33,082 bases of DNA from a virus: positions 1-33,082 of IMG/VR virus record IMGVR_UViG_3300046375_000033. One strand, given 5' to 3'. The notes beneath the pieces were generated by a model, which worked only from the letters and a program-made list of their open reading frames with translations, was not told the DNA's origin and searched no databases. Every line of letters starts with the position of its first letter. Positions within the stretch are counted from its first letter, which is position 1. The position numbers and the translations under genes are program-made. Shown here in pieces: positions 1-33,082 of this stretch.

Positions 1-657
1 GAGGCCGGCCGCGATCCGCAGCATTCGGCGAAAGGTCGCCACCGGATAATATTCGTTGTTGATCCCGTATTCGCCGACCGGCTTAACCGAGACCATTGGA
101 TCTTCGCCCAGGTAGCCACGATCGGTCGCCCAGCCAAAAAAGACCCGGACCGATTTATAAACGCTGCGTGGATCCCCGCTGATCTGATCAAAAAATTCGC
201 GCAGCGCGACCGGCGTGAGATCTGTCAATTGCACCCTATCGAATGCATTGATGAGTTTGAGCAATCGCCACCGATCACTAGTGACCGTCGATTGCTTAAA
301 TGTCCTGCCGACTTGATTTTGCCGCCATGCTTGGAATGCTTCGACCGCCTCGCGGACCGTTGCCGGCCTGATGTTTTGCAGCTTCTGGAGCTTTTCGTGG
401 GCCGCATAAGCGTTGGAAATTTTGCCGTCGTACATCTTGGCAAATTCACGCACGGCAATGCCAAAAGCGTCCTCACTCGGTTGCCGTCTCGACAAGTCGA
501 GTGCCGCACGACCCTCTATTTTGAGTTTTTGAATGAATTTTTCGGCCGCGGCCCGGCTTGCAAAATACTTCGCTTTACGCTTGCCATTGGCGAAATAGCG
601 ACCCGGCACCTCGACCCGCCAAGGGCTTGTTTTTGAAGGAAAAGGGATTGGGTTCAT
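1..657 (-). CDS. int: Tyrosine integrase, N-terminal part (cut by window start)
   Basis: Site-specific recombinase expected to insert the phage at a tRNA-Glu gene. The reading frame is open from the ATG at 657 to base 1, giving 219 residues. It begins MNPIPFPSKTSPWRVEVPG, then shows an AP2-like arm-binding segment (RYFANGKRKAKYFASRAAAE), then an all-helical SAM-like core-binding domain (VTSDRWRLLKLINAFDRVQLTDL..). It ends in YYPVATFRRMLRIAAGL, where the catalytic domain normally starts. The R-H-R-Y catalytic residues lie outside the window. The attP adjacent to its start supports the role. An 11-bp repeat ends immediately before the ATG, so integrase may bind over its own start. Family assignment is inferred from domain layout and context. 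Confidence 0.85.
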   Translation of the reverse strand, partial: MNPIPFPSKTSPWRVEVPGRYFANGKRKAKYFASRAAAEKFIQKLKIEGRAALDLSRRQPSEDAFGIAVREFAKMYDGKISNAYAAHEKLQKLQNIRPATVREAVEAFQAWRQNQVGRTFKQSTVTSDRWRLLKLINAFDRVQLTDLTPVALREFFDQISGDPRSVYKSVRVFFGWATDRGYLGEDPMVSVKPVGEYGINNEYYPVATFRRMLRIAAGL

Positions 658-668
658 CTGCGTTATTG
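658..668 (-). repeat. Arm-type site copy 1 (inverted)
   Basis: CAATAACGCAG on the minus strand, directly abutting the integrase ATG at 657. The same 11-mer occurs twice on the plus strand at 899-921, on the other side of the tRNA-derived core. Exact copies flanking an att core next to int are what integrase arm-binding sites look like. The position also suggests autoregulation of int. Confidence 0.6.
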
Positions 669-796
669 TAACGGAGATTTTTGCCAAAACAACCTCTTAT
701 TTCAACTAAATCACAAGTTTCTCTTGACGCAGGCGAGAAAAATGCCATAAGGGTAACTCCTTGATTTCTAGGAACTTACGAGGACCGAAAAAGGCG

Positions 797-840
797 CAGC
801 GCGTATGGGATTTGAACCCATGTACCGGCCTTGAGAGGGC
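797..840 (-). other. attP: attP core: 3' half of tRNA-Glu(CTC)
   Basis: Read on the minus strand, this matches a tRNA-Glu from the anticodon loop onward: loop CTCTCAA with anticodon CTC, half-stem GGCCG, four-base variable loop GTAC (typical of tRNA-Glu), T stem ATGGG/CCCAT around loop TTCAAAT, acceptor strand ACGCGCT and discriminator G at 797. No D arm or 5' acceptor strand follows at 841-930, and only three bases of the anticodon stem's 5' side match. It is therefore the identity segment that rebuilds a host tRNA on integration, not a working tRNA. CCA is not encoded. Confidence 0.8.
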
Positions 841-853
841 GATGGCATGATTT

Positions 854-884
854 CTATAAGTGTTTTGTTTTCAAGTACTTATAG
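854..884. repeat. 8-bp perfect inverted repeat beside the attP core
   Basis: CTATAAGT at 854-861 and ACTTATAG at 877-884 form a perfect inverted repeat around a 15-base AT-rich spacer. It lies between the tRNA-derived core and the two direct arm-type repeats. It may bind an excisionase or host factor, or form a small hairpin. Confidence 0.5.
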
Positions 885-898
885 ATTTGCAATTTTGC

Positions 899-921
899 CA
901 ATAACGCAGACAATAACGCAG
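899..921 (+). repeat. Arm-type sites copies 2 and 3 (direct)
   Basis: CAATAACGCAG at 899-909 is repeated exactly at 911-921, with a one-base gap and so a 12-bp period. The third exact copy, inverted, is at 658-668. This lies on the phage side of the tRNA-derived core, as expected for the P arm of a lambda-type attP. No gene is seen between 658 and 989. Confidence 0.6.
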
Positions 922-989
922 TTTTGCGGCTAAACAGGCCAAATTTGCGATTGATATCAAGCGCAGCGATACCGTAAAGAAGACACAGT

Positions 990-1259
990 ATGAGCGAAGA
1001 TTTGCCAGAACTGGATCGAGCTCGCATCGAGGAAATCACCAAAGGAATTCTGCTTGTGATCCGCGATAATTACACGCGCGGCCCGGTGTCGCGCGACCGA
1101 TGTTTTGAGGCGCTCAACGCCCTGGCCGCCAGCGCGGCCTTGGTGATAGAAGGCTCAGACGGACCCGGCGGCAAAGCGCAGAAATTCTTCGAGCAAGCAC
1201 TTCGGCAACACGGCGTCATTACTGAAAAAGCTTCTGCAACAGGGTCGGCCCGTTCTTAG
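990..1259 (+). CDS. Small acidic helical phage protein, unknown function
   Basis: 89 residues on the plus strand, opposite to the surrounding late genes, starting at an ATG 7 bases after AAAGAAG (976-982). The sequence (MSEDLPELDRARIEEITKGI...) is mostly helical with an Ala-rich central segment; there is no signal peptide or membrane span. Its stop codon overlaps the stop of the convergent membrane-protein gene at 1256, so the two units end head to head. It resembles in style the small hypothetical proteins of tailed phages of soil bacteria, but no named domain is recognised. Its position just beyond attP means it would sit at one end of the integrated prophage and might be expressed in the lysogen. 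That is inference. Confidence 0.6.
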   Translation: MSEDLPELDRARIEEITKGILLVIRDNYTRGPVSRDRCFEALNALAASAALVIEGSDGPGGKAQKFFEQALRQHGVITEKASATGSARS

Positions 1260-1606
1260 TGCGCCTGCCGAATCTCGGACAGGATCCGCCCCTGGTTATC
1301 GAGCATCTGTTGCTGGTTACGCGCGCTCATCTGCAACCCTTCCAGCACCGCTTTCTGCCGCTTTTCAAAATCGTCCAAGGCGTTATGCAAATCCCGCAGA
1401 TCCCGGAAAGCTTGTTCCCGAGCTACATTGACCTGCGTTCGCGTTTCATTGGCATTGTTATTCGTAGTCAACCAATTTCCCAATCCGCTCAAGCCAACCA
1501 ATGCCAAAATTCCAAACTGGATCATCTTGTCACCGCTGCGAGCCAATGTGGTAAGCAACGATACAATACCGTTCCCGTTCTTTTTTTCTGTCACTTCTTC
1601 ACTCAT
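1256..1606 (-). CDS. Small membrane protein with coiled-coil tail (holin candidate)
   Basis: 116 residues from ATG 1606, starting MSEEVTEKKNGNG. The start was chosen because it lies 4 bases after the upstream stop; a longer frame would overlap the upstream gene. Residues about 15-50 contain one clear transmembrane segment (IQFGILALVGLSGLGNW). This is followed by a long charged amphipathic helix likely to form a coiled coil (about 60-116). Single-span proteins of this kind near tail-fibre genes can be holin-like or part of a lysis complex, and no other holin candidate lies beside the endolysin. The assignment is tentative. Confidence 0.65.
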   Translation of the reverse strand: MSEEVTEKKNGNGIVSLLTTLARSGDKMIQFGILALVGLSGLGNWLTTNNNANETRTQVNVAREQAFRDLRDLHNALDDFEKRQKAVLEGLQMSARNQQQMLDNQGRILSEIRQAH

Positions 1607-1610
1607 CGAT

Positions 1611-1958
1611 TCAGGCCCCCGGCGGCGGATGGGCGATAAAGTCGGCAATCACTTTCGGCAACGCCGAGGTCACCACAAACTGAACGTCGGAATCGGCAAC
1701 GGTTTGCCCGCTTGGATCGGCCTGAACCGCAGCCTGGATCGTTGGATTCATCGCGACCGGCCAGGCGAACGGTCCCCAGGCGACACTTGAATTTTTGTTT
1801 GCCCAGGTTGCCCATGCTACCCGGTTGGCGTGATCCGGCGTCGTAGGGTTTTCGTTATTGATATCCTCGACGTCATGAACAACGGCGACCTCGATCTGTT
1901 GTTGGACCGAAGGAATTTGGTAGCGCAACGCATAGCTTGATGTGTAGGGAGTGCTCAT
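1611..1958 (-). CDS. Phage protein of unknown function downstream of tail fibre
   Basis: 115 residues, beginning MSTPYTSSYALRYQIPSVQQ and ending in a Pro/Gly-rich tail (IAHPPPGA). It is soluble, without cysteine or a membrane span. It is the first gene after the collagen-like fibre (gap of 6 bases) and ends 4 bases before the membrane-protein start, so it is co-transcribed with the fibre. Location suggests a fibre chaperone or small virion protein. No family is recognised. Confidence 0.7.
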   Translation of the reverse strand: MSTPYTSSYALRYQIPSVQQQIEVAVVHDVEDINNENPTTPDHANRVAWATWANKNSSVAWGPFAWPVAMNPTIQAAVQADPSGQTVADSDVQFVVTSALPKVIADFIAHPPPGA

Positions 1959-1964
1959 AGAATT

Positions 1965-4928
1965 TTACCAGCCGGTGTCGGCAGTCATTTGATAATTAGC
2001 TACATAGTTTGAAGCATTCCGACTACTTAAACCAAATCCTTGAAACCCTGTTTCGCCAACCTGATTTACAGACGTGATCGCTACATCTGCAGCTGCAACT
2101 TGGTCATAGATATTATTAGCATTTCCAGTGATTGGACTATATCCGATAATTGTCGGATCTTTCGCCATTCTGGTAGGAAATATAACAGAAACTAATGGAT
2201 TACGTCCGCCGATTACCGTAACGGCATAGGCACCTAATTGAGATACCGATCCCGGTTTAACTGCATAATCAAATGATTTGCAAAAATAACGTTGAGATGC
2301 AAACAGATTCTCCACAAACGGGCAATCGATCGGCGTCGTGCAAAGCGCGCCTGGTTCGTGCTGGACGAAAGCAATGTCGAAAGTTGCGCCGGCCGTCGCC
2401 AGCAAATTGCTCATTCCGGTCACGCCGCGGATGTCGCCGATTTGCCAGGCAGCGTTAGCCGCAGCTGTGTAAGTTGATCCGCAGGCTAAAAAGATTTCCA
2501 GATTGTAACCGACCCCACCAGGAACAGCGCTATAGGTGCCAACCCAGACAGGCAAATTAGGCAACGGAATCAATGTCCAAGTGGCCGCCGATGGAATGGT
2601 GCAAAGCTTAACCAGACTGTGCGTCGCAGTAGGGTCTTTTAAACGCAGGGCAAAGGTTAATCCGGCAACGCTTGACCGCACTAAAAGCGACGTCGAATGC
2701 ACGTCCATCGCGAGTTCACGCCAACGCGGACCTTCGAGGTATTGAGTAATACCCCAAAAATCACCGGCGGCCAGGGATGCCTGCGCTGTTCCGACCGAAA
2801 AACGTTGATAGTTTTGGGTGATACCGAAGTTGGTTCCTGGTAGGACAATCGGCGCGGTTGGAACACTTTGCAGCGCGGTGTTGACGGTACCGGTTAATCC
2901 AGCACTTTTAAAAATCGCGTAACGATCCTGAATAAACGTGCCACTAGCCGGATTCGTCAACGCGGTCGCCACATTGCGCTGGTCCACCTCAAACGTCGGG
3001 TTGCCGATCGCGTTAAAGCTGCGCAAACGGACGCTCCAGATCACCGGCTGTAACGCCTGGCTGTTGTTGGTGCCATCAATAAAATCGGTCGTGTTACCGC
3101 TGGTCTGGTTCAACAAGCCTTTGGTCGATGCGCTGGCCAGCGGAATCTGGTCAGTCCCGGTAACGTGGCTGGCTTCATGCGGCGTTGGAGTTCGCGCGTT
3201 AGTCAATTGCGGGTCGTCGCCCGAGACAGTCTGGGCGTGCGTAGTCGCCGCAATGCCCGCCGCGGTGCCTTGCACCAGGATCAAGGAATCGCTGCCAAGC
3301 GTCGCTTTGTTGTTCGCGTTCGCGCTGATCGCTGTCGGCCCAGCCGGTCCAGTTGCGCCGGTAGAACCGGTCGGCCCTTGTGGTCCAGTCGCGCCGGTAG
3401 AACCGGTCGACCCCTGAGAACCGGTCGCCCCCATCTGTGCGACTAATGACCAATGTGTTGTATCGGTCGCCGGATCGGTGCCGGTTGTTGCTAAAATGCA
3501 AACGTAAGAGCTGCCAGTCCGGCTTACGGTGTCATACGGCACATAAGCCGTTGAACCAGACCAAGTCCCGCGCCAAGTGTAGCCTTGCCCTTGCGGACCG
3601 GTCGCGCCGGTTGCCCCAGCCGGGCCTTGACTGCCGGTCGAACCCGTCGCGCCTTGCGGACCTTGAGCACCGGTTGCGCCGGCCGGTCCAGTTGCTCCGG
3701 TTGTTCCTGGCGGGCCTTGTGGTCCCGTCGCTCCAGTGGTACCAGCCGGACCTTGTGCGCCCGTTGCGCCAGTCGGCCCCTGAGCGCCGGCAGCGCCCAT
3801 TTGCGCTACGATCTGCCAGTGAGTGGTATCTGTAGCCGGATCGTTTCCATTACTGGCCAGGATGCACACATAAGAGCTGCCGTTGCGGCTAACCGTGTCA
3901 TAGGGCACGTAAGTGGTCACATTCACCCACGCACCGTGCCAACTATAGCCTTGGCCCTGCGGTCCTTGGGCACCAGTTGCGCCAGCTGAACCCTGTGGAC
4001 CTGGAATACCTTGAGGTCCTTGCGGGCCGGTAGCGCCAGATGACCCGGTAGGTCCTTGTGGACCTGTCTGACCGGGATTGCCCTGCGGACCGGTTGGTCC
4101 GGTCGCACCAGTGTTACCAATTGGACCTTGAGCGCCGGTTGCACCGGTAGCTCCCTGCGGCCCGGCTGAGCCGGCAGCGCCCGTGTTGCCTTGAACTCCC
4201 TGTAATCCCTGCGGTCCCTGCGCGCCTTGCGGCCCGGTAGCACCCGGCGGCCCCTGCATCGGTCCAACGTTATGCCAGGCGGGCGCAGTCCAGACGTATC
4301 CGTTACCGTCACTCTGCGCAATCCACATGTCGCCGTTGGTATTGCCGGTTGTCGGCAAATCGGCCGGAGTTGCAACTGTGCCTTTAAGCGTAATGGAGGT
4401 CCCTTGCGGTCCGGTCGCACCTTGCGGACCTTGAACCCCTTGCGCACCTTGTGGACCAGCCGGCCCGGGAGGACCCTGCGGCCCGAGTGGTCCTTGGCCA
4501 CCGGTTGCGCCGGTACCACCCTGCGGTCCTTGAGGTCCTTGCGCGCCCTGCGCTCCGGTTTGACCGGGTGAACCTTGCGGCCCAGTCAATCCCTGCGGAC
4601 CGATTGCACCGGTTGGACCCGCTGGACCTAGTGGACCAATCGGTCCCGTAGCTCCGGGTGGCCCCTGCGGCCCCGTTGCGCCGGTAGCACCAGCAGGGCC
4701 AGCCGAACCATTAGCGCCTGGTGGTCCGGTCGCGCCGGGGACGCCAGGCGTACCATTAATGCCAGCAGTTCCCTGCGGCCCAGGCGGTCCTTGAATGCCC
4801 TGGTGCCCGTAATTGACATCGATCTGCGACGCTGAATAAAGCGCCACATCGATGCTTGATGACGGCAGTAGCGTGACCGCAATCGGCGTCGGCGCTAGAT
4901 CAACCGTGCAATCAATTTGAACGCTCAT
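1965..4928 (-). CDS. Collagen-like tail fibre with two carbohydrate-binding-like modules
   Basis: 987 residues; probable receptor-binding fibre. Residues 1-40 are a short N-terminal attachment segment. About 41-176, 223-327, 378-447 and 499-530 are Gly-X-Y collagen repeats that should form trimeric rods. Residues 178-222 are a small inserted domain ([17 protein letters not shown]..). Residues about 327-378 and 449-500 are two near-identical modules ([20 protein letters not shown] and [20 protein letters not shown]) with the aromatic pattern of CBM5/12-type carbohydrate binders. Residues 535-987 form a C-terminal head with the [14 protein letters not shown] motif seen in fibre tips. The start overlaps the upstream stop by 4 bases. 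Glycan binding is inferred. Confidence 0.9.
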
Positions 4929-5341
4929 GTGACAGGCACTAGGCGTTGACCGACGCTCGGGTTCAGAAAAACGGTTCCAGCAATGAGTTCGTTCGGATCA
5001 CCGCTTACGATGATGGCGCGAAGATCCCAGTAATAAAGGAACTTGGCTTCAATCGAGTTGACGGTTGCTGCGGGCACAGTCCAGGTCGCTTTCCCGTTTG
5101 TTCCGGCTCCAGCCGCAACCAGCCAATCGTGCACGTAAATAGCCGGCGGCACGGTATCGGCATCATCGAGATCTTTCTTCATCGTGAACATGAAATGCCA
5201 AGAGCTGATGTCGTGCGGTACACCAACTACCGGCGGTACGGCATTGGGATCCGGCGGCACGTCCCAGAAGGTTACGCTGAAGGGGATCGCCGCGCCCTGG
5301 AAGGCGTTCCGGATCGTGATTGAGTAGGGATCGGCCGTCAT
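4925..5341 (-). CDS. Putative tail-fibre adaptor / baseplate protein
   Basis: 138 residues, all-beta in character ([20 protein letters not shown]...). It sits between the two large fibre genes and is joined to the downstream fibre by an ATGA overlap at 4925-4928. The pattern of a short beta-rich protein next to fibres, with conserved Trp and alternating hydrophobic residues, resembles the N-terminal immunoglobulin-like part of BppU-type receptor-binding adaptors. I infer that it links fibre to tail tip. No catalytic motif is seen, and the family assignment is uncertain. Confidence 0.7.
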
Positions 5342-5346
5342 AGCTT

Positions 5347-8010
5347 TCAGGTTCCAAGATAATCTAATTGAAAGAGTGGACCCACCGGAGAGGCCGCAGC
5401 GGCTGCTTCATAGATTAGCGCGTTAGGAATGGTGCCGCTCTGGTTGGAGGGAGTTACTTCCACGTAATCGCCTGCGTTCAATTTCAAAATGCCGCTGATT
5501 AATTGATTCGTTGGAGTAAATGATGAAGCGATTATTACCACCATATTTCCCAGTCTGGGATGAGTCGACCCATTTACCGTCACGTTGACATTGAGATAAG
5601 TTGTCGATCCTCCGGCTCCGCCCCAACTCAATTGAACGGTGACCAGATAATACCCTGCGGTCACAATGGTCAGCCTGGAAGGATTACCAGCTGACCACTT
5701 GGTATCAGTATCCCAACTGACCGCCGTCCAGGGAATAACTGTGGCGTCGGCGTAAGTCCAGTTACTTGTCCGAACCGCCTGCGTATGATTAAGAGTAGCT
5801 CCACCACCGCTGCCGGCTGGTCCGGTCGGTCCGATCGAGCCCGCCGGCGACACTTGCGCACCGCTCGTTATCACTGTGCCAGAGCTGGTATTGCCGGTCG
5901 TACCGCTATTGGTTAGCACGACATGGGTCGCGTCGGTGACTACCGATACGCTGAAATATCCGGCACCGGCCACGTAAAGGTTTTGGCCTTGGACCATCCA
6001 TGCGCTCGAACCTACGGTCACCGTAACCGGCGAACCGGTTGGTGGCATCGTGAAAAGCGCCGTCGTGGCTGTAAACGCGTTTGTCCCGGCTGGACCGTTT
6101 AACCCGGACGGACTCACGCCGCCGCCGCTCGGTACGCTCGCAGCGGGTGCTGCGTTGCTGCTATACCCCAGGTTGGTAACGACCGCATGCGTAATATCGG
6201 TAACGCTAGCAACCGTGTAATAGCCGCCACCCGCGATATAAATCGCCTGATTAGGCACCATCCACGCCGTTGTGCCGACAGCGATTGAGACGGTGGCACT
6301 CACGGCTGGCTGCGTAAACCCGGCACTGAGCGTCGTGAACGCGTTCAGGCCTGCGCCTCCGGCTCCGGCTGGTCCTATCAAGCCAGCCGGTGAAAGATGC
6401 GCGCCCGAAGCGATCACCGTCCCGGCGGTAACGTTACCGGGATAGTTAAGGTTGGTCGCGCTGAACACTGTCGGGCTACTAATCGATGCGACCTGGAACG
6501 AACCGGCTCCAACAATCACAATCACCTGGCCAACGCTCAACCAAGCCGTGTTACCGATTGTAACGCCAACAACGGCCGCTACGGCCGGCATCGTGAAATT
6601 AGCGCTAGTCGTGTCATAAGCGTTCGCGCCCGGAGTGCCGGTACTCGACGGCCCCGCAATACCGCCTGGGGTGACTATGGCCCCCGAGTTGATTACCGTG
6701 CCTGGAACCACATTGGTCGCCGAGTATCCCAGATTAGTCAGAACCGCCTGAGTGGCACTGGTAACCGATGAGACTGCATAATACCCGGCTCCGGAGATAA
6801 AAACTACGTATCCTGCGCCACCTAGCCACGCGGTTGACGCCATCGTGACCGAGACCGTTGCCAACATCGCCGGCACCGTAAAGTTGGCGCTGGTTGTGCT
6901 AAACGCGTTTTGGCCGGCAGTTCCGCCACCGCCTAAAGAGTCCCAGGGCATAATCGCCGCCCCTGCCGTAATCGTGGTCCCTGCAATGGCGTTCCACGGG
7001 TCGCCTAAGTTCTGGATCGTGACATGTGTGCCGTCTGGAACCGCAGTCACCGAGTAGTAGCCGGCAATCGGAATGCGGACCCACTGGCCAACGACAAAAC
7101 CAGTCGAGCTACTGACTGTCACGTTGACCGTGCCACCGGATGCCGGGGTCGGGAAGTTGGCTGCGACGCTCGCTGCGATTGAAGCAAACTGCAGGTTGCC
7201 TGCACCGCTCAAGTTGATCGTCGTGTTATCGACCGGGATAGCAGCCGGATTAAGCTTCGAGCTGGCGTTCAGACCGGCGTATCCGTTTACGGCGTTCTTG
7301 CGCGTAATTAACTCTAAGAGTGAAGCGTCCGGATAGGTCTGAATAACGTTAGTCGCAGCAATCCCGACGTTTGTGCCACTCGGGATCACCGTCCCAGACG
7401 CGGCGTTCCCGGCCCCGCCCATGTTCTGGGCAACAAAATCCGTCGCATTAGTGATCGAGACGACCTGATATGCACCCGCACCCGCCGCAATTGCCAGATT
7501 TAATCCAGTTGAAAGCCAGCTAGTGCTGTTGATCCGGACCGTGACATTGGCGTTGACTGCCGAGGTAGTGAACGCCGCAATTGTCGTATCAAGGACGGTC
7601 TCGCTCAGCAGCGACCTCTGAACCGTAAACTCGACGTCAAGCGTGCGCGCAATTGTGCCGAAACTGGTCTGGTACCGGATCTCGCCGACACAAGTAACCG
7701 AGGTCTGAGTCCCGATCGCCGCCAACATTTGTGTCGTGTTGAAATTCGGATAACCGACGTAACAAACGCGGCCCTGCGTATCGACTACCCGGTTAAAAGT
7801 GTTTTGTTGCACCAGGGCGTTTGGGCCTGTGCTGAAGAGCCCAAAGCGCAAACCGGGCGAGGTGCCAAGATCGATGTTGCCTGTGGCGCGCGCAAAATAG
7901 ACCGCCATCGTTGGCGTATCCTGGCTCTTAACCTGGATCGGCGGCGCGGCCTGCCTTGAACCGAATCCCTGCACCGCCTGCTGCAAGTCTAAATCGATAA
8001 TTATAACCAT
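5347..8010 (-). CDS. Modular tail fibre: six beta repeats and C1q-like tip
   Basis: 887 residues. Residues 1-145 are a beta-rich N-terminal domain (DLDLQQAVQGFGSRQAAPPI..) similar in style to BppU-type baseplate proteins. Six related modules follow at about 146-216, 286-353, 369-449, 463-543, 556-636 and 644-724. The repeat unit reads roughly TVxVGxxAWxxxGQxxYxxGAGYYxVxSVxDxTHxxxTNLG, then GTxIxSGAxVSPxG. Between modules 1 and 2 is a typical fibre motif, GYAGLNASSKLNPAAIP. Short Gly-X-Y links join the later modules. Residues about 740-887 resemble a C1q/TNF-like jelly-roll trimer head (AGYYLVTVQLSW, ASSFTPTNQLISGILKLNAGDYVEV). It is probably a host-recognition fibre. No strong ribosome site precedes the ATG. 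Confidence 0.9.
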   Translation of the reverse strand: MVIIIDLDLQQAVQGFGSRQAAPPIQVKSQDTPTMAVYFARATGNIDLGTSPGLRFGLFSTGPNALVQQNTFNRVVDTQGRVCYVGYPNFNTTQMLAAIGTQTSVTCVGEIRYQTSFGTIARTLDVEFTVQRSLLSETVLDTTIAAFTTSAVNANVTVRINSTSWLSTGLNLAIAAGAGAYQVVSITNATDFVAQNMGGAGNAASGTVIPSGTNVGIAATNVIQTYPDASLLELITRKNAVNGYAGLNASSKLNPAAIPVDNTTINLSGAGNLQFASIAASVAANFPTPASGGTVNVTVSSSTGFVVGQWVRIPIAGYYSVTAVPDGTHVTIQNLGDPWNAIAGTTITAGAAIMPWDSLGGGGTAGQNAFSTTSANFTVPAMLATVSVTMASTAWLGGAGYVVFISGAGYYAVSSVTSATQAVLTNLGYSATNVVPGTVINSGAIVTPGGIAGPSSTGTPGANAYDTTSANFTMPAVAAVVGVTIGNTAWLSVGQVIVIVGAGSFQVASISSPTVFSATNLNYPGNVTAGTVIASGAHLSPAGLIGPAGAGGAGLNAFTTLSAGFTQPAVSATVSIAVGTTAWMVPNQAIYIAGGGYYTVASVTDITHAVVTNLGYSSNAAPAASVPSGGGVSPSGLNGPAGTNAFTATTALFTMPPTGSPVTVTVGSSAWMVQGQNLYVAGAGYFSVSVVTDATHVVLTNSGTTGNTSSGTVITSGAQVSPAGSIGPTGPAGSGGGATLNHTQAVRTSNWTYADATVIPWTAVSWDTDTKWSAGNPSRLTIVTAGYYLVTVQLSWGGAGGSTTYLNVNVTVNGSTHPRLGNMVVIIASSFTPTNQLISGILKLNAGDYVEVTPSNQSGTIPNALIYEAAAAASPVGPLFQLDYLGT

Positions 8011-8013
8011 AAA

Positions 8014-8241
8014 TTATTGGAACTTTTGCCAGCGCGGCGGGTTATCCGGACACTCAGCCTCGGCTACGTGTGTTTTAAAATGCGTGTTACAGCCGCAGAG
8101 TCTGCACCATGTGCCGAGCGGCCCAGCATGATACCGGCATTCTCGACAGATCGCGATCCGGCGTTCCGCCTCCTGCGCTTCCGTAAAGCGTTTTTTCCGT
8201 TCGGCCCATTCGCGCACTTTATCTGCAATAGAAACGGTCAT
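8014..8241 (-). CDS. Small zinc-ribbon protein
   Basis: 75 residues with a charged helical N-terminus and a compact metal-binding C-terminal half: CRECRYH (C32, C35), CRLCGC (C46, C49, C51) and a final CPDNPPRW. This Cys pattern followed by CP..W is common in small proteins encoded beside phage tail-fibre genes. It ends 4 bases before the modular fibre start. Its role is unknown; a structural or assembly accessory is likelier than DNA binding, given the context. Confidence 0.75.
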   Translation of the reverse strand: MTVSIADKVREWAERKKRFTEAQEAERRIAICRECRYHAGPLGTWCRLCGCNTHFKTHVAEAECPDNPPRWQKFQ

Positions 8242-8254
8242 AGTTCAAATGGCA

Positions 8255-9223
8255 TCAGTAGTCATAGAATAATAGCGGATCAGACTTCGTACCATAAAGC
8301 GCGCAACCGGCTATTTGCGAATCGATATAAGGTGGTTGATTAAGCTGGCCGTACTCCGCAGCGACGCTGCCGGCCACGGGATCAATAAACTTAGGTGCAA
8401 TATAAGGAACAGCTGTGCTTACGGCCTTTGCGACAATAACAATATCCTGTTTCGGATCGATCGGCCCGCTATAGACAAAGCCCGTGAACATATAATTCCC
8501 GTTCTTCGGGTTGATCGGTTGGTTTTGATTACCGAGCCCGGGAAATGTTAACCCCATTCTTTCCACTACGCTCGGCGAAACTTCAAAAGGCGTAGCCGGA
8601 ACATTCGATATAGCCGCCCCCGTAAAAAGATAAATGGCGTTGCCGTAAGTGATATCATAAGCCGGTGAATTGATGGAATAGTAGTAACCTCGATAGTAGA
8701 AACTGACAGTCGTATTGAAGATCTCTACGCCGAGATAGGAAACAGACAACTCAATCGACAACACTTGCCCGACAGCATAACCAACATCCGAGCGCAACAC
8801 GTAGCTCGAGACGACTTCCGAGGCACCGGCACCGCCCCCGAGGGCGTAAACGCCAAACATCGTCGTGTAAGGAATGATGATTTTCGGTCCGGCCCCTCCC
8901 CCTTTATAAGTGACGTAAGCATAGGAGCCGATCGTGACATTCACGACCGGCCAGGCAAAATATGGCGAGCAGGCCTTGGGCACCGTGAGATTATCGCCAA
9001 CGAACAGCTGCACGCCTTTACTGAGATTGTAACTCAATGTCGTAATCTGCTGCGTGACAATATCAACACTAACCGGCGGCCATTGCGGCAACGTAGTCGG
9101 GATAAAATAAGTGGTTTTAAGATTGGTCGTTGTCTCGGTTTCGTACGGCGTAGCGTTCAGCAACGGGCACTTGCACGGATCGCACACTGTTCTGGGACAA
9201 TACGTTGGAGCGAGATAGGTCAT
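8255..9223 (-). CDS. Distal tail / receptor-binding protein, unknown family
   Basis: 322 residues from the ATG at 9223, which overlaps the upstream TGA (ATGA). A longer frame to 9328 would run inside the neighbour and is rejected. The protein starts MTYLAPTYCPRTVCDPCKCP, a cluster of four cysteines, and is then beta-rich with many Tyr, Gly and Pro residues and no membrane span. It lies with two other unassigned proteins between the tape measure and the fibres, where siphoviruses encode distal-tail, hub and tip proteins. Function is inferred from position only. Confidence 0.75.
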   Translation of the reverse strand: MTYLAPTYCPRTVCDPCKCPLLNATPYETETTTNLKTTYFIPTTLPQWPPVSVDIVTQQITTLSYNLSKGVQLFVGDNLTVPKACSPYFAWPVVNVTIGSYAYVTYKGGGAGPKIIIPYTTMFGVYALGGGAGASEVVSSYVLRSDVGYAVGQVLSIELSVSYLGVEIFNTTVSFYYRGYYYSINSPAYDITYGNAIYLFTGAAISNVPATPFEVSPSVVERMGLTFPGLGNQNQPINPKNGNYMFTGFVYSGPIDPKQDIVIVAKAVSTAVPYIAPKFIDPVAGSVAAEYGQLNQPPYIDSQIAGCALYGTKSDPLLFYDY

Positions 9224-9519
9224 GGGTGCGGTGCGTCTGGCGGCGTTCCCCAATAATAAAGAACGTGTTGCGAACAATCGGAAGGATTGATGACCGTTAG
9301 CGCTTGCCAACCAACACCGGCCGGCCATTGTTGTTGACCACCGCTGCCGCCACTTGTCTGATCAGCTTGCGCCCCGACAACCTTAAGCAACGTTCCATTA
9401 GGCGATTCTTCGACCGCGACGCTGGCGCTCCCCACCGGCTTTTGTTCGTTGATCGCATCGATCATCGTGTTGAGCGTCCGATCCAACCAGTGCCAGCCGA
9501 TGTGAATCCTGGAAAGCAT
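9220..9519 (-). CDS. Small tail-associated protein, unknown function
   Basis: 99 residues with a helical N-terminus (MLSRIHIGWHWLDRTLNTMI) and a beta-rich, Gly/Ser-rich remainder ending YYWGTPPDAPHP. It is translationally coupled to the next gene by the ATGA at 9220-9223 and starts one base after the upstream stop at 9521. Nothing points to an enzyme. Its position in the tail-tip block suggests a structural or assembly role. Confidence 0.7.
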   Translation of the reverse strand: MLSRIHIGWHWLDRTLNTMIDAINEQKPVGSASVAVEESPNGTLLKVVGAQADQTSGGSGGQQQWPAGVGWQALTVINPSDCSQHVLYYWGTPPDAPHP

Positions 9520-9520
9520 G

Positions 9521-10519
9521 TTAGTAGGTTAAAGGAGTCGCGCCACCGCCAATACCGGTAGCGGTGTCAATTGTTGGGGTAGATCCTGCTGCTGCTGCGA
9601 CGGGAACCGCCGATTGAAGATCGTTCCAGGCTGGGTCTATACCGGTCTGTTGCCTGATTGATTCACCAACTGAACCGGCCGGACTCATCGGCAAAGCGCT
9701 AGATTGACCTAAAGCAGCCCATTGCGCAGCAGCTTGAACCTGCGTAGCTCGCGCTTCTTGGGCCGCCCAGATGGCCGTTCCATCTATCCCGCTTGAGCCG
9801 GTATTTCTGATACTAACGGCATTCAGGGATTGAGCAATTGGTACAGCGCCGGGAAACTGACGGCTTTGGTAGGTCTCAGTCACCCGATACCAACCATCGG
9901 CATGGGCGTCGACTTTCACGTCGGTACAGGTCATTTGTTTGATTGGTGTGGTGCTGCCGGAAATTGTCGCACCGCCCTGAAACCCACTTACTATTTCCCA
10001 TTCGTTAAGGAAACCCAGGTAATCTTTAGCTAACCCGAGATTGGTCGGGTTACCAGTTGGCCGGCGATTAGTAAGATAGGAAATATCCACGCAACGCCCG
10101 CTATAACGCCGTGAATAGGTCGCCACACCGGAGGTGGTAATTACACCGAAACCGCTACCAGGCATACCAGGAACAGAAGTACCAGCAGCCCGCTGATAAG
10201 ATACTTCGCCCTCAGCCCAATGGGTACTAACCTCCGGCACCGAGGTATAAGCGCCGCTCCCGGAATTATCCAGTTTACCCTGATAATTGATCGTTACCTC
10301 GGAAACACTGGCCGGCAGCCGCTTGATCTCGGTATTGATCACCGTCATCAGGGGGGCTTCCGGATGCACCGTGCCGACTGGTGGCACAAAGCCGTCTTCG
10401 AGAATAGTCGGACCAACAAAAACTTCCGAAAGCGTATCCAGATCATCTCGTTTCACCCGGCGCTTGGTCCGCTCGGGCTGCTGGACAAACTGCGTGATGC
10501 TGTTGAAGATGAGCGCCAT
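9521..10519 (-). CDS. Putative distal tail or hub protein
   Basis: 332 residues, the first gene after the tape measure (3-base gap). In siphoviruses this slot encodes the distal-tail or tail-hub protein. The N-terminus is basic (QQPERTKRRVKRDD). The middle is beta-rich with many Thr, Ser and Gly residues (VTINYQGKLDNSGSGAY, YRVTETYQSRQFPGAVP). The last about 90 residues are Ala-rich and helical, then Gly/Thr-rich. The assignment rests on position and composition, since no defining motif is recognised. Confidence 0.75.
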   Translation of the reverse strand: MALIFNSITQFVQQPERTKRRVKRDDLDTLSEVFVGPTILEDGFVPPVGTVHPEAPLMTVINTEIKRLPASVSEVTINYQGKLDNSGSGAYTSVPEVSTHWAEGEVSYQRAAGTSVPGMPGSGFGVITTSGVATYSRRYSGRCVDISYLTNRRPTGNPTNLGLAKDYLGFLNEWEIVSGFQGGATISGSTTPIKQMTCTDVKVDAHADGWYRVTETYQSRQFPGAVPIAQSLNAVSIRNTGSSGIDGTAIWAAQEARATQVQAAAQWAALGQSSALPMSPAGSVGESIRQQTGIDPAWNDLQSAVPVAAAAGSTPTIDTATGIGGGATPLTY

Positions 10520-10522
10520 TTC

Positions 10523-12025
10523 TTAAGTGCCACCACTGAGCAACGCCAGCGTGCCTTCGTCAGCAGTGCGGATTTTATCCAAGTGTTCGACCGCCGCCCC
10601 AATTCCTTTGACTACGTCACTAATTTTGCCGTCAAGCGCGGCCTTAGCTTGATCGCCCACACCTTTAATAGAGTTAAGGTACTCGTCCCACCGCGCAGTC
10701 GGCGGTGCGGTCACGGCTTGCGGTAAAGCGGCTGCAATCTGGGCCTTGGCACCGGTTACCGCGAGGCCGGCCGCGGTTTTACGCCCCTCGATTATAGCCT
10801 TAGTCGCTTCATCTTCTTCCCGGAGATTACGCATTTGATCTTCATGGCGTTCTTTGGCCTTGCTCATGACGTAATCGGTCGGCAACGTTGGTGCTAACGC
10901 ACGCATCGCCATGCTCGTGAGACCTTCCTCTTTCTGGATCTCAGCCAATCCCTCCTTGTACTGCGCGATATAATCCTTAGTCTGATTACGCACAATCTGC
11001 GAAGTGCCTGGTGGCATAGTGGGAAGCTTGAGCTGTCCGGTAGCTTGCAAGAATTCAGGCGTGACGCTCTCCGGCATTCTGGCCAACTTAGGCAGCTGCG
11101 CTTGGATATCCTGTAACACCCCGGTTTGCTTCAAGAATTCCTGACCACGAGAACGCGAACGCTCGATGGCTGCTCCCAGCTGTTCAGTTGTGCGCAGCTG
11201 CGTCGCCATACTTTTTTCAACCGCAGCAGATTCAGTTTCTAAACGTTTTTGCGCTTTTTCCAGCTCCACCAGGTTCTGAATCAACGCTCGCCCGGCCGCA
11301 GCTTGGTCACCCATCATGTGGGTCACTAAACGCCCAGACGTCCCCTCGAGGTCTTCGCCTCGAGAGACGCGGCCAAGAGCCTCGGCAAGCTTAACTGCGT
11401 CTACCCCGAGAAGCTTGGACCATTGCGCCAAATCCTGAGTCTCGAGAATAGCCTTGCGCTCGCTCATCCCAAAATCTTCTAAAGCGTTTTTGACCTGCAC
11501 CATTTTGCCTATATCAGGCTCTAAGGCTGCTTTTTGTTCAAGCTGTAGGCTTTTGAAATTAGTAGTAAGCTCCTCCACGCTGCCGCTAGTCGCATTGAAC
11601 TGAATCTGGGCCTGTTGCAGATTGGAAATTTGATCAACGGCGTATTTGATCCCTTGGATCGCCAGTCGGATAGCCTCAAAAATCACCAAGCGGGCCGCCA
11701 TGCGCTCGGCCATTGCACCAAAGTCTATCCCGGTCTGTCGGCCGGCTTGGCCAAGCTCTTTTGTCGCGGCAGTCAGCTTCTTTGTCGCGCCCTCACCTTT
11801 CTCCATCGACGCCCAATACTGCGCCAAGGCGTTTTGCTCCTCCGGCCCAGCAAGCTTAAAGCCAGCCGCCTGAGTTATGCCCATCTTGGCGAAGGCTTGC
11901 GAGATCGTCTTGCCTAGCGCGACAGCCTGGGCATCAAGTTGCGCCATCGATGATTTAATCTTAGCGATCGCCTGACTCAAAGCCGAATCATCGGCTCCAA
12001 TAGACACTGTGATGTCGTCAGCCAC
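10523..12025 (-). CDS. Tail tape measure protein
   Basis: 500 residues from a GTG at 12025, overlapping the chaperone-fusion stop by 8 bases. The N-terminus is typical of tape measures (MADDITVSIGADDSALSQAI: a strand, then a long helix). Most of the rest is coiled-coil-prone, with a hydrophobic stretch near 105-125 (MAARLVIFEAIRLAIQGIKY). Location directly after the G/GT chaperone confirms the role. By the usual rule of about 1.5 angstrom per residue, 500 residues predict a short tail of roughly 75 nm. No lytic or peptidase domain is fused to it. Confidence 0.9.
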   Translation of the reverse strand: MADDITVSIGADDSALSQAIAKIKSSMAQLDAQAVALGKTISQAFAKMGITQAAGFKLAGPEEQNALAQYWASMEKGEGATKKLTAATKELGQAGRQTGIDFGAMAERMAARLVIFEAIRLAIQGIKYAVDQISNLQQAQIQFNATSGSVEELTTNFKSLQLEQKAALEPDIGKMVQVKNALEDFGMSERKAILETQDLAQWSKLLGVDAVKLAEALGRVSRGEDLEGTSGRLVTHMMGDQAAAGRALIQNLVELEKAQKRLETESAAVEKSMATQLRTTEQLGAAIERSRSRGQEFLKQTGVLQDIQAQLPKLARMPESVTPEFLQATGQLKLPTMPPGTSQIVRNQTKDYIAQYKEGLAEIQKEEGLTSMAMRALAPTLPTDYVMSKAKERHEDQMRNLREEDEATKAIIEGRKTAAGLAVTGAKAQIAAALPQAVTAPPTARWDEYLNSIKGVGDQAKAALDGKISDVVKGIGAAVEHLDKIRTADEGTLALLSGGT

Positions 12026-12616
12026 GGTGCGCCCTCGCTTTCTTGAGCCGCTCGAGTAGCTGCGGCGAGCGTTTATCGATCACGAACTCGCGCCCCTGCA
12101 TCTGCAGGTAAACAAGCTGAAACTGGTACGCCACGGCAGCCGGCAACGTCCACAAGACCTCGTGCAGCGTCATTCCAGTTAGCGGCATGATGCACGCGGC
12201 AACCTCTATCGAAGAGGCTGCCCTCCAACGTTTTTTGGCGCGTCCCCGTTTTGGCCACCACGCGCTCGCGCCTTGGTGCTGGCCGCCAGTTCGTCGTTGA
12301 GCCGTTTGTACGCGTCCAGGAGCGACTCGTAATGCGTGATTGAGTATCCTTGCGCCTCGGCCCATTCAAACGCGCGCAGCTGGGCCCCTGCGACGTCCTC
12401 ATGGGCTTTAAGCGCGTCAATCGGCGACAATGTGCAAACCCAGACGGTCATCACAGCGTTAAAGAAATTGCTGCCAGAGCTCCGGCATAGATCAATCGCA
12501 ATCACCTGGCGCAGCAGGCTAAATGGCTGCAACTCGATCTCGCCAACGTGTTTCGGTGTCAACGCCGAGATCAGCGCCTCGTCAGTCGACATCTCCATGA
12601 CTTCTTCCACATTCAT
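12018..12616 (-). CDS. Tail assembly chaperone GT, made by -1 frameshift
   Basis: Predicted 199-residue fusion: residues 1-129 from the G frame, then a -1 slip at A AAA AAC (12230-12236) into an overlapping frame that adds 70 residues. The added part, with the segment MPLTGMTLHEVLWTLPAAVA and ending RLKKARAHRG, looks like a real T domain: helical, no rare-residue bias, and ending exactly where the tape measure starts. In lambda, gpG and gpGT coat the tape measure and recruit tube subunits, and the same arrangement is expected here. The frame, slip site, spacer and hairpin all agree. The T part has no good start of its own. Confidence 0.88.
12198..12236 (-). promoter_or_regulatory. Programmed -1 frameshift signal
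   Basis: Minus strand: slippery heptamer A AAA AAC at 12236-12230 in the correct phase of the G frame (CCA AAA AAC). A 7-base spacer, GTTGGAG, follows, then a 10-bp hairpin with arms GGCAGCCTCT and AGAGGTTGCC around loop TCGAT (12222-12198; one G-U pair). Slip site, spacer length and hairpin match the standard bacterial -1 signal. Confidence 0.88.
12206..12616 (-). CDS. Tail assembly chaperone G (unshifted product)
   Basis: 136 residues, helical and acidic at the N-terminus (MNVEEVMEMSTDEALISALT), ending APKNVGGQPLR. It is the major product of the chaperone gene when no frameshift occurs. It lies between a small protein, with which it shares an ATGA overlap at 12613-12616, and the tape measure, as gpG does in lambda-like tails. 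Residues 1-129 are shared with the GT fusion, and the last seven residues are unique to this form. Confidence 0.85.
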   Translation of the reverse strand: MNVEEVMEMSTDEALISALTPKHVGEIELQPFSLLRQVIAIDLCRSSGSNFFNAVMTVWVCTLSPIDALKAHEDVAGAQLRAFEWAEAQGYSITHYESLLDAYKRLNDELAASTKARARGGQNGDAPKNVGGQPLR

Positions 12617-13077
12617 AGCTTGCTTAAAAATTCTTCCTGCAATTCAACCGGTGCCCGTTTACCGAAGGTCACCAATTCTCCGGCTCCGTACCCTTTGATC
12701 ATGTCCCATTTGGCGTCTGGCCGTTCATCTCTCATGAGCGCAATCAAATCGTAAATATGTTGACGCGCCGCTAAAAGCGCATCACGGGCGCCGTCAGCGA
12801 TCAGGAAATTAAGCAGAATGGATAAATTTATCCCCCTTTCAAAGTCCTTTAAGAATTGCTCCGGTATATTGACCAGTTCGAAATTAAACGTGATCCTCGT
12901 CCGAGGTTGCACGCGACGCGGGTTTTCAAGGTTCTCCAGATAAGCGTCCACCGATGGATAGATATCGCTCCATTCCAGCGGCAAGCATTGGCGCAACCTG
13001 CTGCCAAAAATTAACAGAACCACCGCTAACCGCATGTCGGTGGTGGTAAAAATCCGTTCGTGAAGCGCCCCATTCAA
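12613..13077 (-). CDS. Small phage protein between tail tube and chaperone
   Basis: 154 residues, mostly helical, with a hydrophobic segment near the N-terminus (MRLAVVLLIFGSRLRQCLPL) and an amphipathic helical core. It is coupled at both ends by ATGA overlaps (13074-13077 and 12613-12616), so it is translated with the tail tube and chaperone. The hydrophobic stretch is too mixed to call a signal peptide. A tail-assembly role is likely from position, but no family is recognised. Confidence 0.75.
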   Translation of the reverse strand: MNGALHERIFTTTDMRLAVVLLIFGSRLRQCLPLEWSDIYPSVDAYLENLENPRRVQPRTRITFNFELVNIPEQFLKDFERGINLSILLNFLIADGARDALLAARQHIYDLIALMRDERPDAKWDMIKGYGAGELVTFGKRAPVELQEEFLSKL

Positions 13078-13454
13078 GCAGAGAGTAAAGGATAGAAAGT
13101 TGCGGTAATGCGGATTTGTTGGTTCTTGGCCCGGCCCTTTGAGCTATTAATTCCTTTAATCACCGAGATCCCGGCCAAAACCGGCGGCGTCGTATAATAG
13201 GTCGAAACGAAGTTGGCGAACGTGAATGTTTGGCCGACCTTCGCCGCGATCGACCCGGTCACTTCACCCAAGAGCGTGATCTCGCCACGCGGATTATGGG
13301 TCACCAGCTCGATGACTTCGCCCTGACCGTTCTTTTGTTCATACGAATCAGTAGTATCATTCTGCTCGTAACTTTCTGTCGATATCCCGGTTTCATCCGT
13401 CGAGCCAAAGATATACGTGGTCGCGGCCGGAAACTTTGTTACATAACCTGCCAT
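13074..13454 (-). CDS. Probable major tail tube protein
   Basis: 126 residues, beta-rich (FPAATTYIFGSTDETGIS, GEVIELVTHNPRGEITLLGE, IRITATFYPLLSA). It sits where the tube subunit is encoded, between the tail terminator and the chaperone/tape-measure block, with a 21-base leader after the terminator gene. It is short for a tube protein (commonly 140-250 residues) but fits the single beta-sandwich core. The upstream leader is purine-rich (AAAGAAAAAA) rather than a classical ribosome site. Role inferred from order and fold class. Confidence 0.75.
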   Translation of the reverse strand: MAGYVTKFPAATTYIFGSTDETGISTESYEQNDTTDSYEQKNGQGEVIELVTHNPRGEITLLGEVTGSIAAKVGQTFTFANFVSTYYTTPPVLAGISVIKGINSSKGRAKNQQIRITATFYPLLSA

Positions 13455-13475
13455 AAGTTTTTTCTTTCTTTTGTT

Positions 13476-13970
13476 CTAACCGATTAGGCGTACATGCGCC
13501 TGAAATGAAACGTTGTATTGCAACGGTGGCCCTTCACTGAGCAGCTCAAACGGTCGCTTGATTCCGATAAAGCTTGGCACATCCTGGTCGCCCGAATCAG
13601 TCGCTAACTTTGTCGGTAAATGGTGCAGAATCGCGAAAACCCGCTGCACTAAAGCGATCGCTCGAATCTGGGTGCCGCCATTGCTTTGATTAACTGGCAC
13701 GTCTTCAAACACGGTCACGGTCATCAACGCCCAGCCGCTCATGTTAGGGAGCAACTCGTTAAAGAGCTCCATTAACGGCGTCATCACCAGCGCGCAGATA
13801 CCGACCGATCCCAGCGCTGTTTCGATCTGGGTCGTGATATCACCTTTGGCCTCGAGCACGATCGGCACCGGTTGGCCATTGGTTGAGAGCGATCCATTAA
13901 ACATCTGGTCAGCCCCCAGGGCAGTTACGGCAACGCCCTGCAGCTGTTCAAGCATGGAAACGGCGTTCAT
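13476..13970 (-). CDS. Tail terminator-like protein (Mu Gp37 type)
   Basis: 164 residues beginning MNAVSMLEQLQGVAVTALGA, with a central helical and beta segment (MTVTVFEDVPVNQSNGGTQI, IALVQRVFAILHHLP). Length, an N-terminal helix for ring contacts and gene order (virion morphogenesis protein, this gene, tail tube) match tail terminator/completion proteins such as the Mu Gp37-like group. It would cap the tail and join it to the head. It overlaps the upstream gene by ATGA (13967-13970). Confidence 0.7.
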   Translation of the reverse strand: MNAVSMLEQLQGVAVTALGADQMFNGSLSTNGQPVPIVLEAKGDITTQIETALGSVGICALVMTPLMELFNELLPNMSGWALMTVTVFEDVPVNQSNGGTQIRAIALVQRVFAILHHLPTKLATDSGDQDVPSFIGIKRPFELLSEGPPLQYNVSFQAHVRLIG

Positions 13971-14542
13971 TGCTGTCTGGCGATGTTACGGATCTGTTGC
14001 CTCACGCTGTCCGTAAACACTTTCTTGATTTCGTCATCCGGCGGCATTGCGTCAGGCCAAGGTGCCTGAGTGACCGATTCCTTGAGCGCGTAGATCGCCT
14101 CGAGTCGTTTACCGATCCGGCGACAGAGCGCGTTCCCGACTCGGAATAGCGGCGCGCCTTCCTCGGCCTCGTACTCGGCCACGGTCAAGCCTTTGGCATC
14201 AGGCACCAGCGGAATCGTCAACATCCGGGCACGTTTAGGCGTAATCGTGCCCCCAGTCGTCTTCCATTTGAGTAGCCCGAAGGTGTTGGTGATCGTCACC
14301 TTCTTGCCGGTGACTACTGGGTCCTGCCAGCCGGCAACGACCTGTTGCCAGAACAGATTAGAACGCGGCCCCGCCATGTAACGCGGCCCCTGCCATTTCT
14401 GGCGAAACCTGACATGGTAACGGCGCAGGTAATCGGCCACGTCACGGCCGGCCTGGTTGAGCACAATCGAGGAAAGCGCCGCGATCTCACTCAGCTTGCG
14501 CTTGAACCGGACACTTTCCTGGATTGAGACTTTGACTTGCAT
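13967..14542 (-). CDS. Virion morphogenesis / head-tail joining protein
   Basis: 191 residues from ATG 14542; a longer frame would overlap the upstream small gene. It begins MQVKVSIQESVRFKRKLSEI and carries the segment TTGGTITPKRARMLTIPLVP, which matches the H/G-G-x-I-x-P-K-R and I-P-L pattern of Mu gpG/HK97 gp10-like proteins. It is basic overall. These proteins complete the head-tail interface or act as minor tail components. It sits between the Gp36-like connector and the tail terminator, as in Mu-like modules. Confidence 0.78.
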   Translation of the reverse strand: MQVKVSIQESVRFKRKLSEIAALSSIVLNQAGRDVADYLRRYHVRFRQKWQGPRYMAGPRSNLFWQQVVAGWQDPVVTGKKVTITNTFGLLKWKTTGGTITPKRARMLTIPLVPDAKGLTVAEYEAEEGAPLFRVGNALCRRIGKRLEAIYALKESVTQAPWPDAMPPDDEIKKVFTDSVRQQIRNIARQQ

Positions 14543-14543
14543 A

Positions 14544-14702
14544 TTAGTCTTCTGCCTGCCGACCGCGCTCTTTGCATTTAAAGTCCATTTCTGGCCGAAG
14601 CGTCTTACACATTGAACATCTTCGGATTCCTTTTGGCACACCTCCCCAACACTGCGGGCCGTAGCTTTGGCACATACTAACTTTAAATCGTGGTCGTTTC
14701 AT
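14544..14702 (-). CDS. Small cysteine-rich basic protein
   Basis: 52 residues from ATG 14702, beginning MKRPRFKVSMCQSYGPQC. Five cysteines (C11, C18, CSMC around residues 29-32, FKC near 42) suggest a small metal-binding fold. Start and stop touch both neighbours: the ATG shares one base with the upstream TGA, and the stop lies 1 base before the next ATG. That tight packing supports a real gene. Function unknown. Confidence 0.6.
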   Translation of the reverse strand: MKRPRFKVSMCQSYGPQCWGGVPKGIRRCSMCKTLRPEMDFKCKERGRQAED

Positions 14703-15163
14703 CACCAGTAGCCTCCGGGTTGCCACCACCACGTCGGGTACGGCGGCCAGTACGGTGTACCGCCGTCGCCCGTGTCGGCCGGGTTACTCGGTACCGTGGC
14801 GCCATCGGGCCCCAAGATGATCATCTTGCCGCTCGACACGTCATCAAGGTAAGCGTAGGCCTCGTCCTTGTCCGCGCTACGCTCTTTGGTGATGAGCTGG
14901 GTCCCGGGAAGGTGCGTCAAAAACTTAAACCGAGCGATTGCGATCGCCGGGCCCAAAAGCTCATCCGGGATCGTGCCCGGCAGAACCACCGGCAGCATAC
15001 CTTGGTTCGGGCGCCACGAGAAAACCTTGCCCCTAACCAGCGCAGTAACGCCCTGGACAATGTTCGCCAGATCAACCGAGCTGGCAGGATCAGTCATCAT
15101 CGACTGCTCCTGCGTAGTCAGGCTGTTAACCACATGATCGGTAGTAAGCGTAAGCCAAGCCAA
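14702..15163 (-). CDS. Gp36-like (DUF1320) head-tail connector
   Basis: 153 residues. The start is a TTG at 15163, supported by AGGAGG at 15172-15177, 8 bases upstream. The N-terminal helical bundle (LTTDHVVNSLTTQEQSMM) and the segment RFKFLTHLPGTQLITKERSA with DEAYAYLDDVSSGKM match the Mu Gp36/DUF1320 connector pattern. The C-terminus is unusually Pro/Trp/Tyr-rich (GGTPYWPPYPTWWWQPGGYW), which is not part of the usual family and may contact neighbouring virion subunits. Confidence 0.75.
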   Translation of the reverse strand: MAWLTLTTDHVVNSLTTQEQSMMTDPASSVDLANIVQGVTALVRGKVFSWRPNQGMLPVVLPGTIPDELLGPAIAIARFKFLTHLPGTQLITKERSADKDEAYAYLDDVSSGKMIILGPDGATVPSNPADTGDGGTPYWPPYPTWWWQPGGYW

Positions 15164-15175
15164 ATTAAAAACCTC

Positions 15176-15631
15176 CTATGTTATCGTAAACGGCAGCGAT
15201 GGGCTGGCTTGCCCATCAGCATTCCGAACATATACCTGCACCGTTCTAGCCGTATTGATCCAATTTTGGTTAACTTGACCTACCAAAGAAGTAGCATCGA
15301 CAAAGGTCGTCAAATTTATAACGTTCCCGTCAAATACAATCGAGGCACCATTGAAGAAACTCTGGCCCATTGCCTGTAGGTTGAATTTACCACTTCCATG
15401 AACAACTGTATTTGGGCTCAGCAGCACTAAATTACACGAAGGTAATGGGGCAACAGCGGCCGCGATCCCCATATTATACGCTACAACGTACATGTCATGG
15501 CCATCCGCCTGAAAATAGAGCCGGTAATTGGTCCGTAAAAGGTTGAAAAGCGTCTCCCAATGGACACCAGGATTTAGTCTCTTTGCTTCCGCAATGAGAG
15601 ACGCTTGCTCAGTAGTAGGATCGTAGATCAC
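15176..15631 (-). CDS. PGVHW/HDxYVVA-domain protein with Ig-like C-terminus
   Basis: 151 residues from a GTG at 15631 (GTGA overlap with the upstream gene). Residues about 10-55 hold the pattern L-x-PGVHW...N-x-LR-x-x-Y...F...HD-x-YVVA. The C-terminal half looks like an IPT/TIG immunoglobulin fold ending VRNADGQASPSLPFTIT. A second copy of the same architecture lies at 21582-22049. Ig-like proteins in head modules often decorate the capsid surface, so a virion decoration role is inferred. The N-terminal domain is not one I can name. Confidence 0.75.
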   Translation of the reverse strand: MIYDPTTEQASLIAEAKRLNPGVHWETLFNLLRTNYRLYFQADGHDMYVVAYNMGIAAAVAPLPSCNLVLLSPNTVVHGSGKFNLQAMGQSFFNGASIVFDGNVINLTTFVDATSLVGQVNQNWINTARTVQVYVRNADGQASPSLPFTIT

Positions 15632-15777
15632 GACTTTTTCTTGGGGATCTTGGCTCCACTCTTGCGCGCCTGCTCGAGCGATGCGGCCACCGCCTGCTTT
15701 TGGGTGTGACTGTGCTTCATCATCTCGGAAATATTGCTCGCAATCGTCGCCTTACTTTTGCCTTCTTTTAAGGGCAT
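15628..15777 (-). CDS. Small basic DUF6496-like phage protein
   Basis: 49 residues from ATG 15777, preceded by the textbook ribosome site TAAGGAGGT (bases about 15782-15790), which fixes this start over a longer frame. Sequence MPLKEGKSKATIASNISEMM followed by KQAVAASLEQARKSG matches the widespread small phage protein pattern (DUF6496-like) of Lys-rich ends around a QAVA motif. The charge suggests DNA or capsid-interior binding. It sits among head genes. Confidence 0.75.
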   Translation of the reverse strand: MPLKEGKSKATIASNISEMMKHSHTQKQAVAASLEQARKSGAKIPKKKS

Positions 15778-15787
15778 AAAAACCTCC

Positions 15788-15946
15788 TTATAATCCGTAC
15801 ACTCTAATGATGTCGTGCTTTGCCCAGGTCTGAAACACCCAGGCCGGAATTGCTCCGTCCCCCTTGGTCTTACAATCATGCGATGGCCAGCCGATAACTT
15901 GGCTTCGTGTCAATGTGACCGGAGCAAACACTTCAGGATCTGCCAT
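15788..15946 (-). CDS. Small head-module protein (52 residues), unknown
   Basis: Reads MADPEVFAPVTLTRSQVIGW and ends HDIIRVYGL. It has AAAGGCGAAG upstream of ATG 15946 and ends so that its TAA merges into the ribosome site of the next gene, a sign of translational coupling. Several Trp residues and no cysteine cluster beyond one Cys. It lies directly after the major capsid gene, where small decoration or connector proteins occur. No family recognised. Confidence 0.65.
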   Translation of the reverse strand: MADPEVFAPVTLTRSQVIGWPSHDCKTKGDGAIPAWVFQTWAKHDIIRVYGL

Positions 15947-15964
15947 AAAATCTTCGCCTTTCTT

Positions 15965-16882
15965 TTAAGTTATCGTCAGCCTTACCGCCGTCGCTTGCCC
16001 GGTGATCTTGATCTTCTGGAACCAAGACGCCTTGTACTTGTCGCTCGAAGTATCCTCATCGCGCCAACTCCGGATCCGAGTAAAACGACCGGCCACATTC
16101 ACGAAAGTCTTCATGAAACTGGTGTCATACTGGCTCGGGCCATCCTGTCCGAAAAAGATAATGCAATCACTGAAAACCCCGCCTTCATACAACGCGCCCT
16201 GGTTAACTTTCGCCTCCATTGGCACGTTCCACAGTTGCACGGTATTCGCCGGCGTCACGGCCTGTACCAGCACACCCTGGAACCGGCCACGCACGTTCGG
16301 ATTGCCCTGATATTTGACCCAAGCGCCGCTGTCAAAGTAGATCCGATTCGGCACAACACCGTAGTTATCCGCGATATATTTGCACACCATGTTAATCTCA
16401 TTAACCGGGTCATTCGCTGTACCAGCCGTTCCCCAGACTCCAGTAGGGGGCCCATAGGCAGCCGGCAATGGAGTTCCACCTGAACCATTGTTTACCAAGG
16501 TCCGCGCCTGCGCCAACACCAGATACAGGTTGTTATTCATCGCGGTGTTCACCAAGTCCGTGATCTTGCGCTGTTCCAAGACCGCGATATTGACCGGGTT
16601 GTTCTCCCGTTCCTGGTCGTCGATAAACGTCGCCAGACTGTACTCGGAGTTGATGTCCTGGAGATCGTTAACACTTAGGTGCAACATCTTCGAGGGTCCA
16701 CCGATAGCGCGGCGCATGTCGATCGCCGTAAAAGCGTTGCCGAGCCCATAATCCTTGTAATGATAGACGCCGCCACCCACCACTACTTCCGGGGCTAAAA
16801 AAGAGCCGATCTGATTCTTCTTCTCGTAATCGGCCACCACACCTTGGCTAAAGGTTAGTAACTGAACATGATCTTTGGTCAT
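15965..16882 (-). CDS. Major capsid protein
   Basis: 305 residues from ATG 16882, with AAGGAT about 10 bases upstream. It begins MTKDHVQLLTFSQGVVADYE and contains the long-helix region (INSEYSLATFIDDQERENNP) and P-domain-like beta segments expected of an HK97-fold subunit. It follows the protease/scaffold and decoration genes, as in most tailed phages. There is no separate N-terminal delta domain, which agrees with scaffolding being supplied by the protease-scaffold protein. The exact capsid family is not identified. Confidence 0.85.
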   Translation of the reverse strand: MTKDHVQLLTFSQGVVADYEKKNQIGSFLAPEVVVGGGVYHYKDYGLGNAFTAIDMRRAIGGPSKMLHLSVNDLQDINSEYSLATFIDDQERENNPVNIAVLEQRKITDLVNTAMNNNLYLVLAQARTLVNNGSGGTPLPAAYGPPTGVWGTAGTANDPVNEINMVCKYIADNYGVVPNRIYFDSGAWVKYQGNPNVRGRFQGVLVQAVTPANTVQLWNVPMEAKVNQGALYEGGVFSDCIIFFGQDGPSQYDTSFMKTFVNVAGRFTRIRSWRDEDTSSDKYKASWFQKIKITGQATAVRLTIT

Positions 16883-16915
16883 AACAATTTATCCTTATTA
16901 CTGAGTGCTAACCTT

Positions 16916-17314
16916 CTAGAATATGAAGAACGCGACCTCGAGATTGCCCAGTGAATCCTTCTGCGGATTGACCACCCAACCGACCTCTTTCCCAGCTGTT
17001 ACCGTAGCGGTCACCTGGCCGAAGGTCGTTTGGTCCTGGTTCACAATCGTTCCGATAAAAAACGTATCCCCGGACTTTGGCACCATGCTGATGGTGTAGC
17101 CGCCTTTGCAACCGACCGGCACGCTAAGCGTATCGGGATCGGCATCACTTAAAGCGACACCGACAACTCGGTCACCAACCACTCCGGCAACTTTCGCCGT
17201 GTGAGTAGTGCCATCTATCGTGACCAATTGGCCACGCAAAATCGTCACAGCGTTCGACGCAATCGGCAGCCAAACAATCCCCGGATCGCGGACAAGCGTT
17301 CCAACTGTACTCAT
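16916..17314 (-). CDS. Capsid decoration protein
   Basis: 132 residues, beta-rich and hydrophobic in alternation (GIVWLPIASNAVTILRGQLV, VVGDRVVGVALSDAD, GGYTISMVPKSGDTFFIG). It sits between the protease/scaffold and the major capsid genes, the common place for head decoration proteins (DUF2190-like). GAAAGGT lies about 9 bases before ATG 17314. It would bind the expanded shell and stabilise it. Family identification is by gene order and composition. Confidence 0.78.
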   Translation of the reverse strand: MSTVGTLVRDPGIVWLPIASNAVTILRGQLVTIDGTTHTAKVAGVVGDRVVGVALSDADPDTLSVPVGCKGGYTISMVPKSGDTFFIGTIVNQDQTTFGQVTATVTAGKEVGWVVNPQKDSLGNLEVAFFIF

Positions 17315-17359
17315 TTTATTTACCTTTCAATTTTTCTTGTGTTATCTGTTTTCTCCGAT

Positions 17360-17432
17360 CTGCAAAGGCGCTCACTGTCTGACCGAGCGCGACGTCCGCT
17401 TTCGCGCTTGCCAACTGTTCTGGCCTTTGCAG
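17360..17432 (-). other. Nested inverted repeats in the 130-base gap before the decoration gene
   Basis: CTGCAAAGGC at 17360-17369 pairs perfectly with GCCTTTGCAG at 17423-17432, and inside it AGCGCGA pairs with TCGCGCT around a 9-base loop. No run of Ts follows on either strand, so this is not a classical terminator. The gap 17315-17444 holds no gene. It may be an RNA processing or stability element that sets the ratio of protease/scaffold to capsid proteins. Confidence 0.5.
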
Positions 17433-17444
17433 TTCACTGTTCTA

Positions 17445-18737
17445 TCAAGCCTCGACCGGGAAGATTTCCGGCTTGTCCCGACGCGCTTTATTGAACGCGT
17501 CCGGGTAAGAGAGGTTCGGGTTAGCCGCCTGGATCTCGGCTACCGCCAAATGCTGGGCCTGCACCAAGTCCGCGGCGCTCTGCCCTTGCGTAACCCGCTT
17601 GGTATCGCTCACTTTGACGTCGATGACCTTTTGTAGGAGCGGGTTCTTCGGCATCGCCGCCAACACCTTTTTGGCCGTTTCGGGCTGGGCAATTAATTGC
17701 GCCGTATAGAAATCAATCGTTAACTGATCCTTGGCGCCGATCTTGCCCTCGGCAATTGCCGCCTGCACAATCGAGCTCGCCTCGGCTTTCTGTACTTCGA
17801 TCGCCTTAGCCGCCAAGGCCGTGTTCTCGCTGATCAGGCGCGCGTTAGCCGCTTGCACGGTCGCCAGCGCCTCATGCAGCCCGGTGACCGCGCGCACGAG
17901 TAACTCCTCATCCGCATCCGCCGCTTGTTCGGCGGTAATCACCTCAAGCTCAACTAATTTATCTGTCAATTTTACCATTTTGCTCTGTTCTCCTTCGTCG
18001 TCATCCGCCGACGCTGCGATTTTTTGTATTTCTCTGAAAGCTGGGTTGTTCGTCAATGAGCCGATCTCGCCGGTGCTCGGGAGCCCCGCCACCTCACCCT
18101 TGTCACTGAGTAGGAACGTGGGCGAAAAGTATGAATAGTTCCGGCCAGTCACCGCGTCCTTGCCAGCCTGCGTCCAGTCGACCTCGAGCACGACGCCTTT
18201 GGAATCGTCCCATTTAAACTGTTTCGGCAAAAAACTGGCCGCGCCGGGCTTGTGATCGAATGCGGCGTAGGGGCGCACGGTATCTTTGAGCCGACGATTC
18301 AGATCGGCCTGCAGCACGCTCGCTACGCTTTGGTCGACCTTGACCGATACATCTTTGGCTTTGCCGTTCACTACCGGCTTAATCCGCCAATCGCCTTTCG
18401 GAAAATAGATGATCTCGGCCGGCGTCTCACCCTCCAGATCGATCGACGCGGCGCTGACTAGCGAGCTCTCGGTCTTGTCGCCATTATCCGAAAAATCAAT
18501 CCCGTACTTCTTGCCGGCTGCCTTGATCCGGCCTTTGATCGTCTTGACGTCTTCACTCGAATATTTAGCCGCGTTCTTCGGCATGTTGATGTAAGACCAA
18601 GCCGCCCGCACGTGAGCCTCTGAATCGATCGGGTACTTCTTGTTCTTTTCATCGGCGTACTTCACGTCGCCGTACTTCGATTTGCCTTCGCTCGGGCTCA
18701 CGTCCTCGCGTTTCTCGATTGCCTGAATAATTTTCAT
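17445..18737 (-). CDS. Mu I-like head protease fused to scaffold
   Basis: 430 residues, ATG 18737 in ATGA overlap with the upstream gene. Residues 1-82 are a small basic domain (YGDVKYADEKNKKYPIDSEA, RAAWSYINMPKNAAKYS) often attached to phage proteases. Residues about 95-240 match the Mu gpI protease family, including AFDHKPGAA and SPTFLLSDKGEVAG..SLTNNPAFRE. Residues 250-430 are Ala/Glu/Lys-rich, helical and coiled-coil, as in scaffolds. In Mu the protease and scaffold arise from one nested gene, and an internal Met near 253 (MVKLTDKLVELE) could give a free scaffold here. Acts in prohead assembly. Confidence 0.85.
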   Translation of the reverse strand: MKIIQAIEKREDVSPSEGKSKYGDVKYADEKNKKYPIDSEAHVRAAWSYINMPKNAAKYSSEDVKTIKGRIKAAGKKYGIDFSDNGDKTESSLVSAASIDLEGETPAEIIYFPKGDWRIKPVVNGKAKDVSVKVDQSVASVLQADLNRRLKDTVRPYAAFDHKPGAASFLPKQFKWDDSKGVVLEVDWTQAGKDAVTGRNYSYFSPTFLLSDKGEVAGLPSTGEIGSLTNNPAFREIQKIAASADDDEGEQSKMVKLTDKLVELEVITAEQAADADEELLVRAVTGLHEALATVQAANARLISENTALAAKAIEVQKAEASSIVQAAIAEGKIGAKDQLTIDFYTAQLIAQPETAKKVLAAMPKNPLLQKVIDVKVSDTKRVTQGQSAADLVQAQHLAVAEIQAANPNLSYPDAFNKARRDKPEIFPVEA

Positions 18738-18958
18738 TTCTTAACCTTGATTTTGGTCGGTTCGGCCTCTTTCACCCTTTCACCCTCAGGGTGAATCGGC
18801 AACTTCTCGGGCATCTCCTCTTCACAGTAGTTGACGATCGCAACTAAGGCGTCAGCCAACGCCATGTCGGTTCCAGCACTGTCCCCATGATCTATTCCGG
18901 CGACCGCTTTCTGTACCTGGGCCCGGATATTGAAAAGCTTTTCGGCGCGCGTCATCAT
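18734..18958 (-). CDS. Small helical protein before the protease
   Basis: 74 residues, beginning MMTRAEKLFNIRAQVQKAVA and ending in a Lys-rich tail (TKIKVKK). It is coupled to both neighbours by ATGA overlaps (18734-18737 and 18955-18958). A Met-Met start leaves a 1-codon uncertainty. No known domain. The acidic centre and basic tail resemble small assembly accessories encoded in phage head operons. Confidence 0.65.
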   Translation of the reverse strand: MMTRAEKLFNIRAQVQKAVAGIDHGDSAGTDMALADALVAIVNYCEEEMPEKLPIHPEGERVKEAEPTKIKVKK

Positions 18959-19134
18959 AGTTCTGGAATTTTTAAATCAGTTCGCAGCGCTTTTGATCGC
19001 TTAGTGAAATCAACTTTTTCTAAGAGATCCTCAACCGTTAACCCCATTTCAGCTAACATCTGGTCGCTGATCTTGAAATCGCCGATCCGCGTTTCACAAC
19101 GGATCGGATCATATATAATTTCCGGCTCGCTCAT
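18955..19134 (-). CDS. Small head-operon protein (59 residues), unknown
   Basis: Reads MSEPEIIYDPIRCETRIGDF and then an amphipathic helical half ending DLKIPEL. It starts 4 bases after the stop of the 95-residue gene upstream and overlaps the next ATG by 4 bases, which closes what would otherwise be a 180-base gap in a tightly packed operon. Function unknown. Confidence 0.7.
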   Translation of the reverse strand: MSEPEIIYDPIRCETRIGDFKISDQMLAEMGLTVEDLLEKVDFTKRSKALRTDLKIPEL

Positions 19135-19137
19135 CGT

Positions 19138-19425
19138 TTAAATAATGCTTTCAACTCTTCCAACTAGTGTTGAATCTGCGGCTAGTACTTCAGGTAAAGA
19201 TTCAAATAGCTTTGGCTGTTCTTTCCTTAATCGATCCCAACGATCTGCGAAATTTAAGGATTGATCCTTGCATTGCATTTTGTCGATCTCATCCATAATT
19301 ATTTGCCGCTGATTGTGCATGGTTTCCCGCTGCTTGAATAAGGCCGGATCAAACTTACGTATCAGTTTCATCGATCGATAGAGATCCATGAAATCCACCA
19401 TTTTAGTTACCTCTGCCTCGTTCAT
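19138..19425 (-). CDS. Helical protein downstream of portal, unknown
   Basis: 95 residues, almost entirely helical and charged (MNEAEVTKMVDFMDLYRSMK), with a heptad-like middle (FKQRETMHNQRQIIMDEIDK). It overlaps the portal stop by ATGA (19422-19425), so it is translated with the portal. A chaperone or inner-capsid role is possible, but no family is recognised. Confidence 0.68.
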   Translation of the reverse strand: MNEAEVTKMVDFMDLYRSMKLIRKFDPALFKQRETMHNQRQIIMDEIDKMQCKDQSLNFADRWDRLRKEQPKLFESLPEVLAADSTLVGRVESII

Positions 19426-21407
19426 CGCTTAAAGATTCCTTTGAGCCACCGCTGAATCTGTGGCCAAGTCTTCAAGACCGGCATCACGCTCGAGCGGCAG
19501 TTGTATTTGATCGGCGGGAAATCAGGGAATTCCAGATCGTGCCCGATCGGTTTCAAATCTGGGTAAGTCCACCGTTTTCCGTTCAGCGCCACGCACTCGG
19601 GCGTAGTCCGGTCGTCCATCACCGATTTCCATTTGACGCCCTTGATCGTCGCGGCGTTCTCTCGGAAATATTGGGCGGTGTCATGCGACACGGCCGCCTC
19701 AGCCGGTGAACGATCCAATTGCTTTGGCTCAAGCACAGTCGTCGTCCCAGGTTCGCGCCGCGCCTCGACCGTTTCCAAAAACCGTAACACTTCGCCCGGT
19801 TCCGGTTCCTCGCCGTAATCGAGTGCAAAACTTACCTTGCGAGCCGGAACAGCGATTCCATCCTGGCCTTCGCCAGCATCATCAAAATCTGGGTCACAAC
19901 AGTCACGGTCACCAAGCCCAGCAGCGCCCACCCGCTCCACGATATTAGGTTTAGCCCCTGGTTCCTTGCTGCCGTTAGGCCTGCCCTGAGCTTTGTCGAA
20001 GGGCGCTCCAGCCGGCTCTGGTCGGGTTCCGAACGGTTGTGGATGTGGGGTTCCAAACGGGATAGCAGGCGGTTGCGGCGCCGCAGGTGGCTCGTAAACA
20101 TCGTCGTCGTCCTCCGGTGGCGTAAACTCGATCCGGGCATAGAGCTCTTTGTTCAGGACCGGGATCTTCATCTGGTTAAACAGGATGTTGTAAGCCTGTG
20201 CCAGATTAAACAAATCAATCGGCGAATTGATTACCGGCGCTAAGGTCGGGAATTCGGTCGCCTCGCCGAAATTGTAAATAACAATGCCCGGAATGATCTG
20301 GGTCGTGATGATCTTAGCCGCGTACTTAGCCGCCGCTTCCATCACTTCGTCCATTACCTTGCGGTGGACTGTCCCGAGCGCGCGGTTGCCACCGCTCTCC
20401 CGCACTTCGGTCGTCAACGTCTGGCCCAGCAACATGATATCGCAGACCTTATCGGCCTCATCGATCAGCCGTTCCTGCGGCAGGTGACCACTCGCGCTCC
20501 CGGCTGCGGCATCGATATGGATCTCGGTGCCTTTTGGATAAACGCCCCAGGTCGCCGCGGCGCTCTGGCGCATCATCTGCACCAGTTTCTGGTACACCAC
20601 ATCGTCACCCGGTTGGTAGTACGCTATGCGATTCGGGATCCCAAAAAGCTGCGCGTACGTCATGAACCACTCGAGCCCGAACCGGCTCGCGATCCACCAA
20701 GCGCTCAGCGTGCGCATCGGGGCCGTAAATACCGGATGGTTAGCGTGACTTTGTTTAATGCAGACCAGGAACTTGTATGGTGGGAAATCGACCAACTGGG
20801 TACCGCCTAGCATCCCGCTTGGGTTAAGCATTAGCCGGTCGACGTCATCCAAAACATACGGGTACCGGTAATAGCGCGCCGGCAACCACCGGGTACACTC
20901 GGGCATAATCCCACCGTCACGCTGTTCCCAATAAACCTCCATCACGGTAAACCCGGCCACGATCGAGTCGACGATATCTTCCAGAGTCTCTTTAAAATCA
21001 TGTTGCTGGAAAGCGACATCGCCGTGCATACCGAAAAGCGCCGTCTTAACGAAATCAGCTTTCTCGAGCGCGCTCGGGGTCGGTTCATCGTCGGCCTCAG
21101 CGTACGGCGTAACCGCAAATTCCATGCTCGAGACCGACTGCTTGAGTTTGCCCAGATTGGTTTGGAGCCGCGGCCAGGTATCAACCATCAGGCTCCAGAG
21201 TTGGTCTTGCCAATAAAGATCGCCGACAATCGCCGAATAAAGAATCCCCTCAACGTCGTTCGGAAACAGGCGCCGTTTGAGCTCGCGCAGGAGCCGATCC
21301 TGAACCTCGACGTTGATCATCGGCTCGGTGACAGGTGTCGTAGCCGTGTCGGGCATCGGCGGCGTGCCAGGCACGTTCAGGTTCAGGACGTCTGGGTTCT
21401 CAGCCAT
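19422..21407 (-). CDS. Portal protein (DUF935, Mu gp29-like) fused to Mu F-like domain
   Basis: 661 residues. Residues about 25-440 match the Mu gp29/DUF935 portal family (DVEGILYSAIVGDLYWQDQL, FMTYAQLFGIPNRIAYYQPG). About 440-560 is a Pro/Gly-rich linker. The last about 70 residues match the Mu gpF minor-head domain: DDRTTPEC at 598-605 and the closing NCRS at 636-639. In Mu these are two proteins, but here they are one chain. The portal is the DNA gate at one vertex, and the F-like part usually aids head assembly or is injected. Start 21407 overlaps the upstream small gene by 8 bases. Confidence 0.88.
   Translation of the reverse strand: MAENPDVLNLNVPGTPPMPDTATTPVTEPMINVEVQDRLLRELKRRLFPNDVEGILYSAIVGDLYWQDQLWSLMVDTWPRLQTNLGKLKQSVSSMEFAVTPYAEADDEPTPSALEKADFVKTALFGMHGDVAFQQHDFKETLEDIVDSIVAGFTVMEVYWEQRDGGIMPECTRWLPARYYRYPYVLDDVDRLMLNPSGMLGGTQLVDFPPYKFLVCIKQSHANHPVFTAPMRTLSAWWIASRFGLEWFMTYAQLFGIPNRIAYYQPGDDVVYQKLVQMMRQSAAATWGVYPKGTEIHIDAAAGSASGHLPQERLIDEADKVCDIMLLGQTLTTEVRESGGNRALGTVHRKVMDEVMEAAAKYAAKIITTQIIPGIVIYNFGEATEFPTLAPVINSPIDLFNLAQAYNILFNQMKIPVLNKELYARIEFTPPEDDDDVYEPPAAPQPPAIPFGTPHPQPFGTRPEPAGAPFDKAQGRPNGSKEPGAKPNIVERVGAAGLGDRDCCDPDFDDAGEGQDGIAVPARKVSFALDYGEEPEPGEVLRFLETVEARREPGTTTVLEPKQLDRSPAEAAVSHDTAQYFRENAATIKGVKWKSVMDDRTTPECVALNGKRWTYPDLKPIGHDLEFPDFPPIKYNCRSSVMPVLKTWPQIQRWLKGIFKR
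19980..20003. repeat. Dispersed TGAGCTTTGTCGAA-type repeat inside the portal linker
   Basis: The plus strand reads CCCTGAGCTTTGTCGAAGGG, an imperfect palindrome of a kind scattered in many bacterial genomes (CCCTGAGCNTGTCGAAGGG class). In the portal frame it encodes residues about 469-476, FDKAQGRP, a peptide typical of in-frame insertions of that element. It lies exactly in the Pro/Gly linker between portal and F-like domains. Confidence 0.6.
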
Positions 21408-21573
21408 TTATGTTCTCGCCCCGAGCCACGGCTTCGAGAATCTGGTTAAATTCGCCGAACGACAGCCGAAAAAATTCTTTGTCTTGACGTTTGAAAATAA
21501 TTGCATCATCGGGGTTGCAAACCTCAGCAACGATTTCGGGCTGCTCCTCAAGTTCTACGATGTAGTGCAGCAT
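21400..21573 (-). CDS. Small protein before portal (57 residues)
   Basis: Reads MLHYIVELEEQPEIVAEVCN and ends RGENING, with a compact beta-beta-alpha look. ATG 21573 follows the previous stop by 8 bases, with AAAGAG upstream, and the TGA overlaps the portal ATG by 8 bases. Without it there would be a 174-base hole in the operon. Unknown function; translational coupling to the portal is likely. Confidence 0.65.
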   Translation of the reverse strand: MLHYIVELEEQPEIVAEVCNPDDAIIFKRQDKEFFRLSFGEFNQILEAVARGENING

Positions 21574-21581
21574 TGGCTCTT

Positions 21582-22049
21582 TTACGTCACTGTAAAATCT
21601 AAAGTGTTGCTCACCTGCCCGTCCGCGTTCTTCACGCTGACCGGCAAAACCCCAGGATACTGAATATGCGCCGCGCCACTGAAGAGCACGCTCAGCTCGG
21701 TTGGCGTAATGCTCGCCGGAACCAGACTATGGGCCAGACCAATATTAACCGTTGGTCCCGCATCAAACCTCGTACCGCTAATAGCAACCGTGATATCGGC
21801 TCCAGCCGGCCCGGTGGCTGGGGACAACGCCGTAACCGTTGGCGGCTCAGCCGGAGGCGGGCCCGGTACGCCCGCGTAATGATTGGCCACCACGTAAATG
21901 TCGTGATCGTTATCCTTGAAATCGTCCGGGTAACTGATCCGCAGGTAGTTATAGACCTGCGACCAGTGAACTCCAGGCATCAAAGCCTTCATCGCGGTCA
22001 TCGCCGTCGTTTGGGCGGCAGTTGGGGCAAATGCGAATTCCTCACTCAT
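21582..22049 (-). CDS. PGVHW/HDxYVVA-domain protein with Ig-like C-terminus (second copy)
   Basis: 155 residues, paralogue of the gene at 15176-15631. Shared N-terminal pattern: LMPGVHWSQVYNYLRISYPD, then HDIYVVA. The C-terminal half is an IPT/TIG-type immunoglobulin domain: PPTVTALSPATGPAGADITV and the closing VKNADGQVSNTLDFTVT. A short Pro-rich hinge (PGPPPAEPP) joins the halves. It lies between endolysin and portal. Surface decoration or weak carbohydrate binding is inferred from the fold. The N-terminal domain may anchor it to the virion. Confidence 0.78.
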   Translation of the reverse strand: MSEEFAFAPTAAQTTAMTAMKALMPGVHWSQVYNYLRISYPDDFKDNDHDIYVVANHYAGVPGPPPAEPPTVTALSPATGPAGADITVAISGTRFDAGPTVNIGLAHSLVPASITPTELSVLFSGAAHIQYPGVLPVSVKNADGQVSNTLDFTVT

Positions 22050-22056
22050 TTTTTAA

Positions 22057-22791
22057 TTAACCTTTCTGCACTACGTTAACCGTCACGCCCGGCGGCGCGT
22101 TGATCGTGACTGTCACGATTAAATCAGTCGGTGGCGGCGGTGGCGGTGGTGCCGGAGTTCCGCTGGCCCATTCGGCTGCCAGTTGTTCCGGTGTCCCTGG
22201 ATAAGAATTGCAGTCAACTCCTCCGCTGCAACCGGCTACGGTGTGCGGCGGCGGCCCCGTCGTCCCGTCGGTATATTGCCAGAGCCAGTACGTTTTCCAG
22301 CTCGCCTGCACGACCGGAGTAGTCCCGTATTGCGCCAGCCAAAGCCGCCGGGCGCCCCACCAATCGTCTTTCTTATTGCCTAAGTCCTCCTTAATCTGGT
22401 TACCACTGTATAAAACGCACTGGCCAGCACGCCCCAAGCCGGCTTCAGCCTGCGTGATAAAATCCTTGGCCTGCGAAAGCGACATCTGGCTTGAGCTGTT
22501 AGGCTCAAAATCCAGGCAAAAGAGCGTGTCGGCATCGACCTGCGCGAAACCCAGAAAATTGGCGACTTGCAGCTTTACATCGCTTGAGTCGCCGAAATGG
22601 TAAGCGCCCCATTTTAGGCCGGCCTTAAGCGCAGCGGTACGCTGTTTGTCGTAGGTCGAATCCTGGAACCCGGTGCCTTGTGTAGCCTTGTAAATTACTC
22701 CGACGATCCCGGCGGCTTTGACCTTGGCGTAATCCTCTGCTGGATCGTAATGACTCAGATCGATGACCAAAAAATTGATCGGCTCACTCAT
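22057..22791 (-). CDS. GH25 endolysin (lysozyme-like muramidase)
   Basis: 244 residues. A glycoside hydrolase family 25 barrel spans residues 1-205: VIDLSHYDP puts the first catalytic Asp at D11, and CLDFEPN gives the D94-x-E96 pair. GVIYKATQG and WLWQYTDGT are also typical. It cleaves the N-acetylmuramic acid to N-acetylglucosamine bond of peptidoglycan at lysis. A Pro-rich linker (PPPPPPP) near 215-221 leads to a short C-terminal beta tail (IVTVTINAPPGVTVNVVQKG) of unknown role. No signal peptide, so it needs a holin. It lies in the packaging region, unlike the usual place beside a holin. Confidence 0.93.
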   Translation of the reverse strand: MSEPINFLVIDLSHYDPAEDYAKVKAAGIVGVIYKATQGTGFQDSTYDKQRTAALKAGLKWGAYHFGDSSDVKLQVANFLGFAQVDADTLFCLDFEPNSSSQMSLSQAKDFITQAEAGLGRAGQCVLYSGNQIKEDLGNKKDDWWGARRLWLAQYGTTPVVQASWKTYWLWQYTDGTTGPPPHTVAGCSGGVDCNSYPGTPEQLAAEWASGTPAPPPPPPPTDLIVTVTINAPPGVTVNVVQKG

Positions 22792-22997
22792 GTCGGAACA
22801 GGTTGTTGGGTTGGCACCGGTACGCTGCTCTGGGGCGCATACCGTTCGTTAAAGACTTTGGAAAAAACCTCAGCCGCTTCTAAAGCCGTCACGGCGACCG
22901 GTTGCCAATCCCAATGAGTATGGCCCAAGCGCTGGGCAAAAATGCCGTACAGTCCGAGAGCAGCTTCTTTGATTTGATCGGCTTGTTCTTGACTCAT
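22788..22997 (-). CDS. Small protein preceding the endolysin
   Basis: 69 residues, helical (MSQEQADQIKEAALGLYGIF) with a Pro/Gln/Val tail (SSVPVPTQQPVPT). No transmembrane segment long enough to be a holin. ATGA overlap with the endolysin at 22788-22791. Unknown function. Confidence 0.7.
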   Translation of the reverse strand: MSQEQADQIKEAALGLYGIFAQRLGHTHWDWQPVAVTALEAAEVFSKVFNERYAPQSSVPVPTQQPVPT

Positions 22998-23002
22998 ATT
23001 TC

Positions 23003-23146
23003 TTATTTTTCGGAACTAGCAAAACTTCCTGTTACCGGCGGGGCGCTTTCTTTGATCTCTTCCCGCACCGCGATCTGGCGCTGCTCAATGCGCTTCAGAT
23101 ATGCGAGCACTTCATCGAGCTTAGCTAAAATTTCTTGGTCGCTCAT
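23003..23146 (-). CDS. Short coiled-coil protein (47 residues)
   Basis: Reads MSDQEILAKLDEVLAYLKRI, continuing as a charged heptad helix to about residue 32, then a Ser/Pro tail. It starts at ATG 23146, in ATGA overlap with the methyltransferase stop, and ends 6 bases before the next gene. Its packing between two coupled genes supports it. Unknown function. Confidence 0.68.
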   Translation of the reverse strand: MSDQEILAKLDEVLAYLKRIEQRQIAVREEIKESAPPVTGSFASSEK

Positions 23147-24222
23147 AAAAACCCAGGGGTAACAAAGGTTCGGTCTTCGGCCAGCTCGATATAGGCTGGG
23201 TTAAGCTCGATCAAGAGTGCCCGGCGCCCAAGCTCGAGCGCCACCTGGCCAACGGTGCCGCTGCCGGCAAACGGATCGAGCACGGTATCGCCGACCTTCG
23301 TGCTGGCCAAGATACAAAGCTTTGGGATTTCCTCTGGAAAGGTGGCAAAATGGGCCTCGGCGTAGGGCTGGGTGGCGATCGTCCAAACGGTGCGCTTATT
23401 GCGGCCGGTTCCATTCCTGCCGTTTGCCGTTCTAATTTTGGAGTGAGGCGATAAAAACCCATTCGAACTATCTATCGCCTCGACTACGTTCCGGGCGTGA
23501 TCGGTTCCTAAATCGGGCTCCCTAATCGCCTCCGCATCGTAAAAATAGCGCTCCTGCTTCGCTAGCAGATAAATCATCTCGTGCGCTTTAGTCGGCCGAT
23601 CGGTCACAGATTCCGGCATCGGGTTGGGCTTGTGCCACACGATCTCGCTACGCAGATACCAGCCAGCGGCCTGCAGCGCCATGGCCAGGCGGGCCGGCAT
23701 CATGCATAGGTCTTTGGGCTTGAGGCCTACATTTCTGCGTGTGCTCTCTCCGAATGAACCAGCTATTTCGTGGTCGCCGAACTTGGCGCTTGTTCCATTT
23801 CCAGAATCACGCCGCCCCGCAGGATTGCTAGTCGCGTAACTATCGCCAAGATTAATCCAGCAAGTTGCATCCGGTTTCAGCACGCGCCAGACCGCGCGGA
23901 ACACGGCAACCATCTTGGCGATGTACTCTTCGGACGTGGCTTCCAAGCCGAACTGCAAATCGATCCGGCGAGCACCGCATTTGCCGCAAACAAGTTTTTC
24001 AAACTTCCCGTTATAAGTGGATTCCTTAGAGCCTTGTAAGCCAGAAGGATAACCATTGAACCGCTTATGATCGCACCCCGCCTCCCCGCCTTCCCATTGC
24101 GCCGTGCCGTAGTCGCGCAACCCCCAGTACGGCGGCGAAGTAATACACGTCTGCACGCTCTGGGCCGGCAGCCTCGGCAGGATGTCCCGGCAATCGCCGG
24201 TTAGTATTTGCAGCCGGTTCAT
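23143..24222 (-). CDS. DNA methyltransferase, beta class (N4-C or N6-A)
   Basis: 359 residues. The catalytic motif TSPPY is at 28-32 (TSPPYWGLRDYG), and the AdoMet-binding motif I comes later (VLDPFAGSGTVG, 314-325), the beta-class order. WHKPNPMPESVTDRP and YFYDAEAIREP are typical of amino-methyltransferases. An insertion carries C50-x-H52 and C79-x-x-C82, a likely zinc knuckle. It probably protects phage DNA from host restriction or marks it for packaging; the target sequence cannot be told from sequence. It is coupled to TerL by ATGA at 24219-24222. Confidence 0.9.
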   Translation of the reverse strand: MNRLQILTGDCRDILPRLPAQSVQTCITSPPYWGLRDYGTAQWEGGEAGCDHKRFNGYPSGLQGSKESTYNGKFEKLVCGKCGARRIDLQFGLEATSEEYIAKMVAVFRAVWRVLKPDATCWINLGDSYATSNPAGRRDSGNGTSAKFGDHEIAGSFGESTRRNVGLKPKDLCMMPARLAMALQAAGWYLRSEIVWHKPNPMPESVTDRPTKAHEMIYLLAKQERYFYDAEAIREPDLGTDHARNVVEAIDSSNGFLSPHSKIRTANGRNGTGRNKRTVWTIATQPYAEAHFATFPEEIPKLCILASTKVGDTVLDPFAGSGTVGQVALELGRRALLIELNPAYIELAEDRTFVTPGFL

Positions 24223-25646
24223 CCGAAAAAGCCCTCCCCTGGTTCTGCCCCGGTAAAGTCGAGATCGTCTCGCTGGAACCCGCCCCCGCTCGGCAGATAG
24301 ATGCCGCTCAGTTGTTCGGCCGTGACCGCTCCCTGGTAAGGATTGTACAGCGCACCACAGACGGCATCAGCACGGTCAGGGGATTCCATGCCGCGGGCGG
24401 CCATCTTCTTCTTGGGCTCAGCGATCAAGCGCCCTTTGCTGTCATAATCGCGTCGACGCCCAATGAGTTGATCGAACAATAATTTGTCATCAGGGAGAAT
24501 CACTTCCCGCTTTTCAATCAGCCGTGCTGCCGAATACCACATCTCGGACCCGAGGTTAGCAAAGTGTTCTTCATCGCTGGCCGGGTTTTCGTTTCGGACC
24601 CGGATAAGCTGAAACCCGAGCTCGGCAATCTGGTCGATCATCACGGTGCCTAGGCCGCCATCGTCGCCGTAGACCTGGCCCTGGTTCAGTCCGAGTCGCT
24701 CAAACTCGCGCCGAAACTGGCGCGCCGCCTGAACTGTATCAGTTTCGCGCCACGCCGCGCCGAGATAGACTTTATTGCCATCGGCCATCGCAATAACGTT
24801 CTCCGCACCCCCTGCGGCGAAATCACAGAAAGCACGGCGCTGGCCTGGTACGTGAGCCGGCGGTTCAGCCCAACATGCCCTAATCCACTGCGGTTTAACA
24901 ATCTTCGGGAAGGTTTCATCATCGCTAAACTCCGACAGGTGCCGGGACCGATACCACGGATCGGATTCGCCCCACATTTTTCGGTCCCGTTCCCTGGTTT
25001 CCTCCGGGATATGCGGGCACTCGAAGCTAGTTATGCGGATCCCGTAATAGAATTCTTTGAGCCGGTTAAAACAATCGTATAACCGCCCGGCCGGGCTGCC
25101 GGTACTGCTCGCAAATAACCGATACTGCGCCGTACAGCGATCGCTCGCCGCAAAGATCTGATCAGAAACCGATTTGGCTTCATCGATAATGTACATGAGC
25201 GGCGCTTCTGCTGTGCCGTGAAAACCTTCCGCGCGCCCCGGTTGATCAGTCGAAAACACGCTGATAAACCCGCCTTGCGGCGACTCGATCCAGCCATCGA
25301 GCCAAGTCCAGCCCAATCCGGCTAGCCGCGGTTTAAACTCGGCAAAGGTCGGCAGGAGTTGTTCCTGGATCTGTTGCCAGGAACCGCTAGTCATTTTACC
25401 AACCGCTTTAGGAAAACTGAACAGCAACCAGAGCAGGAGCGGGGCGATGACGCGCTTGGTTTTGCCGCTGGCGTTAGCGGCTAAGAGCGCGGTCGGGATT
25501 CCTTGGCCGACGGCTTCCATCGCTTCGCCTTGCCAAGGGTAAATGCTCGTAACACCCAGAACAACGTTAGCGAACATCCAGGGGGGTATAACACCTTTTG
25601 GATATTGGTAGCGCGGATCAATTCTGAGTGACGTCGCCGTTTCCAC
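24219..25646 (-). CDS. terL: Terminase large subunit
   Basis: 475 residues from GTG 25646. ATPase: Walker A AANASGKT at 56-63 and Walker B YIIDEA at 152-157 (D155, E156). Nuclease: acidic residues in CDFAAGG (D275), YGDDGG (D328/D329) and DRADAV (D424/D427). The ATPase pumps DNA through the portal and the nuclease cuts concatemers. It overlaps TerS by 29 bases in another frame, so the exact start is uncertain; no good ribosome site is seen. The Walker A has N-A-S-GKT in place of the usual loop and is still consistent with the family. Confidence 0.93.
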   Translation of the reverse strand: METATSLRIDPRYQYPKGVIPPWMFANVVLGVTSIYPWQGEAMEAVGQGIPTALLAANASGKTKRVIAPLLLWLLFSFPKAVGKMTSGSWQQIQEQLLPTFAEFKPRLAGLGWTWLDGWIESPQGGFISVFSTDQPGRAEGFHGTAEAPLMYIIDEAKSVSDQIFAASDRCTAQYRLFASSTGSPAGRLYDCFNRLKEFYYGIRITSFECPHIPEETRERDRKMWGESDPWYRSRHLSEFSDDETFPKIVKPQWIRACWAEPPAHVPGQRRAFCDFAAGGAENVIAMADGNKVYLGAAWRETDTVQAARQFRREFERLGLNQGQVYGDDGGLGTVMIDQIAELGFQLIRVRNENPASDEEHFANLGSEMWYSAARLIEKREVILPDDKLLFDQLIGRRRDYDSKGRLIAEPKKKMAARGMESPDRADAVCGALYNPYQGAVTAEQLSGIYLPSGGGFQRDDLDFTGAEPGEGFFG

Positions 25647-26076
25647 TGGGGGCGAGCTCGGGGGTTGGAGTTGAACGTTTGAAAACCCGTTGGCGAATAT
25701 CGGCGGCTAAATCCTCGAGCCGCTTGCGGTCTTCTGGCGTAAAGGAGAGCACGTTGCCCGTCGCAGTCGCCGAGACATTAATGGAAACGGCGTCATCGCG
25801 CGGTTCCTTCATGCCGCAGTGCACTTTGAGAGCAAAAATCAGGGCTCCAGTATTGCCTGCCTTAGCTTGCTTGATTAGCTCCCTTTTGAGAATGCCGTGG
25901 AGCTTATGGCGACCCTTTTTAACCGATGCGCCAAAACGGCGTTCGATAGTGCGAGTGCCGACGTTCAAATAAGAACCGATCTCCTCGGCAGTGCAGCCAA
26001 TCGAAGCCCAATTTTCAACCTCGAGAGGGTCAACTACTTTCTTGGGCCTGGCCACGAAACTGCGACAATATGGCAC
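25618..26076 (-). CDS. terS: Terminase small subunit
   Basis: Up to 152 residues from GTG 26076; a second GTG at 26055 would give MARPKKVVDPLEV, the commoner beginning for this family, so the start is uncertain. A helix-turn-helix lies near residues 28-50 (CTAEEIGSYLNVGTRTIERR), followed by KKGRHKLHGILKRELIKQAK and a conserved ALIFALKVHCGMKEP. It recognises the packaging site and assembles as a ring beside TerL. A perfect dyad GGCACT-n-AGTGCC covers the first start codon, so expression is probably regulated there. Confidence 0.82.
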   Translation of the reverse strand: MPYCRSFVARPKKVVDPLEVENWASIGCTAEEIGSYLNVGTRTIERRFGASVKKGRHKLHGILKRELIKQAKAGNTGALIFALKVHCGMKEPRDDAVSINVSATATGNVLSFTPEDRKRLEDLAADIRQRVFKRSTPTPELAPSGNGDVTQN

Positions 26077-26087
26077 TGAGTGCCAAC
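26072..26087. promoter_or_regulatory. Operator-like dyad at the terS start
   Basis: GGCACT-G-AGTGCC at 26072-26084 is a perfect 6-bp palindrome. On the minus strand, 26087-26073 reads GTTGGCACTCAGTGC, which fits the consensus GTTGGCACTSARTRC also found at 27798-27812 (plus) and 29344-29358 (minus). It lies between TerS (minus) and the plus-strand gene at 26163. Confidence 0.6.
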
Positions 26088-26162
26088 CGTAAAGAAATTA
26101 TTTGCACGGCATGGCGGCAAATCAGTCCAGTTTTATTGTTTTGCGCCGAAGGGGATAAGTCC

Positions 26163-26393
26163 ATGGTGCGGCCGCTAAAAATTGATTTGTTACGTACCGC
26201 AGCAGCGCGCGGCGATTGGGTGCAAGCGTTATCGATCGCCGCAAAATTCCATAACCTTGGAACGCATAAAGCAGTGATTACCCGAGCGCATAACGCTATT
26301 CAATCCCCTGGTTTTTATCTGCAAATTGGCCAAGATCCAACGACAGTCATTAAGGCTGGTATAGCTGCGCTCAAGGAGCGGTACCGTTTATAA
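26163..26393 (+). CDS. Small conserved phage protein, unknown
   Basis: 76 residues from ATG 26163, chosen over an upstream in-frame ATG because GAAGGGG precedes it and the upstream codons carry the operator. The sequence (MVRPLKIDLLRTAAARGDWV, IAAKFHNLGTHKAVITRAHN, ALKERYRL) has the helical pattern of a small protein often found in phages of Alphaproteobacteria. It reads toward the ParB-methyltransferase gene, and their ends overlap by 23 bases, so the two transcripts meet. Function unknown; diverging from TerS suggests a separate control. Confidence 0.72.
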   Translation: MVRPLKIDLLRTAAARGDWVQALSIAAKFHNLGTHKAVITRAHNAIQSPGFYLQIGQDPTTVIKAGIAALKERYRL

Positions 26394-27780
26394 AATCCCC
26401 CAGCTGATCTGTTTCGCCATACTCGCAAGACCCTAGTTTAGCGCACGCTTTCTTAGCGTTGCCTTTAAGAAATATCAGCACGTGTTGGTGTGTTTTGCCC
26501 AGCTTGCGCGCGCTGACAAAATGCTGACCAGCGCGGACCGCTAGCGTGCCGACCATGGTTACCAAAATCGCCTCATTATAAAAGCGCAAGCCAGCAGCTT
26601 CGAACGCCAGCACGGTTTCAGGCACGAGTCCACGATAAAAGCCGCTTTTCTCATCCCGCACTTCTCCTACGACCCAACAGACAAAGCTGTCCTGCTCGAG
26701 CCCCACAGTTGCCGCTTTGATAATCTCTCGGTGCGCTCGACAGAACTCTGGCCAGGGCATGTTTGATAGATCCCGTGGATGATCTGAGTATTGCTCGAGG
26801 TCGCCATAGGGCGGGCAACTGAAAAGCAGCTGTGCTTGCCTTGGCGCACCTGAAACCGCATCGAGCGCATCGGCAACCGCCCAGTTGGGCTTTGGTGCAT
26901 CTTTGGGCAAATGCTGGCTAATCTCGGCCCATTGCTCGCGATTAGCGCCGATCTGGCGCTCTGATATGTCCACCCCGTAATAACTGCGACTCAACGCTGC
27001 CGCCACGACGCCGCGCACGCTGCCACCCGCGAACGGATCCAACACCATCATGCCTGGCGCGCTAAACCAGCGATAGACCAGTTCACACAAAACCGGGTCA
27101 AAGATGCTTGTGCCGGTCAACTCCTTGTGATTGTACTTCTCGCGCGCCTTTTCTTTATCCGCCCATGGATTTGGCCCAAGGACCGGCTTTTTGATCAGCG
27201 CTTTGCCTGGGTCAAACGTAGCGATCCGCCCTAGCTCGCTTTTTATCCCTAGTGCAATCCAAGCAGCTTTGCGCTCCTGCCACCAACCGCTACGGGCATT
27301 GATCACGCTGAAAGGCGGCACACCAAAGCGTTCGGCCAATGTACGTTTAGCCTGTTCACGATTTTCCTGTTCGCCGCTATCCGCGCCCCCCAAGATCTGG
27401 GCAAGTTCATCATGATCAAAGCCGACTAGTGAAAGATCGAAGTCCAGATCGGCCAGCTCGAGCTTTAACGCTTCAAAGTCCCAGTCGCTATCCAAGGTGA
27501 GCCGGTTATCGGCAAGGCGATAAGCGCGTTTCTGGGCGCTCGAGAGGCCCGGCACGCGTAGACATGGCACCTGCGGCATCAAAAGCGCCCGGGCGGCCAG
27601 CAGGCGGCCGTGGCCGGCCAATACGGTAGCGTCCTCGTCGACTAGAATGGGCACGGTCCAGCCGAACTCTTTTATCGAGGCGACGATCTTGGCAATGTTG
27701 GTCTCGGAATGGATCCGGGCGTTACGCGGATACGGGGTAACCGAATCGATGGGGAGCAGCTCGACGGTTTGTTTTTTCAT
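26371..27780 (-). CDS. ParB-like domain fused to DNA methyltransferase
   Basis: 469 residues. Residues 1-95 are a ParB/Srx-type nuclease-like fold (LLPIDSVTPYPRNARIHSET, AGHGR at 55-59, RAYRLADNR near 86-93). About 155-240 is a linker domain. The methyltransferase has motif I VLDPFAGG at 246-253 and the catalytic motif SCPPYGDLE at 321-329. Such fusions are common in tailed phages and are thought to modify DNA; a real ParB helix-turn-helix is not seen. This is the second methyltransferase in the window, with a CPPY rather than SPPY motif. A parS-like palindrome begins 3 bases upstream of the ATG. Confidence 0.9.
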   Translation of the reverse strand: MKKQTVELLPIDSVTPYPRNARIHSETNIAKIVASIKEFGWTVPILVDEDATVLAGHGRLLAARALLMPQVPCLRVPGLSSAQKRAYRLADNRLTLDSDWDFEALKLELADLDFDLSLVGFDHDELAQILGGADSGEQENREQAKRTLAERFGVPPFSVINARSGWWQERKAAWIALGIKSELGRIATFDPGKALIKKPVLGPNPWADKEKAREKYNHKELTGTSIFDPVLCELVYRWFSAPGMMVLDPFAGGSVRGVVAAALSRSYYGVDISERQIGANREQWAEISQHLPKDAPKPNWAVADALDAVSGAPRQAQLLFSCPPYGDLEQYSDHPRDLSNMPWPEFCRAHREIIKAATVGLEQDSFVCWVVGEVRDEKSGFYRGLVPETVLAFEAAGLRFYNEAILVTMVGTLAVRAGQHFVSARKLGKTHQHVLIFLKGNAKKACAKLGSCEYGETDQLGDFINGTAP

Positions 27781-27782
27781 TA

Positions 27783-27798
27783 TGTTCTACGTGGAACG
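27783..27798. promoter_or_regulatory. parS-like 16-bp palindrome
   Basis: TGTTCTACGTGGAACG matches the parS form TGTTCCACGTGGAACA at 14 of 16 positions, with the CACGTG-type centre changed by one base. It is 3 bases upstream of the ATG of a gene with a ParB-like domain. Whether a host ParB or the phage protein binds it is unknown. Confidence 0.5.
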
Positions 27799-27812
27799 TT
27801 GGCACTGAGTAC
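27798..27812 (+). promoter_or_regulatory. Operator-like element, copy 2
   Basis: GTTGGCACTGAGTAC, directly abutting the parS-like palindrome and facing away from the ParB-methyltransferase gene. It shares the 15-base consensus GTTGGCACTSARTRC with copies at 26073-26087 and 29344-29358. Shared operators at early genes suggest a common phage regulator. Confidence 0.55.
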
Positions 27813-27863
27813 GAGGGCTAAATTCAGCGCTTGAAGTTATGGCAGTAGATAGAGGTGAAAAAG

Positions 27864-27920
27864 CCGCACTGTCAAAACACACACACTGTGTCCTGAAAGG
27901 ACAGTGTTTTGGCAGTGCGG
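27864..27920. terminator. Bidirectional rho-independent terminator
   Basis: 17-base arms CCGCACTGTCAAAACAC (27864-27880) and GTGTTTTGGCAGTGCGG (27904-27920) pair with a single G-U, and the loop contains a second small hairpin (GTCC/GGAC). On the minus strand the stem is followed by CTTTTTC, and on the plus strand by TTTTG. It follows the replication ATPase gene and precedes the ParB-methyltransferase leader. The gap 27781-27979 has no gene. Confidence 0.72.
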
Positions 27921-27984
27921 TTTTGTCACTACTGACATAACGTGTTTTGTCAGTGGTTTTGCGGGTTTTGTCAGTTTTGTCAGT
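27921..27984 (+). repeat. Iteron-like array TTTTGTCAGT
   Basis: Copies at 27921-27930 (TTTTGTCACT, one change), 27945-27954, 27966-27975 and 27975-27984 (exact; the last two share one T), with start spacing of 24, 21 and 9 bases. Inverted relatives (ACTGACA at 27931-27937) and parts of the terminator arms carry the same core. The last copy overlaps the stop codon of the RepA-like ATPase gene. It may be a replication origin or a repressor array. Confidence 0.55.
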
Positions 27985-28993
27985 GAAGAGGGTTGATGCC
28001 GTAATTTCCGGTTTGGACCGATTGGAAGAGGATTTTTTGGTTGACCGCCTTTTTGAGATACCGATCGCAGGTTCGTTCGGAAACTTTTAGAATGGTGCTG
28101 GTACGCCGGATTAAATCGGCATAAGGGATGTCCTCATCGGAATTGATACAGGCGACAAATTTTTCTAAGGAAGTTGCTGCTGGGCGACCGCCTCGAGATT
28201 GCCTGAGTTCTTGCGGATCGGCATCGCCATCGGAATAGAAGCGTGGATGTTCCCAGCGGATAACAAAATCGGCTGGTTTAGCAAAAGAGCGGACGTCGAC
28301 AGTAACCGTGTAATGATCCTCGAGTTGATGCGGGGTTAAGGAGATTAAGCCATCGGGGTCACGCGCCCAGACGCCAGAGCCGCTAGCGCGGTCGATTGCT
28401 TCCTTGGCGCTGGCATCGCCTTTGGCGAAATGATGGTTGATGACAGCGGCGGCATCCAGTTCGGTGGCAAAAGCTTCGATAGAAGCCAGGAGTTTAGTGA
28501 TATCGCCGGAATCATTTTCGCGTAGGCCGGCCAGAAGTTTGTAAGCTGGGTCAAGCCCTGCCAGGACATATTTCTGGGTTCCAGCGTCGCGGGCAATGAC
28601 GGAGAGTTCATCGTATCGGAACTGGAGGCCGCGCAGATTAATGACATCGATGTGATCGAAATTACCTGTCTTGTAACTGGCTTGGATCATTTCAAAGCGG
28701 GCTCTGACCTCCCAGGGCATCAACTCGAAATTAAGAAGCAGGACTTGACCTGAAGGCACGGATTTGCCCCACCACCCAAAACCGTTAGCACAACAGTAAA
28801 GGAGCTCAAAAATAAGGAAGCTTTTGCGAGATTTGCTTGGGGCACTGATCAGCAATTTCCCGCCTTGGTAAAGGAGACCTTGAATCACGACAGGAGGCGG
28901 CGTGTTAGGAAGATCTGAAATTCGCTGCACGCTGAAATGGCGTACATCTTCTTGAGCGAATTGGTCGAAGAATTCCTTCCCTGGAGTGACCAT
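27980..28993 (-). CDS. RepA-like AAA ATPase / replicative helicase (AAA_25 type)
   Basis: 337 residues from ATG 28993, which shares one base with the upstream stop (TAATG); a longer frame would overlap the neighbour. RecA-type core: Walker A region SAPSKSRKS at 50-58, NFELMPWEVRARF after strand 2, a Walker B-like strand LAGLDPAY at 144-151, INHHF near 185-189 and DRASGSGVWARDPDG at 201-215, the pattern of RepA-like phage ATPases. The C-terminal region near 290-330 looks like a winged helix. The Walker A has R in place of the usual G before K, a change seen elsewhere in this group. It likely loads or unwinds at the phage origin; iteron-like repeats overlap its 3' end. Confidence 0.85.
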   Translation of the reverse strand: MVTPGKEFFDQFAQEDVRHFSVQRISDLPNTPPPVVIQGLLYQGGKLLISAPSKSRKSFLIFELLYCCANGFGWWGKSVPSGQVLLLNFELMPWEVRARFEMIQASYKTGNFDHIDVINLRGLQFRYDELSVIARDAGTQKYVLAGLDPAYKLLAGLRENDSGDITKLLASIEAFATELDAAAVINHHFAKGDASAKEAIDRASGSGVWARDPDGLISLTPHQLEDHYTVTVDVRSFAKPADFVIRWEHPRFYSDGDADPQELRQSRGGRPAATSLEKFVACINSDEDIPYADLIRRTSTILKVSERTCDRYLKKAVNQKILFQSVQTGNYGINPLH

Positions 28994-29325
28994 TATTTTG
29001 CCTTGGGAAAAACTGCAATCCGAATTTTCTCCTTTCCCGATATCCACCCGACTGCCTGATACTGGCGACCGGCAATTTTGCCCGAACCGGTTAAATCCGG
29101 CTGGGAAGTACGTTTTTTCTCTCGATTGAGATAAAGCGTAATGAAGCCGCGAGGCCGGTCCAAGCCCAGTTTTTCGCGTTCCAAGTTGACCAACTCGCGA
29201 ATCATTGCGGCCATCAAATCCACATCGGCCTTGATCTGGGGAGAGGAGTCGATCAATCGGCGGCGTTGATCATCCTCGGCGATTCTCAAGACCCGCTCGG
29301 TGCGCAGCGCCTGGTCATTGTTCAC
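28993..29325 (-). CDS. Replication-module protein of unknown function
   Basis: 110 residues from GTG 29325, with GGAGG 8 bases upstream fixing the start. The N-terminal helical part (TERVLRIAEDDQRRRLIDSS) is followed by a basic beta-rich C-terminal part (QYQAVGWISGKEKIRIAVFP). Coupled to the ATPase by TAATG. It may be an accessory DNA-binding or loader protein, inferred only from the operon. No recognised family. Confidence 0.7.
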   Translation of the reverse strand: MNNDQALRTERVLRIAEDDQRRRLIDSSPQIKADVDLMAAMIRELVNLEREKLGLDRPRGFITLYLNREKKRTSQPDLTGSGKIAGRQYQAVGWISGKEKIRIAVFPKAK

Positions 29326-29343
29326 GGCCAGCGCCTCCGGTTC

Positions 29344-29358
29344 GTATTGAGTGCCAAC
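29344..29358 (-). promoter_or_regulatory. Operator-like element, copy 3
   Basis: Minus strand GTTGGCACTCAATAC, ending about 19 bases before the GTG of the replication operon. It belongs to the shared element GTTGGCACTSARTRC and lies directly before a possible plus-strand promoter (TTGACG at 29374), so it could control both directions. Confidence 0.58.
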
Positions 29359-29675
29359 TTGGCGCAGAAAAAGTTGACGCGCCGTTTGGGCGGTGATAAG
29401 AAAGCCGGGCAGCAGGTGTATTCATGGGTCAGAGCATGAGTTTGCCTACCTTCTTCAAGCACGAAAGGCTCGGGATGTAACCTCCCCGGGCCTTTCCGGC
29501 TTTAAAAGGGGCGGGAGACTACTCTTAGCACTGAACCGCAACCACTGGCGAGCGTTTTCCGAGCCGTTTTGTTACTTGGCCGCTATCATGACCCGTCTTT
29601 AGGCCCAAACGCGCCAGAATCGGCCCATAGGCGCGGCGTCAGGCCGATTTGGATTGTCGCCGTGCGCAGATTGTG

Positions 29676-29692
29676 CGATTGGTGACCAATCG
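29676..29692. promoter_or_regulatory. 17-bp perfect dyad, operator-like
   Basis: CGATTGGT-G-ACCAATCG. The one-base centre makes it a protein-binding DNA palindrome rather than an RNA hairpin. It lies 20 bases before the plus-strand terminator in the gene-free control region, as a repressor site would in a lysogeny switch. Confidence 0.5.
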
Positions 29693-29711
29693 TTGGTTAA
29701 AACTTGTTGCG

Positions 29712-29745
29712 CCCGGTCACTGAGTGGTGGCCGGGTTCTTTTTTT
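29712..29745 (+). terminator. Rho-independent terminator, plus strand
   Basis: Stem CCCGGTCAC (29712-29720) with GTGGCCGGG (29727-29735), loop TGAGTG, followed by TTCTTTTTTT. A strong plus-strand terminator for a transcript arising in the 29.3-29.7 kb region. Confidence 0.82.
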
Positions 29746-29748
29746 GGC

Positions 29749-29788
29749 AAAAAAAACGGAGCCGATTCGAGCGACTGAATCAGTTCCG
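29749..29788 (-). terminator. Rho-independent terminator, minus strand
   Basis: Minus strand: 12-base arms (29788-29777 and 29768-29757; one mismatch, one G-U) around an 8-base loop, followed by eight Ts (29756-29749). It ends the transcript of the small-gene cluster at 29851-33082 and separates it from the replication operon. It faces the plus-strand terminator beside it. Confidence 0.82.
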
Positions 29789-29850
29789 CTTGATGAAAAC
29801 TCAAACTAACCCACCGCCAAGCTAAGCGCGCGATCAAGTCCAGTGCAAGT

Positions 29851-29925
29851 CTATTTGCGCCGCGCGGCCCGGATAGCGCCCCAGAGCAGGAGCGCCAGGA
29901 TCAGCATGGAGAGGGTGTGCAACAT
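29851..29925 (-). CDS. Tiny single-span membrane peptide (24 residues)
   Basis: MLHTLSMLILALLLWGAIRA then ARRK: one hydrophobic helix and a positive tail. It is the last frame before the minus-strand terminator and starts 16 bases after the upstream stop. Such tiny peptides can be real membrane toxins or holin partners, or chance frames. No ribosome site was clear. Confidence 0.4.
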   Translation of the reverse strand: MLHTLSMLILALLLWGAIRAARRK

Positions 29926-29941
29926 TGGCTATTGAGTCCGG

Positions 29942-30166
29942 TTACTGCGCCGTCTGCGTTGCCTGGCGCAGTTCAGTGATGAGTTTGATTCTCTGGAACC
30001 GTGTCGCGCCGGCCAGGGCATCCGCCGCGCGATCAGCTAGTTCCTCCAGGTACAGCTCATTACGTTGTAGAACGACGATCTCGTTCCTCAATCGCTCGAT
30101 CTCGGCGGCTTGCTCCTTGAGCCGGTCCTGGATATCGTCCCACGCCGCGTTGGAAACTTCTCTCAT
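29942..30166 (-). CDS. Coiled-coil protein, unknown
   Basis: 74 residues: a short N-terminal part (MREVSNAAWDDIQDRLKEQA), then a continuous charged heptad helix (EIERLRNEIVVLQRNELYLE) and a final helix ending ATQTAQ. ATGA overlap with the exported protein gene upstream (30163-30166), suggesting that the two act together. Cytoplasmic, with no membrane segment. Confidence 0.7.
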   Translation of the reverse strand: MREVSNAAWDDIQDRLKEQAAEIERLRNEIVVLQRNELYLEELADRAADALAGATRFQRIKLITELRQATQTAQ

Positions 30167-30684
30167 TGGCCGAGCTGGGAAACGTGGCGGATGCCATGGG
30201 CGTGCATATAGGCGCGCACCTTGGCGATTTCGCCATCTGAAAGATCGCTGTAACCTGAATCGTGCAGGTAAAGGCGGATCGCCGCCTCATCGTCGTAGAG
30301 GTTAGCGATTGACGGGATCGGGTCGCCCTCGGTTAAAGCCGGGTTAAACTTAGGACCATTCGGATAGCCTACCGCTTCACGGCGAGCTGATTGAGCGCGG
30401 CACGCTTCCACGAAAGCCTTATCATCAGCCGCTTTTTTGATCAAGGCTGCTAGGGCACGTTCTTGCGCTTGTTGTTCCGCCAAGGCGCGGGCCTCGGCAA
30501 AGTCAATAGCATTTTGCCGGGCTTCCTGCCGCTGCATGCGTTGTTCCCGGACGACATCGACCTGGGCCTGCGTGTCCAGGGCGCGTCCCACCTGTTGCCA
30601 AACCGTTTCAGTTTGCGCTTTGACGTTTCCCGCGAGCGCACAGGCGCCCAGGGCCAGTAAGAAAAATCGTTTCATTGTATCCAT
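30163..30684 (-). CDS. Exported coiled-coil protein or lipoprotein
   Basis: 173 residues with a clear export signal: MDTMKRFFLLALGACALAG. A lipobox-like LGAC puts the lipid-bearing Cys at 15, and a signal peptidase I site after VKA (residue 23) is an alternative. Residues about 25-100 are Gln/Glu/Arg/Ala-rich helix likely to form a coiled coil, and the end is mixed (YLHDSGYSDLSDGEIAKVRA). Such proteins may act in the envelope during lysis or in exclusion of other phages. The true start may be the second Met (MKRFF). It is not a classic spanin pair by sequence. Confidence 0.7.
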   Translation of the reverse strand: MDTMKRFFLLALGACALAGNVKAQTETVWQQVGRALDTQAQVDVVREQRMQRQEARQNAIDFAEARALAEQQAQERALAALIKKAADDKAFVEACRAQSARREAVGYPNGPKFNPALTEGDPIPSIANLYDDEAAIRLYLHDSGYSDLSDGEIAKVRAYMHAHGIRHVSQLGQ

Positions 30685-30858
30685 CTAATACGACCGAATC
30701 ATAACGAAATTAAGCCGATTCCGGCTGGCCAGTGAACGGATCGGTACCTCGGGTTTAAGCCCGGCGTGATGCAGCCGGTTGTAATGGGCGTCGCACAACC
30801 CGCGCGCTTTCATCGGACGCAGGCAACCGGCGATGCTGCATCTTTGCCATCTAGACAC
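30685..30858 (-). CDS. Small Cys/His zinc-finger-like protein
   Basis: 57 residues from GTG 30858 (a longer frame has no support). C-terminal to MSRWQRCSIAGC it has LRPMKARGLCDAHYNRLHHA: C7, C12, C22 and H25 form a likely zinc site of the type seen in small phage HNH-like and DNA-binding proteins. No complete HNH catalytic motif is visible. Its stop touches the next start (TAGATG), which packs it tightly to the exported protein gene. Confidence 0.6.
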   Translation of the reverse strand: MSRWQRCSIAGCLRPMKARGLCDAHYNRLHHAGLKPEVPIRSLASRNRLNFVMIRSY

Positions 30859-31030
30859 GTTCCTTGAGCGGCCGGCCGGCTCCATCCCGCGCGATCTCTG
30901 GCGGCCGCAACCTCCGGCGCGTCGTTTTGAGCAGCTCATGCGTCACGTACAAGAGCCAGCCGAAATAGAGCAGCAGACCGGCCACGACGATGCTCAAAGC
31001 GCACATGATAACAAAGAAGATATCTTTCAC
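30851..31030 (-). CDS. Single-span membrane protein (59 residues)
   Basis: From GTG 31030: MKDIFFVIMCALSIVVAGLL, continuing as a membrane helix to about residue 29, then a basic region (TTRRRLRPPE) that would face the cytoplasm. ATG 31006 is an alternative start that would shorten the N-terminus by 8 residues. Its 3' end overlaps the zinc-finger gene by 8 bases. Unknown function; membrane peptides cluster in this region. Confidence 0.6.
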   Translation of the reverse strand: MKDIFFVIMCALSIVVAGLLLYFGWLLYVTHELLKTTRRRLRPPEIARDGAGRPLKERV

Positions 31031-31034
31031 GGTT

Positions 31035-31385
31035 TTATCTTAATGGCTCCTTTAGATTGATATAAGCCTTGGTTAGAAGCTCCAGTTCCCGTTCCAACTC
31101 GGCGATTCGCTGCCTGGCGCGACCGAGTTGTTCATCTTCGGCGGCCGCACTCTCCGGCACATGCTGCCCCCACTTCTCTTTGGTGGCCTCGATAAACTCG
31201 TACATCGCCCGCACGATGTCCGAGCGCTGCGCGTTAGAGATATAGTTCATCCGGCCACCTGCTCCGAACGGGAACGCCAGAACAACAAAACCCCAACCGT
31301 AGGGCAATTGATGATCGACGTGTCGTCCTAATGCTTGTAAATCAGCACGAACCTTTTGATCTTCCTGTTCTTGCGGTGTGCTCAT
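31035..31385 (-). CDS. Conserved phage protein (QLPYGWGF/GRMNYISNA motif)
   Basis: 116 residues. The middle (QLPYGWGFVVLAFPFGAGGR, MNYISNAQRSDIVRAMYEFI) is a segment I recall from a widespread family of small phage proteins of unknown role, and the end is a coiled coil (RARQRIAELERELELLTKAY). Cytoplasmic. ATGA overlap with the upstream membrane peptide (31382-31385). Family identity is from memory, with no named function. Confidence 0.75.
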   Translation of the reverse strand: MSTPQEQEDQKVRADLQALGRHVDHQLPYGWGFVVLAFPFGAGGRMNYISNAQRSDIVRAMYEFIEATKEKWGQHVPESAAAEDEQLGRARQRIAELERELELLTKAYINLKEPLR

Positions 31386-31513
31386 GTCAATCTATCGGGT
31401 TGGAATAGGGCCCGCTGCGGTCCGCGCAGAGAGAAACCCATAACGATAAGGCAACAGAACGCCAGCCCAAGCAAAAGCACCGCGTCACAACCATCGCCGT
31501 CACCTTCGCTCAT
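31382..31513 (-). CDS. Small membrane peptide (43 residues)
   Basis: Reads MSEGDGDGCDAVLLLGLAFC then CLIVMGFS and a basic end (LRGPQRALFQPDRLT): one hydrophobic helix at about 11-28 after an acidic head. ATGA overlaps on both sides (31510-31513 and 31382-31385) support a real gene. Confidence 0.68.
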   Translation of the reverse strand: MSEGDGDGCDAVLLLGLAFCCLIVMGFSLRGPQRALFQPDRLT

Positions 31514-31995
31514 TGGCCGCCCCATTCGCTCGGTCCTTCATTCCACAACCGCCAGTGCGTCCAGAGCCAGTTTTTGGTTGCCCGGATACCGACTTCGGCC
31601 GAGCTCCAGAGCTGCACCTCGGTCCCGGACCGTAAGAATTTCTCCCGCATTTCGATCTGGTCCGGCGACAGCTTGGCCCCGTCCATTTTCATTTCGCCCA
31701 GGAGCGCCCGGCCGTCCCGGTAGATGCGGAAATCCGGCATTCCCTTGCGATTGGTCGTTTTGCGGTCGGTCCTGGACCAGTCAAATGTCAGCTTGCCGGC
31801 TTCCTCCTGCAGCATAAGCCAGCTGACCAGCGTGTTCTGTTCTTGGCGCTCGAGCCGACGCAGCCCTTTGACCAATGCCTCCTCACTGGTTAGGCCGGCG
31901 TTCGGATGACCGACGGCAGCCGCGACCACCTGGCGATCGGCCGGGGCCATGCGCTCGAGCTGCTCTTTAGAGAGGCTGGCTGGATCGGTGCCCAT
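31510..31995 (-). CDS. VRR-NUC domain nuclease
   Basis: 161 residues. The N-terminal half is helical, and the core fits the VRR-NUC (PD-(D/E)XK) fold: GMPDFRIYRDGRALLGEMKM gives PD at 87-88 and the ExK motif at 100-102, followed by KLSPDQIEMREKFLRSGTEV. Stand-alone VRR-NUC proteins are common in phages and are thought to resolve or trim branched DNA in replication or recombination. It sits in the early cluster, coupled to the next gene by ATGA. Metal-dependent nuclease activity is expected from the motif. Confidence 0.88.
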   Translation of the reverse strand: MGTDPASLSKEQLERMAPADRQVVAAAVGHPNAGLTSEEALVKGLRRLERQEQNTLVSWLMLQEEAGKLTFDWSRTDRKTTNRKGMPDFRIYRDGRALLGEMKMDGAKLSPDQIEMREKFLRSGTEVQLWSSAEVGIRATKNWLWTHWRLWNEGPSEWGGQ

Positions 31996-32000
31996 AGCTC

Positions 32001-32201
32001 CTACAAAAGGTTTTCTTCTCGGCGCCCGGCAGCTTTAAGCAAGTGCTCAAGGATTGCCGCCATAAACGCAATCTCTTTATCGGCCTTGTCCTGAGTCATC
32101 CGATCATCAGCCACCCAGCGTGGATACACCCGTTTGCGCATAAGTAGCTCGCGTTTGGCGCAGCCGATCATATCATCCATACTAACAAAGCGTTCACTCA
32201 T
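32001..32201 (-). CDS. Small conserved phage protein
   Basis: 66 residues (MSERFVSMDDMIGCAKRELL, MRKRVYPRWVADDRMTQDKA, EIAFMAAILEHLLKAAG). The block AKREL-x-MRKRVYP-x-WV, then a helical end, recurs in small phage proteins next to nucleases and replication genes. Function unknown; the basic-aromatic N-terminus could bind nucleic acid. It ends 5 bases before the VRR-NUC start. Confidence 0.72.
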   Translation of the reverse strand: MSERFVSMDDMIGCAKRELLMRKRVYPRWVADDRMTQDKADKEIAFMAAILEHLLKAAGRREENLL

Positions 32202-32203
32202 GG

Positions 32204-32431
32204 CTAGTTATTCTCCGGGGAGGCGCCGCCAACCATATCGGCATACGTGGCAAAAAAGCGGTCTTGGCTTTGCCGCAGCCTGGAGGATGCCGCCTCGATC
32301 AAAACCCTTTGGCCAGGCGTCGGCTTCGTGTTTTGCAAGGCCAGGATAAGATTGTAGAGCGTGCCGTGCATGGTGGCTAATTCCGTCGCCAGATCACCGG
32401 CAGCTTTTTCAAACAGTTCTTCTTTACTCAT
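32204..32431 (-). CDS. Small helical protein
   Basis: 75 residues, helical throughout (MSKEELFEKAAGDLATELAT, YNLILALQNTKPTPGQRVLI), ending GGASPENN. It overlaps the upstream small gene by 8 bases and starts ATGAGTAAAGAAG. No known family and no membrane span. Confidence 0.68.
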   Translation of the reverse strand: MSKEELFEKAAGDLATELATMHGTLYNLILALQNTKPTPGQRVLIEAASSRLRQSQDRFFATYADMVGGASPENN

Positions 32432-32531
32432 TTGTGCGCTCTTTGCGGATTGTTACTTTGAGCGGCAAGTCCGCCTGCGCGGTATTGATCGATTCCTCGA
32501 CCGAATTCTTGATCCGGTGACTCGTGCTCAT
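32424..32531 (-). CDS. Very small protein (35 residues)
   Basis: Reads MSTSHRIKNSVEESINTAQA and ends LKVTIRKERTNE. Chosen start 32531 forms an ATGA overlap with the upstream gene; the longer frame seen to 32624 lies inside that gene and is rejected. Unknown function. Confidence 0.5.
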   Translation of the reverse strand: MSTSHRIKNSVEESINTAQADLPLKVTIRKERTNE

Positions 32532-33082
32532 TGTATCTTTAGTTGTTGTGATTTCCTGCGCGCGTTTATCCATTTTAAGACTCGGTCCTGCGTTAACGAA
32601 TCCAAAGGCTCCAAAGCCTCCCATACTATCCGCATTGCTTCGAACTCATCCTGAGGATCGCCGAGCGGCTTCGGTGGTGCTATAATTTTAGTTCGTTGTG
32701 CGATCGTTGTTTCAACTTCGAATTCACTTCTCGGTGCCAATCCTCCAGCACGGTTAATCATGTCACGCTGGGTGCTACATATGGCCTCTCTAATCCATTT
32801 AGTTTCTACTTCCCGACCGTGTTTATATGGGTCTATTTCCTCACCACAGCAACCGTTGCTGTTCCCACTCATTGTCGCAATCATGGGCTCGACCGATGCG
32901 AGCACTTTCGTTTCGATTACAGGCTGAGCCTGCGCTATGATCGGCTCAAGAAGTCCCTGAGGTTCTTCCGTTGGCAAATCTAGACCAAAATTATGGATCT
33001 CGAAGTCTGAAGATTTAAGCTTCGACCATCCAGTTTTAGTGATATGCCAAGCATCATTGCCACCAACTCGCGTTGTAATGTA
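32528..33082 (-). CDS. Phage protein of unknown function, 5' end beyond the window
   Basis: The frame is open to the window edge (at least 184 residues), so the start is not visible; an internal TTG at 32977 is an alternative. The visible N-terminal part reads GGNDAWHITKTGWSKLKSSD, then a linker with GNSNGCCGEEIDPYKHGREV, then a helical C-terminus (EFEAMRIVWEALEPLDSLTQ, RVLKWINARRKSQQ) of a type seen at the ends of small phage regulatory or replication proteins. No catalytic motif is recognised. Confidence 0.6.
   Translation of the reverse strand, partial: YITTRVGGNDAWHITKTGWSKLKSSDFEIHNFGLDLPTEEPQGLLEPIIAQAQPVIETKVLASVEPMIATMSGNSNGCCGEEIDPYKHGREVETKWIREAICSTQRDMINRAGGLAPRSEFEVETTIAQRTKIIAPPKPLGDPQDEFEAMRIVWEALEPLDSLTQDRVLKWINARRKSQQLKIQ

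Follow-up and report, generated by a model that had tools for sequence, protein, structure and literature searches.

The window analysed here, the entire 33,082-nucleotide stretch of the virus record IMGVR_UViG_3300046375_000033, opens with an integrase gene (int) on the minus strand at 1-657 (phrog_1, E=2.5e-10), which encodes residues 1-219, comprising the N-terminal arm-binding and core-binding domains. From its start at 657 the gene extends past base 1, and its catalytic part continues in a second contig, IMGVR_UViG_3300046375_000050 (G003, integrase entry L013), where int is completed at 5205-5902, the two protein parts overlapping by 42 aa. Also present in G003 are an excisionase-like ORF (phrog_66, E=2.4e-07) and genes for a Sak4-like annealing protein together with an exonuclease. 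At its far end from int, the putative attachment site is bordered by a small plus-strand phage ORF of 89 aa (990-1259); this ORF had no family match and lies inside a block of 90% identity with the related phage G001, where the DNA is conserved. Small genes follow, then a collagen-repeat tail fibre (1965-4928, minus strand; PF01391, phrog_5073), at which the clearly structural genes of this flank begin, and then the head and packaging genes. The phrog_1 integrase on one side and the tail-fibre and head genes on the other thus bear out the gene order of the original prediction, which had been made from the window alone.

Further along the window, 19422-21407 encodes a Mu-type portal in fusion with a Mu-F-like head morphogenesis domain, although the integrase of this phage is site-specific; the genes that were scanned yielded no Mu-type transposase. 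A DNA methyltransferase with a fused ParB-like domain is encoded at 26371-27780, and a second methyltransferase at 23143-24222.

Between int and the small ORF lies the 3' half of a tRNA-Glu(CTC) gene (797-837, minus strand), CTCTCAAGGCCGGTACATGGGTTCAAATCCCATACGCGCTG, which begins with the anticodon loop and ends with the discriminator base. Read on the minus strand from 837 to 797, it consists of a 7-nt anticodon loop, CTCTCAA (837-831, anticodon CTC at 835-833), the 3' anticodon stem GGCCG (830-826), a variable loop GTAC of four nucleotides as in tRNA-Glu, a canonical T arm, ATGGG-TTCAAAT-CCCAT (821-805), the acceptor 3' strand ACGCGCT (804-798) and the discriminator G (797). CCA is not encoded in the window; TGCCA follows the 3' half in two related phages, G002 and L018. 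A generic tRNA 3'-half pattern matched once in the window and in none of 100 shuffles. Neither ARAGORN nor the Rfam tRNA model found a complete tRNA gene in the window, and a tRNA-Glu D-arm pattern was absent from it. The sequence 5' of the anticodon loop is phage DNA, TCGCC, that pairs only partly with GGCCG. These observations agree with the earlier claim of a tRNA-Glu(CTC) 3' half that lacks its 5' half. Rfam alone labelled the T arm as the end of a tmRNA, below threshold (13.6 bits); we dropped this label because the anticodon stem-loop and the 4-nt variable loop match tRNA-Glu.

The anticodon loop sits at the centre of a putative core (crossover) site, TCGCC-CTCTCAA-GGCCG (826-842, minus strand), an imperfect inverted repeat around a 7-bp overlap (831-837) that coincides with the loop; its 13-mer is unique in the window. 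Three copies of CTGCGTTATTG flank this core as putative arm-type integrase sites. Two of them, on the P arm, lie on the minus strand at 899-909 and 911-921, 12 bp apart, and the third, on the P' arm, lies inverted on the plus strand at 658-668, just before the int start codon. At least three matches to the repeat occurred in only 1 of 100 shuffles. Adjoining the core at 853-885 is an inverted repeat, TCTATAAGT/ACTTATAGA, without strand assignment, which is conserved in G001 and L018 and not in G002, and which is perhaps the site of an accessory protein. Judged by sequence, the window thus holds the inverted core repeats around a 7-bp overlap and the repeated arm sites of an attP; it also holds a 3' tDNA fragment that begins in the anticodon loop, has no 5' half and has int adjoining, as in tRNA attP sites of the anticodon subsite. 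This layout is the anatomy of an attP whose putative crossover falls in the anticodon loop.

In three further contigs of this metagenome, G001, G002 and L018, whose integrases are 53-92% identical, int and phage genes likewise enclose this core and tRNA 3' half. Across these four phages, which we compared for the attP block, TCGCCCTCTCAAGGCCG is invariant and the flanks diverge; the common block comprises TCGCC-CTCTCAA-GGCCG, the T arm and the acceptor strand. The fragment first placed at 797-840 is therefore real, but its extent is nearer 797-842, since TCGCC at 838-842 is kept in all four phages. Relative to int, the core and arm positions are the same in G001 and closely similar in G002, and the position of the P' site (658-668) is conserved in both. 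In L018 the T stem carries a paired change, from CATGGG..CCCATA to CACGGG..CCCGTA, such as would be expected were the segment required to fold and work as part of a tRNA after integration.

In five more distant relatives (L019, L020, L024, L030 and L032), the core GCCCTTTCAGGGC was found upstream of int and without the tRNA T arm, so the tRNA half is not universal in this integrase clade; the arm repeats of L019 and L020 are of the form CTGCGATA. In L035, whose integrase is 33% identical, a different tRNA 3' half with a long variable arm, perhaps of a tRNA-Leu, lies directly upstream of the related int (4250-4310). A looser tRNA-Glu pattern in viral contigs returned the known relatives and one large contig that is unrelated and has 29 tRNA/tmRNA genes, and plasmids gave no integrase match. 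Compared with L004 of G002 (5001-5645), int 1-657 is ~87% identical over its first ~300 nt, which encode the arm-binding domain, and then ~50-70%, as though a mosaic integrase had arisen by exchange of the N-terminal domain.

In tyrosine recombinases the catalytic residues are R-K-H-R-H/W-Y. In the integrase of the window, R248, K284, R347 and Y381 are present, and N344 and N372 replace the two His. Both His positions are Asn or Asp in ten members of the clade (window/L013 of G003, L003, L004, L018, L019, L020, L024, L029, L030 and L032), with the pattern R248-K284-N344-R347-N348-N/D372-Y381, in which residue 372 is Asp in some. The outliers L035 and the Akkermansia phage Chantilly keep His, in RHS and MGH/LGH motifs. 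The assignment as a tyrosine recombinase rests on PHROG and the alignment; it is weak by Pfam, the protein being too divergent for PF00589. The AlphaFold model of the integrase is confident in the N-terminal domains and has a pLDDT <50 in the catalytic domain, and we left it unused for this reason. We would give even odds to the proposal that the clade lost both catalytic His (HxxR to NxxR; GH to GN or GD) yet stays active, as the conserved sequence and geometry of the attP sites imply. We found nothing to the point in the literature on tyrosine recombinases without the catalytic His, and the His-less clade is the single point that a specialist might follow.

We then asked what lies beyond the two ends of the window. 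Its first 127 bases are the last 127 of G003. A contig of another metagenome, L014 (3300046410_000005), is 100% identical to the last 4,497 bases of the window and to the first 3,549 of G003 and bridges the two over 1,874 bases. The window, L014 and G003 close with exact overlaps into a circle of 40,731 bp that is collinear with G001; since the 1,874 bp of the bridge stem from a different metagenome, near-identical strains are combined in this circle. Beyond base 1 of the window come the rest of int, the excisionase-like and recombination genes and then the right end of the window, so that the ends join without host DNA. No tRNA genes were found in G003, L014 or L015. An exact terminal repeat is the usual sign of a circular contig, and in G001 (39,288 bp), where int, attP and structural genes follow one another as in the window, the first 127 bases recur exactly at the end. 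The figure of 127 is also the length of the exact overlaps of the window with G003 and with L015, and its recurrence in three places suggests that it is probably the k-mer length of the assembler. L015 (IMGVR_UViG_3300046375_000046) is a strain variant whose last 127 bases match the right end of the window and which is 83-90% identical to G003, a divergence that shows strain-level mosaicism in the sample.

Only phage DNA therefore lies on either side of the fragment, which marks the joined form as attP. We looked for a tRNA 5' half or host genes adjoining the fragment and found neither, and the 40,731-bp closure and the circular relative support the original reading of the joined form as the attP of a circular phage. 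We put the probability at about 93% that ~655-925 is the attP of a temperate tailed phage assembled from free phage, whether excised circle, concatemer or circularly permuted virion DNA. A circle that closes and has no fixed ends is compatible with circularly permuted virion DNA, with intracellular circles or with concatemers. The contigs assemble unbroken through the core in four cases and no contig with a host junction was found, and on these grounds we favour free phage DNA as the main form in the sample.

A tandem prophage, the alternative named at the outset, would consist of at least two head-to-tail integrated copies whose internal junction gives the same joined sequence. It would also be expected to assemble as a circle, nothing in the sequence forbids it, and tandem islands are on record in Islander (PMC4383910); yet all the spanning contigs (window, G001, G002 and L018) would have to be tandem, none shows a host junction, and free phage DNA is simpler, which makes this reading formally possible and improbable. 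Terminally redundant linear virion DNA is likewise formally possible, as it too gives the same joined sequence. A single integrated prophage, with the fragment at its left end as attR or attL and more phage-like DNA beyond, might be proposed because the window stops inside int and its left flank cannot be read from the window alone; the closed circle without host DNA refutes it unless the assembly is chimeric, and we regard it as extremely improbable. We give hardly any credence to a chance likeness to tRNA with the true attP core elsewhere: the sub-threshold Rfam call does cover the T arm only, but the shuffles gave no match, the tRNA form is conserved in four divergent phages, and arm-type repeats flank the fragment.

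On the preferred reading of a free-phage attP, the integrase would bind the arm sites at 899-909, 911-921 and 658-668 and the core at 826-842. By analogy with known systems, strands would be exchanged at the borders of the 7-bp overlap (831-837), corresponding to the anticodon loop of a host tRNA-Glu(CTC) gene. The phage 3' half (797-837), oriented with its 3' end towards int, would take the place of the host 3' half, the host 5' half being kept. A whole tRNA would thereby be restored at attL, next to int, and attR would be marked by the host 3' half that was displaced; the nearby excisionase-like gene may reverse the integration. From the phage 3' stem GGCCG, the host 5' anticodon stem is predicted to be CGGCC.

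It is common for an attP to be centred on the anticodon and to carry a 3' tDNA fragment (PMC4383910), and a case in which the overlap is the anticodon loop is known (PMC8371274). The anticodon-loop (subsite A) tDNA sites of tyrosine integrases in Islander resemble the window in having a 3' tDNA fragment from the anticodon loop, with int beside the 3' end of a fragment that would restore the split tRNA; the window differs in its fragment without CCA, whereas G002 and L018 encode CCA (PMC4383910). Judged by sequence, the attP of lambda likewise consists of imperfectly inverted core sites that enclose a 7-bp overlap, with repeated arm sites to the left and right of them; in contrast to lambda, the core of the window lies inside a tRNA fragment, the arm sequence is another, and the integrase is too divergent for PF00589.

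The integration target is likely a host tRNA-Glu(CTC) gene, as suggested by the fragment. When host genomes were searched with the exact core, as had been suggested, none of 84,980 species genomes gave a match, so that attB, attL and attR were not seen. No integrase relatives were confirmed in the species genomes with query patterns limited to the N-terminal domain. In the collection, a recognisable relative of the integrase (24% identity) occurs in a single phage record, Chantilly (ON453895), which is also the best portal match (30%); a host in the Verrucomicrobiota is therefore a reasonable guess on weak evidence. Chantilly is far from the phage of the window in sequence, and its integrase keeps His in RHS and MGH.

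A tRNA-half attP beside int that keeps the split tRNA gene whole is a well-understood, textbook mechanism. For the soil bacteriophage described here, our analysis indicates that the record represents a free temperate phage with a full length of 40,731 bp, not a prophage cut-out, and the likely target that it names, tRNA-Glu(CTC), may be used for finding lysogens and the host.
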